A stretch of 64,000 nucleotides of DNA, from NCBI RefSeq assembly GCF_001941975.2, contig NZ_CP146991.1:42501-106500 (forward strand), read 5' to 3'. Shown here one piece after another: positions 1 through 64,000 of the stretch (the stretch's first letter is position 1; every line of letters starts with the position of its first letter). The DNA comes from Sporomusa sphaeroides DSM 2875 (GTDB lineage: Bacteria > Bacillota > Negativicutes > Sporomusales > Sporomusaceae). The translations under genes and the position numbers were made by a program. The notes beneath the pieces are model-generated. The model made no database searches. It saw only the letters and a program-made list of their open reading frames with translations, and was not told the origin of the DNA.

Positions 1-2
1 AA

Positions 3-395
3 ACAGGCAAGGTTTTTGATGTGTTTACCAGGCCGCAATCGGATACTGCCCGGGAATTTATTAAGGCTGTTATCAATAACAAGGTGCCGGAAGCGTTGAG
101 CCGATTGCTGTCAGAGGAACCGGTAGCCGGCGGTAATGTTGTCGTAAGACTTTCTTTCTTTGGCGCGGCCACCAATGAGCCGGTTATAGCCGGTTTAATC
201 AGGCGGTTTGCTGTTGATGCTAATATTATTTCAGGCAATATTGATCATCTACAGGACACTCCATATGGTACGCTACTCATTGAATTGTCCGGTGAACCGG
301 AGGATGTCAAAAATGCATTAAAATATTTACAAGCACGTGATTTAGGAACAGAGGTGATTGGTTATGTCGCAAGACATGCTTATGTTGCTGGTTGA
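3..395 (+). CDS. metN: Methionine ABC transporter ATP-binding protein MetN, 3' part
   Basis: This is the C-terminal ~130 residues of MetN, the ATPase of the methionine importer; the gene enters from the left edge, so the Walker motifs are not visible. The reading frame is open from base 3. After a short linker (GKVFDVFTRP) it carries the NIL/ACT-like domain that in MetN binds cytoplasmic methionine and shuts the transporter off. The 3' end overlaps the start of metI by 32 bases, so the two are one operon. A GTG at 21 is not the true start. Assignment rests on linker plus NIL-domain sequence and on metI and metQ downstream. Confidence 0.9.
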   Translation, partial: TGKVFDVFTRPQSDTAREFIKAVINNKVPEALSRLLSEEPVAGGNVVVRLSFFGAATNEPVIAGLIRRFAVDANIISGNIDHLQDTPYGTLLIELSGEPEDVKNALKYLQARDLGTEVIGYVARHAYVAG

Positions 396-1017
396 GGCAT
401 TGGGTGAGACATTATATATGGTTGCGGTTTCTTCGCTGGTATCGGCAATCCTGGGGATTCCGCTTGGGGTTATATTGGTCATAACCGGTAAAGGACATAT
501 TAAAGAGCAGCCGGTGTTGAACCAGACGTTAGGAGCTATTATAAATGCTGCAAGGTCAACTCCGTTTATTATTTTAATGGTAGCCATCATCCCGTTTACC
601 CGGCTTATTGTCGGTACATCTATTGGCACAAATGCTGCTATTGTGCCACTTACTATTGCCGCCGCCCCCTTTGTTGCCCGTATTGTCGAATCGGCTCTCA
701 AAGAAGTAGATGCAGGACTTATTGAGGCGGCACAAGCGATGGGAGCATCACCCAGCCAGATTATATTGAAGGTACTCATTCCGGAAGCTATGCCGTCCAT
801 TGTTTTGGGGCTGACGCTGACAGTGATTAGCCTTATTGGTTACTCTGCGATGGCAGGTGCGATTGGTGGCGGTGGTTTGGGGGATTTGGCCATCCGCTAC
901 GGTTATCAGCGGTTTAGAGCTGACGTTATGTTAGCAACAGTAGTCATTCTGATTGCTTTGGTACAAATGGTTCAGTCAAGTGGCGATTACTTTGCTCACA
1001 AATTAAATAAAAGATAA
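364..1017 (+). CDS. metI: Methionine ABC transporter permease MetI
   Basis: Inner-membrane permease of the methionine importer, about 217 residues, the usual MetI size, with about five hydrophobic segments. The cytoplasmic loop that docks on MetN is visible near residue 120 (EAAQAMGAS, the EAA motif). The ATG at 364 is preferred over the TTG two codons upstream because a GAGGTGA ribosome site sits just before it. It overlaps metN and is followed after ~60 bases by the aminotransferase. Membrane topology is estimated by eye. Confidence 0.92.
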   Translation: MSQDMLMLLVEALGETLYMVAVSSLVSAILGIPLGVILVITGKGHIKEQPVLNQTLGAIINAARSTPFIILMVAIIPFTRLIVGTSIGTNAAIVPLTIAAAPFVARIVESALKEVDAGLIEAAQAMGASPSQIILKVLIPEAMPSIVLGLTLTVISLIGYSAMAGAIGGGGLGDLAIRYGYQRFRADVMLATVVILIALVQMVQSSGDYFAHKLNKR

Positions 1018-1078
1018 TGTAAGTCTGTAATCAAATGGCCTGCAAAGGTGTTACTGTATTAGTTGGGAGGTATTTATA

Positions 1079-2272
1079 GTGCAAAATGTTATTCAGAGTA
1101 TGCGCGAAGGCGGCTACGCCTCAGCTAAAGCCAGACAGTTTACCGAATCAGTAATCAGGGAAATGAGCCGGATTGCCGCGGCCCATAATGCCATTAATTT
1201 GGCACAGGGCTTTCCCGATTTCCCGGCCCCGGAAGCCATTAAGCAGGCTGCTGTAAAGGCTGTTATGGAAGACCACAATCAATACGCGGTAACCTGGGGA
1301 ACGAAAGGGTTGCGTGATGCCATTGCCGCCAAAGTGGAGCGGGATTATGGCGTCACCATCGATCCGGAACGTCAACTGACTGTGTGTTGCGGTGCTACGG
1401 AAGGCATGATCGCCACGCTATTGGCTACTGTCAATCCCGGGGATGAAGTTATTATCTTTGAACCGTTTTATGAAAACTACGGAGCTGACGTAATTTTATG
1501 TGGGGCTGTGCCCAAATATGTCAGCTTGACCCCACCGGAATTTAACTTTAACCGTGAGGAACTGATTGCTGCATTTTCCGATAAAACCAAAGCGATTATT
1601 ATTAATACTCCCAACAATCCTACAGGCAAAGTATTTAACCGCGAGGAATTGGAACTGATTTCCAAACTGTGTATCAAACATGATGTACTTGCTATTAATG
1701 ACGAGATTTATGAACATATTTTATATGACAATACCAAACATATTCCGCTGTGGACTTTGCCGGGAATGGCGGAGCGTACAATTGCGGTAAACAGCGTTTC
1801 AAAGACCTTTAGTGTTACCGGCTGGCGGATTGGGTATGTTCAGGCTTCTGCTGAGATTACCGCCTCTGTCCGGAAGGTACATGACTTTCTTACAGTAGGC
1901 GCCGCTGCTCCGTTGCAGGTGGCCGCCGCCGCCGCCTTTACTTTTGGCGCAGAATACTATGAAGAGCTATCCGGTTTCTACCGTGAACGCCGCGACTATT
2001 TGCTTACCGCTTTAGAGAAGGTTGGTTTTACTTGCGTAAGACCACAGGGCGCTTATTATATTATGGCTGATATTACCCCGTTCGGCTGGGATGATGACGT
2101 TGCTTTTGCTAAATATATGGCCAGCGAGATTGGGGTTGCTGTTGTTCCGGGTTCGAGTTTCTTCCGGGCGGAAAGCACAGCCGGTAAAAAACTGATTAGG
2201 TTCTGTTTCTGCAAAAAGTTTGAAACCTTAAGCGCTGCTGCTGAACGGTTGCAGAAGCTTATAAGCAGATAA
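1079..2272 (+). CDS. PLP-dependent class I/II aminotransferase, probably methionine/aromatic type
   Basis: A 397-residue fold-type I aminotransferase. The pyridoxal-phosphate lysine lies in SVSKTFSVTGWRIGY, the NPNNPTGK-like segment (INTPNNPTGK) and the C-terminal substrate arginine (KKLIRFCFCK) are present. It starts at a GTG behind GGGAGG. It resembles the YbdL/kynurenine aminotransferase branch, several members of which use methionine or glutamine as amino donor. Its position between metI and metQ makes methionine and its 2-oxo acid (4-methylthio-2-oxobutanoate) the likely pair; this is inference from context. An aspartate or aromatic aminotransferase role cannot be excluded. Confidence 0.85.
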   Translation: MQNVIQSMREGGYASAKARQFTESVIREMSRIAAAHNAINLAQGFPDFPAPEAIKQAAVKAVMEDHNQYAVTWGTKGLRDAIAAKVERDYGVTIDPERQLTVCCGATEGMIATLLATVNPGDEVIIFEPFYENYGADVILCGAVPKYVSLTPPEFNFNREELIAAFSDKTKAIIINTPNNPTGKVFNREELELISKLCIKHDVLAINDEIYEHILYDNTKHIPLWTLPGMAERTIAVNSVSKTFSVTGWRIGYVQASAEITASVRKVHDFLTVGAAAPLQVAAAAAFTFGAEYYEELSGFYRERRDYLLTALEKVGFTCVRPQGAYYIMADITPFGWDDDVAFAKYMASEIGVAVVPGSSFFRAESTAGKKLIRFCFCKKFETLSAAAERLQKLISR

Positions 2273-2421
2273 GCAGAGAGCCAAGTTTTTAGGAGTGATA
2301 GCGACGCGGGAACTTGTGCGAATCGCTTAGTTCTGAGCGGTAGCGATAAGCAGAGAGCCAAGTTTTTAGGAGTGATAGCGACGCAGAAACATGTGCGAAT
2401 CGCTTAGTTCTGAGCGGTAGC
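2268..2421. repeat. Two tandem 77-bp repeats between the aminotransferase and metQ
   Basis: Two head-to-tail copies, 2268-2344 and 2345-2421, differ at only about four positions. The first copy begins inside the last codons of the aminotransferase and contains its stop. Each copy has the pattern GCGAATCGCTTAG followed by TTCTGAGCGGTAGCG, which can form short stems. It sits directly upstream of the metQ ribosome site, so it lengthens the spacer inside the operon. Function unknown; it could be a mobile palindromic element or an RNA-processing/stability site. Confidence 0.85.
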
Positions 2422-2455
2422 GAAGAACCTCATCATAACACAAGGAGAGATAAAA

Positions 2456-3274
2456 ATGAAAAAATATATAAAACAAATTGCATTAGCTGCTATTTTAACC
2501 TTATCAGTGGCCGGGCTGGCCGGCTGCGGCAAGCAAGCGACGGCTCCGGCAGCAGATAAGCCGCTAAAAGTGGGCGTGACCGCCGGTCCGCATGCTGAAG
2601 TTATGGATGTTGTCAAAAAAATCGCGGAAAAAGAAGGCTTAAAAATTGAAGTCGTTGAATTTAATGACTATGTTCAGCCCAATGTGGCATTACATCAGGG
2701 GGATATTGATGCCAACAGCTTTCAGCACCAGCCGTACCTTGACAATATGGTGCAAGACCGTAAATATGATATAGTATCGGTAGCTAAAACAGTTATATTC
2801 CCGATGGGCATTTATTCTAAAAAAGTCAATGCCATCAGCGAACTTAAGCCAGGCGCGACCATTGCTATTCCGAATGATCCCACTAATGGCGGGCGTGCCT
2901 TGCTGCTGTTGGAACAACAGGGGCTAATCAAGCTTAAAGCCGGTGCCGGGCTTAAGGCGGCTGCGGCTGATATTGCCGAGAATCCCAAGAACTTTAAGAT
3001 TAAAGAACTGGATGCCGCCCAGGTACCGCGGTCGCTGGAAGATGTAGATCTGGCAGCCGTTAATACCAATTATGCCATGACTGCCGGTTTGGTTCCCAAT
3101 AAGGATGCCCTGGCGATGGAAGACGGCAACTCGCCTTATGCCAATATTATTGCGGTTAAGTCTAAAGATAAAGACAATCCGGCGATTGCTAAGCTTATTA
3201 AAGTATACCAGTCCGCAGAAGTTAAGAAATTTATTGAAGAGCACTTTAAAAGCTCGGTAATAGCAGCTTGGTAA
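2456..3274 (+). CDS. metQ: Methionine-binding lipoprotein MetQ
   Basis: Substrate-binding lipoprotein of the methionine importer, 272 residues. An N-terminal signal peptide ends in the lipobox LAGC (residues ~21-24), so the mature protein is lipid-anchored. The NlpA/MetQ family core follows: KVGVTAGPHAEVMD, then a segment like the family's YVQPN...LDANSFQH (here YVQPNVALHQGDIDANSFQHQPYL) and IAIPNDPTNGGRALLLL. An AAGGAGAG ribosome site precedes the ATG. It completes the metN-metI set and is followed by a terminator. Confidence 0.95.
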   Translation: MKKYIKQIALAAILTLSVAGLAGCGKQATAPAADKPLKVGVTAGPHAEVMDVVKKIAEKEGLKIEVVEFNDYVQPNVALHQGDIDANSFQHQPYLDNMVQDRKYDIVSVAKTVIFPMGIYSKKVNAISELKPGATIAIPNDPTNGGRALLLLEQQGLIKLKAGAGLKAAAADIAENPKNFKIKELDAAQVPRSLEDVDLAAVNTNYAMTAGLVPNKDALAMEDGNSPYANIIAVKSKDKDNPAIAKLIKVYQSAEVKKFIEEHFKSSVIAAW

Positions 3275-3290
3275 TCGATTAAGCAAATGT

Positions 3291-3345
3291 AAAAACCACG
3301 GTAAATGAAGGGAACAAGCTTACTTCAATTGACCGTGGTTTTTTT
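3291..3345 (+). terminator. Rho-independent terminator after metQ
   Basis: The arms AAAACCACGGT and ACCGTGGTTTT form an 11-bp stem around a ~26-base loop, followed by a run of T. It closes the met operon. Confidence 0.9.
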
Positions 3346-3391
3346 ATTACAGATGGCGTTTGACAATAGCCTGGCATATACAAAAAAACTC

Positions 3392-3420
3392 TTGACAAAT
3401 AATGATGAAAGCTATACAAT
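3392..3420 (+). promoter_or_regulatory. Sigma-A promoter upstream of panB
   Basis: TTGACA at 3392-3397 and TACAAT at 3415-3420 are separated by exactly 17 bases. It is the only near-consensus promoter between the met terminator and panB, leaving a leader of about 175 bases that carries the palindrome at 3508. Confidence 0.8.
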
Positions 3421-3507
3421 TTGGCTAAATAACGAAATAGTCTGTCAAATATTTAAAAACTATATCAAAATTCAACTTGGGTAAACCAAGTAAATTTTTT
3501 CGAAAAA

Positions 3508-3529
3508 ATACGAAACGATCGTTTCGTAT
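3508..3529. promoter_or_regulatory. Perfect 22-bp palindrome, probable operator in the panB leader
   Basis: The half-site ATACGAAACGA is followed immediately by its exact reverse complement. It lies about 80 bases downstream of the expected transcription start and ~75 bases before panB. A weaker related pair (GAAAC...GTTTT) follows at ~3531-3556. The GAAAC-N4-GTTTC core resembles operators of KdgR-type IclR regulators, and an IclR gene is part of this locus (8509-9285); that link is inference. Confidence 0.6.
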
Positions 3530-3602
3530 AGTGAAACAAAAATGTTTTCCCTGTTTCGCGTAAAGCGGGACAATAAATATATTTTCGAAGGAGAGGATAT
3601 CT

Positions 3603-4439
3603 ATGGCAAAGGTAAAAATTACAATTCCACAATGTAAGGCAATGAAGGGCAAGGAAAAGAAGTTCACAATGATCACCGCTTATGATGTTTTACTGGCTTC
3701 TGTAATTGAAAAAACTCCGATTGAAATGATTCTGGTGGGTGATTCGCTGGGGATGACGGTATTGGGATATGACAGTACTGTACCGGTTACGATGGAGGAT
3801 ATTATTCATCACACCAAACCTGTGGTCAAAGGAGCACCAAATACTTTTGTTGTTGGGGACATGCCGTTTGGCTCTTACAATACGGGAATTGAAGACGCTG
3901 CCCGTAATGCTAACCGCATTATGAAAGAAGGCGGTGCAGATGCCATTAAACTGGAAGGTGGCAAAAATGTTGCACACATCGTAGAAGCATTGGTGAAGGG
4001 CGGCATTCCGGTTATGGGTCATATTGGCCTGACACCGCAAACCGCAGGTCAATTGGGCGGCTTTAAGGTCCAGGGCAAAGATGCGGAGGCTGCAAAGCAA
4101 TTAATCGAAGATGCAAAAGCGCTTGAGCAGGCCGGTGCTTTTGCCATCGTATTGGAATGCATACCTGCACCGGTAGCTAAACGAATTACAGAGGAACTGT
4201 CCATTCCTACTATGGGAATCGGAGCAGGACCCTATTGTGACGCGCAGGTGCTGGTTACTCAGGATTTACTGGGAATGTTCGACCGGTTTGTACCTAAGAT
4301 GGTAAAACAATATGCCAAGCTCAATACGCAAATGGTAGATGCACTAAATTCCTTTTATCAGGAAACTCAGGCTGGCGTTTTCCCCGGACCGGAACACTCT
4401 TTTGGTATGGCAGAGGAAGATTTAAAGAATTTGTATTAA
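3603..4439 (+). CDS. panB: 3-methyl-2-oxobutanoate hydroxymethyltransferase (PanB)
   Basis: Makes ketopantoate from 2-oxoisovalerate and methylene-tetrahydrofolate, the first committed step to pantothenate and CoA. The protein is 278 residues, normal for PanB, with MITAYD, the metal-binding LVGDSLGM segment, GDMPFGSY, KLEGG, GHIGLTPQ and the C-terminal GIGAGPYCDAQVLV signature. A strong GAAGGAGAGG ribosome site precedes the ATG. It is followed by a BASS transporter and panE; panC and panD are not in the window. Confidence 0.96.
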   Translation: MAKVKITIPQCKAMKGKEKKFTMITAYDVLLASVIEKTPIEMILVGDSLGMTVLGYDSTVPVTMEDIIHHTKPVVKGAPNTFVVGDMPFGSYNTGIEDAARNANRIMKEGGADAIKLEGGKNVAHIVEALVKGGIPVMGHIGLTPQTAGQLGGFKVQGKDAEAAKQLIEDAKALEQAGAFAIVLECIPAPVAKRITEELSIPTMGIGAGPYCDAQVLVTQDLLGMFDRFVPKMVKQYAKLNTQMVDALNSFYQETQAGVFPGPEHSFGMAEEDLKNLY

Positions 4440-4715
4440 GTAAAACAGACGGTTTAGTGATGTGATTTGTCAGCCCAAATTCCACGATAAAAAGAATAAC
4501 AGCGGCTTACCGCTTATCGCCAGATTGCGTAAGCCAAGTTTCTTTATACGCAGTTTAATCCTGTTGCGGTGACAGACTGGAAAGTAAGAAAGAGCCATAT
4601 TGGAATATATAGTTAGACAACCTGGCTTAAAAATGGTAGGCAGCAGGTATCAAATTATACAGGAGTGTAGTTGAGCAAACCCAATTTAGAGCAAGGAAAT
4701 GGAGGAAAACAATAA

Positions 4716-5675
4716 ATGGCGTTTTTAGAAAAAATTGCTATGACAATTACAAAATTATTTCCCGTATGGCTTATCTTCTTTTCCGGTCTGGCATTTTTGT
4801 ATCCGGATACAATCAAGCATCAGGGACCGCTGGTAACTTATTTGCTGGGAACTATCATGCTGGGGATGGGGCTGTCCATGTCGGTAGATGACTTTAAGCT
4901 GGTATTATCCAGACCCAGAGATGTTATTATCGGTATTGTACTCCGGTATTTAATTATGCCAACAGTAGGCTGGGGTGTTGCAAAGCTGCTGGGCTTGCCT
5001 CCCGCCTTGGCTGCCGGGCTTATCCTGGTAGGCTGCTGTCCCAGTGGTACGGCTTCCAATGTAATGAGTTTTCTGGCAAAAGCCGATACGGCTTTGTCTG
5101 TAACGGTTTCCAGTTTTAATATTATTTTGGCACCGCTTCTGCTGCCTGCTACATTTTTGCTGCTTGCCGGAGCGGAAGTTCATGTCAGTGCGCAGGCTAT
5201 GTTTTTGGATGTAGTAAAAATTGTACTGGGGCCAGTTATATTGGGAATGGTACTGCGTGGTTTGTTTAGCAGCTTTGTTGACCGCATCATGAAGATTGTC
5301 CCGGTAATTTCGGTCATTGCAATTATTTGGGCTATCGCAATTGTAGTTGCGATGAGCGCCTCCAAGCTGGTAACCGTCGCTCTTATTGCATTTGCGGCTG
5401 TTGCACTGCATAATGCTCTGGGTTTGCTTTTAGGTTATGGAGCTTCGAAGGCTCTCGGTATGGGGGAACGTCAGGCAAGAGCCATTACCTTTGAAATTGG
5501 CATTGAAATGTCCGGGCTGGCAGTTGTGCTGGCGATAGCCCATTTAGAACCGCTGGCCGCCGTTCCGGGGGCAATCTTTAGTGTATGGCATAATTTCACC
5601 GGCTCTATTATTGCAGGTTATTGGGCAAATAATCCGCCTACCGATGGTTCTTTACCAGATTCAACCGGCGTGTAA
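4716..5675 (+). CDS. Bile acid:sodium symporter family transporter, PanS-like
   Basis: A polytopic membrane protein of 319 residues with about ten hydrophobic segments. It shows BASS-family signatures: LLGTIMLGMGLSMS near residue 50, GCCPSGTASNVMSFLAKAD in the middle and FEIGIEMSGLAVVLA near residue 265. PanS of Salmonella, in this family, moves ketopantoate or pantoate. The setting between panB and panE supports the same cargo here, though this is a context inference. A GGAGG site precedes the ATG. The 276-base gap after panB holds no gene that I can support. Confidence 0.85.
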   Translation: MAFLEKIAMTITKLFPVWLIFFSGLAFLYPDTIKHQGPLVTYLLGTIMLGMGLSMSVDDFKLVLSRPRDVIIGIVLRYLIMPTVGWGVAKLLGLPPALAAGLILVGCCPSGTASNVMSFLAKADTALSVTVSSFNIILAPLLLPATFLLLAGAEVHVSAQAMFLDVVKIVLGPVILGMVLRGLFSSFVDRIMKIVPVISVIAIIWAIAIVVAMSASKLVTVALIAFAAVALHNALGLLLGYGASKALGMGERQARAITFEIGIEMSGLAVVLAIAHLEPLAAVPGAIFSVWHNFTGSIIAGYWANNPPTDGSLPDSTGV

Positions 5676-5747
5676 TTTGCCGTAAGGGTTGAGATTAAGT
5701 CTATATTGGCACCAAACATTAATTAACATGCTAAAAACCTGTTATAG

Positions 5748-5787
5748 CGAGCGAACGTTGTTCTTTAATACAGAACATGTTCGCTCG
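5748..5787. repeat. Stem-loop between panS-like gene and panE
   Basis: CGAGCGAACGTTGTTCT pairs with AGAACATGTTCGCTCG with one mismatch and one bulge, around a short AT-rich loop. No T-run follows, so it is more likely an operator or RNA-processing site than a terminator. Confidence 0.6.
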
Positions 5788-5957
5788 TTACCCCAAGTGG
5801 GAGAATTTAACGGGTTATGCCGGCAGGCTTGACAACAGTCAGAGCGGATTATGGCAGTATATCCGGATTTCTGTGAAAGAGTGGACCAACGGGGCTGAGA
5901 AACCGGAAATATGGCGGAAAACGAATAAATTACTTTGGCAGGAAGAGGTGTTATAGT

Positions 5958-6878
5958 ATGAAGATTACGGTGGTGGGCGCCGGAGCTATTGGTGGTTTGT
6001 TTGGCTCTTTTCTCTGTAAAAGCGGTGAAGAAGTGACTTTTGTTGATATTAACCGGGAGCATGTAGCGGCGATTCAAGCGGCAGGACTGATTATCGAAAG
6101 GCAAAGCGGTACCGAAGTACTTACAGTAAAAGCCACTACCAATATCGAAGAGGCCGGTACGCCGGATTTGATTATTTTTTCGGTTAAAGCCTATGATAAT
6201 CAGCAAGCGGCTGAGGATTGCCTGAAAATCGTCGGGCCTGATACCATTGTACTTACTGTGCAAAATGGGGTAGGAAACGTCGAGACGCTATCTGCCGTAC
6301 TGGGCGCCGGCCGTATTATCGCCGGTACGACGGCTTTCGGTTGCACTGTCCTGGGACCAGGCAGAATTAAACCCAGTGAAACCGGATCAATCTCAATTGG
6401 CGAATTGGATGGCCGGATAACTCCGCGTTTGGAAAGGGTAGTTGCCGCCTTTACTAAGGCAGGGGTTGAAATGCATACAAGTCAGAATGTCGACAGTCTG
6501 ATCTGGACAAAGCTGCTGGTCAATGTAGGCATTAATCCGCTTGGCGCCATTACCCTGCTGACAAACGGGCAATTGCTGGAGCACGAGGAAACAAAAAGTC
6601 TTCAGGCTGCTGCGGTGGCGGAAGGTGCGGCTGTAGCTAAGGCTAAAGGAATTGAATTCATGACGGAGAATATTCTGGAACATGTACGGGGGGTTGCTAG
6701 GGGAACCTATAATAACAAAGCCTCTATGCGGCAAGATGTGGAACGCGGCTCCCGGACAGAGGTACTTGCCATTAATGGTGCAATTGTGGCAGAAGGACAG
6801 AAACTAGGTATTCCCACACCGGTAAACGAGACATTGACTAAGCTGGTCAAGGCTATTGAAAAACGGGGAAAAATTTAA
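5958..6878 (+). CDS. panE: 2-dehydropantoate 2-reductase (PanE/ApbA family)
   Basis: NADPH-dependent reduction of ketopantoate to D-pantoate. The 306-residue protein opens with the Rossmann motif VVGAGAIGGLFG (residues 4-15), has SVKAYDNQQA and LTVQNGVGN in the cofactor domain, the catalytic lysine in WTKLLVNVGINPLGAIT, and a C-terminal E-x-x-x-G-x-x-x-G helix region (EVLAINGAIVAEGQKLGIPTPVN). GGAAGAGG precedes the ATG. It pairs with panB and the PanS-like transporter; the family also holds reductases of other 2-oxo acids. Confidence 0.92.
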   Translation: MKITVVGAGAIGGLFGSFLCKSGEEVTFVDINREHVAAIQAAGLIIERQSGTEVLTVKATTNIEEAGTPDLIIFSVKAYDNQQAAEDCLKIVGPDTIVLTVQNGVGNVETLSAVLGAGRIIAGTTAFGCTVLGPGRIKPSETGSISIGELDGRITPRLERVVAAFTKAGVEMHTSQNVDSLIWTKLLVNVGINPLGAITLLTNGQLLEHEETKSLQAAAVAEGAAVAKAKGIEFMTENILEHVRGVARGTYNNKASMRQDVERGSRTEVLAINGAIVAEGQKLGIPTPVNETLTKLVKAIEKRGKI

Positions 6879-6903
6879 AGACCTCAGCAGGTCTTTGCCT
6901 TTG
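6875..6903 (+). terminator. Short hairpin after panE
   Basis: AAAGACC and GGTCTTT form a 7-bp stem with a six-base loop, followed by a weakly T-rich tail (GCCTTT). It overlaps the panE stop codon and is a weak terminator at best. Confidence 0.5.
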
Positions 6904-6958
6904 CGCAAAACCCCGGATTAAGTTAGGCAGGAACTCATTCCTATGGGAGGAATAACAA

Positions 6959-7090
6959 TTTATCCGATGACTAACCCGCTCTAAGACTCTCGCTTCTGCA
7001 AGCGGGAGTTAAGAGCGGCTAAGTCCCTGGATAATTCCGGCTAAGATTCAGATGGGGTTAAAACCCCATCTGAATCAAGTTTCCATTTAT
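6959..7090 (+). repeat. Dispersed stem-loop repeat, copy A
   Basis: It opens with TTATCCGATGACTAAC and holds CGCTCTAAGACTC, CGGCTAAGTCCCTGG and a hairpin TTCAGATGGGG/CCCCATCTGAA. The same modules in the same order, on the opposite strand, occur at 48291-48435, and partly at 58394-58487. The right-hand hairpin ends just before the ribosome site of the next gene. The nature of the element is unknown: REP-like, MITE-like or a small structured RNA. Confidence 0.75.
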
Positions 7091-7114
7091 AAATAAAGTG
7101 AAAGAGGGAATGGT

Positions 7115-8383
7115 ATGCGCTTTCCCAGAATGGCATTAGTAAAGCAAAGTTCAGATATACCTGTTATTGAAGACGTGGTAACAGTGGTCAGGCAGGAAAT
7201 AGCGGCCTTGAACCTGAAGCTGCCCGGCCAAGCCCGCATTGCCATTGCTGTAGGCAGCAGGGGAATTTCCAATCATGCCTTGGTGGTAAAAACCATAGCA
7301 GATGAACTGAAAGCCCTGGGTACCAAACCTTTTATTGTTCCGGCAATGGGCAGTCATGGCAGTGCCACCGCCGAAGGGCAGATAATGGTTCTTGAAACAC
7401 TGGGAATAACCGAAAAAAACATGGGTGTGCCTATCTGTTCCTCTATGGAGGTAGTGCAGCTTGGAACCACCGCAACCGGTATTCCTGTCCTGATTGATAA
7501 AATTGCCGTTGAATCTGACGGTATTGTTTTGGTGCACCGGGTTAAAGCGCACACTGATTTTGACGGAGCTATTGAAAGCGGGATGATGAAACTCATTACC
7601 ATTGGCCTTGGAAATCATCAAGGTGCGCAAATGGCGCACCGGTTTGCCGTACAGCGCGGCTTCAATCAGGTGATACCGGTGGTGGCGCGATTTGTTTTGC
7701 AAAAGGCACCGGTGTTGTTCGGTCTGGGTTTGGTAGAGAATTTTTATCATAAAACAGCTATTATTAAAGCAGCAAAACCGGACCAATTGGAAGAAACCGA
7801 GAAAGAGTTATTGCGGGAAGCAAAAAAAATGATGGCCCGGATTCCTTTTGTTACGCTAGACGTAGTTATTGTTCAGGAAATCGGCAAAAAGATATCCGGC
7901 ACAGGCATGGACACCAATGTAGTCGGCAGGATGTATAATGTGGCTGAACCGGAAGCTGAATTTCCTAAATACACGCGGATTGTGGCGCTGGATTTGGCGG
8001 AGGATACTTATGGCAATGCAGTGGGTATTGGCATGGCTGATTTAACAACCCGCCGGCTGGTGGATAAAATTGATTATAAGGCCACGGCCATTAATTGTCT
8101 GGCTGGTTCGGTCCCGGAAAAAGGCAGGGTGCCGATTACGATGGAATCCGATAAGGACGCAATTACTGCTGCACTTATGCTTTGCGGGCCGGTAACGCAG
8201 GAAAATGCCAGAATGGTCTGGATAAAAAATACGCTGGAGTTAGAAAAATTCTATATTTCCGAAGCGCTGCTGCCTGAGATTCGCGGCAATCCTAATATTG
8301 AGGTTATCGCCGGTTTGGCGATGCTGCCATTTGCGGCTGATGGTAATTTATCCTGGAAACTACCTGCTGTCAGTATGCCATAA
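7115..8383 (+). CDS. DUF2088 / LarA-like (lactate racemase domain) protein
   Basis: A 422-residue protein of the LarA/DUF2088 superfamily, whose characterised member is the nickel-pincer lactate racemase. Family-like motifs are visible: AVGSRGISN near residue 50, PAMGSHGSATAEGQ near 85, and RVKAHTDFDGAIESGMMKL near 145, which holds a histidine and lysine that could correspond to the cofactor ligands of LarA. The cofactor-building LarB, LarC and LarE are not nearby. Its place after panE and before an IclR gene suggests a 2-hydroxy-acid substrate, but the true substrate is not evident from sequence. Confidence 0.75.
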   Translation: MRFPRMALVKQSSDIPVIEDVVTVVRQEIAALNLKLPGQARIAIAVGSRGISNHALVVKTIADELKALGTKPFIVPAMGSHGSATAEGQIMVLETLGITEKNMGVPICSSMEVVQLGTTATGIPVLIDKIAVESDGIVLVHRVKAHTDFDGAIESGMMKLITIGLGNHQGAQMAHRFAVQRGFNQVIPVVARFVLQKAPVLFGLGLVENFYHKTAIIKAAKPDQLEETEKELLREAKKMMARIPFVTLDVVIVQEIGKKISGTGMDTNVVGRMYNVAEPEAEFPKYTRIVALDLAEDTYGNAVGIGMADLTTRRLVDKIDYKATAINCLAGSVPEKGRVPITMESDKDAITAALMLCGPVTQENARMVWIKNTLELEKFYISEALLPEIRGNPNIEVIAGLAMLPFAADGNLSWKLPAVSMP

Positions 8384-8508
8384 TATAGTAATATTTGACA
8401 GAAAATAAACTGTACTATAAAATTGAATAGAAATCATACTCTTCGGCAAGCCGCTTTTTCGACGCAGTTGAGAGGGTTTTAATATTTTTATTCAGGAGAG
8501 AGCCTAGG

Positions 8509-9285
8509 ATGAATGATTCCTCAATGGTAGTACATTCTGTCGAGAAGGCACTGACTATTTTAGAAACCTTGAGCAGGGTTGAGGAAATGGGTGTCAGCGA
8601 ACTGAGCAGAGAACTTGGTTTGGGAAAGGCAACCGTTTACCGGATACTTACTACGCTGCGGCTTCACGGTTATGTTGAACAAACAGCTTCAGAAAAGTAT
8701 AAACTTAATTTCAAGTTATTTGAGATAGGCAATAGAGTAGTTAATAAAATCGGGATTCGCAAAACGGCTCATCCCTATCTGGAACAAATGGCTGCGGTTA
8801 CCAAGGAGACAGTAAACCTGGCGGTTCTGGATAACTATACGGTGATGTATATTGACCGGATTGAGAGCCGCGAACCGCTGCGGATTGGACTGGATGTCGG
8901 AACGCGGTTCCCGGCTTTTTGTACTGCCTTAGGGCTTGCCATGCTTGCCTTCATGAGCCCTGCTGCCGTAGATAGACTGCTTGACCAGACCCTACAAGCA
9001 GGTCAATTTACGAAACATACTCCCAATACGGTTACTGATCTTAGTGTAATTAAGCAGCAATTGACGATAATTAGAGAACAAGGCTACTCGATTGACGACG
9101 AATATTATTTACCCGGTATTCGCGGTCTGGCGGCACCGATTTTTGATCATTCCGGGAAGGTCAGGGCCGCTATCAGTGTTGCCGGCCCGGCTATACGGAT
9201 AACCGATGAAGTAATTGCCAGTTTTTTCCCATTAGTAAAGGAAAGTGCCCGCAATATCTCTATGCTGCTGGGCCATTCTGGTTAG
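8509..9285 (+). CDS. IclR-family transcriptional regulator
   Basis: A 258-residue regulator with an N-terminal winged helix-turn-helix (residues ~8-65, VSELSRELGLGKATVYRILTTL) and the C-terminal IclR effector domain (residues ~80-255), including GTRFPAFCTALGLAMLAF and the end motif GLAAPIFDHSGKVRAAISVAGP. GGAGAG precedes the ATG. It is the only regulator in the ketopantoate/LarA-like locus, so local control is likely; the palindrome at 3508 is a candidate target. The ligand is unknown, but IclR proteins commonly sense small organic acids. Confidence 0.92.
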   Translation: MNDSSMVVHSVEKALTILETLSRVEEMGVSELSRELGLGKATVYRILTTLRLHGYVEQTASEKYKLNFKLFEIGNRVVNKIGIRKTAHPYLEQMAAVTKETVNLAVLDNYTVMYIDRIESREPLRIGLDVGTRFPAFCTALGLAMLAFMSPAAVDRLLDQTLQAGQFTKHTPNTVTDLSVIKQQLTIIREQGYSIDDEYYLPGIRGLAAPIFDHSGKVRAAISVAGPAIRITDEVIASFFPLVKESARNISMLLGHSG

Positions 9286-9354
9286 CGGTGGAGTGAGCCG
9301 GTTGTTCCAGAGTGGGACAAATACCATCTCTGCAAGCCTGTGTCCAGCCGGCAA

Positions 9355-9408
9355 GAAGCAGTCATAAATTCCGAATAAAATCGGTATTTAGTGACTGCTT
9401 TTTAATAA
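9355..9408 (+). terminator. Terminator after the IclR gene
   Basis: AAGCAGTCA pairs with GTGACTGCTT, and the inner TAAATTCCGA with TCGGTATTTA, giving a long stem followed by TTTTTAATAAG. Confidence 0.85.
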
Positions 9409-9455
9409 GTATATGTTGATTGTGCTGTGAAGTTAATTTGAAAGGAGAATAAATA

Positions 9456-10016
9456 TTGGCTGCTGGAAAAAATGTATTTTCGGAAATACAAACTAAACGT
9501 CTATTGCTTCGGAAGATGGAAATTACAGATGCGTCTGTCTTATATGAATACTGGTCTGATAAAGACGTTACCAGATATATGAATATACTTGGGTTTGAGA
9601 GTATAAAGCAAGCAGAAGACATGATCGGTTTGTTAAACTCTCTCGCAGACAGCGAAAAAGCTTTTCGCTGGAGTATAGTATGTAAAGGCAGCAAACAAAT
9701 TCTGGGTACTTGCGGATTTAATAATTGGGATAAAGAAAATCAGCGGGCCGAGATTGGCTATGAACTGGGAAAGCAGCATTGGGGTCAAGGGTTTATGACA
9801 GAGGCATTGGCAGGACTCATTTCCCATGGTTTTGGAATAATGGCACTTAATCGTATTCAGGCACTTGTTGAGCCAGAAAATACAGTATCCCGAAAGGTTT
9901 TAATGAAGCTTGGGTTTCAGGAAGAAGGTCTTCTTCGGCAGTATGAGCAAGTAAAAGGCAATTTTATCGATTTAATGATGTATTCTATATTAAAAAATAA
10001 TAGTGGATTGGTATAA
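9456..10016 (+). CDS. GNAT-family N-acetyltransferase (RimJ/RimL type)
   Basis: A 186-residue acetyltransferase. It begins with the RimJ-like opening TKRLLLRKMEITDA, has the central IGYELGKQHWGQGFMTEA segment in which the acetyl-CoA pyrophosphate loop sits (residues ~106-123), and the motif ALVEPENTVSRKVLMKLGFQEEG near residue 145. It starts at TTG behind AAAGGAG. RimJ/RimL relatives acetylate protein N-termini or small-molecule amines; the target cannot be told here. It stands alone after the IclR terminator. Confidence 0.85.
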   Translation: MAAGKNVFSEIQTKRLLLRKMEITDASVLYEYWSDKDVTRYMNILGFESIKQAEDMIGLLNSLADSEKAFRWSIVCKGSKQILGTCGFNNWDKENQRAEIGYELGKQHWGQGFMTEALAGLISHGFGIMALNRIQALVEPENTVSRKVLMKLGFQEEGLLRQYEQVKGNFIDLMMYSILKNNSGLV

Positions 10017-10216
10017 AAATCGGCTACTGAACAATATAAGTGTCAGTGGGGATGGGGTTATTGATAAGTGTAGTGCTTATTTTTAGCAACCTCGTTTTTT
10101 TGTTTTCAGAATGCTGTCCATTAGCAGCAGGGAGTAAATGTTTGACTTTTCCTGGAGCAGGAATTTACTTTTCATGGGGCGAAAATCCTTTCAAAGCTAT
10201 TGTTTTTTGCGCACTT

Positions 10217-10310
10217 TTATCCAATGACTAACTTGCGTTAACACTTCCGGCTTTCCTGCGTTTTTGGGGCATAAAAGCAGGAGGTTATGTCCCTAGTTGG
10301 GCGGTTAACT
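10217..10310 (+). repeat. Dispersed stem-loop repeat, diverged copy E
   Basis: The spacer 10017-10330 has no supportable gene. It contains TTATCCAATGACTAAC, one base different from the head of copy A, then CCTGC/GCAGG arms and TATGTCCCTAG where copy A has TAAGTCCCTGG. The rest is diverged. I read it as a decayed relative of the family. Confidence 0.45.
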
Positions 10311-10330
10311 ATTGATTAAAGGGAGAAACC

Positions 10331-11605
10331 ATGAGAATTTTACATACAGCCGACTGGCATTTCGGCAAGACAATTGAAGGACGGGACAGACTGGCCGAGC
10401 AGGTGGCTTTTGTTGAGGAACTGTGCGGTATTTGCGTTGAGGAGCGCATTGATCTTGTGCTGGTGGCCGGGGATGTATTTCAGAGCCCCAATCCCAGCGC
10501 GGCAGCCGAAGAGTTATTTTACTATGCGGTTGACCGTCTGGCAGACCATGGCAGGCGCGGCGTCGTCATTGTGGCTGGTAATCATGATAATCCGGACAGA
10601 CTGTGCGCCGCAGCGCCATTGGCCGGACGGTTGGGCATAACTCTGGCAGGCTTGCCGAAAGAAGAGCTTGGGCCAACCTCGCCCGGTGCAGGGCGGGTAT
10701 ACCGGGTTGACGGCGGCCAGGCCTGGCTGGAGCTGGCTGTGCCGGGAGTAGGGCATACTGCCGTTATCGCGGCCTTGCCTTACCCTTCGGAAGGGCGGTT
10801 GAAGGAACTGGTAGCGCAATCGCTTGAGGATAAAGATTTGCGCCAGGGCTATAACGACCGGCTGGCCGGATTGTTCGGGGCGCTTAATGCCAGATACAGG
10901 CCGGATACAGTCAACTTGGCTGTCAGCCATCTGTATGTGCGTGGCGGCATTGAGTCAGATTCTGAGCAGCAGATTCAAGTAGGCGGCGTATATGCCGTCG
11001 ACCCGCTGATTTTCCCGGCAAATGCCCAATATATTGCCTTGGGGCATTTGCATCGGCCGCAATATGTGGGTGGTACTCCGGCACCTTGCCGTTATGCCGG
11101 TTCGCCGCTGGCCTATAGTTTTTCCGAGACCGGTTATGCTAAGTCGGTAACCATTATTGAAGCTTTGCCGGGGAAAGATGTCAATATCCGCGAAATGCCT
11201 GTTGCGTCAGGGCGGCCGCTGGTCCGGTGGCGGGCGGCCGGTGGTCTGGCTGAGGTGCGGCAGTGGGTTGCCGACGGGCGGGACCGTGATGCCTGGATTG
11301 AGGTGGAACTGGAAATTGTTAAGGCGCTGGCCTTGGATGAAATCCAGGAGCTCAGGGCCATGCACCCCGGGTTTGTTACTATCCGCCCGGTGTTTAATTT
11401 ACAGGAGGACAGGACGGGGCAGGAACCGGCCAGACTGAACAGTATGCCGCTCAATGAGCTGTTTATCCGGTTTTATGAACGGCAAAACGGTGGACTCAGA
11501 CCGGATGATAAACTGGTGGAAATGTTTCTGGAGTTAAGCCAAAGTATTCTGTCAGAGGATGCCGCTGACAACGAAGGCCATGACAGCGGGGAGGCGGCAG
11601 GATGA
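10331..11605 (+). CDS. sbcD: Exonuclease subunit SbcD (Mre11 family)
   Basis: Nuclease subunit of the SbcCD complex, which opens DNA hairpins and trims blocked double-strand ends. The 424-residue protein has the metallophosphatase motifs DWHFGK (10-15), AGDVF (~56), GNHDNPDR (~92) and GHLHRPQ (~240), supplying the two-metal site, followed by the capping domain. GGGAGAAACC precedes the ATG. It overlaps sbcC by four bases (ATGA), which implies coupled translation. Confidence 0.95.
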   Translation: MRILHTADWHFGKTIEGRDRLAEQVAFVEELCGICVEERIDLVLVAGDVFQSPNPSAAAEELFYYAVDRLADHGRRGVVIVAGNHDNPDRLCAAAPLAGRLGITLAGLPKEELGPTSPGAGRVYRVDGGQAWLELAVPGVGHTAVIAALPYPSEGRLKELVAQSLEDKDLRQGYNDRLAGLFGALNARYRPDTVNLAVSHLYVRGGIESDSEQQIQVGGVYAVDPLIFPANAQYIALGHLHRPQYVGGTPAPCRYAGSPLAYSFSETGYAKSVTIIEALPGKDVNIREMPVASGRPLVRWRAAGGLAEVRQWVADGRDRDAWIEVELEIVKALALDEIQELRAMHPGFVTIRPVFNLQEDRTGQEPARLNSMPLNELFIRFYERQNGGLRPDDKLVEMFLELSQSILSEDAADNEGHDSGEAAG

Positions 11606-14600
11606 AACCGATAGCACTCAAAATTGCCGGACTGCATAGTTTCCGCGAAGAACAGGAGATCCCGTTTGACAAACTGAGTGAATTGGGCGTGTTTGGTATT
11701 TTTGGCCCGACAGGCAGCGGCAAATCGTCTATTCTTGATGCCATGACGCTGGCTTTGTACGGTACGGTGGTCAGAGCCGGGCGGCGCACCCAGGGAATTT
11801 TAAATCATGCGGAAAAGCATGTAAAAGTATCACTGACCTTTTCGCTGGGGCAGGGAACGGCCCGTCATGTCTACCGGGTCGAACGGCGGTATGTCCGCAA
11901 AGACCAGTTAGCTGTCGGCAATACTCATAGCCGCCTTGTGGTGGTAACAGCTACCGGCGAAGAAGTGCTTGCCGATAAGGAGCGTGAGGTTACCGAACAG
12001 GTAACACAGCTGCTTGGCCTGCGGGAAGAAGACTTTACCAAAGCGGTAGTATTGCCGCAGGGAAAGTTTGCCGAATTTCTCAACTTGGGCGGCAAAGAGC
12101 GGCGCGAGATGCTGCAACGGCTGTTCTCGCTGGAACAATACGGCAATATATTGATAAAAAAAGTAAATGACCGGTTTGCCACTGCCGAAACAGGCTATAT
12201 TGAAGTGGAAAGTGAACAGAAAGGGCTGGGGGATGCCTCGCCGGCGGCAGTGGCGCAGGTGTTGGCCATGCTGGCAGCAGCCAGGCAGGCGGAGGAAGCG
12301 GCAGTAAGGCGGCATCAGGCGGCGCAGCAGCAATATACAGAGGCCAAAGAGGTAACTGCGCTGCAGCAGGAGCTGATCCAAAAACAGGCAGAGCTTGCTG
12401 CACACCGGCAGCGGGATCAGGAAATCAAAGCGGCGGCAACTGCCCTCGAAATGGCGGAAAAGGCCGGGCGGGCAGCGCTTATATGGAAAGAGTTGGCAGC
12501 CGGTGAAGCCTGTGAGCAGGCTGCGGCCAAAAGTAAACAACAGATAACCGGGCAAGTCACCCGGCTGACGGCAGACACTGAGAAGCTGCAGGCTGCGTAT
12601 GCGGCGGCCCGGGAGAAGCGCCTGCAGCAGGAACCCAGGCTGATTGAGCGGAAGTCGAAATTAGAGGCGGCTATCAGTTTGGAGGCAGAGGCAGCCAAGC
12701 TGGCTCAGGCTGCAGCGGACTTAGAGCAGCAACTGCTGGCGCGGCAGGCTGCCTGCCAGGCAGCCGGTCTGGCGGTAAAACAACAAACTAAGCGCAATGA
12801 AGAACTGACAGCCGGTATCAAAAAACTTGAACAACAACAGGCAACGGCCAGTATCGGTGCCGAACTGCGGCTGCAGGCGCAAGCCTGCCAGGAGGCAGCG
12901 TATGTATTGCAGCAGCAACTGGTGTCAGCCGACAAGATTAAGCAAGCCGGGGTGTTGCGGAAACAGCACTGCGATGACGCGCAGACGGCCGCGAAACAAG
13001 CGGCAGAACAACTGTGCCAGGCGGAGCGTAAGCTCAATGAGCTGGAAGCTGCCGAGGCGAAAGCTGCTGAAGAACAGCTGCAGGCGGCAGCCGCTCAGCT
13101 TGATCTGCTGGTAACAGGTGAAAAGCAGGCCGCAGCCGCCCGGCTGGCTGGTGAACTGAAGGAAGGCACTCCCTGCCCGGTATGCGGCTCGACAGCCCAT
13201 CCGCAGCTGGTCAGTGTTGCCGCTGCTACAAGCCAGGTTAACTTTGAACAGGAAATAGCAGCCGCGAAAGAACATATCGCCAAGCTGACGCAAAGTCTGG
13301 CCGAAGCCGGTAAAGCCGTGGCGGCTGAGCGTCAGAGCCTGAATCAGGCCCGGACAGCAGCAGCTACGTTGAGTCAGCAGGTTGTGAGCGCGTTGGCCGA
13401 ATTGGATACGGTGAGAGATGAATACCGGGAGGTGCGGGAGCAGGTTGCCGCCGCCCGGGGACAACTGGTCAAAGCCCTGCAGGCTGCAGGCAAACCGATA
13501 GCCGGTGACGCAGCCATTAGCACGGTAATTGCACAGGTATCCGAACTAAACGAATACATTACCGAGCAGGACCGGCTGGCCGAAACCCTGGCGAAACAGC
13601 TAATCAGCCACCGGCAGGATTATGAAGCTTGTCAGGCGGAGATCACCCGCTGGCAGCGCGCAGCCCAAAGCGAGGAAGCAGAATTGGCAGCCCTGACGGC
13701 ACGCCTGACCAGCCTTAACGAGCTGCTGGCCGCCAAAAGACAGGAGCTCTATGCGGTTACCGGGGGAATACCGGCCAGCCAGCTGTTAGCCCGGGCCGGG
13801 CAGGAATTAGAGACGGTTCGGCGGGAAGAGCGGCTGGCAGAGGAAAGCTATGATAACGCCGCGGCGGCTTTGGCCGAAGCCGGACAGGCCTGTATCCGCG
13901 CCGATACCAGCTGGCAGGAGGCCGCCGGACGGCGGGACAGGCTGCAAATGCAGTTTAATGCCAAGCTGGCTGAAGAGGGCTTTGCTGATGCGGCGGCTAT
14001 GACTGCCGCTCTTATGCCGGAGGCTGACCAGGAAAAGTACCGGAGTTTGCTCAAAACCTATGCGGAAGCCGGGCAATGGCTGACCGCCCAGAGTGAGCAA
14101 CTGGCCGGCAGGCTTAAGGGACGAAGTATAACTGAGACCGAATGGGAGCTGGTGAACCGGCAGGCTGCCGCAGCCGAAGCAGACAAAAATGCTGCTACCG
14201 AACAGCGGGTCGAAGCCGACAAAGAGTATCGTGACCTGTCGGCAAAACACCAGCGGTGGTCGGAGCTGGAAACCGCCAGACTTGAACTTAAAGACCGCAG
14301 GGATTGTTTGCAGGCGCTGAAGACCTTGCTGCGCGGCAATGTGTTTATTGAATTTTTAGCCCAGGAACAGATGGAGCTGGTGGCCAGGCAAGCCTCAGAC
14401 CGTCTTAAGCAGATTACCCAGCACCGGTATGCGTTGGAAATGAGTTCTGACGGCGGCTTTCTGATCAGAGACGACGCCAATGGCGGTGTAAGACGTCCGG
14501 TTAGCACACTGTCGGGTGGTGAAACCTTTCAGGCCTCGCTGGCACTGGCCTTGGCGTTATCGGTGCAGATTCAGCTCAAGGGCAAATATCCGCTGGAGTT

Positions 14601-14808
14601 TTTCTTTCTGGATGAAGGCTTTGGTTCGCTTGATCAATATGCGCTGGATGTTGCCATGTCGACACTGGAAAAATTGCATATGGAGCGCCTGACCATTGGC
14701 GTTATCAGCCATGTGGCCGAGCTAAAACAGCGTATGCCCCGCCGTTTGCTGGTTGAACCGGCAGAACCGGCCGGACGCGGCAGCCGGGTTCAGCTGGAAG
14801 AGGCATAA
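11602..14808 (+). CDS. sbcC: SMC-like ATPase subunit SbcC (Rad50 family)
   Basis: The 1068-residue ATPase partner of SbcD. Walker A is at residues 35-43 (GPTGSGKSS). A very long Ala/Gln/Glu-rich coiled coil (~180-900) is broken by the zinc hook CPVC at 525-528. The ABC signature TLSGGETFQ and Walker B FFLDEGFGSLD are near residues ~970-1020. The coiled-coil region is GC-rich with repetitive GCG/CAG codons, which explains the many spurious frames over it. Coupled to sbcD. Confidence 0.96.
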   Translation: MKPIALKIAGLHSFREEQEIPFDKLSELGVFGIFGPTGSGKSSILDAMTLALYGTVVRAGRRTQGILNHAEKHVKVSLTFSLGQGTARHVYRVERRYVRKDQLAVGNTHSRLVVVTATGEEVLADKEREVTEQVTQLLGLREEDFTKAVVLPQGKFAEFLNLGGKERREMLQRLFSLEQYGNILIKKVNDRFATAETGYIEVESEQKGLGDASPAAVAQVLAMLAAARQAEEAAVRRHQAAQQQYTEAKEVTALQQELIQKQAELAAHRQRDQEIKAAATALEMAEKAGRAALIWKELAAGEACEQAAAKSKQQITGQVTRLTADTEKLQAAYAAAREKRLQQEPRLIERKSKLEAAISLEAEAAKLAQAAADLEQQLLARQAACQAAGLAVKQQTKRNEELTAGIKKLEQQQATASIGAELRLQAQACQEAAYVLQQQLVSADKIKQAGVLRKQHCDDAQTAAKQAAEQLCQAERKLNELEAAEAKAAEEQLQAAAAQLDLLVTGEKQAAAARLAGELKEGTPCPVCGSTAHPQLVSVAAATSQVNFEQEIAAAKEHIAKLTQSLAEAGKAVAAERQSLNQARTAAATLSQQVVSALAELDTVRDEYREVREQVAAARGQLVKALQAAGKPIAGDAAISTVIAQVSELNEYITEQDRLAETLAKQLISHRQDYEACQAEITRWQRAAQSEEAELAALTARLTSLNELLAAKRQELYAVTGGIPASQLLARAGQELETVRREERLAEESYDNAAAALAEAGQACIRADTSWQEAAGRRDRLQMQFNAKLAEEGFADAAAMTAALMPEADQEKYRSLLKTYAEAGQWLTAQSEQLAGRLKGRSITETEWELVNRQAAAAEADKNAATEQRVEADKEYRDLSAKHQRWSELETARLELKDRRDCLQALKTLLRGNVFIEFLAQEQMELVARQASDRLKQITQHRYALEMSSDGGFLIRDDANGGVRRPVSTLSGGETFQASLALALALSVQIQLKGKYPLEFFFLDEGFGSLDQYALDVAMSTLEKLHMERLTIGVISHVAELKQRMPRRLLVEPAEPAGRGSRVQLEEA

Positions 14809-14868
14809 AGCAGGCTTGGCACAGGTTGGTCGGCGAATTAATTATCGTGAATTGGATGGAGGTTAGTT

Positions 14869-16140
14869 GTGCACAGTAAACGCTTACTTATGATGTTTTT
14901 TCTGGTGTATTTTCTGATAGCAGCAACAGGCTGCAGCGCCGCCCCGGATTTGTCCGGGCAGGCGGCAGAAAAGCCGGCCCCTGCTCCGGCCCTAGCTCCG
15001 GTGCGGCTGGGCATTGATAATATTGACAGACACCTCACTGTTTTTCAGGGAAAGCGGGTGGGGCTTATCACCAATCAGACAGGGATGACCAGCGATTTTC
15101 AGAGCAGTATTGATGTGCTTAAAGCCAAGACCAACCTTGTTGCCCTATTTTCACCTGAACATGGGATTCGAGGGGCTATACCTGCCGGGGCCGCTGTTGG
15201 CAGCTATCTGGATGAAGCTACCGGTGTGCCGGTCTACAGCCTGTATGGCCAAACCAAGAAACCAACCGCTGCCATGCTGGACAATATCGATGTCCTGGCC
15301 TTTGATATGCAGGATATTGGCGCCAGGTTCTACACCTATATGTTTACCATGGCCTATGCCATGCAAAGCGCCAAAGAACAGGGCAAGACCTTTGTTGTGT
15401 TTGACCGTCCTAATCCAACCGGCGGTGAAGCGGTGGAAGGCAATATTATTCAGCCGGGGTATGAATCCTTTATCGGCCTATATCCCATTCCGGCCCGCCA
15501 TGGCCTGACAATCGGCGAAATGGCCCGCCTGATGAACAGTGAGTACAATATTCATTGCGATTTGGTGGTGATTCCGATGACAGGCTGGCAGCGCAGTATG
15601 CACTTTGACGATACCGGGCTGCCCTGGGTTATGACATCCCCCAATGTTCCGACACCGGATACTGCCCTGGTGTACAGCGGTACGGGAATTTTTGGCGGTA
15701 CCAATATATCGGAAGGTATTGGCACTACCCGGCCCTTTGAGCTTGTCGGCGCACCCTGGCTTAATGCCGCCGCATTGGCGGAACGCATGAATGCCGCAGG
15801 TTTGCCGGGGGTAGCCTTCCGGCCGGTGTATTTTACACCAAGACAGGCCGAGGTCAAATACACTGGCAGACTGTGCGGCGGGGTGCAGCTGCATGTGACT
15901 GACAGGCAGGCCTTTCTCCCGGTGCGGACAGGTCTGACTCTGCTGTATGTAATCAAGGATATGAGCGGCGGCAAGTTTGCGTTTACTTTGCCGTCCACTG
16001 CCGCTACGGCGACCATCGACCTTTATACGGGTGACAGCCGTGTGCGGAACGAAGTGCCTGAGGCTGAAATATTACATGACTGGGATGAGGCTGCCGCGCG
16101 GTTTAAAGCACTGTCTAAACAATATTATCTTTATAATTAA
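14869..16140 (+). CDS. DUF1343 lipoprotein, NamZ-like exo-beta-N-acetylmuramidase
   Basis: Exported lipoprotein of 423 residues: signal peptide with lipobox AATGC near residue 20, a Pro/Ala linker, then the DUF1343 domain. Typical family segments are GKRVGLITNQTG, LFSPEHGIRG, YSLYGQTKKPT, FDMQDIGARFYTY and FDRPNPTGG, in which acidic and histidine residues form the active site. Family member NamZ of Bacillus releases terminal MurNAc from cell-wall fragments, so a muropeptide recycling role is likely. Starts at GTG behind GGAGG. A strong terminator follows. Confidence 0.88.
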   Translation: MHSKRLLMMFFLVYFLIAATGCSAAPDLSGQAAEKPAPAPALAPVRLGIDNIDRHLTVFQGKRVGLITNQTGMTSDFQSSIDVLKAKTNLVALFSPEHGIRGAIPAGAAVGSYLDEATGVPVYSLYGQTKKPTAAMLDNIDVLAFDMQDIGARFYTYMFTMAYAMQSAKEQGKTFVVFDRPNPTGGEAVEGNIIQPGYESFIGLYPIPARHGLTIGEMARLMNSEYNIHCDLVVIPMTGWQRSMHFDDTGLPWVMTSPNVPTPDTALVYSGTGIFGGTNISEGIGTTRPFELVGAPWLNAAALAERMNAAGLPGVAFRPVYFTPRQAEVKYTGRLCGGVQLHVTDRQAFLPVRTGLTLLYVIKDMSGGKFAFTLPSTAATATIDLYTGDSRVRNEVPEAEILHDWDEAAARFKALSKQYYLYN

Positions 16141-16152
16141 CCAATCCAGAAA

Positions 16153-16203
16153 TTGGCTCCTGGCTGTACTGTTTAAGGTACGGCCAGGAGCCAGTTGTAT
16201 TTA
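16153..16203 (+). terminator. Terminator after the NamZ-like gene
   Basis: TGGCTCCTGGC and GCCAGGAGCCA form an 11-bp stem, extended by GTAC/GTAC, followed by TTGTATTT. Confidence 0.8.
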
Positions 16204-16361
16204 TCGCACCTGTCGGACTTTGCTGTCGGTTTGGCGGTTGGCATATTTTTTGCAATATATTTTTCTATACACATTAGCTGAAGGATAGATTTACCATGAC
16301 AATCATGGAAAAAATTGTACCGTTTACTAAGAAGAACGCACGTAAAGGAGAGAAGGTACTC

Positions 16362-17024
16362 ATGAACAAGGTTCTATTAATTGGCTGTGAAGTTTTGAAA
16401 ACGCAAATTGAAAGACAGGGAAAGATACCTGCCGATGCGGTTTATCTGGAACAGCTGCTCCACCGGACGCCGGATAAGCTGCGGCAGGAATTGCAGCAGC
16501 TGATTGACCGATCCGGACGATATCAGACCCTGCTGTTTGCATATGGGTTATGCAGCAACGCGATTATTGGCCTGCGGGGGGCTTCCGGCCAGCGCCTGAT
16601 TATTCCCCGCTCGGATGATTGTATCGGTCTGGTGTTGGGCTCACGGCAAAGATATCTTGATGAATTCCGCAAGAACAGCGGCACCTATTATTTTACTGCC
16701 GGCTGGGTGGATGGCGCACCGGATCCGTTGAAGGAGTATTGGAAAAATATTGAGCAATATGGCGAAGAAGACTCTCGCTGGATTGCCGAGGAAACCCTAA
16801 AGCACTATACCCGGGCCTTGTTTATACAAACCGGTGACGACCGGGACCGGTTCGCGGCTGCTTATGTCCGGCAGTTTGCCGACTTTTTCCGGCTGCGGTA
16901 TGAGGAAATTGCCGGGAGCGACACTTACCTGCGAAAACTGATCTACGGTCCCTGGGAGGATGACTTTGTTATTGTAGAAAATGGCGCTGTTATTACCAGC
17001 GAGCTGTTTGCTGATCCAGACTAA
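16362..17024 (+). CDS. DUF1638 protein
   Basis: A 220-residue soluble protein that I recognise as DUF1638 by the opening (VLLIGCEVLKTQIE) and by FAYGLCSNAIIGL and RSDDCIGLVLGS in the middle, with several cysteines that could hold a metal or cluster. The ATG at 16362 is preferred over the one at 16296 because AAGGAGAG lies just upstream and the family begins here. No reaction is known to me. DUF1638 genes are often found with corrinoid methyltransferases in acetogens and methanogens, and here the next genes are exactly such a set, so a role in one-carbon or corrinoid metabolism is a fair inference. Confidence 0.75.
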   Translation: MNKVLLIGCEVLKTQIERQGKIPADAVYLEQLLHRTPDKLRQELQQLIDRSGRYQTLLFAYGLCSNAIIGLRGASGQRLIIPRSDDCIGLVLGSRQRYLDEFRKNSGTYYFTAGWVDGAPDPLKEYWKNIEQYGEEDSRWIAEETLKHYTRALFIQTGDDRDRFAAAYVRQFADFFRLRYEEIAGSDTYLRKLIYGPWEDDFVIVENGAVITSELFADPD

Positions 17025-17138
17025 CCCGGACGCAGCGTCTTATGAGCGGCGCGTGACGCAACTGGCTGTCGCTAAGGCGCGCCTGTTTACTTTACACTTG
17101 CAGGCCGGCCGAGGCTGGTTTGGAATTCCCGGTATCAA

Positions 17139-17177
17139 AGAGAGCCGTGTCGAAACTCGGATTCGGCACGGCTCTCA
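17139..17177. terminator. Bidirectional hairpin between DUF1638 and the MFS gene
   Basis: GAGAGCCGTGTCGAA pairs with TTCGGCACGGCTCTC. It sits between two convergent genes. Neither side has a strong T-run, so termination efficiency is uncertain. Confidence 0.6.
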
Positions 17178-17184
17178 ATACTTC

Positions 17185-18540
17185 TTACAGATTGCGGATT
17201 TCTTCCAGGCGTTTGCCTTTTGTCTCTACGCCGAAGATAAGCGTCACCGTGCCGCCGATTATAAAAATCGCCGCACCGAGATTAAACAAACCGCTGTTTC
17301 CTATGTACGGCAACAGCAGGCCGAAAAGTGTCGGTGCAATCAGCGAACCCATTCTGCCAGCCGAGGAAGTTGTACCGCAGCCGGTGGAACGGATTCTTGT
17401 CGGGAATACTTCTGAGGCATAGGTGTAAATGAGCGACCACATACCGAACATGAAGAACTGCATGCAGCAGCCGAAGACAAACAGCTCGGTAAGCGTTTGT
17501 GACTGTCCGTAAAAATAGCAAAATACCGCCGCGAGGATTAAATACGAAAAGATCATTTTTTTGCGGCCGAATATTTCCACGAAATAAGTCGCGCACAGGT
17601 AGCCTGGTATGGCGGGTAAATACATCAGCAGGACGAAACCACTGGATTTAACCACACTGAACCCGGCATTTACCAGCAGGGCCGAAATCCAGGTATTTAA
17701 ACCGTAAAAGCCAAACAATACACAGAACCAGAGCGTCCAAAGGGTCAGTGTCTTCTTAATCTGGTCAGGCTCAAACAATTGGGCCAGTTTGGATTTACCG
17801 GAGTAATCCCTTTCGTCGACAATCGGTTCCGGGATGGCCGGCAAGGGTTTGCCGGTTACTTTAATGACCTGGGCTTCCATAGTTTCGACAATGGCCTTTG
17901 CCTTGTCCAACTGCCCTACCGATTCATGCCAGCGGGCTGATTCCGGAATCTTGTATATTACCATGAACACACAAAGTCCGCCCAGCGCTTGGATCAAGAA
18001 AACGTATCGCCAGTCGACATACATCAACGCTACCCAGGAAATGAGGCCGGCTAAGATACAGGCCAGCGGGAAGCCGCCCTCCATAAGACAGATGGCGCGT
18101 CCCCGGCTATTGGCGGGGAAAAGCTCCGACAGCATGGACTGTGTCATCGGGAACTGAGCGCCCATTCCCAGGCCCAGGAAAAACCGGAAAATCCAAAAGA
18201 AAGTGATGTTTGGGCTCCAGGCCAGTCCCAGACTGGCTAAGCTCCAAATAAAGATGGATATCACCAGCATTTTTTTGCGGCCGAATTTATCGCCCAGGTA
18301 GCCGGACAAACTGGCACCGAAGAACATGCCCAGGTAGGTGGATGAAGCGACAAGACCTTTGCTTGTAGATGTAAAGGTAAATTCATTTCCGATGGAAGCT
18401 AATACAAAAGTCGCCGTTCCCAATCCAACAGAACCTAATATCCAGCATATTTCATGCAGAAGCCACAGTTTCCACTGAACCGAACATAGCGGCAGTCTGT
18501 CTAGACGTCCGGCTATGTTGTTTTCGAACCGTTCCCCCAT
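17185..18540 (-). CDS. MFS transporter, aromatic acid/sugar type
   Basis: A 451-residue major facilitator with twelve predicted membrane segments. Family marks are GYLGDKFGRKK in the loop between helices 2 and 3 and a second motif VEIFGRKK in the C-terminal half, plus EGGFPLACILAG in helix 5. It is paralogous to the MFS gene at 23912-25273 (shared N-terminal RLDRLPL, EVFPTRIRSTG/ELYPTRARATG, GEETKGKSLE end), and both flank the methyltransferase genes. Import of a methoxylated aromatic is likely but not shown. GGAGGAG precedes the ATG. A sigma-54 promoter lies 130 bases upstream. Confidence 0.88.
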   Translation of the reverse strand: MGERFENNIAGRLDRLPLCSVQWKLWLLHEICWILGSVGLGTATFVLASIGNEFTFTSTSKGLVASSTYLGMFFGASLSGYLGDKFGRKKMLVISIFIWSLASLGLAWSPNITFFWIFRFFLGLGMGAQFPMTQSMLSELFPANSRGRAICLMEGGFPLACILAGLISWVALMYVDWRYVFLIQALGGLCVFMVIYKIPESARWHESVGQLDKAKAIVETMEAQVIKVTGKPLPAIPEPIVDERDYSGKSKLAQLFEPDQIKKTLTLWTLWFCVLFGFYGLNTWISALLVNAGFSVVKSSGFVLLMYLPAIPGYLCATYFVEIFGRKKMIFSYLILAAVFCYFYGQSQTLTELFVFGCCMQFFMFGMWSLIYTYASEVFPTRIRSTGCGTTSSAGRMGSLIAPTLFGLLLPYIGNSGLFNLGAAIFIIGGTVTLIFGVETKGKRLEEIRNL

Positions 18541-18564
18541 GGTTTACTCCTCCTCGCAGTATTC

Positions 18565-18580
18565 AAGTTGTTTCGAATCA
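18565..18580 (+). promoter_or_regulatory. Candidate activator-binding motif, copy 1
   Basis: AAGTTGTTTCGAATCA matches the reverse strand of 20648-20663 except for one inserted T. It lies between the sigma-54 promoter and the start of the MFS gene. It could be an enhancer for the PAS activator; proof is lacking. Confidence 0.35.
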
Positions 18581-18667
18581 GTTGGCTGTACCCAGTGCGT
18601 AACGGTGAAAGCAGTTTTGGTTCCAATCCAGACGACCACCATCCATTAAAATCCTACTTTTCACTAA

Positions 18668-18684
18668 AGCAATTTTCGTGCCAA
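18668..18684 (-). promoter_or_regulatory. Sigma-54 promoter of the leftward MFS gene
   Basis: On the minus strand the sequence reads TTGGCACGAAAATTGCT: the -24 element TGGCAC, five bases, then TTGC. The GG to GC spacing is 12 bases, as sigma-54 requires. The nearest leftward gene is the MFS transporter (start at 18540), and the neighbouring gene encodes a sigma-54 activator. Confidence 0.85.
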
Positions 18685-18716
18685 CACATTTGTTCTGTCG
18701 GTAAACAAAACGGGAA

Positions 18717-20408
18717 TTACCGCAGGGAGATACCGTGCTTTTTTGCTTTTCGCATAAAGGCCGACTGACTTAGGCCCAGCAGAGAAGCGCTCTTTCGAGT
18801 GCTGTTGGTACTTTTGTAGGTTGCGAGAAGGAGTTCTTTTTCTTTTTGGTCTAAAATTTCCTGTAAGGGTATGGCAATAGTACCATCGTTATTGCCGGAA
18901 TTTCCTTTGATTTCATAAAAGCTTGCCAACGGAATCTCAGAAGATGTGCTGGTAATGAGCAAGCGTTCCACGGTATTCTCCAGTTCCCGGATATTGCCGG
19001 GCCAGTGGTAGTCCAGAAAGGCGTTGAGTACCAGGGGCTGGAAGAATTTGTTCATGCTGTATTCCCTGTTGAGCTTTTTGATAAAATGCAGTGTCAGCGC
19101 CAAGATGTCTTCCGGCCTTTCACGCAAAGGCGGAATCAGGATAGGAATAACGTTCAGCCGGTAATAGAGGTCCTCCCGAAAGGTTTTTTTCTTTACCATG
19201 TCCTCTAAAATCCGGTTAGTGGCGGCAATAATGCGTACATCAACATGAATCGGTTTGTTGCCGCCGATACGCATGATTTTTTTATCCTGGATGGCTTTGA
19301 GAACCTTGACCTGCATATCGCCGGGCAAATCGCCGATTTCATCCAGGAATAAGGTGCTCTTGTCGGCAAGCTCAAATATTCCCGGCTTTCCCCCTTTGCT
19401 GGCGCCGGTAAATGCGCCGGCCTCATAGCCGAAAAGCTCCGATTCAAAGAGGTTGGGAGGAATGGAGCCGCAATTAATTTCCATCATAGGCTTGGCATTG
19501 CGTTTGCTTGACTGATGAATTAAATTGGCAAAGACACCTTTGCCTACACCGGATTCACCCAGCAGCAAAATGGTGGAATTGGACGGCGCCACCCGCATTG
19601 CCAGCTCGACAATATGCCGCATTTTGGCGTTTTCGGTGTGGAAATTCAATATGTTGGGGGACATAACTTCGTTGAGCTTTTTTAAATAATCCTGTTGCAG
19701 CCGTTTGCTTTCTGAAAGCTGCTCTTTCAAATTTCTCAGTTCGGTTACGTCGCGTACATTGCACAGAACGCAAATGACTTCTCCGGTGCGCCCAAACACT
19801 GGGGTTCCTGTGAGCAGCATATCTTTACCGTTCCGGAAGTCGACAATGGACATGGTTTCTTTCCTGTCAACAACCATAGGCGACAGGCCCTGGTGAATTA
19901 ACCCGTTTTCCACCAGCGTGTCAATATGCACATTTATATAGTCCTGTTTGCGGATATTGGCCATTGCCTCATAGGATTTATTGGTCTGGCGGACAATACC
20001 CTTGGCGTCAACGATAATGATTCCATCGGCCACGGCGTCAATGATTTCCTGGGTCAGGGCGAAAATATTCTCGTCCCAGTTGGACCAACTCTCCCAGGCT
20101 TCGGACAAATGCCACAAAATAGTGATATTTACTTTGTTTTTCGCCGGACGGAACGGAAAAATGAACATTTCATAACAGTGGTTGTTGGGAAGGGTGCAGC
20201 GCAGGGACTGTTCCGTGCCGTCGGTTATAACGGTGTCAAAGATTTCTGAGATATGCAGGCTTTCTAAAAAAGCAATCATGCCAGCCGTATCCCCGAAAAT
20301 CAATTCGGCTTTTTTATTCCAATAGAGAATTTGTTTTTCTTCAGAGATTGTCACAATGATAGTTTCTTTATTATCTGTAACACGTTTCACCTGATGTAAT
20401 ATCTCCAC
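18717..20408 (-). CDS. PAS-domain sigma-54-dependent transcriptional activator
   Basis: An enhancer-binding protein of ~563 residues. The N-terminal third has two PAS-like sensing regions (one around VTISEEKQILYWNKKAELIFG, a second around IIDAVADGIIIVDAKGIVRQTN). The AAA+ domain follows with Walker A GESGVGKG, the sigma-54 contact loop GAFTGA and Walker B STLFLDEIGDL. The C-terminus has a TyrR/Fis-type helix-turn-helix (STRKSASLLGLSQSAFMRKAKKHGI). I prefer the GTG at 20408, five bases after GGAGGGG, to the TTG at 20429. It lies between the two sigma-54 promoters and probably controls both. Confidence 0.93.
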   Translation of the reverse strand: MEILHQVKRVTDNKETIIVTISEEKQILYWNKKAELIFGDTAGMIAFLESLHISEIFDTVITDGTEQSLRCTLPNNHCYEMFIFPFRPAKNKVNITILWHLSEAWESWSNWDENIFALTQEIIDAVADGIIIVDAKGIVRQTNKSYEAMANIRKQDYINVHIDTLVENGLIHQGLSPMVVDRKETMSIVDFRNGKDMLLTGTPVFGRTGEVICVLCNVRDVTELRNLKEQLSESKRLQQDYLKKLNEVMSPNILNFHTENAKMRHIVELAMRVAPSNSTILLLGESGVGKGVFANLIHQSSKRNAKPMMEINCGSIPPNLFESELFGYEAGAFTGASKGGKPGIFELADKSTLFLDEIGDLPGDMQVKVLKAIQDKKIMRIGGNKPIHVDVRIIAATNRILEDMVKKKTFREDLYYRLNVIPILIPPLRERPEDILALTLHFIKKLNREYSMNKFFQPLVLNAFLDYHWPGNIRELENTVERLLITSTSSEIPLASFYEIKGNSGNNDGTIAIPLQEILDQKEKELLLATYKSTNSTRKSASLLGLSQSAFMRKAKKHGISLR

Positions 20409-20647
20409 ACAAGCCCCTCCATTTGGCAAAATTATTGAAATATTTAAACTTTGCGATTCGTTATCGACTCAATCGATAGTGCTTAATTCCTTTTAAAGTA
20501 TACAGGTTTTTCAAGTCAGCGCCAATTGATATCACGGTAATGCGAATCGTAAATGACTCTATATTGTTTTCCGCTGCTTTAAAGTGTAGATAAAAGCATT
20601 TTGGTAGTACTAATACCGCGCGAACTGCCAGTATTTTCGGCTGACAT

Positions 20648-20663
20648 TGATTCGAAAACAACT
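20648..20663 (-). promoter_or_regulatory. Candidate activator-binding motif, copy 2
   Basis: The minus strand reads AGTTGTTTTCGAATCA, nearly identical to the motif at 18565. It is about 230 bases upstream of the rightward sigma-54 promoter, a normal enhancer distance. The 677-base spacer 20409-21085 holds no convincing gene; it also contains TATCGA-N5-TCGATA at about 20470, another possible site. Confidence 0.35.
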
Positions 20664-20890
20664 CATAATCGCCGTACTGTCGGGCAGAACAATGACAATA
20701 TTGTTAAAAAATTTTGAATTTTAATATTTTTTAGGAATACGGGGAACGCAGTCAGGAGGATTTCCGGCTGCAGCTTCAAATTATGGCATGCTTGCCATCC
20801 GGCTAAGTGGTTTTCAGTATTTCCCAACTATATACATAAGCAACGACCATGCCATTCTATTCAAGTAGATAAACTATTATTTTTTGAAGA

Positions 20891-20908
20891 TTGGCATAAA
20901 TGTTGCAT
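20891..20908 (+). promoter_or_regulatory. Sigma-54 promoter of the methyltransferase operon
   Basis: TTGGCATAAATGTTGCAT has TGGCA at -24 and TTGCA at -12 with the required 12-base GG to GC spacing. It lies ~180 bases before the MtrH-like gene and is the only such match in the spacer. Confidence 0.85.
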
Positions 20909-21085
20909 AGGCATAAACCGAATCCATCATCCAATCCAGAAAGCATTAAAATCCGGAATGAAGATCCACAAAACAGTAGTCTGGTGCCGGCTTGTCCCAG
21001 CGGGTGAAAGCAGCAAAAAAAAGGTATATTTTCTGCTGATGCACGAATGCTCCGTAACAACATTAGGAGGAGATGATAGTAAGCG

Positions 21086-21889
21086 ATGATTATTATTGGT
21101 GAAAAAATAAATGGTTCTATTCCCGCCGTAGCCAAGGCCATCGAAGGGAAGGATGCGGATTTTATCCGGAACCTTGCAACAATACAGGCCAATGCCGGGG
21201 CCGCGTTTATCGACGTGTGCGCGTCGGTCGATAACCAGATCGAGCTTGAAACTATGCAATGGCTTATCGGGCTGGTGCAGGAAGTTACCGATACACCCAT
21301 TGCCATTGACAGTCCTGATGTCCGTATTTGTGCCGCGGCGATGAAGTTCTGCAACAAGCCTGGCCTTATTAATTCGGTATCCATGGAAGGTGACAAGATT
21401 GAGGTCATCTTTCCGTTAATTGCCGATACAAAATGGGAATGTGCCGCACTCTTATGCGACGACACCGGGCTGCCCCAGAATGCGGAAAAGCGGCTGGCTG
21501 TATTTGCCGCCATCATGGAAAAAGCGCAAGCCTACCGTATTGCTCCAAACCGCCTGCATATTGATCCTCTGGTACAAATGCTCTGCACCTCGGAAGACGG
21601 GATCAACACCGTTACAGAAGTAATTAAAGCCATCAAAGCGCAATATCCGGATATTCATGTTACCGGTGGCGGCAGCAATATTTCCTTTAATCTGCCTGCC
21701 AGAAAACTGGTCAATCAGGCTTTTCTCGTCCTGGCAATGAACGCGGGCATGGACAGTGCGATCATTGATCCGCTGAATCGGGATCTGATGGGGATGATTT
21801 ATGCTACCGAAGCACTGCTGGGCATGGATGAATACTGTATGGAATACATAGGAGCCTACCGGGAAAACAAATTCGGGCAGCAAAAATAA
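21086..21889 (+). CDS. Methyltetrahydrofolate:corrinoid methyltransferase, MtrH/MtvA-like
   Basis: A 267-residue pterin-binding TIM-barrel protein of the AcsE/MtrH family, which moves a methyl group between a corrinoid protein and tetrahydrofolate. Typical segments are IIIGEKINGSIP at the start, ANAGAAFIDVCAS (~35-48), the PIAIDSPD strand (~72) and the C-terminal TGGGSNISFNLPAR and NAGMDSAIIDPLNRD. Followed by the corrinoid protein after 34 bases. In acetogen demethylation systems such as MtvABC this enzyme passes the methyl group to tetrahydrofolate. Confidence 0.92.
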   Translation: MIIIGEKINGSIPAVAKAIEGKDADFIRNLATIQANAGAAFIDVCASVDNQIELETMQWLIGLVQEVTDTPIAIDSPDVRICAAAMKFCNKPGLINSVSMEGDKIEVIFPLIADTKWECAALLCDDTGLPQNAEKRLAVFAAIMEKAQAYRIAPNRLHIDPLVQMLCTSEDGINTVTEVIKAIKAQYPDIHVTGGGSNISFNLPARKLVNQAFLVLAMNAGMDSAIIDPLNRDLMGMIYATEALLGMDEYCMEYIGAYRENKFGQQK

Positions 21890-21923
21890 CAAATAGATTT
21901 TATTAAACCAGGAGGAATGCAAC

Positions 21924-22559
21924 ATGTCAAAAATTCAGGAAATCGTAACCGCGGTTGCAAGCGGCAAAATGAAACTGGTTGGCGGCCTTGTCGAGGAAGC
22001 GTTGGCGGAAGGTATTGCCGCCACTGATATTTTGAACGACGGCCTGATTGCCGCGATGGGAATTGTAGGCGATCAGTTTAAGGCCGGAGACATCTATGTT
22101 CCGGAAATGCTGGTGGCTGCCAGAGCAATGAAAAAGGGTGTGGATACGCTCAAACCCCATCTTGCTGGCGGAGCTGCGGCTACTCTGGGGAAATTCATCA
22201 TCGGTACGGTCGAAGGCGATTTGCATGATATCGGCAAAAATCTTGTGGGCATGATGCTGGAGGGTTCTGGCTTTGAAGTGATTGACTTAGGCGTTGATGT
22301 TCCGGCGGCAAAATTTGTTGATACCATAAAAGCGAACCCGGATTGCCGGATTGTCGGCCTGACCGCCCTGCTTACCACCACAATGCCGGCTCTGCAAGCC
22401 TCTGTCAGTGCTATTGCAGCAGCCGGACTTAAAAGCCAGGTTAAGATTATTATCGGCGGCGCGCCGATAACTCAGGCATTTGCCGATAAAATCGGTGCCG
22501 ACGGTTATGCGGAAAATGCAGCTTCGGCCGCAAGCCTTTCCAAAGAGCTTATCGCGTAA
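21924..22559 (+). CDS. Corrinoid protein, MtvC/MtaC-like
   Basis: A 211-residue methyl-carrying protein with the helical cap domain (residues ~1-85) and the B12-binding Rossmann domain (~88-210). The cobalt-binding histidine is H101 in GDLHDIG (D99-x-H101-x-x-G104), and GLTALLTTTMPALQ plus IIIGGAPIT provide the rest of the corrinoid pocket. GGAGG precedes the ATG. It shuttles the methyl group between the UroD-like and MtrH-like enzymes. No reductive activator (RamA/ASKHA type) is in this cluster, so it must be elsewhere. Confidence 0.95.
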   Translation: MSKIQEIVTAVASGKMKLVGGLVEEALAEGIAATDILNDGLIAAMGIVGDQFKAGDIYVPEMLVAARAMKKGVDTLKPHLAGGAAATLGKFIIGTVEGDLHDIGKNLVGMMLEGSGFEVIDLGVDVPAAKFVDTIKANPDCRIVGLTALLTTTMPALQASVSAIAAAGLKSQVKIIIGGAPITQAFADKIGADGYAENAASAASLSKELIA

Positions 22560-22605
22560 CCGGATAAAGCAGCACCAGCCAAATATATAAGGGAGGGGTT
22601 ATAGT

Positions 22606-23760
22606 ATGAATTCTCGTGAGAGACTGCAAATGGCTCTGAATCATCAGGAACCGGACCGTATACCACTCGATTTAGGCTCAGGCCATGCGTGTAAGTTTAC
22701 AAAATATTTTTATAAGAAGCTGTTGGATTACTTTGGTCTGAAAGAAGACAATTTGGAAATTGCTCAAAAACCTTACCAACTGGTTTATGCGTCAGATAAG
22801 GTAATGGATTTGCTTGGCTGCGATGTCCGTAATGCCAGGGTAAAATATGTGAAAGAGCATGTAAGCCCGTATGTGCGGGAATGGGAAGATGAAAAGTACA
22901 CGTATTTCACCAATGATTTTGGTACCACCTACCGTATGCCTCACAAGCAAAGCCTCTACTACGACCTGTACGACACTGCCCTGGGCAAAGCGGAAGATGA
23001 GGAAGACGACGCCAAGTATATCTGGCCTTGTCCCAACCGCCTGGTGCCTGGTACGAGAAAAGAGCTTGAGGATTACCGCACGGCGGGCTTTCTGACAACA
23101 ACCTGCCAGGTGTTTGGCAATGGTTTTTTGCAAACCGGGCCGTTGGTCTACGGTTATGAAAATTGGCTTGCTATGCTGGTGGCCGAACCGGAGCGTTGCG
23201 AGGCCTTTATTGACAAGCTCTACCAAAAGAAAATCGAATGGTACGGTTATCTGTTTGACGAATATGACGGACTGCTTGACGTAACCGCGGAAGCCGACGA
23301 CTTCGGCACCCAGCGCGGAACCTTCTGTTCACCGAAAGTACTGCGGGAACTGATTTTCCCCTATCACAAAAAGCTCAATGAATTTATAAAAAAATCACAG
23401 CCTGGTATTAAAACCACACTGCACACCTGCGGTTCGGTATATGAGGTAATCGGGGACATTATCGAAGCCGGCTATGATTGCCTGAACCCGGTGCAGATTG
23501 CCGCCACCAATATGGAGCCTGAGCGCCTGAAGAAAGAATTCGGGAAGGTAATTACCTTTTGGGGCGGTGGCATCAATACGCAGGCAACCCTGCCGAACGG
23601 AACCCCTGAACAAGTCCGGGAAGAGACCAAGCGGAATATCGACTTGTTCGCTCCAGGCGGCGGCTTTGTCTTCTCGCCGGTGCACAATATTCAGGACGAT
23701 GTGCCTATTGAAAATTTCATTGCTATGTGGGAAACGTTCCAGGCCAATTGCAAATACTGA
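22606..23760 (+). CDS. UroD-family methyltransferase, probable O-demethylase (MtvB-like)
   Basis: A 384-residue member of the uroporphyrinogen decarboxylase/MtaA-like superfamily. It opens with MNSRERLQMALNHQEPDRIP, the standard start of this group. The zinc-type HxC motif is H273-T-C275 in TLHTCGSV. It lies third after the THF methyltransferase and corrinoid protein, the arrangement of the Moorella vanillate system MtvABC, so it probably takes the methyl group from a methoxylated aromatic. The donor cannot be fixed from sequence; simple methyl ethers or glycine betaine-type donors are alternatives. Confidence 0.88.
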   Translation: MNSRERLQMALNHQEPDRIPLDLGSGHACKFTKYFYKKLLDYFGLKEDNLEIAQKPYQLVYASDKVMDLLGCDVRNARVKYVKEHVSPYVREWEDEKYTYFTNDFGTTYRMPHKQSLYYDLYDTALGKAEDEEDDAKYIWPCPNRLVPGTRKELEDYRTAGFLTTTCQVFGNGFLQTGPLVYGYENWLAMLVAEPERCEAFIDKLYQKKIEWYGYLFDEYDGLLDVTAEADDFGTQRGTFCSPKVLRELIFPYHKKLNEFIKKSQPGIKTTLHTCGSVYEVIGDIIEAGYDCLNPVQIAATNMEPERLKKEFGKVITFWGGGINTQATLPNGTPEQVREETKRNIDLFAPGGGFVFSPVHNIQDDVPIENFIAMWETFQANCKY

Positions 23761-23777
23761 TCATAGTAGGGGAAGCA

Positions 23778-23826
23778 CTGCCGTTTGTGGCGGGAAGCCT
23801 GGGAGGCTTCCCTGCTCAAACGGCAA
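23778..23826. terminator. Long hairpin between the methyltransferase and MFS genes
   Basis: CTGCCGTTTG...CAAACGGCA encloses GGGAAGCC...GGCTTCCC, giving nearly continuous pairing with a six-base loop. No T-run follows, so partial termination or mRNA protection is as likely as full termination. Confidence 0.6.
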
Positions 23827-23911
23827 TTTGAGAAAAGTAAATAAATACAATAACAATTGGCAGATCGCTTTGGTTGACACAGAAATACTACACTGAGGGG
23901 GTATTTCCGGT

Positions 23912-25273
23912 ATGGATAACAATGTGATCCTGCGTGCAAGTGTACCTGACCGGCTTGAGCGGTTGCCGCTCACCGGCTATCAAAAACGGATTTTTGTGCT
24001 GATTGCCGCCGCCTGGCTGTTTGATTCCATGGATCTGGCCATGTTGACTTTTGTGTTAGGTTCGATCAAGACGGATTTTGGCCTTTCGCCGCAGCAGGCC
24101 GGATTGCTTGCTACAATGAGCTTTATCGGCATGGCTGTCGGCGCGTCGGCCTCCGGCATGTTAAGTGATAAGTTCGGGCGAAAGGTGATTTTGCAAAATA
24201 GCATTTTGGTGTATAGCGGCGCCAGTATTCTGTGCGCTTTGGCTCAAACGGCGGAGATGCTGGGTGTGTTCCGTCTTCTGCTGGGCTTTGGCTTAGGCAC
24301 GGGTTTTCCGCCGGCCATGTCTCTGGTATCCGAATTTATTCCCAGCCAGAACCGGGGACGCTATATCGCTATACTGGAAGGCTTCTGGCCTATCGGTTTT
24401 ATCTGTGCGGGCATTCTTGCCTACTTCCTGATTCCTATTGGCGGTTGGCGGTTGGTGTTTTTTGCGGAAGCCGTGCCGGTTTTATATTACTTTGTGGTTA
24501 AATATTATATCGCTGAATCGCCGCGCTGGCTGGAGGATAAAGGCCGCCTGGAGGAAGCCGACCAAGTGGTTGCCGAATTTGAGGAAGGAGTCAAAAAATC
24601 CTTGGGCGGTCAGGAATTGCCGGTTGTTGAGCCCAGGCCTTATGATCCGGCTAAACAGGCGGACAAGTCTTCCTTTGCGGATTTATGGGCGCCGGGTTAT
24701 GCCAAACGAACGGTTATGATCTGGAGCTTATGGTTCTTTGCTCTGCTGGGTTATTATGGCTTAACCACCTGGCTTGGCACCTTGCTGCAGCAGAAGGGCT
24801 TTGAAGTAACAAAATCGGTTTTCTATACGGTAACTATTTCCCTTGGCGGTATTCCGGGCTTTCTGACTTCATCTTATCTGGTTGAGAGCCTCGGCCGTAA
24901 GCCGACCAATGTAATTTTTCTGCTGGGAGCAGCGGCAGGAGCCTATTTCTATGGTATGGCGACAACCATGAACAGCCTAATTATTTTTGGTTTAATTATG
25001 CAATTTTTCATGCTGGGTATGTGGTCCTGCATGTATGCTTATACGCCGGAGCTGTATCCTACCCGCGCCCGTGCTACCGGAGCTGGCTTTGCCTCGGCGG
25101 TGGGGCGGCTGGGGGCCATTGTGGGTTCTTATCTGGTAGGGGCCATTTTGCCGCATGCCGGGATTGAAGGGGTTTTCGCGCTGGGGGCCGTATGCTATGC
25201 TGTCGCGGCGGCGGCGGTAATTATCCTGGGTGAGGAAACCAAAGGAAAATCCTTAGAAAGTATATCCAGTTAA
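23912..25273 (+). CDS. MFS transporter, aromatic acid/sugar type (second paralogue)
   Basis: A 453-residue twelve-helix transporter closely related to the one at 17185-18540. Signature loop GMLSDKFGRK and the R-x-x-x-G-x-G-x-G helix 4 motif (FRLLLGFGLGTGFP) are present, and the C-terminus ends GEETKGKSLESI. GAGGGGG precedes the ATG. It follows the demethylase genes by ~150 bases, with the hairpin between, and is probably expressed with them. Having one such carrier on each arm of the island suggests two substrates or uptake and product export. Confidence 0.88.
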   Translation: MDNNVILRASVPDRLERLPLTGYQKRIFVLIAAAWLFDSMDLAMLTFVLGSIKTDFGLSPQQAGLLATMSFIGMAVGASASGMLSDKFGRKVILQNSILVYSGASILCALAQTAEMLGVFRLLLGFGLGTGFPPAMSLVSEFIPSQNRGRYIAILEGFWPIGFICAGILAYFLIPIGGWRLVFFAEAVPVLYYFVVKYYIAESPRWLEDKGRLEEADQVVAEFEEGVKKSLGGQELPVVEPRPYDPAKQADKSSFADLWAPGYAKRTVMIWSLWFFALLGYYGLTTWLGTLLQQKGFEVTKSVFYTVTISLGGIPGFLTSSYLVESLGRKPTNVIFLLGAAAGAYFYGMATTMNSLIIFGLIMQFFMLGMWSCMYAYTPELYPTRARATGAGFASAVGRLGAIVGSYLVGAILPHAGIEGVFALGAVCYAVAAAAVIILGEETKGKSLESISS

Positions 25274-25290
25274 ACGTATGTCCATAAACA

Positions 25291-25341
25291 GAACACTCAC
25301 AGCCCGGCGTTTTGGCCGTAGGCGGGAGTGTTCCTCTTTTT
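25291..25341 (+). terminator. Terminator after the second MFS gene
   Basis: GAACACTC and GAGTGTTC frame a GC-rich loop that can itself pair, followed by CTCTTTTT. It closes the one-carbon island. Confidence 0.8.
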
Positions 25342-25482
25342 GTGTCGCATAGACGAAATCGGGCAAGTAACGACGGCTTTTAATGGCATGACAAAAAATC
25401 TGGCCGATTTAGTCCGTTGCATTGCTATTTTTTTCTTTACTATGTTTGAGATATTCAGGGGCTGCAAGGATATAAAAAAGTG

Positions 25483-25491
25483 TGGTATAAT
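25483..25491 (+). promoter_or_regulatory. Extended -10 promoter of the hydrolase operon
   Basis: TGGTATAAT is a perfect extended -10 element (TG-n-TATAAT). The -35 region is poor, as is usual for this class. It lies ~45 bases before the hydrolase start. Confidence 0.6.
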
Positions 25492-25533
25492 CTGGATAGT
25501 AAATGCCAATCGTTTAACCAGAGGGGGATGGTA

Positions 25534-26286
25534 ATGAAAATTAGGCACCTGAGGCATGCTACTTTTCACTTACATATCCAAGGTGTAACTTTGTTGGTCG
25601 ACCCTGTGTTAAGTCCGGCAGCAGCAATGACACCTATTGATAACTCACCTAATCAACGGCGTAATCCGCTGGTGGAATTGCCTGTCAGCGTCGAAGAGGT
25701 CATGACGGCAGATGGCTGTTTGCTTACCCATACACACCGTGATCATTTTGATACGGCTGCCGGTGAACAATTGCCGAAGGCTTTGCCGGTGTTTTGCCAG
25801 CCCGAAGATCGGGATAAACTACATTTGCTGGGGTTTACCGCAGTACAGCCGGTAGATCCGGTTATAACCTGGAGAAATATAGAGTTGATACGAACCGGTG
25901 GTCAGCATGGCACCGGCGAAATTGGCCGTAAGATGGCGCCTGTGTCGGGCTATGTGCTTAAGGCGGCCACTGAACCAACACTCTATATTGCCGGTGATAC
26001 TGTCTGGTGTCCGGAAGTGGCCGAGACGCTGTCAATCCATAAACCTGAAGTCATTGTCCTCTACGGTGGTGCAGCCAGGTTTAACCAGGGTGAGCCGATA
26101 ACCATGGGGAAAGAGGATATATTCCGGGTTTGTCAGCACGCGCCGGCAGCCAAAGTGGTGGTATTGCACATGGAGGCAATTAACCATTGTCTCTTGACCC
26201 GGGCGGAACTGAATGAATTTATCCAACAGGAGCGTTTGGGCGGCAGGGTGCGAGTCCCGGCCGACGGTCAATGGCTGGATTTTTAG
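25534..26286 (+). CDS. Metallo-beta-lactamase fold hydrolase, UlaG-like
   Basis: A 250-residue protein with the MBL metal motif in the form LTHTHRDHFD (near residue 65) and further ligands at GQHG (~128) and AGDTVWC (~155). The short early motif IRHLRHATFHLH, where UlaG relatives have a G/HATFLI segment, places it with the L-ascorbate-6-phosphate lactonase-like group. The start at 25534 has a proper distance from GGGGG, unlike the ATG at 25528. First of three genes with a lipid kinase and a Nudix enzyme; substrate unknown. Confidence 0.85.
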   Translation: MKIRHLRHATFHLHIQGVTLLVDPVLSPAAAMTPIDNSPNQRRNPLVELPVSVEEVMTADGCLLTHTHRDHFDTAAGEQLPKALPVFCQPEDRDKLHLLGFTAVQPVDPVITWRNIELIRTGGQHGTGEIGRKMAPVSGYVLKAATEPTLYIAGDTVWCPEVAETLSIHKPEVIVLYGGAARFNQGEPITMGKEDIFRVCQHAPAAKVVVLHMEAINHCLLTRAELNEFIQQERLGGRVRVPADGQWLDF

Positions 26287-26305
26287 GCCGGCAGGAGAGG
26301 TAACA

Positions 26306-27187
26306 ATGAAAAAGTATGCGTTGATTTATAATCCCGTGTCCGGGGATGCCAGATTTAAATCCAGGCTGGATGAGGTAGTCGAATATCTGCAGGCAGCAGG
26401 CAGTCTGGTATTGCCCTTTCGCACCAGATACAAAGGCGATATCCGGCCATTTATCAACGAGATCAAGGGGTTTGCCACCGACGGCTTTATTGTAGCCGGT
26501 GGCGATGGCACGATGCATGAAGTGATTAATGCAATGCTGGCCGAAGACATTGATGTGCCGCTTGGCATAATTCCCAGCGGGACTTGCAATGATTTTGCCA
26601 CCCATCTGAATTTCGGCAAAGATTTGCCAGGATGCCTGCGCGCTGTTACCGGCGGTTTATGGCGTGCGGTGGATGTTGGCAGCGTCAATGGGGAATACTT
26701 TCTGAATGTGGCCAGTGCCGGGCTGTTGACTTCGGTTGCCCATAGTGTCGATGCTTCTCTTAAAAACACGCTTGGCCGGATGGCATACTACTTTAAAGGT
26801 CTGGGGGAGTTGCCCAGTTTTCGTTCGCTTCATGTCAGGATAACGGCTGACGGTCAGGTATTTGAGGACGATATTTTGTTGTTTCTGATTATGAATAGCG
26901 GCATGGTGGGAAGCTTTCCCACGCTGGCACCGGCAGCAAAAGTCGATGATGGCAAGCTGGATTTGTTGATTGTTAATAAATGCAGTATTCCGGACCTGAT
27001 GGGCCTGTTTATCAGTATTTTTTCCGGCAGGCATACCTCCAGCAGCCATATCCGGTATGTACAGGCGACAGACATTGTCATTGAATGTGATGAACCGGTA
27101 GAAAGCGACCTGGATGGCGAGCGGGGACCGCTATTGCCGCTGGCTATATCAACAGTTACCAATAAGTTAAAAGTTTTTCGGTTTTAA
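26306..27187 (+). CDS. Diacylglycerol/lipid kinase family protein (YegS/DgkB-like)
   Basis: A 293-residue lipid kinase. The nucleotide loop GGDGTMHEVINAM lies near residue 60, the PLGIIPSGTCNDFA segment near 90, and the C-terminal substrate domain ends DGERGPLLPLAIS. The ATG follows GGAGAGGTAAC. An open frame extends upstream over the end of the hydrolase gene but without family sequence. Acts at the cytoplasmic membrane on diacylglycerol or a related lipid; which one is not evident. Confidence 0.9.
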   Translation: MKKYALIYNPVSGDARFKSRLDEVVEYLQAAGSLVLPFRTRYKGDIRPFINEIKGFATDGFIVAGGDGTMHEVINAMLAEDIDVPLGIIPSGTCNDFATHLNFGKDLPGCLRAVTGGLWRAVDVGSVNGEYFLNVASAGLLTSVAHSVDASLKNTLGRMAYYFKGLGELPSFRSLHVRITADGQVFEDDILLFLIMNSGMVGSFPTLAPAAKVDDGKLDLLIVNKCSIPDLMGLFISIFSGRHTSSSHIRYVQATDIVIECDEPVESDLDGERGPLLPLAISTVTNKLKVFRF

Positions 27188-27202
27188 AAGGGGGACACGA
27201 GG

Positions 27203-27676
27203 ATGTATTCGACAACATTATGCCTGCCTGTTCAGGGAAAGCCGGCTGAGCGTATTTTGCTCGGAATGAAGAAGACAGGTTTTGGCTGTGGCAAATACAA
27301 TGGTTTTGGCGGCAAGATCGAGGACGGTGAAACGCCGGCGGCTGCCGCTGTGCGCGAGCTGGCTGAAGAATGCGGCCTTAAGGTACAGGAAAGCGATTTG
27401 GAAGACGTCGGGAAGCTGATGTTTTCTTTTCCTGATAAGCCTGAGCTTGAGCATGATGTGTATGTGTATATTGTCCGCAACTGGCAGGGGGAACCGGAGG
27501 AAACCACGGAAATGAAACCGGTATGGTTTGATGTGCCTGATATTCCGTATAAGGAAATGTGGGCCGATGACAGCTACTGGCTGCCGGCGGTGCTCAAGGG
27601 AAAAAAAGTTACCGGCAGCGTTGTTTTTTCCGAAGACCAGGAAGCGGTTGATTATATTAGCATCCGGACAGTATAA
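27203..27676 (+). CDS. Nudix hydrolase, MTH1-like 8-oxo-dGTP diphosphatase
   Basis: A 157-residue Nudix protein. The catalytic box GGKIEDGETPAAAAVRELAE plus ECGL (residues ~36-59) matches G-x5-E-x7-R-E-x2-E-E-x-G. The sequence before it (FGCGKYNGFGGK) and the later MKPVWFDVPDIPYKEMWADDSYWLP are typical of the mammalian MTH1/ bacterial MutT-like group that cleans oxidised purine nucleotides. GGGGGACACGAGG precedes the ATG. It ends the three-gene operon and is followed by a strong terminator. Confidence 0.9.
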   Translation: MYSTTLCLPVQGKPAERILLGMKKTGFGCGKYNGFGGKIEDGETPAAAAVRELAEECGLKVQESDLEDVGKLMFSFPDKPELEHDVYVYIVRNWQGEPEETTEMKPVWFDVPDIPYKEMWADDSYWLPAVLKGKKVTGSVVFSEDQEAVDYISIRTV

Positions 27677-27707
27677 AGGGACCACGCCAAACAAAAGACA
27701 AACTCTA

Positions 27708-27772
27708 GCGAACGCAACAGAAAAATGGCATCCTGCTGCAGGAGCCATTTTTCTGTTGCGTTCGCTTTTCTT
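27708..27772 (+). terminator. Very strong terminator after the Nudix gene
   Basis: A perfect 22-bp stem (outer arms GCGAACGCAACAG / CTGTTGCGTTCGC, inner AAAAATGGC / GCCATTTTT) with a 13-base loop, followed by TTTTCTT. It also bounds the citF remnant on the other strand. Confidence 0.9.
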
Positions 27773-27778
27773 ATAGTC

Positions 27779-28108
27779 TTATTCGGCCACCTGACTGACT
27801 ACATCAATCACAGTACCGTCACGGTATTCCACAACAGCCACAATGCGGTCGCCTGTTTTAACAGCCTGCGGCGTCCCGGCAATTTTTTCCGCCTCCTGCT
27901 TAAGCTCGTGAATATCTTTCACCGGCAGTCCCGCCGCCGTTACTTTCTCCCACAGGTCGCGGCGCGAAGGATATATTGTCACGCCACGCTCGGTAACGAG
28001 CACGTCGACCGTTTCACCGGGAGTTGTTGCCGTCAGCACATTGTCTTTGACAATAGGCAACCGTCCCCACAGCAAATTGGCCACAATTAACGTCAAAAGG
28101 CTTGACAA
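27779..28108 (-). pseudogene. Citrate lyase alpha subunit (citF) C-terminal remnant
   Basis: The encoded 109 residues match the end of CitF: LPIVKDNVLTATTPGETV, DVLVTERGVTIYPSRRDL, a helix, and the closing VAVVEYRDGTVIDVVSQV. Intact CitF is about 510 residues, so roughly the last fifth remains; the first ~8 residues do not clearly belong. No citD, citE, citC or other part of citF is present upstream. It lies head-to-head with oadG-oadB. I take it as a decayed gene rather than a working small protein, because this segment alone lacks the CoA-transferase core. Confidence 0.75.
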
Positions 28109-28157
28109 TAAATGGTTCTTTGTTTATTATGAATTTATAGGAAAATATGTCTAATTT

Positions 28158-28195
28158 GGGAGAAGCCTGTCATCACGGTTTCTCCCGTTATTTTA
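28158..28195 (+). other. Hairpin in the spacer before oadG
   Basis: GGGAGAA-GCC and GG-TTTCTCCC pair around a nine-base loop, then a T-rich stretch (GTTATTTTATCTT). It may terminate stray rightward transcripts or be a leader element; the rest of the 256-base spacer shows only an AAAAGGAGG-like tract at ~28291. Confidence 0.45.
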
Positions 28196-28364
28196 TCTTG
28201 ATAGAAAGTATAACTTTTGCCTGGATAAGGGCAACATCGGCTTCCGCTGTCGCCACAGGCTCGGCGCAAGCCGTATTTTCTTTATCTTAGAAAAGGAGGT
28301 AAAATCCGATACTGTAAATTACGGGGAATAATATTGTGATACGCCGTAGAAATGGGGTGAAAAA

Positions 28365-28724
28365 ATGGAACAACCGGTTACAACTAATCCGTTAATGATT
28401 TCACTCATAAACTTGTTAGTAGTTTTTGCTGTTTTGTATGCTTTAATCTGGGTCATTAAATTTATCCGAATTATTGACCCGACACGTGAAAAAAATGTAG
28501 CTGAAACTAAAAAATTTCTTGTAAGTGTTCCTGCAACTGTTCCGGAACCGGAATATGCTGATGCTAGTCAAGATAAGTTTGAAATAGTGGCTGTTATTAG
28601 TGCTGCCATAGCTGCCTATGGTTATAGCCCTGAGCAAATTGTATCAATTCGCCCGGCAGGAGGCAAAGCCTGGTTTCAAGCCGCCCGCCTGGAAGGTGTA
28701 TCTGCCAAAAATCAATCGTTTTAG
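28365..28724 (+). CDS. oadG: Sodium-pump decarboxylase gamma subunit (OadG-like)
   Basis: A 119-residue protein with one N-terminal membrane helix (residues ~10-32) and a soluble tail. The C-terminal EIVAVISAAIAAYGYSPEQIVSIRP is the segment usually seen in OadG/MmdD-type subunits, which hold the membrane complex together. It is followed 46 bases later by the beta subunit. No alpha (carboxyltransferase) or biotin-carrier gene is in the window. Confidence 0.85.
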   Translation: MEQPVTTNPLMISLINLLVVFAVLYALIWVIKFIRIIDPTREKNVAETKKFLVSVPATVPEPEYADASQDKFEIVAVISAAIAAYGYSPEQIVSIRPAGGKAWFQAARLEGVSAKNQSF

Positions 28725-28770
28725 GCTGCAAAAACTCTATTGAAGTATTCAAAAAAGGAGGAAAAAGATA

Positions 28771-29892
28771 ATGGATGCACTTGCTGTTGCGCTTCAAGCT
28801 GTTTGGTCAGATAGTGGATTCGCAGCTTTTACTGTTGGTAATGGCATTATGATAATCGTTGGAATAATCCTGTTATATCTGGCTTTTGCCAAAGGTTTTG
28901 AACCGCTTTTGCTGGCTCCGATTGCTTTTGGCTGTATTCTTGCCAATTTCCCCAAAACTGGGTTTGAAGAAGAACCCGGCTTGATGCAGGCCATCTTATA
29001 TGGTATTCATTACGAGATATTCCCGCCGTTGATTTTCCTTGGGGTTGGTGCTATGACTGACTTTGGCCCCTTGATTGCCAACCCGTCCACACTGCTTTTA
29101 GGTGCGGCCGCTCAGATCGGTGTATTTGTATCGCTTATGGGTGCTATGACTCTCGGCTTTAGTGTCCAGGAAGCTGCCGCCATCGGAATAATTGGCGGTG
29201 CCGACGGCCCGACGGCAATTTATCTCACCATTAAGCTGGCGCCGCATTTGCTGGGTGCCATTGCAGTTGCGGCGTATTCTTATATGTCGCTGGTGCCATT
29301 GATTCAGCCGCCAATCATGAAGGCATTAACAACTCAAAAAGAGCGTGAAATAGTGATGGATCAAATGCGCCCTGTCACTAAGTTTGAAAAACTGGCTTTC
29401 CCGGTAGCGGTTACTATTGTTATCAGCCTGCTGTTGCCGCCTATTGCTTCCCTTATGGGCATGCTGATGCTGGGGAATTTACTCCGTGAATCTGGTGTTA
29501 CTGATCGTCTTTCCGATACTGCGCAAAATGCACTCATCAATACAGTCACTATCTTTTTGGCTACCGGTACAGGCCTCACTATGAAAGCGGAAAACTTTCT
29601 CACATACCAGACTATTCTTATTATCTGTTTAGGGCTGGTTGCCTTTGCCGGTGGTACAGCCGGCGGAGTTCTTTTCGGTAAAATCATGTGCTATGCAACC
29701 GGCGGTAAAGTCAATCCGCTGATTGGGTCAGCCGGCGTTTCAGCCGTACCCATGGCGGCTCGTGTAAGTCAGATTGTCGGACAAAAGGCAAACCCATCCA
29801 ATTATTTACTAATGCATGCTATGGGGCCTAATGTAGCCGGTGTAATAGGTACGGCTGTTGCTGCCGGTACTATGCTGGCAATGCTAAAGTAG
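28771..29892 (+). CDS. oadB: Sodium-pump decarboxylase beta subunit (OadB-like)
   Basis: The 373-residue membrane subunit that couples decarboxylation of the carboxy-biotin to sodium export. Hallmarks are [15 protein letters not shown], the [19 protein letters not shown] segment with the functional aspartate, [14 protein letters not shown] and [14 protein letters not shown] near the end, and the closing [23 protein letters not shown] precedes the ATG. Beta subunits for oxaloacetate, malonate and methylmalonyl-CoA are much alike; the citF remnant next door favours oxaloacetate, but this is context only. Confidence 0.9.
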
Positions 29893-29982
29893 ATTCCCCT
29901 TCATCCTGCTTGCAGGCCATAATGAGGGGTACGAGTATGTATATAGACTACACCGGCAATTGTTGTCAATCGCAAAAAGCCA

Positions 29983-30011
29983 TTGACAGCTACCTTACCT
30001 TTTGCTATACT
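29983..30011 (+). promoter_or_regulatory. Sigma-A promoter of the first T-box operon
   Basis: TTGACA at 29983 and TATACT at 30006 are separated by 17 bases. Transcription would begin just before the T-box stem I. Confidence 0.85.
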
Positions 30012-30017
30012 TTGCTC

Positions 30018-30338
30018 AATGACATATGGTTTTACATCGATGACCAGGAAGAGTACACATGGCTAGAGAGCCACAGCGAGCCAACGGCAGTGGGAGTTTG
30101 GCGCCGCTCAGCATGTCGAATGGACCTGGGAGATACAGTCCGAGCCGGTTACCGGGGTAGGCGCTGTCGGGATTCTTCCGCCGTTACCAGGAAGCGGGTA
30201 TCGGGCTTATTGTCCTGTACTTAGATTGAGCCGGGCCGGAGAAATCTGGTCAACTGGGGTGGCACCGCGGGTTATAGTACCCCGTCCCTTGGAGCATGCA
30301 GTTCTGCATGTTTCAAGGGACGGGGTTTTGTGTTTTTT
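30018..30338 (+). promoter_or_regulatory. T-box leader with tryptophan (UGG) specifier, copy 1
   Basis: Stem I opens with GACCAGGAAGAGTA and closes with CCTGGGAG; just before the closing arm is GAA-TGG-AC, placing the specifier UGG (tryptophan) at 30121-30123. The T-box GGGTGGCACCGCGGGT is at 30257-30272. The competing terminator pairs ACCCCGTCCCTTG with CAAGGGACGGGG and ends in a T-rich run (30279-30338). Uncharged tRNA-Trp would prevent termination. The downstream gene is a TrpP-like transporter subunit, in agreement with the codon. The same design recurs at 45947. Confidence 0.9.
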
Positions 30339-30366
30339 AGGGCAGATAATAAAAGGAGGAGTTTAC

Positions 30367-30933
30367 GTGAACACCAAACAGCAACAACAAGAATTAGTTA
30401 CCATTAAAACCGGGCAAGAGGGCCGTTTCCGCTGGGTGGCAGTCACGGCGCTGCTTCTGGCGATAGGTGCTATTTTGAAAATAGTTACTCCGGCTGTTGG
30501 CGGCATTACGCCCAATTGGCTGATTGCGATGTATTGTATTGCCATCAATCTGACCCGGGTAAATGTGAAACAGGCTGCAGGCATTGGTTTGGTGACAGGG
30601 GCCATTTCGATACCTATCTCCAAGGCTGCCCTGCCCTACGCTAATTTTGCCAGTGAGCCGGTGGGTGCTGTGGTGTGCGCATTGCTGGTCCATACATCAT
30701 TTAGTCTGAAGCTGGGCGGTGTCAACCTGCGGCCGGCGATAACGGCAGGTATCAGCACCGTGGCCAGCGGTTTTACCTTTATCAGCATACTGAAAGTAGT
30801 GCTGGCCTTGCCGATGGCTGTTTATCTTTATGGCATGATGCCTGTAGTGCTGATGGCTGCCGGCATTAATATGGTCATAACCCAACTGCTGTATTTCCCG
30901 GCGAAAAGATTGTTTGGCGGTAAGGAGGATTAG
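30367..30933 (+). CDS. trpP: ECF transporter S component, TrpP-like (tryptophan)
   Basis: The substrate-binding membrane subunit of an ECF-type importer, 188 residues, with about six hydrophobic segments. Its N-terminal GRFRWVAVTALLLAIGAILKI and the GITPNWLIAMYCIAI segment are typical of TrpP proteins. The GTG at 30367 follows AAGGAGGAG and aligns with the start of the paralogue at 46400. The tryptophan T-box upstream gives strong support for tryptophan as cargo. The next three genes encode its energising module. Confidence 0.85.
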   Translation: MNTKQQQQELVTIKTGQEGRFRWVAVTALLLAIGAILKIVTPAVGGITPNWLIAMYCIAINLTRVNVKQAAGIGLVTGAISIPISKAALPYANFASEPVGAVVCALLVHTSFSLKLGGVNLRPAITAGISTVASGFTFISILKVVLALPMAVYLYGMMPVVLMAAGINMVITQLLYFPAKRLFGGKED

Positions 30934-30936
30934 CCA

Positions 30937-31800
30937 ATGACAGCTGTCGAATTTCAACATTTTTCTTATGCGTATCCTGGCAGTGATCTGGTACTTAATG
31001 ATATACATGTAACCATCCCCCGGGGATCGTTTAGTGTGATTACCGGCCCCAGCGGCGCCGGCAAAACCAGTTTGGCGCTGGCTGTTGCCGGTGTTGTGCC
31101 CCATTATTTTGGCGGTCGCCGGGGTGGGCATGTGCAGGTAGGTGGTATTAACGCCTCCCACAGCAGTATGGGCGAGCTGGCAGAACAGGTGGGGACCGTG
31201 CTGGCAGACTATGAGAGTCAGCTTGTGGCCCTGACGGTTGCGGAGGAAGTGGCGTTTGGTCTGGAAACTTCGGGCTGCAGCCGCAGCCAAATTACCGAGC
31301 GGGTTAGTCAGGCGCTGGCCATGGTGGGGCTGGCCGGGCTGGAGGAGCGGGAAGTAGCCGGTTTATCCGGCGGGCAGAAACAACGGCTGGCGATTGCTGC
31401 CGTGCTTGTTTTGTCACCCGATATTCTGGTGCTTGATGAACCGGCTTCGGCGCTTGATCCTGAAGGCGCTGCCGGTATTTACGAACTGCTGCATGAGCTT
31501 AATGTCCAGGGGAAAACCGTGATTGTCGTTGAACACCAGCTGGCGCGGGTTTTGCCTTATGCCAGTCAGATTATTGTTTTACAGGACGGCCAGATGAAAT
31601 TTGCCGGCGATGTAGCCGAAACACTTACCTTTATGTGGCAGCAGCCTGAGCTTAAGCAAGGTGTGCCGACATTATGGAGCATTAAGCTGGCAATAGAGGA
31701 AGCGACAGGCATCCGGCTTGGTACCTGGAAAAGTGAAAGTCAGGCAGCAGAAGAACTAAATCGATTGACCTGTAAAGAGGGAGTGGCCAAAAGTGCCTGA
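30937..31800 (+). CDS. ECF transporter ATPase subunit EcfA1-like
   Basis: A 287-residue ATPase: Walker A GPSGAGKTS (~34-42), Q-loop region near LADYESQLVAL, signature LSGGQKQRLA (~143) and Walker B ILVLDEPASALDP (~163), followed by the His-loop VVEHQLARV. Only three bases separate it from trpP, and it overlaps the next ATPase gene. Together they form the dimer that drives uptake. The C-terminal ~50 residues are less typical. Confidence 0.93.
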   Translation: MTAVEFQHFSYAYPGSDLVLNDIHVTIPRGSFSVITGPSGAGKTSLALAVAGVVPHYFGGRRGGHVQVGGINASHSSMGELAEQVGTVLADYESQLVALTVAEEVAFGLETSGCSRSQITERVSQALAMVGLAGLEEREVAGLSGGQKQRLAIAAVLVLSPDILVLDEPASALDPEGAAGIYELLHELNVQGKTVIVVEHQLARVLPYASQIIVLQDGQMKFAGDVAETLTFMWQQPELKQGVPTLWSIKLAIEEATGIRLGTWKSESQAAEELNRLTCKEGVAKSA

Positions 31801-32626
31801 AATTCTTTTAGATATTAATAATATTGTTTTTGACTACAACAAGGGCGGGCGGGCGCTGGATGGCGTGGACTTTGCCGTGGCAAGCGGTGAATTTGTGGCG
31901 TTAGCCGGCCGCAACGGCAGTGGTAAAACTACGCTGACCCGTTTAGCTATGGCGTTATTGAAACCCACCAGCGGCAGTATTACGCTTCAGGGGAAGAATA
32001 CCTCAGCGATGACACCGGCCGACATGGCTCACAGCATTGGTTATGTGTTCCAGAACCCTGACAGGCAGATTTTCCGGGATACGGTTGCCAAAGAGGTGGC
32101 TTACGGGCCTGAGCAGTTGAAGTTTACCCCGGAAGCTGTTAATGAGGCTGTGTCCAAGGCGCTTAGCATGACCGGACTGACGGAGGCGGCAGACAGTTTT
32201 CCCAGAACACTTAGCCGGGGACAAAAGCAGAAGGTAGCCATTGCTTCGGCCATTGCTATGCAGCCCAAGATGTTGATTCTGGATGAGCCGACCAGCGGAC
32301 AGGACCCCTGGGAAGCGCAAAATCTGATGGAACTGTTGGTGGGCCTGAATAAACAAGGCATTACCATTATTTTAGTTACCCATGACATGGAGCTTATTGC
32401 GGAGTATACTACCAGGGCGGTCGTGCTTGACAAAGGCTGCAAAGTGTTTGACGGTACGCCGGCGGCGTTGTTTGACGGCAGTCAGGATATCGCCAGGTGG
32501 GGCCTTATACCCCCGGCTGCCGTGGCTCTCAGCCAGCAGCTTAACGGGATTAACAGCACAGATGCCGCAGAACTGACCGGGTTGGTCAGTCGTGCGATAA
32601 ACCAGAGGAGGGAAAACCATGCCTAG
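31793..32626 (+). CDS. ECF transporter ATPase subunit EcfA2-like
   Basis: A 277-residue ATPase with Walker A GRNGSGKTT, the Q-loop GYVFQNPDRQIF, and Walker B MLILDEPTSGQDPWE, then VTHDMELIAEYTTRAVVLDKG. The signature reads LSRGQKQ instead of LSGGQ, an asymmetric change often tolerated in one half of ABC dimers. It starts at GTG and overlaps both neighbours by eight bases, indicating tight co-translation. Confidence 0.92.
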   Translation: MPEILLDINNIVFDYNKGGRALDGVDFAVASGEFVALAGRNGSGKTTLTRLAMALLKPTSGSITLQGKNTSAMTPADMAHSIGYVFQNPDRQIFRDTVAKEVAYGPEQLKFTPEAVNEAVSKALSMTGLTEAADSFPRTLSRGQKQKVAIASAIAMQPKMLILDEPTSGQDPWEAQNLMELLVGLNKQGITIILVTHDMELIAEYTTRAVVLDKGCKVFDGTPAALFDGSQDIARWGLIPPAAVALSQQLNGINSTDAAELTGLVSRAINQRRENHA

Positions 32627-33290
32627 ACTTGCACCGCTCACTAAACTTATTTTGACTGCTGCGGTTTCGATATGGGCTTTGCTGCTTCCCACCTTGACCG
32701 GGCAAGCCATTTTGGTTGGCGGCGAACTCTTGCTGCTGGCGCTGTACCGTCCGTCAGCCAAGCATTGTAAGGCAGTTGCCGGTTTAACGGTATTTGCCGT
32801 AATGCTGGCAGCTTTGCAATACGTGTTTGGCAGTACACTGGAATTTTCGCTGATGACTGGTCTTAAAATGTTTGCTATGTCCAGTATTTTTGTGTTCTTA
32901 TTGGCTACAACCAGGTTGCAGGACCTGACAGCGGCGCTGGTCAGCCAATGCCGGATACCGTATGAATATGCTTTTATGTTTACTTCGGCGCTCCGGTTTG
33001 TTCCGGATTTTCTTGAGGAAAGTCAGATTGTCCGGGAAGCGCAGGCCTGCCGGGGCTATGTTTTTCGCGGCAGTCCGCTAAAACGCCTGAAAGACTATGT
33101 TGCCATTGTTGAACCCTTGGTGCTCCGGGCAGTATCGCGTTCGGAAACTATGGCGATGAGTCTTGAGCTCAGAGGATTTGGCCGTCAGGGGCGGCGTCAA
33201 TTTACCGCTGACGTAGCGCTGGGCAGTCTTGATTATACTGCTTTGCTGCTGATGCTGGCGCTGACCATCGGGTTGGCGATTGTGCGATAG
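32619..33290 (+). CDS. ECF transporter transmembrane subunit EcfT
   Basis: The 223-residue coupling subunit, with about four to five membrane helices. The cytoplasmic helices that grip the ATPases are seen as ESQIVREAQACRGY (~128) and SRSETMAMSLELRGFG (~170); the family's A-R-G motifs appear here as ACRGY and ELRGF. It ends the four-gene tryptophan ECF unit. Having all four parts in one operon makes this a dedicated (group I) transporter. Confidence 0.9.
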   Translation: MPRLAPLTKLILTAAVSIWALLLPTLTGQAILVGGELLLLALYRPSAKHCKAVAGLTVFAVMLAALQYVFGSTLEFSLMTGLKMFAMSSIFVFLLATTRLQDLTAALVSQCRIPYEYAFMFTSALRFVPDFLEESQIVREAQACRGYVFRGSPLKRLKDYVAIVEPLVLRAVSRSETMAMSLELRGFGRQGRRQFTADVALGSLDYTALLLMLALTIGLAIVR

Positions 33291-33495
33291 TTAGCGGGGA
33301 GCCTTTGTTGCTGCCAGTGGGGAAAAGCCCGGTGGCGGCAATTATTTTTTTTACAGAAAAATGCAGGAAAAGTATTTTTATGGCAGAATATACTATCTGT
33401 AGCAGCAACAACTGTTACTGCTTGCATGGCTCTTACTATTTTGGGGAACAATTCTTAAATGCCAAATTATTCAAACCAGAGAGGAGTTTCACAGC

Positions 33496-34728
33496 ATGGC
33501 CTTCATAAACGACAATTATCTTAAATTGCCTGGGAGTTATTTGTTTGCTGAAATAGCAAGGCGTGTATCCAAATTCAAGGAAGATCATCCTGCTGCCGAC
33601 ATTATCAGACTGGGTATCGGTGATGTAACCAGACCTTTGCCTGAGGCAGTCATCAAGGGGCTGCATACTGCTGTTGACGAAATGGCTGACGCCCGGACCT
33701 TCCGCGGCTATGGCCCTGAGCAAGGTTACGCTTTTCTTATTGAGAAAATTATTGCTACCGATTATGCACCGCTGGGTGTGACGCTGGATGTTGACGAAAT
33801 ATTTGTCAGCGATGGCTCCAAAAGTGATGTCGGCAATATTCAGGAAATTTTCGGTGTGGATAACGTGGTGGCTATTACCGACCCGGTGTATCCGGTGTAT
33901 CTGGATACCAATGTTATGGCCGGGCGTACCGGCGAACTGGCCGGCGGTAAATTTGCCGGTGTTACCTATTTGACTTGCAATGCCGAAAACAACTTTACCC
34001 CGGAACTGCCTGAGGAGCGGGCGGACATCATTTACCTGTGCTTTCCTAATAATCCGACAGGCACTACCTTGCCGAAGGAAGAACTGAAAAAATGGGTAGA
34101 CTATGCCAAAGCCAATGGTTCTGTCATTCTCTATGATGCCGCCTATGAAGCCTACATTCAGGAACCGGGCATTCCCCACAGCATCTACGAGATTGAAGGG
34201 GCGAAAGAAGTAGCCATTGAATTTCGGACTTTCTCCAAAAATGCCGGTTTTACCGGTACCCGCTGCGCCTTTACCGTAGTACCCAAAACGGTTATGGCGG
34301 CAACGAAAGACGGCGGCCAATACCCTTTGAACAAGCTGTGGAACCGCCGCCAAACCACTAAGTTTAATGGTGTGCCGTATATTATCCAGCGCGGTGCCGA
34401 AGCGGTATATACGCCGGAAGGCCAGCGGCAGATCAAAGAACTGATTGACTACTATATGGTGAATGCCAAGACTATCCGTGAAGGCTTGCAAAGCATTGGC
34501 CTGGATGTGTTCGGCGGGGTAAACGCGCCTTATATTTGGCTTAAGACCCCTAAAGGCTATGATTCCTGGTCGTTTTTCGACAAACTCTTAACCGAAGTCA
34601 ACATTGTCGGCACACCGGGCGCCGGTTTCGGCCCGGCCGGCGAAGGCTATTTCCGCCTTACGGCGTTTGGCAGCCAGGAAAGCACACAGGAAGCCATTGA
34701 CCGGATTAAGACCAAATTAAGTTTATAA
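33496..34728 (+). CDS. dapL: LL-diaminopimelate aminotransferase (DapL)
   Basis: Converts tetrahydrodipicolinate directly into LL-diaminopimelate, for lysine and peptidoglycan. The 410-residue protein begins with the DapL opening [21 protein letters not shown] and [12 protein letters not shown], has [27 protein letters not shown], the PLP lysine in [14 protein letters not shown], and a C-terminal [24 protein letters not shown] precedes the ATG. It stands alone between the ECF unit and a terminator. Confidence 0.96.
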
Positions 34729-34741
34729 TCAACTTTACCTG

Positions 34742-34783
34742 TAACAGAGATTGCGGCAATAGTGCTTGCAATCTCTGTTTTTA
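34742..34783 (+). terminator. Terminator after dapL
   Basis: AACAGAGATTGC and GCAATCTCTGTT make a 12-bp stem followed by a T-run. Confidence 0.9.
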
Positions 34784-34802
34784 GGTTTGCCGGAGATTAT
34801 AG

Positions 34803-34906
34803 CATCACGGCGGTACAAGGCCCGGCGCAGGCGGCCGTCACAGAATACTGCGACGCCGGCGCTTAACCTCCGCTTATGCATGACGGCCGCCTGCGCCTCA
34901 GTGATG
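34803..34906. repeat. Long inverted repeat with a perfect 17-bp stem
   Basis: GGCGCAGGCGGCCGTCA (34824-34840) has its exact reverse complement at 34881-34897, and a second outer pair CATCAC/GTGATG at 34803 and 34901 brackets it. The 40-base loop contains GCCGGCGC. No T-run follows. The 337-base spacer between dapL and the AsmA-like gene holds this and no gene. It may be a mobile palindromic element or a structured RNA. Confidence 0.75.
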
Positions 34907-35065
34907 TTACCTGTTGACAGAACTAGGAAGCAGTTGTCTGCGCTTGCTTAACAGGAAAAAGGCGGTGCAGGGGAGAATGATATATACATACTGTGTTTCA
35001 AAACAGGTCCGGATGCAGCCTGGCGGCGGCAGCCGGCAACCATTTTAGAGATACCGGAGGCGTGA

Positions 35066-36694
35066 ATGATGAGTGACGAACAACAAACAGTAATAGAACC
35101 CCGTCCGGCATGGAGCCGGAAAAAAATCGGTTTGCTTATTTTTGCAGTGATTGTACTGGTAGGAGCAAGTCTCTTTCAATTTGCCGCCGGCAAGGTACGG
35201 CAAGTGGCGGAGCAAACGCTGCTGGTACAGGCTAATGAAGCGGTCAATGGCCAAGTCATAGTGGGTGGCATTGATTTGTCAATTTTAGGTTCTGTAGAGG
35301 CCAAGGAAGTCCAGGTGCTGGATGCGGCCGGTAAACTGCTGGCCAAGATCAGCCGGATACAAATCAGTTATAGCTGGAGTGACTTATTGAAAGGACAGCT
35401 GGGGCCGCAGTTGGTGACCGGTGTGGTTGTGGAAAAACCGGAAGTTTGGGTTGTCTATAACCAGGACAAGTTGAATTGGGATGGTTTGCTTAAGACGAAA
35501 CAAGAACAAGAAGAAGCCAGCTTTGCCGGTCTGGTAGAGGTCGAGGGTGGCAAGCTGCATGTGGAAACAGCGTTTTTTGCCAAAACGGTAGACCAGTTAA
35601 CCGGCAATATTGATTTCCGGCAGGCAGACCAGCTCGGTTTTGCCGCCAGCGGCAAAGTGGATGAGACGGCCCTGAAGCTGGGCGGACAATGGGGCAGTCA
35701 AGGCACTTCGGAAATTAATTTGTCCGCAGAAGGCATGGATTTGGCTAAATTGGGCCTGACGTCGGCAGATGATCCCATTCAGTTGACCGGCGGCAGGCTG
35801 GATGAACTGACGGTTAAACTTGGTAAGGATGCTTCAGGCGCGGTACTGCTGCAAACACTGGCAGGACGCTTTTCCGGGATTGCCACAACCGGCGCGCTGG
35901 CATTGACCCAAGGCAGTGCCCGGTTTGAAAAACAGGATAAGGCTATTCAGTTTCTGGATGGACAGGCTTTGTACCGGGGGCAGTCTGTTACCGGAGCCGG
36001 ACGGGTGCTGACAAGTGTGGACGGTACGCAAACACTGGATTTTGCCGTCCAAATGCCGGCCGCAGACCCGGCAGCGCTGGTGCCCAGTCTGAAAACCGGC
36101 GGTATGCTGGCGGCACAGGGGACGATTACCGGCCCGGTTCTGTCGCCGGTGTTGGCCGGCAACTTTACTCTTGGCAGTATCCAGTTTGATGATATTGTTG
36201 TCAACGGTATCACCGGCGCTTTTTCCTATGCGCAGGAGACCATGAAATTACTGACAGCGCATGGTACCTCGCTGGGTGGTTCCGTATCGGCCAGCGGTGA
36301 CATTAACCCCGATACCGAGCAATATTCCCTGTCTGTTTCCGGCAGCGGTCTTGACAGCTCAAAACTGACTGATAAAGATGTTAAAGGTCCCTTGGCCTTT
36401 ACCGGAACGGCCAGCGGCGATGCGGCGGCTGCTGTGGTGCAGGGCAATTTTTCCATTGACAACGGCAAGGCGTACGGCATATCGTTCAGGACTCTGACCG
36501 GCAGCTTTATCAAACAGGGTTCGGCGGCAACCGAAATCGGCAATCTGGTGATCAAGACAGATATAGGAACCTTCTATCCTGAACAATTGAGTCAGAGTGT
36601 GATGGAAAGGCTTCAGGAACGCAAACTGCCGGTCACGAAAGAGGAAGTAAGGGAAGCCGTTACCGACAAACTGATCCAAAAGCTTTTCCGCTAG
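35066..36694 (+). CDS. AsmA-like envelope protein
   Basis: A 542-residue protein anchored by one N-terminal helix (residues ~20-42) after a short cytoplasmic stretch, with the remainder outside. The periplasmic part is a run of beta-strand-like segments rich in Gly, Thr and Val of the AsmA/TamB/YhdP type, e.g. NGQVIVGGIDLSILGSVEAKEV and repeated LTG/QGTITG/SGDIN units. Such proteins are thought to move lipids to the outer membrane, so it fits a diderm Firmicute. Assignment rests on architecture; the substrate is unknown. CGGAGG precedes the ATG. Confidence 0.7.
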   Translation: MMSDEQQTVIEPRPAWSRKKIGLLIFAVIVLVGASLFQFAAGKVRQVAEQTLLVQANEAVNGQVIVGGIDLSILGSVEAKEVQVLDAAGKLLAKISRIQISYSWSDLLKGQLGPQLVTGVVVEKPEVWVVYNQDKLNWDGLLKTKQEQEEASFAGLVEVEGGKLHVETAFFAKTVDQLTGNIDFRQADQLGFAASGKVDETALKLGGQWGSQGTSEINLSAEGMDLAKLGLTSADDPIQLTGGRLDELTVKLGKDASGAVLLQTLAGRFSGIATTGALALTQGSARFEKQDKAIQFLDGQALYRGQSVTGAGRVLTSVDGTQTLDFAVQMPAADPAALVPSLKTGGMLAAQGTITGPVLSPVLAGNFTLGSIQFDDIVVNGITGAFSYAQETMKLLTAHGTSLGGSVSASGDINPDTEQYSLSVSGSGLDSSKLTDKDVKGPLAFTGTASGDAAAAVVQGNFSIDNGKAYGISFRTLTGSFIKQGSAATEIGNLVIKTDIGTFYPEQLSQSVMERLQERKLPVTKEEVREAVTDKLIQKLFR

Positions 36695-36866
36695 TTAGCT
36701 GAAGGCAGTTTCAATCCCAATGAGCTTTAGTCTGATGATATACATAGGCTGGGGAGCTTTATCCGGGAAGAATTGATAAGCCTGCTGGTGACAAGACAAA
36801 ATAGAAGCATTTGCTGCTGCAGGCAGCGTTGAATCAGGTGGGGATAATTCCCCACCTGATTTGCTG

Positions 36867-38764
36867 GTTCGCCCGGCATGGGCAGTAACTTGGCGGTGAA
36901 AGTCCGCTATGGGCATGGTAGTGGGAACCATTAGCTGAACAGCAAGGGTGTCCATCGTGAGGTGGAATCTGAAGGAAGCTGTAGGCAAAATCCTGCACCG
37001 ACGAACAGAAACCGCATATAAGGCATATTTGGAGCGGACGAGTTTGCTAGCCAAAACGAAGTCCAACACTACCCGAACTCCATAGTGTAAATGCGGCGGT
37101 GACATGGGATGAAGGTTACTGTTCTTAACCGGGGAGGTCTTGCAAGGCTTCGAAAGACATCGGCAACCCCATGACACCCGAAGAACCCATGCAGTGATGT
37201 ATGGCTCAATTGCAAGAAGTCAGCAGAGGTCATAGTACCGGTTTTTTTTTTCGGGAAGGACCGAACAATAGTAGTCTTTTGAACGAGGATGGTGAAACAA
37301 TGTTAAGAAAGCAGAAAACGGCGAAAGCTGGCTACCGCTATGAGGGTATGTTGGAAACAGAGAGTAATAACGGAGCGCGGAGCATTGTATCACTTGAACC
37401 CGCAGATAAAGACGGTGCATACAGTTTGCTCGAAGAAATACTGCATAGGGACAATCTCAACGCAGCCTATCTGCGCGTAAAACGAAACGGCGGAGCCCCA
37501 GGCATAGACGGAATGGCAGTAGAAGAAATGTTACCCTATCTAAAAGAACACAAAGAAGAATTGCTGGCAAGCATCCGAGGTGGTTGGTATAAACCAAAAC
37601 CCGTAAGAAGGGTGGAAATACCAAAACCAGATGGAGGAAAGAGAAAACTAGGAGTACCAACGGTAATAGACCGCATGATACAACAAGCAATAGCGCAAGT
37701 ATTGGAGCCAATATTTGAGCCACTCTTTTCTAAAAGCAGCTATGGTTTTCGACCAGGCCGCAATGCTCACCAAGCAATAAAGAAAACCAAAGAATACTAC
37801 AAGGAAGGCTATATTAAAGTAGTAGACATAGACCTAGCAAGCTATTTCGATACGGTGAACCATGACATTTTGATAGATAGAATAAGAGAAGAGGTAAAGG
37901 ACGAACAAGTAATAAAGCTGATACGCAAGTTCCTAAAGAGCGGCGTAATGGTAAACGGCTTAGTCAGTCCGACAAGAGAAGGGACGCCACAGGGAGGCAA
38001 CCTCTCGCCCCTCTTAAGTAACATATACCTTACTGCATTTGACCGAATGCTAGAAAGCAGAGGACATAGGTTCGTAAGGTATGCAGATGACTGTAACATA
38101 TACGTCAAGAGCCAAAGAGCTGCCGAACGAGTAATGACTAGTTGTACTAACTATCTTGAGAAGAAATTAAAACTCAAGGTGAACCAGGAAAAAAGCAAAG
38201 CAGGAAGTCCGTTAAGGTTGAAATTTCTAGGCTTCTCCCTATATAAAACAGGGAAAAGAGTAGGAATACGCCCACATGCCAAGCCAATAGAGAAATTCAA
38301 GAACAAGATTAGGCAACTGACAAGCAGAAAACAAGCCAAGCCAATATCCCTGATTTTAAATAAAATGAGGAAATATACGATAGGATGGCTTGGGTACTAT
38401 TCCATAGCCGAAATGAGTTCAAAGATAAAATCACTGAACGAATGGATACGCAGAAGAATAAGACAAATCTTCTGGAAACAATGGAAGAAACCGTCTGCGA
38501 GATTCGATAATCTTAAACGGCTTGGTATACCAAAGCGGAAGGCCAGAGAATGGGCTTACTCCCGTCTTGGATACTGGCGTATTGCCGATAGTTGGATTCT
38601 GCACAGGTCATTAACAAACGAATACCTCGCATCCATTGGCTATGACGATATAGCCAAAAGATACGAGGTAATGCACTCAAACTATTGAACCGCCGTATAC
38701 CGAACGGTACGTACGGTGGTGTGAGAGGTCGGCTACTCAACTAATGGGTAGCCTCCTACTCGAT
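36867..38764 (+). mobile_element. Group II intron, complete with its reverse transcriptase
   Basis: The 5' end reads GTTCGCCCGGCATGGGC with the AAAGTCCGC element following, a variant of the GTGCG-type start of bacterial group II introns. Domain V-like sequence (GAACCGCCGTATACCGAACG ... GTACGGTGGTG) lies after the ORF, then domain VI with the bulged-A hairpin, and the intron ends CTACTCGAT. The insertion point follows a terminator-like hairpin (AATCAGGTGGGG/CCCCACCTGATT then TTTGCTG), as class C introns prefer. Boundaries are by motif and may be off by a few bases. Confidence 0.85.
37300..38688 (+). CDS. ltrA: Group II intron reverse transcriptase/maturase
   Basis: A reverse transcriptase with all core blocks: PDGGKRKLGVPTVIDRMIQQA, SSYGFRPGRNAHQA, the catalytic FVRYADDCNIYVKS, and GTPQGGNLSPLLSNI, followed by the maturase X domain near the C-terminus (GWLGYYSIAEMSSKIKSLNEW and ARFDNLKRLGI). 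There is no HNH endonuclease domain, so it probably uses single-stranded or hairpin target DNA. I chose the ATG at 37300; the frame is open from an ATG at 37201, but that part overlaps conserved intron RNA sequence. The frame is intact and the element could be active. Confidence 0.93.
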   Translation: MLRKQKTAKAGYRYEGMLETESNNGARSIVSLEPADKDGAYSLLEEILHRDNLNAAYLRVKRNGGAPGIDGMAVEEMLPYLKEHKEELLASIRGGWYKPKPVRRVEIPKPDGGKRKLGVPTVIDRMIQQAIAQVLEPIFEPLFSKSSYGFRPGRNAHQAIKKTKEYYKEGYIKVVDIDLASYFDTVNHDILIDRIREEVKDEQVIKLIRKFLKSGVMVNGLVSPTREGTPQGGNLSPLLSNIYLTAFDRMLESRGHRFVRYADDCNIYVKSQRAAERVMTSCTNYLEKKLKLKVNQEKSKAGSPLRLKFLGFSLYKTGKRVGIRPHAKPIEKFKNKIRQLTSRKQAKPISLILNKMRKYTIGWLGYYSIAEMSSKIKSLNEWIRRRIRQIFWKQWKKPSARFDNLKRLGIPKRKAREWAYSRLGYWRIADSWILHRSLTNEYLASIGYDDIAKRYEVMHSNY

Positions 38765-38846
38765 TGCGGCAACAAGTTGCGGAGAATAGCTGTTAGCTTA
38801 TTGCCGTTATTTTTACTGGGAAGAAAAGAGTTTTAATTTTTTCCGT

Positions 38847-38999
38847 ATGCCGGCATCCCCTTGGGAAACACTACATAATAACGAAAACACGGCTTGCAAC
38901 GAGCCTTTGGCAACGGTGGAAGTCGATGTTGATCCTGCTCTTAAGAAAGTTATACTTTCTGTTGGGGCACTAACCATTTCAGGGGGTGAAAGGTTATGA
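38847..38999 (+). CDS. 50-residue hypothetical protein overlapping the AAA ATPase gene
   Basis: An open frame of 50 codons from ATG 38847 to TGA 38999. Its stop overlaps the ATG of the next gene (ATGA), the arrangement of coupled translation. The second half, EPLATVEVDVDPALKKVILS plus VGALTISGGERL, has the composition of a folded domain with alternating strands. No strong ribosome site is seen before the ATG, and the frame stays open upstream to ~38790, close to the intron's 3' edge. I do not recognise a family. It may be a real small partner or the tail of a gene cut by the intron. Confidence 0.45.
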   Translation: MPASPWETLHNNENTACNEPLATVEVDVDPALKKVILSVGALTISGGERL

Positions 39000-40300
39000 T
39001 GAATCTATATTACCGGCTTATCCGTCACAACGGTAATCAGGATCTGTTCCGGGTTGTCGAAATGTCGGTGGCGGCCCTCTTGCATGAACGGCCTTTTCAT
39101 ATTCAGGCAGAAGGCTTGCGCGGCACAGGCAAGACCACCATTATGCGGGCAGCACGGGAACTGCTGCCGCCCATTACCCGGATAAAGGGCTGCCTGTACA
39201 ATTGCCACCCTGCAATGCCGCATTGCCCCTTTCATCGCCGGTTGTCACAGGAAGAGATTGCGCTGTTGGGGACAGAGGAAATTCCCCGGCCGTTTCTGGA
39301 GATATCGCAGGCAGCCAAGTTAGGAACTGTTGTTGGCAGTATCGACCTTGCGAATTTGACCAATCCGGCCAATCCCCTGGCGGCACTTTTGCCTGGCACC
39401 ATTCCCCAGGCCCACCGGGGCATTATTTTTATTGATGAAATCAACCGTTTGGCCGATACGGCCCCGGAACTGGCCGATGTTTTGTTAGATGTTATGGGGA
39501 CGCGGCCGGGGCGGGTACAGATTGAAGAACCGGGCTTGCCGGTCGTTGAGCTGCCGGTAACGGTCAGTATTTGGGCGGCTTCCAATCCGGATGAAGATCC
39601 CGGCCCGCTGAGCCGGATCAGAAAACAGCTGGCAGACCGGTTTGACGTAACGGTCGTTATGGGGCGGCCGGACAATTGCCAGGCTGTTGTTGACATATTG
39701 GCAGGCAAAAGCCGGGAGCAGCCGGTGGCCGGGAATATCGGTCAGCTGTCAGGCAGTTTGGATGCTGTCGAAGTGAGCCCGGAGGTAAGGCTGATATTGG
39801 GGAAAATATATCTGGATTTTGGCCTGGAGAGCCTCCGCAGTGTGGCGGCTATGGAGACCGCAAGCTGTCTGGCAGCTTTGCTGGCAGGACGTTCCACCGC
39901 CGGTATTGCTGAGCTAACGCAGGTAGCACCGCTGGCGTTGGCACACCGGGTCAACGCCGGCACCATTGATGCCATTATGGGTTATCTTAACAGCCTGACC
40001 GGCGGGCAGGAAAGCGGGCAGGCCCCTGTGGCAGAAGGCGCTGAACAGGGAGCCTTCCGGGAAATATCCCCGTGGGTGGCTTGGTGGGTGGCTTGTAAAC
40101 GGCGGCTGACGGCCTGGCTTCAGAGCCTGCCTCATTTACCAGCAGCCGGTATCAGTGGCGATGCCCAGGGTGGAGAAGGGAACGCCCGGATTGTCGATCC
40201 GCTGAAAACCACGATTATTGCACCGCCCAAACCGGCTTTGCCTATTTCTCAATTGCCGGATGAGCAGCTTGTGACCAGGGAACCCAAGCAACATGGGTGA
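38996..40300 (+). CDS. AAA+ ATPase, magnesium-chelatase I subunit-like
   Basis: A 434-residue AAA+ protein related to ChlI/BchI. Walker A GLRGTGKTT is at 40-48, a cysteine/histidine cluster CLYNCHPAMPHCPFH at ~66-80, Walker B IIFIDEIN near 145, sensor WAASNPDEDPGPLS and arginine finger region KQLADRFDV near 210. The cysteine cluster and a ~90-residue Pro/Gly-rich tail are not usual for ChlI. It overlaps the VWA gene by eight bases. No large ChlH/CobN-type chelatase subunit is near, so the metal and the target are unknown. Confidence 0.8.
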   Translation: MMNLYYRLIRHNGNQDLFRVVEMSVAALLHERPFHIQAEGLRGTGKTTIMRAARELLPPITRIKGCLYNCHPAMPHCPFHRRLSQEEIALLGTEEIPRPFLEISQAAKLGTVVGSIDLANLTNPANPLAALLPGTIPQAHRGIIFIDEINRLADTAPELADVLLDVMGTRPGRVQIEEPGLPVVELPVTVSIWAASNPDEDPGPLSRIRKQLADRFDVTVVMGRPDNCQAVVDILAGKSREQPVAGNIGQLSGSLDAVEVSPEVRLILGKIYLDFGLESLRSVAAMETASCLAALLAGRSTAGIAELTQVAPLALAHRVNAGTIDAIMGYLNSLTGGQESGQAPVAEGAEQGAFREISPWVAWWVACKRRLTAWLQSLPHLPAAGISGDAQGGEGNARIVDPLKTTIIAPPKPALPISQLPDEQLVTREPKQHG

Positions 40301-41978
40301 TCGATTGAGGGCTTCTTTGGAACAGTTGCCCTTGGGGCGTTTGGACCAGGCGGCAGCTGTTGTCAGTCAGGCAATTGCGGCAGGCCAGGGGGTACGGCTG
40401 GGGCAAAGCGCGGTGCTGAGTACGAAGGTCCATGCTTTTCAGCCCCGCTGCCCTGAACATGTCCAGATATTAATAAACAGCGATGCCGGTCAGGTCTTTT
40501 ATCAACGCCAGGACGAAGGGGCTGTCTGGCATCTTGATATTTTCCATCAGTGTGGCAGGGTGGATCATCGACAGGCGGCCCGGCATCTTTGTCAGGCTAT
40601 TGCTGTGTATAACGCCTGCGCCGCCAATCAGACAGAGCTGGCTTGCCGGGGGGCAGTTAATCCGGCGTTGCTGGATATTCAGACGGCAACCGGCGGCGGC
40701 AGAATTACCGGCAGCCTGCAGGGCGGGAAAAAACGATCTGTGCGCCGTGCACATGAGAATCACGTTCACGTGGCGCTAAGCATACCTCCTGATGAACTGC
40801 CATGTTTGTTTTATATTGTAGCAGCCGCTGAGGCGGCGGTTGCCGAATCAGGTCTGGAACTCCGGTGCAATGAAGGTATTTCGCATGTCGATTCGACAGA
40901 TAGCCTGGCAGATATTAGCCCTTATACTGATCAGACCGATTCCCTGCTTGTCGGTAAACCACCGGCAGGACAAACCGGGCAGGAGGCTGCGTGTACCAGC
41001 GAGGCTGTTCCAAGCCGACCACCACCGGACAGCACTGGTTCACCGGCAGTACCGCCGCACAAGCAACAATTATCCGCAGGCGGCAAAGGCCAGACGCTTG
41101 TTGTTGTAAAGGAAGCCGGGATACCGGCAAGAGACCGGCAGGCTGCACCGCCGCTTGCTAAGGGCGCTTTTCCTGGTTTTTGCGCTCCCGGTCTGCATGA
41201 CAGTTTGAGGCAGGCAGTACATAACGTACGGAGCAAGGCCGGGCCGATACCGGGTACGCGTACCCTTTTCTATAATCAGGCGGCAGGCAGGAACACAAGC
41301 GCTTCCCTGCCGTTTTCCGCCGGGGTTGATGTGGCTGCTACGGTAAGTGCGGCAGCCGCCCGCCTGCTTGCCGACGGCATGACCGGACGGCTGCAGATTA
41401 GTCCGGCAGATCTCCGGTTTGTTGGTCGGCGGCCCGGACGGGGGAGTGATATCTGCCTGTTGGTTGATAGTAGTGGCAGCATGGCAGGTTTCAGGCTTCA
41501 GGCAGCCCGGTATGTGGCCGGGGAACTTAGCCGTTATGGCTGCAGCCGGCTTAGTTTGGTGACTTTTCAGGATAACCGGGCAGATCTGATTGTACCGTTT
41601 ACTGCCGGTAGGCAAACTGTTCTTAGCGCTTTTGATACCATTACGACCTTTGGGGCTACGCCGCTGGCTTTGGGCATTCGCCGTTCGCTGGCCTATATTG
41701 CGGAGCAACAGGCCCGCAAGCCGCTGCTGGTACTTGTTACCGACGGGATACCCAGCCGGAAATACGAGGAGGCAGTAAATCCGCTGACAGATGCGCTGGC
41801 GGCTGCCGTTGAGCTGAAACAGGCTAATTGTGCTTTTTTATGTATTGGTCTTGATGCAGATGAGGGTTTTCTCAAAAAACTGGCAGATACAGCCGGTGGT
41901 GTCAGCTATATTTTTACTGAGCTCGAAAAACAGCTGAGCAGCCCGGGACAGGCAACAGATGATTCTTCGAGACAATGA
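40293..41978 (+). CDS. VWA-domain protein, magnesium-chelatase D subunit-like, with a distinct N-terminal domain
   Basis: A 561-residue protein. The C-terminal ~190 residues are a von Willebrand A domain with an intact metal site: DSSGS at 392-396 and later TDGIPS. The middle (~220-330) is Pro/Gln-rich linker. The first ~200 residues are not the AAA module normally found in ChlD but a Cys/His-containing region (RCPEHVQILIN, DIFHQCGRVDHRQAARHLC, HENHVHVALSIPPDE). It is paired with the AAA gene and probably forms a ring-plus-VWA machine with it. Confidence 0.75.
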   Translation: MGDRLRASLEQLPLGRLDQAAAVVSQAIAAGQGVRLGQSAVLSTKVHAFQPRCPEHVQILINSDAGQVFYQRQDEGAVWHLDIFHQCGRVDHRQAARHLCQAIAVYNACAANQTELACRGAVNPALLDIQTATGGGRITGSLQGGKKRSVRRAHENHVHVALSIPPDELPCLFYIVAAAEAAVAESGLELRCNEGISHVDSTDSLADISPYTDQTDSLLVGKPPAGQTGQEAACTSEAVPSRPPPDSTGSPAVPPHKQQLSAGGKGQTLVVVKEAGIPARDRQAAPPLAKGAFPGFCAPGLHDSLRQAVHNVRSKAGPIPGTRTLFYNQAAGRNTSASLPFSAGVDVAATVSAAAARLLADGMTGRLQISPADLRFVGRRPGRGSDICLLVDSSGSMAGFRLQAARYVAGELSRYGCSRLSLVTFQDNRADLIVPFTAGRQTVLSAFDTITTFGATPLALGIRRSLAYIAEQQARKPLLVLVTDGIPSRKYEEAVNPLTDALAAAVELKQANCAFLCIGLDADEGFLKKLADTAGGVSYIFTELEKQLSSPGQATDDSSRQ

Positions 41979-42015
41979 AACAGAGAACCCTGTAGCAAGC
42001 GGGTTCTCTGTTTTT
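41978..42015. terminator. Bidirectional terminator
   Basis: AAACAGAGAACCC and GGGTTCTCTGTTT form a 13-bp stem with flanking T/A runs, between convergent genes. Confidence 0.9.
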
Positions 42016-42028
42016 ACATAGGCTGTGA

Positions 42029-43681
42029 TTATACTTTTATCTTGACATTAATGCTTAGCGCAGCCGCCAGTTCCCGGACGGGAACTAATAACTGCCCATT
42101 TTGCTTATAGGGGGCCTGCGGGAGGAGTGTGGTTTTGCCATTGACTGCCATCGCAGGCTGGCCGGCAGTCAGGGTGGCTTTGTTTTGTCCGGCGGTAAAG
42201 GTAACGGTATCGCCTGTCTGTTCAATACCGGTGGCAAGCGCATCGGCGGCTGCGATGGCCGGCAGGAAAAGCAGCTGCGTTTTGCCGGCTTTCATTACTG
42301 CGGCAGGAACTCCAAGCGCTATTTTGCGATTATTTACGGTAACAAAAACAGCATTGTCCTTTGTCTTGATTTGCTTGGCACTGCTTTTGCCTTTGGGGGC
42401 AAAAGCCTCAAACAATGTTTTGGCGATGGTGTTTTCTACACTGTAGAAGGGGTTGGCATTGGTCAGGTTGGCGCCATTGACCATAAACACTATGCCAAGG
42501 TTGCTTTCCGGGTCATAATAGGCATCACCTGACAGGCCGTAAGCTTCACCGGAGTGACCGAGCAGGCGTCTGCCTGGTACTAAGTCGTCAGTTATATGGA
42601 AGTTGAGCCCTTTTTGTTTATAAAAACCGTCCATGCTATTGCCAAACCACTGCATGCTATGCATCAGGTCGGCAGTATCTGCTGTAAGGATACGGGTGCG
42701 CTTATACACACCGCCATTCATATGGGCCTGCATAAACTTGGCCAAATCGGTGGAACTGGAGCGCAGACCGCCGGCCGGGGAGCGGCCAAGCGCACTGCCC
42801 AGGGGTGCTGTAATTGCTGTTGGTGCAGGCTTAGTACCGTTATAATTATCCCTGGTTGGGCGGAAGCTGGTCAAGTTTGCCGACGGGCGGTACAATACGG
42901 CAATGTTCTGCCAGTTTTTGATATTGGCAGGCTCAAAACCGGCATCCATAGTAAGGGGCTTGAAAATATATCTGGCACAGTAGGTATCAAAAGGCAGGCC
43001 CGAGATTTTTTCAACAAGCGAACCGACAATGCCTGTGCCAAAGTTGGAATAACTAAATTGTGAGCCTGGGGCATAACCGGCAAAGGTTGCCCGGGTATAA
43101 TACCGGCCGCCGGGAACCAGCAGATCTTTGATATCGATGGTTTGCAGCAGTTCAGGGTTGTTTTCGACAATACTGTTATACATGCCGCTATCGGTGATGC
43201 TGGAAGTATGAGTAAGCAGCTGCCTGAAGGTGATATTGGCGGCAGGATAATACGGATTGCGGACCGGGTAGCCAAGATAGCTGCCAATATCGTCATCAAG
43301 GTCGAATTTTCCCTGGTCGTAGAGTTGCATTAGCGCGGTGGCGGTGATCATCTTGGAAATGGAAGCTGCCCGGAATAGCGTATCTGCCGTTACCTCACGG
43401 CCGGTATTAAGGTCAGCCCAACCGTAGCCGCCACTCCAGATCAGTTTATTATCTTTGAACACCGCAGCCGAAAGGCCGACAACTTTATGTGCTTCCATGG
43501 CTGCCAGCAGCCTTTTATCCAGTGCTGTTGGCTTGGCCGGTTGTTTATAGGGCTGCAAGGCAAAATAGCCGGGCGGCGGTTCCGGCTGACTGGCCAGAGC
43601 CGGCTGGGCTAACAGGCTCAAAACCAAGGTGATGCCGGCCAGAGCCACCGGAACAAGTTGTAAAAAGCGGATTGGGAACAT
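42029..43681 (-). CDS. Exported serine hydrolase, beta-lactamase class C/AmpH type
   Basis: A 550-residue secreted protein: signal peptide (~1-30, ending PALASQ), a serine beta-lactamase-like domain (~55-400) with the nucleophile motif SISK (in FRAASISKMITA), the YSN motif (FSYSNFG) and an HSG near the end (LLGHSGEAYG). The C-terminal ~60 residues resemble a copper-amine-oxidase-N-type/stalk segment (NGQLLVPVRELAAAL) common in envelope proteins of these bacteria. It likely acts on D-Ala peptides of the wall rather than on antibiotics; this is a family guess. Same direction as the amidase upstream. Confidence 0.87.
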   Translation of the reverse strand: MFPIRFLQLVPVALAGITLVLSLLAQPALASQPEPPPGYFALQPYKQPAKPTALDKRLLAAMEAHKVVGLSAAVFKDNKLIWSGGYGWADLNTGREVTADTLFRAASISKMITATALMQLYDQGKFDLDDDIGSYLGYPVRNPYYPAANITFRQLLTHTSSITDSGMYNSIVENNPELLQTIDIKDLLVPGGRYYTRATFAGYAPGSQFSYSNFGTGIVGSLVEKISGLPFDTYCARYIFKPLTMDAGFEPANIKNWQNIAVLYRPSANLTSFRPTRDNYNGTKPAPTAITAPLGSALGRSPAGGLRSSSTDLAKFMQAHMNGGVYKRTRILTADTADLMHSMQWFGNSMDGFYKQKGLNFHITDDLVPGRRLLGHSGEAYGLSGDAYYDPESNLGIVFMVNGANLTNANPFYSVENTIAKTLFEAFAPKGKSSAKQIKTKDNAVFVTVNNRKIALGVPAAVMKAGKTQLLFLPAIAAADALATGIEQTGDTVTFTAGQNKATLTAGQPAMAVNGKTTLLPQAPYKQNGQLLVPVRELAAALSINVKIKV

Positions 43682-43721
43682 GGATAAGCCTCCTTATGCA
43701 TTGCGAATAGGTATCCCGGCA

Positions 43722-45677
43722 CTACCGGTTTTCAGTGCTGATAAACTGCCGGTTATAATAAATGGCGTTATTTACAATATCGATTGGCAGTGGTCCAACG
43801 CCTAAATCGCAGACCAATTGCTTATTATGGCCGGCAGCGGTCATACGGTATAACGCATGGTTGGCCGAGGCATTAGTATAATAGACATAGCCGTTGCCAG
43901 CAGCTATGAAGCCGGCTGGATCGTTAGATAATTTGACGCGGTGGCGGCCATCGGTGCTGAGGGCATACAGTTTTTGCCCGTCACTGTAGTTGCTGTAATA
44001 AATCGTGTTATCAGCCACTGCCAGGCAAACAGCCTGATCTTCGGTAAGCTTGCTGCGCCCTGTCCCGTTCGGTTTAATGCGGTATATTTTGTAGCCGTCG
44101 GTGCCATTGAGATAGTAAATCCAGTTATCCAGAACCTGTACCGATTCAGCCTGGTCGCTGCCGATTTTTTGCGGGAAACCTCCGGCAAGCGGCATTCTAT
44201 AAATGTTGTTATCTTGGGCTGAGCGGCTGTTAGTCCATTTCACATATACCAGCCAGTTACCGGCAATCGCCAATTGGCTGACCGGATGGTTTCCCAGTTT
44301 GGTTTTGTCTGTGCCGTCAGGTTTTATCCGGTAAAGGCGATGATCGTCCGACCAATTGCTGTAATACAAATATTTCCCGGAAATAACCAAATTCCAGGCT
44401 TCGTCATCCGTAAGGGAAACCGGTGTGGTTTCGCCTGGTTTTAGCCGGAATATTTTTTCCCGGCCGCCGGCCGGTATGTCGCCGGCAAGAGCAAGGTAAT
44501 AGAGTGTACCGTCAGCGGCAGCAGCTGCCAGGCCACTATTGGCTGTGTTGGCGGCAATGGGGATCGGGGCGGCCAAGGCAGTGACCGGAGCGGTAACCTG
44601 CGGGGGACCGGCAAAGTAGCTGTCCGTTGCCGTAAAAATAGCCTGGGCGGCTGCCAGCCGGTACACCCGCTGGGAGATCATTTTTGCATCCTGTGGATGC
44701 GGCAGCATGGATACTTCGGCGATGACTGCCGGGATTGAGGTGGAATTAAGCAGGACTAAATCCGGCCGGTCCTGCAGTGGGTACTGGGGAATCCGGAGGG
44801 TGTCTGCCAACTGGCCGGCGATAAGCGCAGCCAATTCCTTGCCCGGCCGGGCAGCCGCCGAGTTATACAGTGCGGTTGCGCCCCGCTTTAGCTCCGCAGT
44901 GGGTGCGCTCTCTGGCAGGGAGTTATTATGGATTGAGATTAGCGCGTCAGCCTGCAAAATATTGGCGGCATCAGCCCGGTCAATTAGGCGGGGATTGCTG
45001 TCATCTGTCCTGGTCATGTACACGTCATACCCATGCCGGCGGAATATATCGCGGCTTAGCAAGGCAATGTCCAGATTAAGGTCTTTTTCCAGGAGAAAGT
45101 TGGTGGTTGCTCCCAGAGCACTGCCGCCGTGTCCGGGATCAATAACCAGGGTTTTCGGCGGTTGGCCTGCGGCAGTATCAGCAAACGTCAGTACAAGGTA
45201 GGTACGGAAAGTAACAGTATTGTCCGCTTGTTTTACCGGTTTGCGCTTGACTGTGGTCAGGCGGGGCTGGGTGGTGCTGTTATTAAACCTTGCTGCTATT
45301 GTCAGCTGGTTTTCGCCGGCAGTCACTGTCAAAGTCTTTACCCGATGAGAGGGCAGGGGGGTGATAACAGCCGTTCTTCCCGCAAGTTCCGGCAGGGACG
45401 GCCGGGCCTCCAGGGTGACTTCCACCGTGTTCGCTCGTTTATTTATATGATACTGTGGTTCTAATTTATGTAACAGCAAGTGGCCCGCACCGGTCACCTG
45501 TGTTTCCACCGCTATCGCGATAACGTCTTTGTGCTCAAGCTGAAACAGTTTGACTTCTACGACCGCCGGCGGTAAATGCGGTGGGGTTTGTAAGCCGGTG
45601 TCGGCAAGCGCCGGCAGGGGGAAAAGCAACAGGATGGCAGCAAGCACCCAGGTGAAAGCAGGTATAGGCATAGACAT
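43722..45677 (-). CDS. N-acetylmuramoyl-L-alanine amidase with DUF5050-like propeller repeats
   Basis: A ~651-residue exported protein: signal peptide, an N-terminal AMIN-like beta domain, the Amidase_3 domain (~180-365) with metal ligands in VIDPGHGGSALGA, LEKDLNLDIAL and SIHNNS and the catalytic glutamate in AVIAEVSMLP, then ~270 residues of repeated units such as YYSNWSDDHRLYRIKPDGT and YYLNGTDGYKIYRIKPNGT, typical of DUF5050 beta propellers. The ATG at 45677 is preferred to the GTG at 45683 because of its distance from GAGG. It cuts the stem peptide from MurNAc. Confidence 0.9.
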   Translation of the reverse strand: MSMPIPAFTWVLAAILLLFPLPALADTGLQTPPHLPPAVVEVKLFQLEHKDVIAIAVETQVTGAGHLLLHKLEPQYHINKRANTVEVTLEARPSLPELAGRTAVITPLPSHRVKTLTVTAGENQLTIAARFNNSTTQPRLTTVKRKPVKQADNTVTFRTYLVLTFADTAAGQPPKTLVIDPGHGGSALGATTNFLLEKDLNLDIALLSRDIFRRHGYDVYMTRTDDSNPRLIDRADAANILQADALISIHNNSLPESAPTAELKRGATALYNSAAARPGKELAALIAGQLADTLRIPQYPLQDRPDLVLLNSTSIPAVIAEVSMLPHPQDAKMISQRVYRLAAAQAIFTATDSYFAGPPQVTAPVTALAAPIPIAANTANSGLAAAAADGTLYYLALAGDIPAGGREKIFRLKPGETTPVSLTDDEAWNLVISGKYLYYSNWSDDHRLYRIKPDGTDKTKLGNHPVSQLAIAGNWLVYVKWTNSRSAQDNNIYRMPLAGGFPQKIGSDQAESVQVLDNWIYYLNGTDGYKIYRIKPNGTGRSKLTEDQAVCLAVADNTIYYSNYSDGQKLYALSTDGRHRVKLSNDPAGFIAAGNGYVYYTNASANHALYRMTAAGHNKQLVCDLGVGPLPIDIVNNAIYYNRQFISTENR

Positions 45678-45910
45678 AAGCACACCTCACTTTAAACAGT
45701 CGTTCGGGAGTGTAATGTTAGGATTAATTCCGTGTTAAAGAATCTGACAGGTGGAGGCGGGCGATGCATTGACAACGCTCCACCACGGGCGTTTGACTTC
45801 CGCGTTTGCCAATACACCACCCGCTTGGAAAAATAGTTAGCACGTTATATATAACATGTATAGCATTCTGGCAAAAGATTGGCAAGTTTAAATATATAGG
45901 TGATTGAGTA

Positions 45911-45940
45911 TTGACAAATGTACGTGTCCCTTGGTATTCT
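45911..45940 (+). promoter_or_regulatory. Sigma-A promoter of the second T-box operon
   Basis: TTGACA at 45911 and TATTCT at 45935 with an 18-base spacer. The rest of the spacer 45678-45910 shows no gene. Confidence 0.7.
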
Positions 45941-45946
45941 ATATAC

Positions 45947-46265
45947 ACAAAATCAATATTGCTGAATATCAATGACCAGGAAGAGTAAACATACGCAGGA
46001 AGCTGCAGCGAGCCAATGATAGTGAGAGTTTGGCGCTAAACCGGTATGGCGAATGGGCCTGGGAGATACAGTCCGAGCCGTCTCAGGGACGGGGTAGGCG
46101 CTGTCGGATTCTTCCGCCGTTAGCAGGAAGCAGGTATCGGATAGTATCCCGTACTTTGATAAGCCGGGTCAGATGTTTGTCATGACCAATGAGGGTGGCA
46201 CCGCGGGTTATTCCCCGTCCCTTGAGCTACGCAATAGCGTAGTTCAGGAGACGGGGTTTTTATAT
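45947..46265 (+). promoter_or_regulatory. T-box leader with tryptophan (UGG) specifier, copy 2
   Basis: Same architecture as the leader at 30018: GACCAGGAAGAGTA opens stem I and GCCTGGGAG closes it, with the specifier TGG at 46054-46056 (GAA-TGG-GC). The T-box GGGTGGCACCGCGGGT is at 46193-46208. The terminator pairs CCCCGTCC...with ..GGAGACGGGG (46212-46258) and ends in TTTTTAT. The leader reads tryptophan tRNA charging and controls a TrpP paralogue plus a CoA ligase. Confidence 0.9.
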
Positions 46266-46399
46266 TTTGTGCCTGATACTTTAGCATTGCGGATAAGCCG
46301 CCAGCTGCGTTGTTGCCCTTCCGGGCGGTACGCTTAGCAGCTGAAGACTTCTCTGCAATTCCGGCAGACAATTATTTGTAGATAGGGAGGGACGTAAAA

Positions 46400-46987
46400 A
46401 TGGAAAACAAACAACAGGAACTGGTTACCGTTGCCACCGGGCAGGAGGGGCGGTTTCGCTGGGCGGCGGTATCGGCGATGCTGCTGGCCATTGGTGCCAT
46501 TCTCAGGCTGGTTAGTCCAAGTATTGGCGGTATTTCACCTAACTGGATTATTGCGATGTATTGTTTGGCGATTGTGCTGTTTCGTCCGTCACTGGGACGA
46601 TCCATGGGTATTGGGTTGGTGGCCGGAGCGTTGTGTTTGGCTACTTCCAAATCGGTTTTTCCCTATGGCAATCTCATCAGCGAACCCATAGGAGCGCTAG
46701 TTTGCGCTATTGTAGTCAGTCTGCCGGTCAGCATGAAAATAGGGCTGATGGATTTCCGGCCGGCGGTAGGGGCCTTGTGCGGCACGTTGGCGAGCGGACT
46801 GACCTTTACCACCCTGGCAAAACTTATTCTGGGTTTGCCGCTTAATGTTTATCTTTATGGCATGCTGCCGGTAGTACTGACAGTGACTGTCGCCAATACG
46901 GTGATTGCCCAGGCAATGTATTATCCGGTTGCGGCATTGCTGAACGGTTTTGCCGCTAAACACAAGGAGGAGGAGATTCGTAAATGA
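46400..46987 (+). CDS. ECF transporter S component, TrpP-like (second paralogue)
   Basis: A 195-residue membrane S component closely similar to the one at 30367 (shared opening KQQ-ELVTV-TGQEGRFRW, GGISPNWIIAMYC, LPLNVYLYGMLPVVL). It has no EcfA/EcfT genes of its own and may share the module at 30937-33290. GGGAGGGAC precedes the ATG. It overlaps the CoA ligase by four bases (ATGA), so both are made together. Under a tryptophan T-box its cargo is tryptophan or a precursor such as indoleacetate; the coupling to the ligase makes the latter attractive. Confidence 0.82.
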   Translation: MENKQQELVTVATGQEGRFRWAAVSAMLLAIGAILRLVSPSIGGISPNWIIAMYCLAIVLFRPSLGRSMGIGLVAGALCLATSKSVFPYGNLISEPIGALVCAIVVSLPVSMKIGLMDFRPAVGALCGTLASGLTFTTLAKLILGLPLNVYLYGMLPVVLTVTVANTVIAQAMYYPVAALLNGFAAKHKEEEIRK

Positions 46988-48291
46988 CTATTTGGAATCA
47001 AGCCATAGAAACAATGCCTATCGAGGCGATGCAAGAGCTGCAGCTTGGACGCCTGCGAGAACTGGTGGCCAGAATATATCGCAATGTTCCTTTTTACCGG
47101 GAGCGGCTAAAGTCACATGGGGTAGTACCGGAAGATATCAAGTCGCTGGCCGATATCGCAAAACTGCCGATGACAACCAAACAGGATATGCGTGATAATT
47201 ATCCCTATGGGTTACTCGCGGTGCCGCTTCGCGAAATTTCCCGGTTTCATTCATCCAGCGGTACCACCGGCAGGTCAACCGCTGTTGCTTATACCAAAAA
47301 CGATTTGGCTATGTGGGCTGAATCGCTGGGCAGGACACTGGCTGCCGGTGGTTTGGGGGCAGACTCGGTCTTCCAGGTTGCCGTCAATTATGGTATGTTT
47401 ACCGGCGGTTTAGGAATGCATTATGCGGCCGAACATGTGGGAGCCGCCATTGTACCGGCTTCTTCCGGCAACCCGGTTCGTCAGGCCATCCTGATGAAGG
47501 ATTTTGGCGTAACCGATATCATCATAACGCCTTCATATGCTCTGCATGTGGCTGAGGCCATGCAGGAGCAGGGTATTGATCCAAAATCTCTGGGGCTGAA
47601 GGCTGTGTTTTGCGGTGCGGAAGCCTGGACAGAGGGGATGAGGCTGGAGATTGAGAGATTATTTGACACCCGGGCTTATGATGTATATGGTTTAAGCGAA
47701 ATTATCGGACCAGGTGTGGCTACCGACTGCCGCTGTCAGGAAGGCCTTCATTTCCATGAGGATTTGTTTTATCCGGAGATCATTGATCCGGTAACCGGCG
47801 AGGTGTTGCCGGAAGGAGCAAGCGGTGAACTGGTGATTACCACCCTGACCAAAGAAGGAATGCCGATGCTGCGCTACCGCACCCGCGATCTTACGGCGCT
47901 TGAACGAAAATCCTGCGCATGTGGACGTACCGGCATTACCATGAAACGGGTCACAGGCCGCAGTGACGATATGCTGATTATCCGTGGCGCCAATATATTT
48001 CCCTCTCAGATTGAGAGTGTGCTGTTAGAAATGGGCTCTACTGCGCCGCACTACCAGTTAATCATTGATCGACGCAATAATTTGGATGAACTGACAGTGC
48101 TGGTAGAACCGACAGAAGCAGGCTATATAGAGCTTGGTGAAGCCGGAATGCTCGGGATGGAAAAAGCCATCCAGAAACAGCTGAAAGCCGTGCTGAATGT
48201 CAAGGCCGCTGTGCAGATGGTGCCGCCGCATACCATTGCCCGCAGTGAAGGCAAGGCCAAGCGGGTAGTGGACCACAGAAAGCTGATATAA
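46984..48291 (+). CDS. Phenylacetate/arylacetate-CoA ligase (PaaK-like)
   Basis: A 435-residue AMP-forming ligase of the PaaK family. The ATP loop is SSSGTTGRST near residue 93; further motifs are YGLSEIIGPG (~238), the acidic YRTRDLT (~297) and the C-terminal lysine region GKAKRVVDHRKL. It activates aryl acetates such as phenylacetate or indoleacetate to CoA thioesters. Relatives often lie beside indolepyruvate:ferredoxin oxidoreductase in anaerobes, but none is in the window. Its control by a tryptophan T-box together with a TrpP-like transporter suggests indole-3-acetate as substrate. Confidence 0.88.
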   Translation: MTIWNQAIETMPIEAMQELQLGRLRELVARIYRNVPFYRERLKSHGVVPEDIKSLADIAKLPMTTKQDMRDNYPYGLLAVPLREISRFHSSSGTTGRSTAVAYTKNDLAMWAESLGRTLAAGGLGADSVFQVAVNYGMFTGGLGMHYAAEHVGAAIVPASSGNPVRQAILMKDFGVTDIIITPSYALHVAEAMQEQGIDPKSLGLKAVFCGAEAWTEGMRLEIERLFDTRAYDVYGLSEIIGPGVATDCRCQEGLHFHEDLFYPEIIDPVTGEVLPEGASGELVITTLTKEGMPMLRYRTRDLTALERKSCACGRTGITMKRVTGRSDDMLIIRGANIFPSQIESVLLEMGSTAPHYQLIIDRRNNLDELTVLVEPTEAGYIELGEAGMLGMEKAIQKQLKAVLNVKAAVQMVPPHTIARSEGKAKRVVDHRKLI

Positions 48292-48435
48292 AGTAGACTT
48301 AGCTTCAGGAGGGGGTTTGACCCCATCTGAAGTTAGTCGCCCTTATCCAGGGACTTAGTCGCTCGCCTGTGCCCGTAGGGGTATACTCCTACCTGGAGAG
48401 GTGGGAGTCTTAGAGCGAGTTAGTCATCGGATAAA
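48291..48435 (-). repeat. Dispersed stem-loop repeat, copy B
   Basis: Read on the minus strand it starts TTTATCCGATGACTAACTCG, continues with GCTCTAAGACTCCCAC, ..CGACTAAGTCCCTGGATAA, CTTCAGATGGGG and ends CTAAGTCTACTTTAT, the same order as copy A. Its outer end coincides with the stop codon of the CoA ligase (ATATAAAGTAGAC). Confidence 0.75.
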
Positions 48436-48443
48436 TAACAGGA

Positions 48444-48489
48444 TAAAAAAAGTAGGCTGCCGCGGTTTTCTGGCAACCTACTTTTTTTA
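48444..48489. terminator. Bidirectional terminator
   Basis: AAAAAAAGTAGG and CCTACTTTTTTT flank a GC-rich loop that pairs in part (TGCC/GGCA). It separates the CoA ligase from the leftward HD-GYP gene. Confidence 0.88.
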
Positions 48490-48527
48490 ACTATAAGGGT
48501 GGTTATCCTCTGAGGAATAAGCCTGTT

Positions 48528-49607
48528 TTAATTGGCGTTGGCCAAACAATCCTGCGCGACAAGGCGTTGGATAAAAATATTTTTGGTTGTGGTAAGATCA
48601 ATGATTGTGCCGGTATGGGTTTTAATGATCGGTTTGTCCAGATGGTTGGGGTTAAAGAAAATAACCTGGCCTGTGCGTCCGTCGTTTAAGAGTACCGGCG
48701 AGTTGGTGAGACAGTCACGTACATGGCGGATAAACGGCTGACAGATCCCTTGGTCTAATTTATCGAACAGTTCTTTCGCCATATAGGTCAAAACCGGGAA
48801 GGGATTGGCATTCTCAGCAGCGTAAGCGTGCTGGTGAAAAAAGTCGGCAACGGCAATAATCCGGGCATAGGGATGGATTTTTTCACCGGCCGAGCCTAAG
48901 GGAACACCACTGCCATCCATCCATTCATGATGCTGCAAAGCGCTGAATAATACTTCCTGCGGTAATGACGGCACATGCTGGAGCAGTTTGCCGCCGTGGA
49001 TTACATGGGCTTTGGGCTCAGGCTCGCCATCCTTGGCGATAACCAGTTTGCCAACATCATGTAAAAGACCTGCCAGAATGAGTACTTTTATCTGGTCATC
49101 GCTAAATTTAAGCTTGCGGCCGATAATGCTGCTGATGAAGGCTACCATAACCGAATGGCGGGTAACCTTGTCGGCGAGATTGTAGTCGCTTACCAGCAGG
49201 TAATCCATGATCGCCGGGCCGGTGGACAATACGGTAGAGTAGATGCTAAACGAAGTATCCTTTAGTTCCTGAATCGGAATTTGACGGCTATTCCGGATAA
49301 AATTAAAAGACTGGGCGGTAGTTGTTATCAACCCGTCGTATTCTTTAAAGAAGGTTGTGAACTCTTCAGTCACACGGCCCGGGGTGGCAGGGGCCTGCTC
49401 CGGTGATGCCTGTTCTGCCGGTGGGCCGTCAGGTGAATCACTAACGACAAAGACATGGCTGACATTCCACATCATTAATAGTGAAATCGTGCGGGGTGCA
49501 ATTACTATGTCTTTTCCCAACAGCACTTTGCCGGTGGGTGATAAAACCGGTTCGCCGATTATCATACCTGGCATCAAATCTTTTACTGCAGTCATCGCAG
49601 TTGCCAT
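48528..49607 (-). CDS. HD-GYP-type phosphohydrolase, putative cyclic-di-GMP phosphodiesterase
   Basis: A 359-residue protein. The N-terminal ~90 residues carry GMIIGEPVLSPTGKVLLGKD, the small beta domain often seen before HD-GYP modules. The HD domain (~145-300) has HSVMVAFISSIIGRK, LAGLLHDVGKLVI and HHEWMDGSGVPLG. The family triplet GYP is GVP here, which may alter partner contacts rather than catalysis. It probably degrades cyclic-di-GMP or a related dinucleotide, matching the GGDEF-EAL protein across clpB. AAAGGAG precedes the ATG. Confidence 0.88.
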   Translation of the reverse strand: MATAMTAVKDLMPGMIIGEPVLSPTGKVLLGKDIVIAPRTISLLMMWNVSHVFVVSDSPDGPPAEQASPEQAPATPGRVTEEFTTFFKEYDGLITTTAQSFNFIRNSRQIPIQELKDTSFSIYSTVLSTGPAIMDYLLVSDYNLADKVTRHSVMVAFISSIIGRKLKFSDDQIKVLILAGLLHDVGKLVIAKDGEPEPKAHVIHGGKLLQHVPSLPQEVLFSALQHHEWMDGSGVPLGSAGEKIHPYARIIAVADFFHQHAYAAENANPFPVLTYMAKELFDKLDQGICQPFIRHVRDCLTNSPVLLNDGRTGQVIFFNPNHLDKPIIKTHTGTIIDLTTTKNIFIQRLVAQDCLANAN

Positions 49608-49636
49608 AAGACCAACTCCTTTTGCTGACTATGTAG

Positions 49637-49740
49637 ATTTTGCAAAGCAGACTTAGCTTTAGGCGAAGTGTTAAGTCCACCGGGAGATTATTCATTCAAC
49701 CTCCAGTGGATTCCACTTTTGACTTCTGCTTGTTGCAGCT
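49637..49740 (-). repeat. Possible decayed copy D of the dispersed repeat
   Basis: AAAGCAGACTTAGCTT at 49636-49651 matches the tail of copies B and C (AAAGTAGACTTAGC) with one change. The following GTTAAGTCC and CTCCAGTGG arms are only loosely similar. The 319-base spacer 49608-49926 contains this and the clpB terminator, no gene. Confidence 0.35.
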
Positions 49741-49892
49741 GGAGGTTTCAGCCTGGTTTGCCGTTCACTGAAAAATATCTCGGCAGTTTAAGTATAAGTT
49801 GTATTTTATTGGAATTCAATCAGTCAAAAGTCATAATGCTATTAGTACTTAAGTCCTGCAAGGGAAAACACAGTACTTTTTGTCAGACTAAG

Positions 49893-49919
49893 GAAAAATC
49901 CCGGCATAGGCCGGGATTT
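49893..49919 (-). terminator. Terminator of clpB
   Basis: AAATCCCGGC and GCCGGGATTT form a 10-bp stem with a three- to four-base loop, followed on the minus strand by TTTTCC. Confidence 0.85.
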
Positions 49920-49926
49920 GGGCAGG

Positions 49927-52533
49927 TTAGTCCTGGGAGGCGGTAGTTACCTTTGGTTCAACGGTAAAGACCAGTTTCCCGGCAGGAGCGTGTAAAGTAA
50001 CTTTGCTATTTTCCTGTATTTCGCTGCGAATGATCATTTTACTAAGTTCAGTTTCTACCAACTGGCTGATAAGACGTTTTAAAGGCCGGGCCCCGAATTG
50101 CGGGTCATAGCCTTCGTTGGCCAGCAGTTCAAGGGCGTTGTCATCCCAGGCCAGGCTGATGTTAAGCTGTTTATGCAGGCGCTTATTCAGGTTTTCCAGC
50201 ATGATGGCGGCAATTTCAGCCACTTGAGCCGCAGTGAGGGCGTTAAAGACGATTATATCGTCTATCCGGTTTAAGAATTCAGGCCGGAAATGGTGTTTCA
50301 AAAGCTCCAGCACCCGTTCTTTGGCAGCCGCAAATTCGTTGTTGAGGATTTCGTGGGAGCCGAGATTGGAGGTCATGATGATAACGGTGTTTTTAAAGTC
50401 AACGGTACGGCCTTTGCTGTCAGTCAGGCGCCCGTCGTCCAAAATTTGCAGCAGGACATTGAATACATCATTATGGGCCTTTTCCACCTCATCCAGGAGC
50501 AGGACGCTGTAAGGACGGCGGCGGACGGCTTCGGTCAACTGACCGCCTTCATCATAGCCGACATAACCGGGAGGCGCGCCGATGAGGCGGGCAACCGCAT
50601 GCTTTTCCATGTACTCACTCATATCCAGGCGGATCATGCTGCGTTCGTCATCAAACAGCACCTCGGCCAGTGTTTTGGCCAGTTCGGTTTTGCCGACACC
50701 GGTTGGTCCTAAGAAGATGAAGGAGCCGATCGGGCGGCCGGGGTCTTTGATCCCGGCCCGCGCACGGATGATGGCCTCGCTGATGGCGGTGACGGCAGTA
50801 TCCTGTCCGATTACCCGGTGGTGCAGAACCGATTCCAGATTAACCAGCTTTTCCCGTTCACCGGTCATGAGTTTCGTGACAGGCACACCGGTCCAGCGGC
50901 TGACTACTTTGGCAATATCGTCTTCATCCACTTCTTCTTTAAGCATGGCTTTGTGAGACCGGTTCTGAGTCAGCCGTTCTTCTTCGGTTTTAAGCTTTTT
51001 CTCCAGTTCAGGCAGGCGCCCATACTTAAGCTCAGCCAGGCGGTTTAAGTCATAGCTTCGTTCGGCGGCTTCCATTTGGGTACGGACGGTTTCGATCTCT
51101 TCCTTTACCTCCCGCAGGCGGACGATAGCCTGTTTTTCTAACTGCCATTGGGCCTTGAGAGAATCTGCCTGCTCTTTAAGGCTGGCTAATTCGTGATGGA
51201 TGCGCTCCAATCTGTCCTTAGAAGCCGTGTCGGTTTCTTTTTTTAATGCCTGCTCCTCAATTTCCAGCTGCATGATGCGGCGGAGGGCTTCATCCAGTTC
51301 GCTGGGCATGGAGTCAATTTCGGTGCGCAGCTTGGCTGCCGCTTCATCGACCAGGTCGATGGCCTTGTCCGGCAGGAACCGGTCGGCAATATAGCGGTCA
51401 GACAATACGGCGGCGGCTACCAGGGCGGCATCCTTGATTTTTACGCCATGGTGCACTTCATAGCGTTCCCGCAACCCCCGCAAAATGGAGATGGTATCCT
51501 CGGTACCGGGCTGATCTACCATAATCGGCTGGAAACGACGTTCCAGAGCGGCATCTTTTTCAATATGCTTGCGATACTCGTTCAGCGTTGTGGCCCCAAT
51601 ACATTTTAGTTCACCCCGGGCCAGCATGGGCTTCAGGATATTGCCGGCATCCATGGCGCCTTCGGCGGCACCGGCACCGACGACCGTGTGCAGTTCGTCG
51701 ATAAATAATATAATTTTACCTTCTGCTTTGGTAATTTCGCTTAAGACGGTTTTGAGGCGTTCTTCAAATTCGCCGCGGAATTTGGCGCCGGCTACCATAG
51801 CTCCCAGGTCAAGGGAGTATACGGTTTTGTTTTTCAGGCTTTCCGGTACATCACCGGCGATAATCCGCCGGGCCAACCCCTCGACAATGGCGGTTTTGCC
51901 GACACCCGGCTCGCCAATCAGTACCGGGTTGTTTTTGGTACGGCGTGACAGAATTTCCACAACGCGGCGAATTTCTTCGTCCCGGCCGATAACCGGGTCT
52001 AATTTGCCCGCTTTAGCCAGTTCGGTTAAGTCCCGGCCATATTTGTTCAGGGCTTGCAAATTTTCGTCAGGATTGTCGCTGGTGATGGATTGGCCGCGCC
52101 GGAACTGGTTTACTGTCTCCAGAATCTTACCTTTGGTCAGGCCGAAATCACGGCAGGCAGCCACCACATCACTGTCGCCATCCTCGGCAATGGCTATCAG
52201 TAAGTGCTCGACACTAATATATTCATCCTTCATGGCGTTAGCCTGTTTTTCGGCTAAGGCCAGTACCCGGATCATGGCGGTATTCATTCTCAGCCCGCCG
52301 TCCTGGCCGCGTACCGATGGCAGGGTTTTGAGCAGTTGCTCCAGTTTGGCGGTGAGCATGCGGACATCAATTTGCAATTGGGCCAGGAGATAGGCCGTAA
52401 TCCCTACGGCATCTTTAATCAGCGCCAGCGCCAAATGTCTGGTGGTTAGTTCCTGATGGTAATGTAAGGCTGCCAGTTGTTGCGACTCCTGCAAGGCGGC
52501 AGCCGCTTTCTGGGTATATTTTTCATTGTTCAT
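49927..52533 (-). CDS. clpB: Disaggregase ClpB (Hsp100)
   Basis: An 868-residue AAA+ disaggregase with the N-terminal substrate domain (~1-145), first ATPase (Walker A GEPGVGKT near 205), the coiled-coil middle domain (~410-525) that marks ClpB rather than ClpA/C, and second ATPase (GPTGVGKT near 605). It pulls proteins out of heat-induced aggregates together with DnaK. Both Walker B motifs ([18 protein letters not shown]) are intact. GGGGGG precedes the ATG. A CtsR operator lies ~240 bases upstream, pointing to heat-shock control. Confidence 0.97.
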
Positions 52534-52580
52534 AATGTGTAACCCCCTTCACAAATAATGTAAGTTTTTAAGCCGGTGGT

Positions 52581-52630
52581 TAGTAGCGTGCCAACCCTAA
52601 TCCTACCGTTTTAAGGTTGGCATGCTACTA
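52581..52630 (-). other. 16-bp stem-loop in the clpB leader
   Basis: TAGTAGCGTGCCAACC pairs with GGTTGGCATGCTACTA (one G-T), with an 18-base loop. It lies ~50 bases before the clpB start. It is not the CIRCE sequence. It could affect mRNA stability or translation of clpB. Confidence 0.6.
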
Positions 52631-52771
52631 GGCTGTTTATAATTTAATATTACCAGAAAAAGGTTCTCAGTTGGAGTTGAATAAACGGCAATAACAGCCG
52701 ATTTTTGCCGTTTAACAGCCAATTTCCAGGAAAAAATCCAGCCGGACGCAGGCTGTCTAACTTTTACTGAC

Positions 52772-52792
52772 TTTTTGACTTTATTTGACCTT
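52772..52792 (-). promoter_or_regulatory. CtsR operator upstream of clpB
   Basis: On the minus strand GGTCAAATAAAGTCAAA fits the CtsR heptad-repeat consensus (RGTCAAA-NAN-RGTCAAA) at every position; a third partial AAAGTCA follows. CtsR represses clp genes until heat shock. It lies between clpB and the divergent GGDEF gene. Confidence 0.88.
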
Positions 52793-52923
52793 AGATGGTT
52801 TTAAAAATAAAAAAAATGCTTATAACAACCTGCATTTTATGGTATTAGTGTATAATGGAGGGGAGAAAAAAATACGAACTAAATTTTGCTGCAGGATATT
52901 TACGGGGAAGATGGTGCAAATAA

Positions 52924-54873
52924 TTGGCTAACGGGTTTGATTTTGGTATAAGCGTAATCATTGTGCTGCTTATTCTGATTGATGTGTATCTTGTGGTGCG
53001 GATTAATAAGCACAAGCGGACAGAAGCGCTGCTGTGGCAGCAAAGTGAAGAGCTTAAGTCGGCTCAGTCAGAATTGGCCGCACAAGAGGAAGAACTCAGG
53101 CAGGGCTTTCATGAATTATATTTGAATGAAGAAAAAATCCGGCAGCACGAAGAATTGTCCCGCCTGGTGGCTGAAGGGGCTAATGATGCCCTGTGGGTCT
53201 GGGATATGGTTACCGATGCTCTGGTCGTGTCGGAGCGGGGACGGGAACTGTTGGGACTGCCGGAACACGTAGTCAATACGAAGGAAAAATGGAAGCAGCT
53301 TATCCACCCGGAAGATTTGCCGCATATGCTGGATAAATTGGAAGAACATTTGAGCGGATGTAACTCCTTTTATGGGGCTGAGTACCGGATTGCATCACCT
53401 GAGGGGGGTTACCGCTGGGTTTTATCCAGAGGCAAGGTAATGTTTGACAGTCAGGGGCAGCCGGTGCGAATGGCCGGCTCCTATACCGATATTACTGAGC
53501 GTAAGTATAAAGAAGAAAAGATTAAGCATATGGCCTATTATGATGCGCTTACCGGTCTTGCCAACAGGGAACTGCTGACAGAAACGGTCAATCAAGCTTT
53601 GGCCGCAGCCAGGCAAGACGGGTCGCAGGGGGCGGTCCTGTTTATCGATATTGACAATTTCAAACAGATTAACGATACCTACGGACATTCCTGGGGAGAT
53701 AAACTGCTTGTCAATATTAGCGGCAAACTGACAGCCTTGGTATATGAGGCAGGCATGGTGGCCAGATGGGGTGGCGACGAAATTATTATCTTTCTGCCCA
53801 AGATCAATAAGACTGAGGAGTTTGCCGCTTATGCCGATAAGATCATGAGACTGCTTGAAAAACCCATTCTGGTAAATGAGCATGTTTTTTATATTACGGC
53901 CAGTGTCGGTGTTGCTCTCTATCCGATGCATGGCGATAATATTGACGAACTGTTGCGCAATGCCGACACTGCCATGTATCTGGCGAAAAACTCCGGCAAA
54001 CGTACCTACATGATGTTTAATAAAACCATGCATGAGGCTGTTGTGGAAAAAACGCTGATGGAGGCCAGGCTGCGCCGGACGCTGGAGCAGCAGGAGCTTA
54101 GACTGCTTTATCAACCGCAAATTAATGCCAATTCAGGCCGGGTAGAGGGTTTTGAAGCACTGCTTCGCTGGGAAAGTCCTGATTACGGCCTGGTAGCGCC
54201 GCCGAAGTTTATTTCACTGGCAGAAGAAACCGGCCTCATTGTGGAGATGGGCAACTGGGTATTGGAACAGGCCTGTAGATTTAGCCGGCAACTGCATGCC
54301 GGCGGCAGCGGCTGGTTGTATACGGCGGTAAATATTTCGGTTGTACAGCTTATGCAGGAGGATTTTGTTGAAAAGGTGATCTCCGTACTGGCTGAAACAG
54401 GGGTGCCGCCACAGTATCTGGAATTGGAGATTACCGAAAGCGTGTTGATGGAACGGTTTGAGGAAAATATTCGCAAGCTGGAGGCGCTGAGAGAACTGGG
54501 AGTGAGGATTGCGCTTGACGATTTTGGCAGTGGTTATTCGTCCCTGACCTATCTGAAAAAATTGCCGATTGCTGCTTTGAAAATGGACAAGGCTTTTGTT
54601 GACGATATCGCAGTTGGCGGTGTTGATGCTGCCATTACCGGCAGCATTATTGAACTGGCGCATCAGATGGGGCTGCAGGTTGTAGCCGAGGGTGTCGAGA
54701 ACGGGGACCAGTTAAGATACCTTAGAGAGAAGAAATGTGATATTATTCAGGGCTATATTATTAGCCGTCCGCTGCCGCCGGAAGCTTTTATTGTTTGGCT
54801 GCAGCAGCATGGCGGGCTGCTTGGCGGCCGGCAGGAAGCAGGTCATAGCTGGGCTACTTATTATGAGGGGTGA
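52924..54873 (+). CDS. PAS-GGDEF-EAL cyclic-di-GMP signalling protein
   Basis: A 649-residue protein with one N-terminal membrane helix (~8-28), a coiled-coil, a PAS domain (~75-195, with PAC segment GSYTDITERKYKEEK), a GGDEF domain (~205-365; active site reads GGDEI) and an EAL domain (~385-635). EAL catalytic residues are all seen: EALLRW, AVNIS, ELEITES, LDDFGSGYSS, KMDKAFV and AEGVE. It could both make and break cyclic-di-GMP. The start is a TTG with no strong ribosome site. TATAAT at 52850 may be its -10. It runs into thiD with a four-base gap. Confidence 0.92.
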   Translation: MANGFDFGISVIIVLLILIDVYLVVRINKHKRTEALLWQQSEELKSAQSELAAQEEELRQGFHELYLNEEKIRQHEELSRLVAEGANDALWVWDMVTDALVVSERGRELLGLPEHVVNTKEKWKQLIHPEDLPHMLDKLEEHLSGCNSFYGAEYRIASPEGGYRWVLSRGKVMFDSQGQPVRMAGSYTDITERKYKEEKIKHMAYYDALTGLANRELLTETVNQALAAARQDGSQGAVLFIDIDNFKQINDTYGHSWGDKLLVNISGKLTALVYEAGMVARWGGDEIIIFLPKINKTEEFAAYADKIMRLLEKPILVNEHVFYITASVGVALYPMHGDNIDELLRNADTAMYLAKNSGKRTYMMFNKTMHEAVVEKTLMEARLRRTLEQQELRLLYQPQINANSGRVEGFEALLRWESPDYGLVAPPKFISLAEETGLIVEMGNWVLEQACRFSRQLHAGGSGWLYTAVNISVVQLMQEDFVEKVISVLAETGVPPQYLELEITESVLMERFEENIRKLEALRELGVRIALDDFGSGYSSLTYLKKLPIAALKMDKAFVDDIAVGGVDAAITGSIIELAHQMGLQVVAEGVENGDQLRYLREKKCDIIQGYIISRPLPPEAFIVWLQQHGGLLGGRQEAGHSWATYYEG

Positions 54874-54877
54874 TAAT

Positions 54878-55681
54878 ATGAAAAATGTATTAACAATTGC
54901 GGGCTCTGATTCCAGTGGCGGGGCAGGCATTCAGGCAGATATCAAGACCTTTTCCGCCCATGGCGTGTTCGGTATGAGTGTGATTACAGCGGTTACCGCC
55001 CAAAATACGCAGGGCGTATTTGCCGTGCAGGATATTACGCCGGAAATCATTGCAAAACAGATAGACGCCGTGTATGAAGATATTGATGTGGCTGCCGTCA
55101 AAATCGGGATGGTGTCGCAAATCGATACCATCACTACCATTGCGGACAGGTTAAAACAGCATGGGGCCCGGAATATTGTTGCCGATCCGGTTATGGTGTC
55201 CAAAAGCGGATTCCACCTTTTAAACCCGGATGCAGAAGCTACTTTGATGCGGGAACTGCTGCCGCTGGCCGATATTGTAACCCCCAATATTCCTGAGGCG
55301 GAGGTTATTACCGGACGCACGATTGCCACCCTGGAGGATATGGAAGCCGCGGCCCGGCAAATTTTTGCCTTAGGACCCAGGCATGTACTCATGAAGGGCG
55401 GTCACCTGCCCGGTGATTCAACCGATATTTTGTTTGATGGCGAACGGTTTGTCTATTTTAAATCTCCCCGGATTGTTACTAAAAATACGCATGGTACAGG
55501 CTGCACGCTGTCTTCGGCCATTGCCGCCAATTTGGGCCAGGGATTGTCTGTCGCAGAGGCGGTGGCTGCAGCCAAAGAATATATAACCATTGCTATTGAA
55601 CACTCTTTCGCTATTGGGAAGGGTGTTGGCCCTACCCATCATTTCTATACCTTATATAACAAGGCAGGAATGTTTAAGTAA
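54878..55681 (+). CDS. thiD: Hydroxymethylpyrimidine/phosphomethylpyrimidine kinase ThiD
   Basis: Phosphorylates the pyrimidine half of thiamine. The 267-residue protein opens with VLTIAGSDSSGGAGIQADIK, has GVFGMSVITAVTAQNT, DPVMVSKSG (~105), PNIPEAEVI and the anion-hole THGTGCTLSSAIAA near residue 210. The ATG at 54878 follows GAGGGG. An in-frame extension upstream lies inside the GGDEF-EAL gene and is not ThiD-like. No other thiamine genes are near. Confidence 0.95.
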   Translation: MKNVLTIAGSDSSGGAGIQADIKTFSAHGVFGMSVITAVTAQNTQGVFAVQDITPEIIAKQIDAVYEDIDVAAVKIGMVSQIDTITTIADRLKQHGARNIVADPVMVSKSGFHLLNPDAEATLMRELLPLADIVTPNIPEAEVITGRTIATLEDMEAAARQIFALGPRHVLMKGGHLPGDSTDILFDGERFVYFKSPRIVTKNTHGTGCTLSSAIAANLGQGLSVAEAVAAAKEYITIAIEHSFAIGKGVGPTHHFYTLYNKAGMFK

Positions 55682-55755
55682 GCTTATAGCTATTGCCGGG
55701 CATTCCAGGGACGGCTGTCAGGGGCACTGGCTGCAAGCAGTCCGGGCAGGCTGTT

Positions 55756-56325
55756 TTATATATGCCTGCGGCTTAGCGGACTTTTTTTGAAGTAGGAATT
55801 CGGTGGCGGAAAAGCAGTCACTTCGGTTTCCAGTTCATCGAAAGATTCAAGCTCGCTGGAAATAGTACTTTCGTCTGTCGTAACGGGTGGCGGTGGCGCA
55901 GGGGGGGCCGGGAATATACCCTCCGGCGGCGGTCCGAAGCAGGAGCCGCAAGGGCGGTTTAATGCCTGCCGCAATGCTTCCAGAATAATGATCTGTTCGG
56001 CGGTGCGGCAAGGGTCATCGACGCTGCCGCAGTCGGACAAGAGTCTGACAATATCGATAGGGGCGCAGGTGACGGCTAAGAACTGGCTGCTGAAGGCTAT
56101 CTTGCAGCATAAGAGTTCAAGCAGGATGTCAATTAGCGTTCCTGCCCGGTCATAACGGATGACTGACCGCTCGTAGATTTCAAAAGGCACGCCAGGGGTG
56201 CGCTGGATTTCTTCCGCTGCTCCGACCAGCAGCCGGTAAGAACTGACCAATGAGGAAAAGTTGGGAATAACAGCACTGATATCGCCTAAAATAGCATTAA
56301 TAATAGTTAGCGTGTTGGTGCTCAT
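55756..56325 (-). CDS. Hypothetical protein with Pro-rich acidic C-terminus
   Basis: A 189-residue protein I do not recognise. Residues ~1-125 look folded and helical with four to six cysteines (LLCCKIAF, DCGSVDDPC, RPCGSCFGP). Then comes PPPEGIFPAPPAPPPPVTTD and an acidic stretch ESFDELETEV. The cysteine pairs and Pro run suggest a structural, perhaps surface or spore-layer, protein; this is speculation. GGGGAGGGG lies before the ATG, which makes it a real gene. It is transcribed toward thiD. Confidence 0.65.
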   Translation of the reverse strand: MSTNTLTIINAILGDISAVIPNFSSLVSSYRLLVGAAEEIQRTPGVPFEIYERSVIRYDRAGTLIDILLELLCCKIAFSSQFLAVTCAPIDIVRLLSDCGSVDDPCRTAEQIIILEALRQALNRPCGSCFGPPPEGIFPAPPAPPPPVTTDESTISSELESFDELETEVTAFPPPNSYFKKSPLSRRHI

Positions 56326-56596
56326 AAATTACCCCTCCCCTTGTTGAAACTACTTATAATATATGCCGTATGTAGCCGAATGACCAATTATGCCGCTAAT
56401 TTCGTTTTTGCCTGCGGTGGAGCATTGTTAATACACCATCCGCCGGCGCCTATCATATTCTTTAATGTGGAATATATATAAGTGGCATTTTGGGGAAATA
56501 ACTATGGTACTCGAAGGAAGTCATTGTCTACGTCTGCTGCCTGCATCTGCGGGTTGTGGATAAATCTATTTGTCAAAAAACTCAATGGAGGCGCGA

Positions 56597-57838
56597 ATGC
56601 AGCACGGTCCGTCTATAATTCCGATGTTGATTATTTTTTCGTTCTTAGCGGGGATAGCCTGGCTGGGAGGCCGGGTTTTACCCAAATGGCATGAAGTATA
56701 TGCCGGCCCAAGGGTTAGGTATGCATATTGGGGGGCCACACTGTTCGCTGTGGCGATTTTGATTTTTAGCCGCTGGCTGCGGCCGGCCGGCGGTTTTCCC
56801 GGTGAGTGGTTCCGGTACTTTATTTACTTTGCCTATATCTGGATTGTCGGCCTGGTGTTTATGCTGGTGGTACTGCTGGCAGGCTATGTGGTCAAACGCC
56901 TGTTGCGGCGGTTGGCGGCTCGCCGGGTAACCGCTGCCTGTGAACAACCCGGGTCTGATACGGCAGAGGCAGCAGCCGGACAGCGGGGGATAACGCGGCG
57001 CCAGTTTCTTGAGGGAATGTCGGCCGCTATACCGGCAGTGCCGCTGGCGGTCAGCGCTTACGGGGTTATCGGCGGCGATACGCAGCTTGTTGTAAACAGG
57101 CATACGCTTATCTTTCCCCAGTTGCCGCCATCACTGGCAGGTTTTAGGATTGCCCAAATCAGTGATACCCATATTGGTTCGTTTTTTGGCATGGATAAGC
57201 TGGACAGGGTACTCTCCCTGGTTATGCAGGAGCGGCCGGAAGTTTTGGTGATTACCGGCGACCTGATTGATGACTTAGCCTTACTGCCGCCAACGATGGA
57301 ACGTCTGACAGCTTTCCAGTCACAACTGCCGCAGGGGATTTTCTATTGCTGGGGCAACCATGAATACTTCCGTGATATCAACCGTATTCGCCAGGCGCTG
57401 TACAAGAGCCCTATTGTTGTTCTGGAAAATAGCAATACGGCTGTTGGCAGCGGCTTGTATCTGGCAGGGGTTGACTACCCCTGGAGCAAGGACAGAGGGG
57501 AACAGGAAATGGTGCGGCAGCAGTTTTTTACCCAGGCCGTTCGCGGCATTCCGGCAGAGGCCTTTACTGTATTGCTTACCCATCATTCCGCTTTTCTGGA
57601 TGAGGCTTTTGCCGCCGGCATACCGTTGTCACTGGCCGGGCATACCCATGGCGGTCAGGTGAATCTTTTTGGCAAGTCGTTGCTGCCCATCCAATATAAA
57701 TATATGCGCGGCATGTTCCGGCAGGGAGAATCCTATGGCTATGTCAGTACCGGCACTGGACACTGGCTGCCGCTGAGGATTGGCTGCCCGGCCGAAATCA
57801 GTGTTTTTACATTGCAGCGGGAAACCGCCAGAGTGTAG
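56597..57838 (+). CDS. Membrane-anchored metallophosphoesterase, YkuE-like
   Basis: A 413-residue protein with three hydrophobic segments in the first 110 residues, then a twin-arginine-like ITRRQFLEG before a further hydrophobic stretch, and a calcineurin-type phosphoesterase domain (~180-400). Metal motifs: ISDTHIG, TGDLIDD, WGNHEYF, LTHHS and LAGHTHGGQ. The ATG at 56597 follows GGAGG and is preferred to the TTG at 56570. Relatives are thought to cut phospholipid or UDP-linked substrates at the membrane; here the substrate is not evident. Confidence 0.88.
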   Translation: MQHGPSIIPMLIIFSFLAGIAWLGGRVLPKWHEVYAGPRVRYAYWGATLFAVAILIFSRWLRPAGGFPGEWFRYFIYFAYIWIVGLVFMLVVLLAGYVVKRLLRRLAARRVTAACEQPGSDTAEAAAGQRGITRRQFLEGMSAAIPAVPLAVSAYGVIGGDTQLVVNRHTLIFPQLPPSLAGFRIAQISDTHIGSFFGMDKLDRVLSLVMQERPEVLVITGDLIDDLALLPPTMERLTAFQSQLPQGIFYCWGNHEYFRDINRIRQALYKSPIVVLENSNTAVGSGLYLAGVDYPWSKDRGEQEMVRQQFFTQAVRGIPAEAFTVLLTHHSAFLDEAFAAGIPLSLAGHTHGGQVNLFGKSLLPIQYKYMRGMFRQGESYGYVSTGTGHWLPLRIGCPAEISVFTLQRETARV

Positions 57839-57896
57839 CCGGCAAGGCTTTACCGGAGAGCCATAAGGCTGTTTGGTTACAAAACGGAGGACATAC

Positions 57897-58400
57897 ATGA
57901 AGGAAGTACCGGATATTATTGCGCATAATCTCAAAATTTTGTTCATCGGCTTCAATCCCGGACTCAGGTCGGCGGCAACGGGTCATCATTTTGCCGGACA
58001 TTCCAATAGGTTTTGGAAGCTGCTGGCGGCATCAGGGTTGACGCCGCAGCTGCTCAAACCGGAAGAAGACCACAGGCTGCTTACCTGGGGTTATGGGATT
58101 ACCAATATTGTAGCTCGCCCCAGCCGGGCAGCGGCTGAGATCACTAAAGCGGAATATCAGGCCGGGCGGGAAATCCTCAAAGACAAGCTCCGGCAATACA
58201 AGCCGCAGGTTGCCTGTTTTGCCGGCATAGGAGTATACCGGGAGTTTATCAGGCAGCCGGGCATTGGCTGCGGGCTGCAGCCCGTATGCTCGGTGGAGGG
58301 TGTTGCTGACTTTGTGGTTCCGTCGCCAAGCGGGCTGACCCGCATATTATTTCAGGACCAATTGGTGTATTATCAGGAATTGCTGGGATTGATAAAGTAG
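57897..58400 (+). CDS. mug: G/T(U)-mismatch-specific DNA glycosylase Mug
   Basis: A 167-residue uracil-DNA glycosylase superfamily protein. The first active motif reads GFNPGLRSA (family GINPG-x-x-S), then HFAGHSNRFWKLLAASGL, TWGYGITNIV, and the last motif PSPSGLTR (family NPSGLN). It removes U or T opposite G. CGGAGG precedes the ATG at 57897. The stop codon lies inside the dispersed repeat copy C, so the last residues (ending LIK) may have been changed by its insertion. Confidence 0.9.
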   Translation: MKEVPDIIAHNLKILFIGFNPGLRSAATGHHFAGHSNRFWKLLAASGLTPQLLKPEEDHRLLTWGYGITNIVARPSRAAAEITKAEYQAGREILKDKLRQYKPQVACFAGIGVYREFIRQPGIGCGLQPVCSVEGVADFVVPSPSGLTRILFQDQLVYYQELLGLIK

Positions 58401-58487
58401 ACTTAGCCGCTCGCCTGTGCCCGTAGGGGTATAACTCCCACTTGTAGAAGATGGGAGTCTTAGAGCAGGTTAGTCATCAGGTAAAAT
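58394..58487 (-). repeat. Dispersed stem-loop repeat, short copy C
   Basis: On the minus strand it reads ACCTGATGACTAACCTGC, TCTAAGACTCCCA, TACCCCTACGGGCACAGGCG, AGCGGCTAAGTCTACTTTAT. It lacks the second hairpin found in copies A and B. The mug stop codon TAG is within AAAGTAGAC of this copy. Confidence 0.75.
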
Positions 58488-58506
58488 GTTAGAAAAAGGG
58501 ATAAGA

Positions 58507-58541
58507 CAAGCGCTTGCTCAAGCAAGCGCTTGATTTTCTCT
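58507..58541 (+). terminator. Terminator after mug
   Basis: CAAGCGCTTGC and GCAAGCGCTTG form an 11-bp stem with a four-base loop, followed by ATTTTCTCTT. Confidence 0.85.
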
Positions 58542-58563
58542 TCAAATCGAGCAGTAGTGAAAG

Positions 58564-58592
58564 TTGGCGTCCAAGAAAAAACTAGGTATAAT
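58564..58592 (+). promoter_or_regulatory. Sigma-A promoter of the binding-protein gene
   Basis: TTGGCG and TATAAT with a 17-base spacer, 36 bases before the ATG. Confidence 0.7.
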
Positions 58593-58627
58593 GATAAAGG
58601 ATTATGCATACGAGAGGGGTACATAGT

Positions 58628-59407
58628 ATGTCTAAAAAGTGGATTGTCTTTGCTAGTCTGGTTATGTTTGTGCTAGCTATCGGTTTGGCCGGCTGCGGCA
58701 GCAACCAGCCAGCTCAGCCTGCCGGTGCCAAAGTTCTTAAAGTAGGTGCCGAGGCTACTTTCCCGCCATTTGAATTCCAGGATGAAAAGAGTAAAGAGTA
58801 TGTTGGCTTTGACGTTGACATGATGAAAGCCATTGGTAAGCAGATGGGGGTAGAGGTGCAAATTGTAAACACCGCATTTGACGGCCTGATTCCCGCACTG
58901 GAAGGCGGTCAGATTGACGTGATTGCGTCAGCTATGACGATTACCGATGAACGTGCTAAGAAAGTCAATTTTTCTAAGCCTTACTACCAAGCCGGCTTGT
59001 CCATGGTTGTGAAAGCCGACAATGATACTGTTAAGACCTTCAAAGACCTGGAGGGCAAACGGATTGCCGTACAAATTGGTACCACCGGTGCCGCACAAGC
59101 CAGGAAAATTAAAGATGCCAAAGTGCGTGAGTTCAATAGTGCCTCCGAAGCGTACCTTGAACTTAAGGCCGGCGGCGCTGACGCTGTTGTGAATGACCTG
59201 CCGGTAAACCAATATTTTCTGACTAAAGGCGGCGATAAAGATGCCAAGCTGGTTGGGGAAATACTGGACGCCGAAGAATATGGTATTGCTGTGACTAAAA
59301 AGAATACAGAACTGGCCGGAAAAATCAACAAAGCTCTGGATGAGTTAAAACAAAATGGCGAGTATGCCAAAATCTATGAAAAATGGTTTGGTAAACAGCC
59401 GCAATAG
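58628..59407 (+). CDS. Amino-acid ABC transporter substrate-binding lipoprotein (GlnH-like)
   Basis: A 259-residue lipoprotein with lipobox LAGC near residue 21 and the family 3 solute-binding fold: KVGAEATFPPFEFQDE, GFDVDMMKAIGKQMG, ALEGGQIDVIASAMTITDERAK, GKRIAVQIGTTGA and the C-terminal EYAKIYEKWFG. It binds polar or charged amino acids such as glutamine or glutamate. Unusually it has its own promoter and terminator, with no permease or ATPase gene beside it. The ATG at 58628 has GAGAGGGG upstream. Confidence 0.9.
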   Translation: MSKKWIVFASLVMFVLAIGLAGCGSNQPAQPAGAKVLKVGAEATFPPFEFQDEKSKEYVGFDVDMMKAIGKQMGVEVQIVNTAFDGLIPALEGGQIDVIASAMTITDERAKKVNFSKPYYQAGLSMVVKADNDTVKTFKDLEGKRIAVQIGTTGAAQARKIKDAKVREFNSASEAYLELKAGGADAVVNDLPVNQYFLTKGGDKDAKLVGEILDAEEYGIAVTKKNTELAGKINKALDELKQNGEYAKIYEKWFGKQPQ

Positions 59408-59415
59408 TGAGCTTA

Positions 59416-59457
59416 TGAAAGCCGTATCAGCTGCCTTGCTGGTGCGGCTTTTTCTTT
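59416..59457 (+). terminator. Terminator after the binding-protein gene
   Basis: AAAGCCG and CGGCTTT with further inner pairing (ATCAGC/GCTGGT), followed by TTTCTTT. Confidence 0.85.
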
Positions 59458-59520
59458 ATCTGGCCGGCAGGTAAAAATCCTGTTTTTGTCCAATACCTAT
59501 AAGTAAGGAGATGATTGCGG

Positions 59521-60663
59521 ATGAAAAAACTTATACTAGGCGGCCGGGCCATTATTACCGGCCGAGGCTCCATCGCGGAGCTCGGTAATATACAGGCCGG
59601 CCGGGCCTTCATCGTTACCGGCGGCAGCGCTATGCAGACAAGCGGTATCATTGCAAAACTGGAGGCCATCTTACAGGCAGCCGGCTGCGTCACCTGTGTA
59701 TACGGCGGGATCGGCAAAAATCCGGATACCCAGGCTGTTCTGGACGGACTTGCCAGTATGCGGAATTTCCGGCCCGATGTGCTGGTGGCTGTAGGCGGCG
59801 GCTCGCCGATTGATGCTGCCAAGGTTATGGCGTTATTTTATGATTATCCGGAACTGGACTTTGCTTGTGCTCAGACGGCTGAATTGCCGCAGGCGCGCAA
59901 GCAGCTGCAGTTTGTTGCCATTCCTTCGACTTCCGGCACCGGGACGGAGGTAACGCGAGCTGCCGTCATTACTTTCCGGGAGTTAGAGCTGAAAATTGGC
60001 TTGAAAACGCCGGCCTTTATTCCTGATCTGGCGATTCTTGATGCCGATATTACCATGACAATGCCGGACAATGTCGTGGCCGAGACGGGTATGGATGCAC
60101 TTACTCATGCAGTAGAATGCTACATTAACCGGAATGCAGACGATGTCAGCGCAGTATTGGCCAACGGAGCGACAGCCGGTTTGTTTGCCTGGCTGCCGGT
60201 ATCTTATCAGGAAAGAACCATTGAGAGCCGGGAAAAAGTACACCATTATCAGTGCATGGCCGGACTGGCCTTTGATAATACCGGCTTGGGTATGGCTCAC
60301 GGTATTTCCCATGCTCTGGGCGGCAAATTCAATCTTGGGCACGGCTTGCTCAATGCCATTGCGCTGCCTTATGTGCTGGCATATAACGCGCAAGACCCTG
60401 TAGTGGACGGACGGTTGGCTGAACTGGCACAAAGTATCGGGCGCCAGGGCGGCAGCGCTTTTATCGCAGCAGTCAAGGAGCTTAACCGGCAGCTTGCTAT
60501 TCCTGCCAGTCTGGCAGAGGCCGGTATTACCTGCGCTGCTTTGGAGGAGGACTTTGCCGGGCTTGTGGAAAATTGCCTTAAAGGCTCTACCAGAGCAAAC
60601 CCGGTGCCGGTAACCGCCGGGCAAATGGCGGAAATTCTTAAACATATGCACAGGGGTATGTAA
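59521..60663 (+). CDS. Iron-containing alcohol dehydrogenase
   Basis: A 380-residue group III dehydrogenase. The NAD-binding GGGSPID lies near 95, the FVAIPSTSGTGTEVTRAAVI segment near 135, and metal ligands fall in ETGMDALTHAVECYI and HGISHALGGKFNLGHG. It interconverts an alcohol and aldehyde with NAD(P)H. ATG 59521 follows AAGGAG; a TTG two codons earlier is less likely. No partner genes indicate the substrate. Confidence 0.92.
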   Translation: MKKLILGGRAIITGRGSIAELGNIQAGRAFIVTGGSAMQTSGIIAKLEAILQAAGCVTCVYGGIGKNPDTQAVLDGLASMRNFRPDVLVAVGGGSPIDAAKVMALFYDYPELDFACAQTAELPQARKQLQFVAIPSTSGTGTEVTRAAVITFRELELKIGLKTPAFIPDLAILDADITMTMPDNVVAETGMDALTHAVECYINRNADDVSAVLANGATAGLFAWLPVSYQERTIESREKVHHYQCMAGLAFDNTGLGMAHGISHALGGKFNLGHGLLNAIALPYVLAYNAQDPVVDGRLAELAQSIGRQGGSAFIAAVKELNRQLAIPASLAEAGITCAALEEDFAGLVENCLKGSTRANPVPVTAGQMAEILKHMHRGM

Positions 60664-60745
60664 ATTTACAATTTTGGCAGTGTAATTCAACCAAAAAGCG
60701 GCTTATGGCAGTGAATTATATAGCAATATGAGGAGGAGCAGGCGT

Positions 60746-63700
60746 GTGAAACTCACTTTTATTTTAGGCCGGGCCGGCTACGGCAAGACCTGGCAATGTA
60801 TTAATGAAATAAGTGCACGGCTGGCCGAATTGCCTGACGGCCGGCCGCTTATTTTTATTGTGCCGGAACAGGCCACCTATGAGGTCGAACGGGCCCTGGC
60901 CACGGCTTGTCCGTCTGACGGCTTTGTCAGAGCCCATGTCGTGGGTTTCCGCCGCTTGGCTCACCGGGTGCTGCATGAGACCGGGGGGGCTGCCAGGCCG
61001 CATATTTCCGAATTGGGCAAGCGGATGGTTTTTAGCCGTCTGCTTATGGAAAATAAGGCGAACTTTAAACTGCTGGCCCGGGCAGCTGCGGAAAAGAGTT
61101 TTGCTGCCACTGTTGAAGGTCTTGTCAAAGAGTTTAAAACCTATGGCATTGGCCCGGACAAGCTGCATGAACTGGCCGGTGACGAAGCCTGCCAGGGCAG
61201 TCAGGCGCTGGCAGGAAAAGTTCACGATTTGGCGCTCTTGTACCAGGGCTTTGAGGATTTCCTGGCCGGACGGTATACGGACCCGGAAGATTATCTTGGC
61301 TTGCTGGCCGAAAAGATACCGGAATCGAGTCTGTTGCAGCAAGCCGAGGTATGGGTGGATGGCTTTGCCTGGTTTACGCCGCAGGAATATGCGGTACTTA
61401 CCGCCATCTTGCAAACTGCAGCAGCTACGACAGTTACCCTTTGCCTGGAACAGCCTGATACTTCGCTTCACGCCCGGGAAGAAGCGCTGTTTTACCGCCA
61501 GTGGGAAACCTACCGTAAAATCAAGCAGTTGGCGACAGGGCTAAAGGCTGAGATTGTCTGCCGGGAGCTGCCTGTACCCCACCGTTTCCGGCGGCCGGTG
61601 CTGGCGGTGCTTGAACAACAGTTTTTTGGCGGGAAAAGCCAGGATGCGCCGGCTGTTGACAATAGTTTTATCCTGGCAGAAGCAGCCAACCGCCGGACCG
61701 AAGCCGAGGCCATTGCCTGCGAAATGATCAGGCTGAGCCGGGAGGAGGGCCTGCGCTGGCGGGATATGGCCGTTCTTATCCGGGACATGGATAGCTATGC
61801 CGAACTGATGGCCACCGTACTGGCCGACTACGCCATCCCGTTTTTCCGAGACAACACCCGTCCGGCAGTTCATCACCCGCTGGCAGAGCTGGTGCGCTCC
61901 GCGCTGGATATTGTGCTGGAAAAGTGGAGCTATGAGCCGGTATTTCGCTGCCTCAAAACCGATTTGGTGCCGGTAACGCGGGATGAAGTGGATCTTTTGG
62001 AAAACTATTGTCTGGAATTTGGTATTCGCGGTTCGCGCTGGACAAATCCGGAGCCCTGGCCTTTCCGCCGCCGCTACTCGCTGGCCGAGGACGAATGGGC
62101 CGGCGATGAACCCGGTCCGGGTGACCAGGCGTATTTGGCCAAGATTGATTCCATCCGCCGCCAGGGTACGGAGCAGCTGGTGAATCTGTCCGGCAGATTA
62201 ACGCCGGCGCTGCGGGAGGGTCTGCCGCCGCTCAAGCTGGTGCAGGCTGTCTATGATTTTTTAACCGGCCTGCAAGTGGCAGACAGGCTTACGGCCTGGG
62301 CGACTGCCGCCGAGGAAGCCGGGGATCTGGAGCAAGCCCGGGAACATCAACAAATGTGGCCTAAGCTCATAGAGCTGCTGGACCAGATTGTCGATACCTT
62401 TGCCGACCAGCCGCTGACGCTGGAGGAGTTTGCCGCCATTGTCAGTGAGGGGTTGGAAGGCACCAAACTCAGTCTGATTCCGCCAGGGCTTGATTATGTG
62501 ACAATTGCCGCCTTGGAACGCACCCGGCGGCTGAAGATAAAAGCGGCCTTTGTGCCTGGCGCCAGTGACGGTGTATTACCGCGCCGCCGCCGGGAAGAGG
62601 GTTTATTAAGCGACAGTGACCGGGCGCTGCTAAAAAAGCTGGGGCTTGAACTTAGCGGCGGCGCGGTGGACGATGTCTTTGCCGAACAGTTTTTGGTATA
62701 TACGGCCCTGACCCGGGCCAGCCGGTTCCTCTGGGTGAGTTATCCCCTCGCAGATGCTGAGGGCAAAGCGTTGACACCCTCCCCGATTGTCAGACGCCTC
62801 AAGGAAATTACCGGCAGCACGCCGCTGGCCCTGCCGGTTGAGCCGCCGCCCGGGCGGGAAGCCGGATACCTGGCCAGGCCGGAGCGTGCTTTGGCGGCGC
62901 TGGCAGGAGCCCTCCGGCTGTACCGGGAGACCGGACAGATGAGCCCGGCATGGTGGGATGTTTATAATTGGGCGCTGACTGCAGACAATTGGCGTGACCA
63001 ATTAACAATAAAGCTTGCCGGACTGTTTCATCATAATCAGCTTGGACGGCTTGAGCCCGGTTTGCCTGGCAGGCTGTATGCGAAAAATGGTGTGCTGCGC
63101 GGCAGCGTAACCCGGTTTGAAGCTTTTCGTGCCTGTCCGTTCAAGCATTTTGCCCAATATGGCCTGGCGCTTAAGGAGCGGGCCTTGTATCAGTTGCAGT
63201 CCCCGGATCTGGGGCAGTTTTTACATGCTGTGCTCAAACAGTTTGGTGACCGGCTGGCTGAAACCGGCCAAAGCTGGGGTGACATAACACAGAATCAGAT
63301 TGGTGATTTGTGTACCGGTATTGTAACCGAACTGGCGCCCAAGCTGCAGAATGAAATCCTGTTAAGCAGCAAACAGCATGAGCATCTGGTAACACGGCTG
63401 ACACGGCGGGCTGTGAAGGCGGTAAGCCGCCTGGCCGCCTGGGCGAAGGTCAGTCAGTTCAGGCCAATGGCTTTTGAGCAGGCGTTCGGGCGGGGGCAGA
63501 ATGCCTTGCCGCCGTTAACGCTGGCATTGCCTGAAGCCAAGGTGGAAGTGGCCGGACAGATTGACCGCCTGGATATCGGCGAGTACGACGGGCGGCAATA
63601 TGTACTGGTGATTGATTACAAATCAGGCGGAGCCTGGCTCAGTCTGACTGAAGTATACTATGGCCTTAAGTTGCAGCTGCTTACCTATTTGCTGGTGGCA

Positions 63701-64000
63701 ATGAACGCCCGGCAGGGTGAGGATGCCTGTCTGCCGGCCGGTGTGCTGTATTACTTTTTGAAAAATCCCGTTGTGTCGGCCGCGACCCTAAGGACACCGG
63801 AACAAATTGAGAAAGATATCAATGCCAGACTCAAAATGCCGGGCTGGCTGCTGGCTGACACCACTATTGCCGGTATGCTGGAGCAAACGCTGGACGGCTG
63901 GTCGGAGTTTTTCAAGATCGCGCTTGGCAAAAAAGGTTTTTATGAAAGCTGTATGGACAAGCTTAAAACCGGTGAAGAGTTCGAACTGTTATTGATCCAT
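60746..64000 (+). CDS. addB: ATP-dependent helicase/nuclease subunit AddB, 3' end beyond the window
   Basis: An open frame of at least 1085 codons that leaves the right edge without a stop. It starts GTG behind GGAGGAG. Walker A is GRAGYGKT (8-15), then IFIVPEQATYEVE, typical of AddB. The C-terminal nuclease domain is reached: VAGQIDRLD (~937) and the catalytic VIDYKSGG (D957, K959). C797 (ACPFKHF) would be the first of four iron-sulfur ligands; the other three should lie past the edge. AddB works with AddA to process double-strand breaks for recombination. Confidence 0.93.
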   Translation, partial: MKLTFILGRAGYGKTWQCINEISARLAELPDGRPLIFIVPEQATYEVERALATACPSDGFVRAHVVGFRRLAHRVLHETGGAARPHISELGKRMVFSRLLMENKANFKLLARAAAEKSFAATVEGLVKEFKTYGIGPDKLHELAGDEACQGSQALAGKVHDLALLYQGFEDFLAGRYTDPEDYLGLLAEKIPESSLLQQAEVWVDGFAWFTPQEYAVLTAILQTAAATTVTLCLEQPDTSLHAREEALFYRQWETYRKIKQLATGLKAEIVCRELPVPHRFRRPVLAVLEQQFFGGKSQDAPAVDNSFILAEAANRRTEAEAIACEMIRLSREEGLRWRDMAVLIRDMDSYAELMATVLADYAIPFFRDNTRPAVHHPLAELVRSALDIVLEKWSYEPVFRCLKTDLVPVTRDEVDLLENYCLEFGIRGSRWTNPEPWPFRRRYSLAEDEWAGDEPGPGDQAYLAKIDSIRRQGTEQLVNLSGRLTPALREGLPPLKLVQAVYDFLTGLQVADRLTAWATAAEEAGDLEQAREHQQMWPKLIELLDQIVDTFADQPLTLEEFAAIVSEGLEGTKLSLIPPGLDYVTIAALERTRRLKIKAAFVPGASDGVLPRRRREEGLLSDSDRALLKKLGLELSGGAVDDVFAEQFLVYTALTRASRFLWVSYPLADAEGKALTPSPIVRRLKEITGSTPLALPVEPPPGREAGYLARPERALAALAGALRLYRETGQMSPAWWDVYNWALTADNWRDQLTIKLAGLFHHNQLGRLEPGLPGRLYAKNGVLRGSVTRFEAFRACPFKHFAQYGLALKERALYQLQSPDLGQFLHAVLKQFGDRLAETGQSWGDITQNQIGDLCTGIVTELAPKLQNEILLSSKQHEHLVTRLTRRAVKAVSRLAAWAKVSQFRPMAFEQAFGRGQNALPPLTLALPEAKVEVAGQIDRLDIGEYDGRQYVLVIDYKSGGAWLSLTEVYYGLKLQLLTYLLVAMNARQGEDACLPAGVLYYFLKNPVVSAATLRTPEQIEKDINARLKMPGWLLADTTIAGMLEQTLDGWSEFFKIALGKKGFYESCMDKLKTGEEFELLLIH

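Follow-up and report, generated by a model that had tools for sequence, protein, structure and literature searches.

Two overlapping genes of Sporomusa sphaeroides DSM 2875 encode a chelatase-like AAA+ ATPase and a partner protein that ends in a VWA domain. Pairs of this AAA+/VWA kind serve in metal insertion or in the remodeling of enzymes, and for many of them we know of no client. The two genes were analyzed as part of a stretch of 64,000 nt, called the window here, and positions are window coordinates unless a contig or locus is named. The features of the locus are collected in Table 1. A sequence-only reading of this DNA had described a chain of three open reading frames (ORFs) and had paired a chelatase-like AAA protein with a VWA protein. 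The three ORFs are present, each overlapping the next, and AAA and VWA homology and the ChlI fold bear out the pairing. Just upstream of the promoter of the pair lies a group II intron whose maturase frame is open; it leaves the promoter intact. In a protein scan, the nearest named relatives of the genome were S. malonica (locus L032) and S. acidovorans (L033).

Table 1. Features of the AAA/VWA locus in window coordinates
Feature	Position	Strand	Evidence
Group II intron with reverse transcriptase/maturase	36951..38764	+	Rfam match limits; exact ends not mapped
-35 box GTATG of sigma-F/G-like promoter	38845..38849	+	Pattern scan, leader alignment
-10 box GGAAACACTA of sigma-F/G-like promoter, spacer 14	38864..38873	+	Pattern scan, leader alignment
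50-codon ORF (50 aa), judged a chance frame	38847..38999	+	Locus comparison, promoter, repeat, leader frames
Dispersed-repeat copy	38890..38966	+	Genome scan, alignment
AAA gene, chelatase-like AAA+ ATPase, 434 aa	38996..40300	+	ORF, homology, alignment, fold
Cys/His cluster C66-C70-C77-H80 of AAA protein	39191..39235	+	Alignment, ChlI comparison
Conserved C-terminal tail of AAA protein, residues 400-434	40193..40297	+	Alignment, reduced relatives
VWA partner gene, 561 aa	40293..41978	+	ORF and domain match; 8-nt overlap with AAA gene end
Unclassified N-domain, residues 1-240 of VWA partner	40293..41012	+	Alignment, model, family scans
VWA domain, DxSxS (MIDAS-type) motif	41448..41927	+	Domain match; motif by eye

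The two proteins

The AAA protein probably starts at the second ATG of its frame, at 38999, where its relatives begin. It scores far below the curated cut-offs of the chelatase profiles, with 113.9 bits against TIGR02442 (cut-off 779.45) and 85.6 bits against TIGR02030, chelatase subunit I (cut-off 466.95). A phmmer search matched it to BchI/ChlI structures (solved matches 1g8p, 8osg, 8osf, and 6l8d), and a predicted model with a mean pLDDT of 77.4 had BchI 1g8p as its best Foldseek match (E 3.1e-17). As modeled, the protein has the ChlI/BchI fold. In an alignment of 27 AAA relatives, the regions that we take to be the Walker, sensor, and arginine-finger motifs are largely invariant, and C66, C70, C77, and H80 are invariant in all. 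The sequence-only reading had regarded these four residues as an inserted cluster (66-80). The cluster is present and conserved, but it is not a special insertion: the genome also encodes an ordinary ChlI, which carries GCPFHCDPADVSRLCDSCR at the corresponding place. A C-terminal tail resembling DPLKTTIIAPPKPALPISQLPDEQLV is common to a number of the AAA relatives whose alignment runs past about residue 330-350, where that of many others ends. The protein thus shares with ChlI/BchI (TIGR02030, or the TIGR02442-type fusion) the AAA core, the lid, and the Cys cluster, and it differs from them in its low scores, in having His rather than Cys as the last ligand of the cluster, in the conserved tail found in a number of its members, and in the absence of linkage to CobN.

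The C-terminal VWA domain of the partner is of the chelatase/CoxE type, as in ChlD/BchD. Unlike ChlD/BchD, the partner has no N-terminal AAA half, and AAA models found no match in the first 240 residues of the window protein. An unclassified, His-rich domain (the N-domain) occupies this place, which agrees with the earlier proposal that the AAA half had been replaced by an unfamiliar domain. The domain had been described as containing Cys and His; its unfamiliarity and its His residues are confirmed, but the conserved residues are His, Asp, and Glu and no Cys is conserved. An alignment of 36 relatives shows S43, H47, D64, G66, H85, T131, H157, and E180 as invariant, with H80, D82, and H159 close to it. 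The AlphaFold2 model of the N-domain is confident (pLDDT 90.4, pTM 0.87). A Foldseek comparison of this model with solved structures returned nothing at E <= 0.001 (best 0.16), and the best match to solved structures by VIA was a chorismate synthase, with a Z of 5.7 and an rmsd of 3.8 over 94 residues, which we regard as uninformative. The N-domain profile had no match among PDB sequences up to E 5, and Pfam and NCBIfam scans of the 36 members gave scattered weak matches with no family found in more than 2 of the 36. Neither Pfam nor NCBIfam thus has a family for the N-domain, and no solved structure resembles it clearly.

The promoter and the leader

The promoter boxes were recognized from the B. 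subtilis sigma-F consensus and were tested afterwards. Six Sporomusa leaders, that of the window included, share the -35/-10 pair, which reads GYATG-N14-GGGAACAATA in four of them and GTATG-N14-GGAAACACTA in the window; in L007 the -35 box is weaker and the spacer is 16 nt. The pattern GHATN-N13..16-GGNNANAHTR was found within 200 nt upstream of the AAA gene in 29 of 114 distinct upstream regions; among the 947 other ORFs that these loci contain, 14 have it. In this count the AAA starts came from homology and the control starts from a longest-frame ORF caller. The remaining 85 AAA upstream regions have no such pattern within 200 nt. The strict form, GYATR-N14, occurs in 8 of the 114 AAA regions versus 1 of the 947 controls. 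When the longest-frame caller was used for the AAA genes as well, the counts against the same controls were 18/108 for the pattern and 7/108 for the strict form. In 100 dinucleotide shuffles of the AAA upstream regions the pattern matched 0.87 of the 114 on average and never more than 3, and on the opposite strand it matched 1/114. Genome-wide, the strict pattern is not enriched (23 sites vs 17 for the reversed control), and it was rejected as a finder of the whole regulon.

The gene gpr is a forespore gene. The AAA pattern occurs in 2 of 21 gpr upstream regions, in which the -10 box is slightly different and the spacer is 15 nt, and in none of the three SASP upstream regions that were scanned (four SASP genes were found in the genome). 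By eye, the SASP gene L168 has GGGAATACTA with a poorer -35 box, and L167 has GTATC-N14-GGCCAACCTA, with a -10 box that is one letter off. Since the AAA pattern had no match in the SASP regions, and since fitting to the AAA genes themselves was to be avoided, the boxes were trained on gpr; 15 of the 21 gpr regions fitted the extraction pattern and six were dropped. At a score of at least 8 bits the gpr-trained boxes are found in 37/114 AAA upstream regions and 68/947 controls. Within the Negativicutes the counts are 20/28 and 12/165 (p 5e-13), and outside them the signal is weak (17/86 vs 56/782, p 3e-4); both p-values are too small because the loci are related and the tests ignore shared ancestry. 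As far as pattern matching can tell, the window carries a promoter of the sigma-F/G-regulon type, and the signal is strongest in the Negativicutes. Sigma-F and sigma-G promoters are described as closely similar, with an extra conserved G upstream of the -10 box for sigma-F (PMC3789822).

The first of the three ORFs had been proposed to be a small gene coupled to the AAA gene. In 111 loci there was no convincing relative of it: its own place was the only good match, and the next (E 0.028) contained an internal stop. Its ATG is part of the -35 box GTATG, so the ORF begins upstream of the expected start of the transcript. About half of its length is a dispersed repeat of ~78-85 nt that is present in at least 40 copies in the window genome, the window copy included (of 86 candidate places, 40 were scored, and all 40 matched, counting the query; 21 copies were aligned). 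The leader from the promoter to the AAA start is ~90 nt longer in the window than in the other five Sporomusa leaders, and the extra length is mostly this repeat. Read from the same ATG, the frame spans 50 codons in the window. In L003 it has 19 and ends at the AAA start, in L032 it has 29 and ends inside the AAA gene, and in L006 it has 17 and ends before the AAA gene; in L005 it continues into the AAA gene in frame. Because these frames differ among the Sporomusa leaders, the frame is not conserved, which is one half of what the sequence-only reading had itself named as telling against its proposal. Judged from these comparisons, it is very unlikely that the 50-codon ORF is a gene; it would be a chance frame through the promoter and the repeat.

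The leader RNA is structured (z -3.29), and an Rfam scan of it gave no match apart from the intron end; the leader was rejected as a separate RNA element, its structure being explained by the dispersed repeat. The repeat (38890-38966 in the window; L202-L221) is itself structured and sometimes tandem, has no Rfam match, and is present in more than 40 copies in genomes G003 and G005.

Distribution, neighbors, and reduced relatives

One protein scan found a relative encoded in each of 211 contig stretches, and the best 80 of these were kept. The VWA partner ORF was recognized in 67 of the 80; others are cut by contig ends or were missed by the simple ORF caller, and tblastn gives a match for some of these. 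The pair is thus real, and it is widespread. Of 299 genomes sampled from the phylum, 90 (30%) match the N-domain profile, nearly always in frames of ~540-670 aa; four frames, all from one genus, are longer (959-1245 aa), and a few are short (89-326 aa). Variations on the pair were also seen. The Thermincola-type loci L062 (9503-14840) and L063 (9801-15174) have one AAA gene followed by three tandem VWA partners, and in L122 and L123 (genomes G048 and G090) a long stretch is inserted into the AAA gene ahead of the lid region, and the linker of the VWA partner is very long.

The recurrent neighbors of the pair, which form at least 21 clusters in the examined loci, differ by lineage. Under the names that we presume from their sequences, one layout is secDF, a membrane protein, DUF456, the pair, and then recJ, apt, and relA; a second is a LytTR regulator, the pair, and then gerM and murI; in a third, rarA and gidA stand beside the pair. 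None of these neighbors was present in the two named Sporomusa loci whose flanks are complete. A constant association with a known chelatase, which the sequence-only reading had set out as the other half of the counterevidence, was not found among these neighbors, and none of the 21 clusters listed reads as CobN. That reading had also noted that no ChlH/CobN-like large subunit accompanies the pair, and this holds: no CobN/ChlH gene adjoins the pair, which starts at C1:81496, and the two CobN genes of the genome, at C1:707049 and C1:771925, lie on the same contig at a distance of over 620 kb. A second ChlI/ChlD pair, from C1:724809, lies between them. In this other region (G000:C1:707049-775248; L194, L002, L195), the two CobN genes flank ChlI/ChlD and the ATPase of an ABC transporter within ~70 kb.

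The N-domain co-occurs with markers of sporulation. Spo0A is present in 89 of the 90 N-domain genomes (absent from G259, a draft) versus 173 of the 209 without the domain, and SpoIVA in 88 of the 90 (absent from G110 and G259) versus 169 of the 209. About two thirds of the marker-bearing genomes have no N-domain match, and neither do G009 and G016, which are close spore-formers with gpr. Because sporulating relatives without the pair exist, the pair is not essential for sporulation and is accessory rather than core.

In several relatives the pair is reduced. The AAA gene of G001 and G007 consists of approximately the first 41 residues and the tail (115 aa), and that of G011 of approximately 18 residues and the tail (101 aa), with a breakpoint unlike that of G001 and G007. 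In all three genomes the next gene encodes the N-domain alone (255-276 aa) with no VWA domain, and the promoter is kept. Between G001 and G007, dN/dS is 0.20 for the AAA remnant and 0.25 for the N-domain; dS against G011 is saturated (2.0 to 3.3). The differing breakpoints, and full-length genes in other members of the genus, point to at least two loss events. In G006 the AAA gene is intact, and the VWA domain goes out of frame at its end and lacks the MIDAS stretch. The frames of G013 are broken, perhaps through errors in the draft. The simplest reading of these sequences is that the motor and the VWA domain act jointly and can be lost together, and that the N-domain and the AAA tail may be worth keeping without them.

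A candidate forespore machine

We favor, with a probability of roughly 60%, the reading that the pair is a two-subunit AAA+/VWA machine of endospore-forming Firmicutes that is expressed in the forespore and has the N-domain as its effector. It draws on observations of the ChlI fold and motifs, the enrichment of the promoter, the co-occurrence with sporulation genes, the conservation of the N-domain, and the reduced forms. The forespore-type promoter and the reduced relatives go beyond what the sequence-only reading had observed.

A reading that we consider unlikely, while giving it more weight than any other competitor, is that the pair is a vegetative MoxR-like chaperone for the maturation of an enzyme of respiration or metabolism, in which the N-domain would be an adaptor that binds the client in the manner of NorQ/NorD and RavA/ViaA. 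The two-part layout is the same, as NorQ/NorD, CbbQ/CbbO, and RavA/ViaA are AAA and VWA proteins that are separate and encoded together. Among the neighbors, secDF, recJ, and relA are housekeeping genes, most AAA upstream regions lack the forespore pattern, and NorQ/NorD is described as inserting metal (PMC9976466). Against this, a forespore-type promoter is enriched upstream of the AAA gene, and three relatives have kept the N-domain without motor or VWA domain, which is ill-suited to a mere adaptor. The window pair also differs from these systems in that its AAA protein is nearest to ChlI and not of the MoxR type, its N-domain is different, and it combines a forespore-type promoter with no evident client gene adjoining.

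That the pair is a tetrapyrrole metal chelatase working with a CobN/ChlH subunit encoded elsewhere is improbable. The modeled ChlI fold, the weak similarity to TIGR02442, and the two CobN genes of the genome would suit it, but these CobN genes have another ChlI/ChlD pair between them, the VWA partner has the N-domain in place of the AAA half of ChlD, and none of the 21 listed clusters of recurrent neighbors reads as a CobN gene. A three-gene system translated in a chain, as the sequence-only reading had proposed, has hardly any probability left, for although the 50-codon frame is open, its stop overlaps the AAA start, and the L003 and L005 frames end at or enter the AAA gene, it has no convincing relative, starts within the -35 box, is about half repeat, and varies in the other four leaders. 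What stands of that proposal of a new metal-insertion or remodeling machine is a chelatase-like remodeling pair that carries an unfamiliar domain and has no large subunit linked to it; its three-gene composition does not stand.

In the forespore machine that we favor, both genes would be transcribed from the promoter described above under a sigma factor of the forespore (F, or F and G). The ChlI-fold ATPase would assemble into a ring and cooperate with the VWA domain in the way of chelatases and NorQ/NorD-type pairs, the two being motor and coupler by analogy with ChlI/ChlD and NorQ/NorD (for the latter, PMC9976466 and PMC13036017). The N-domain, with its conserved His, Asp, and Glu, would do the job as the likely effector, perhaps in a metal-dependent way. 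It may be held to the AAA protein through the first residues and the conserved C-terminal tail of the latter, and the motor may load or reset it, possibly with metal. From the promoter we infer that the expression and timing of the pair are those of the forespore; ring assembly, the contact of the N-domain with the tail, and any metal, client, or spore function are likewise what we infer.

No paper on this AAA/VWA pair was found by titles and the beginnings of abstracts. By word search, PMC3533761 makes no mention of chelatase, VWA, AAA, or MoxR, and PMC3789822 makes none of chelatase or vWA. An archaeal VWA/AAA module is different from the window pair (PMC5898192), and conflict systems that contain MoxR are the subject of PMC7159879.

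The pair offers a sound starting point toward a function in sporulation that has not been described. More tentatively, and at less than even odds, it may be an undescribed sporulation machine of the Firmicutes in which a chelatase-type AAA+ ring and a VWA domain load the N-domain in the forespore, the N-domain being a new enzyme or carrier that depends on metal, and some lineages may have freed the N-domain from its motor at least twice while keeping the end pieces of the AAA protein as its partner. The N-domain is present in close to a third of the sampled genomes of the phylum and yet has no name in Pfam or NCBIfam, and the pair appears to be tied to endospore formation. The natural deletions show which of its parts can outlast the motor, so that the division of labor within the pair is open to direct tests.
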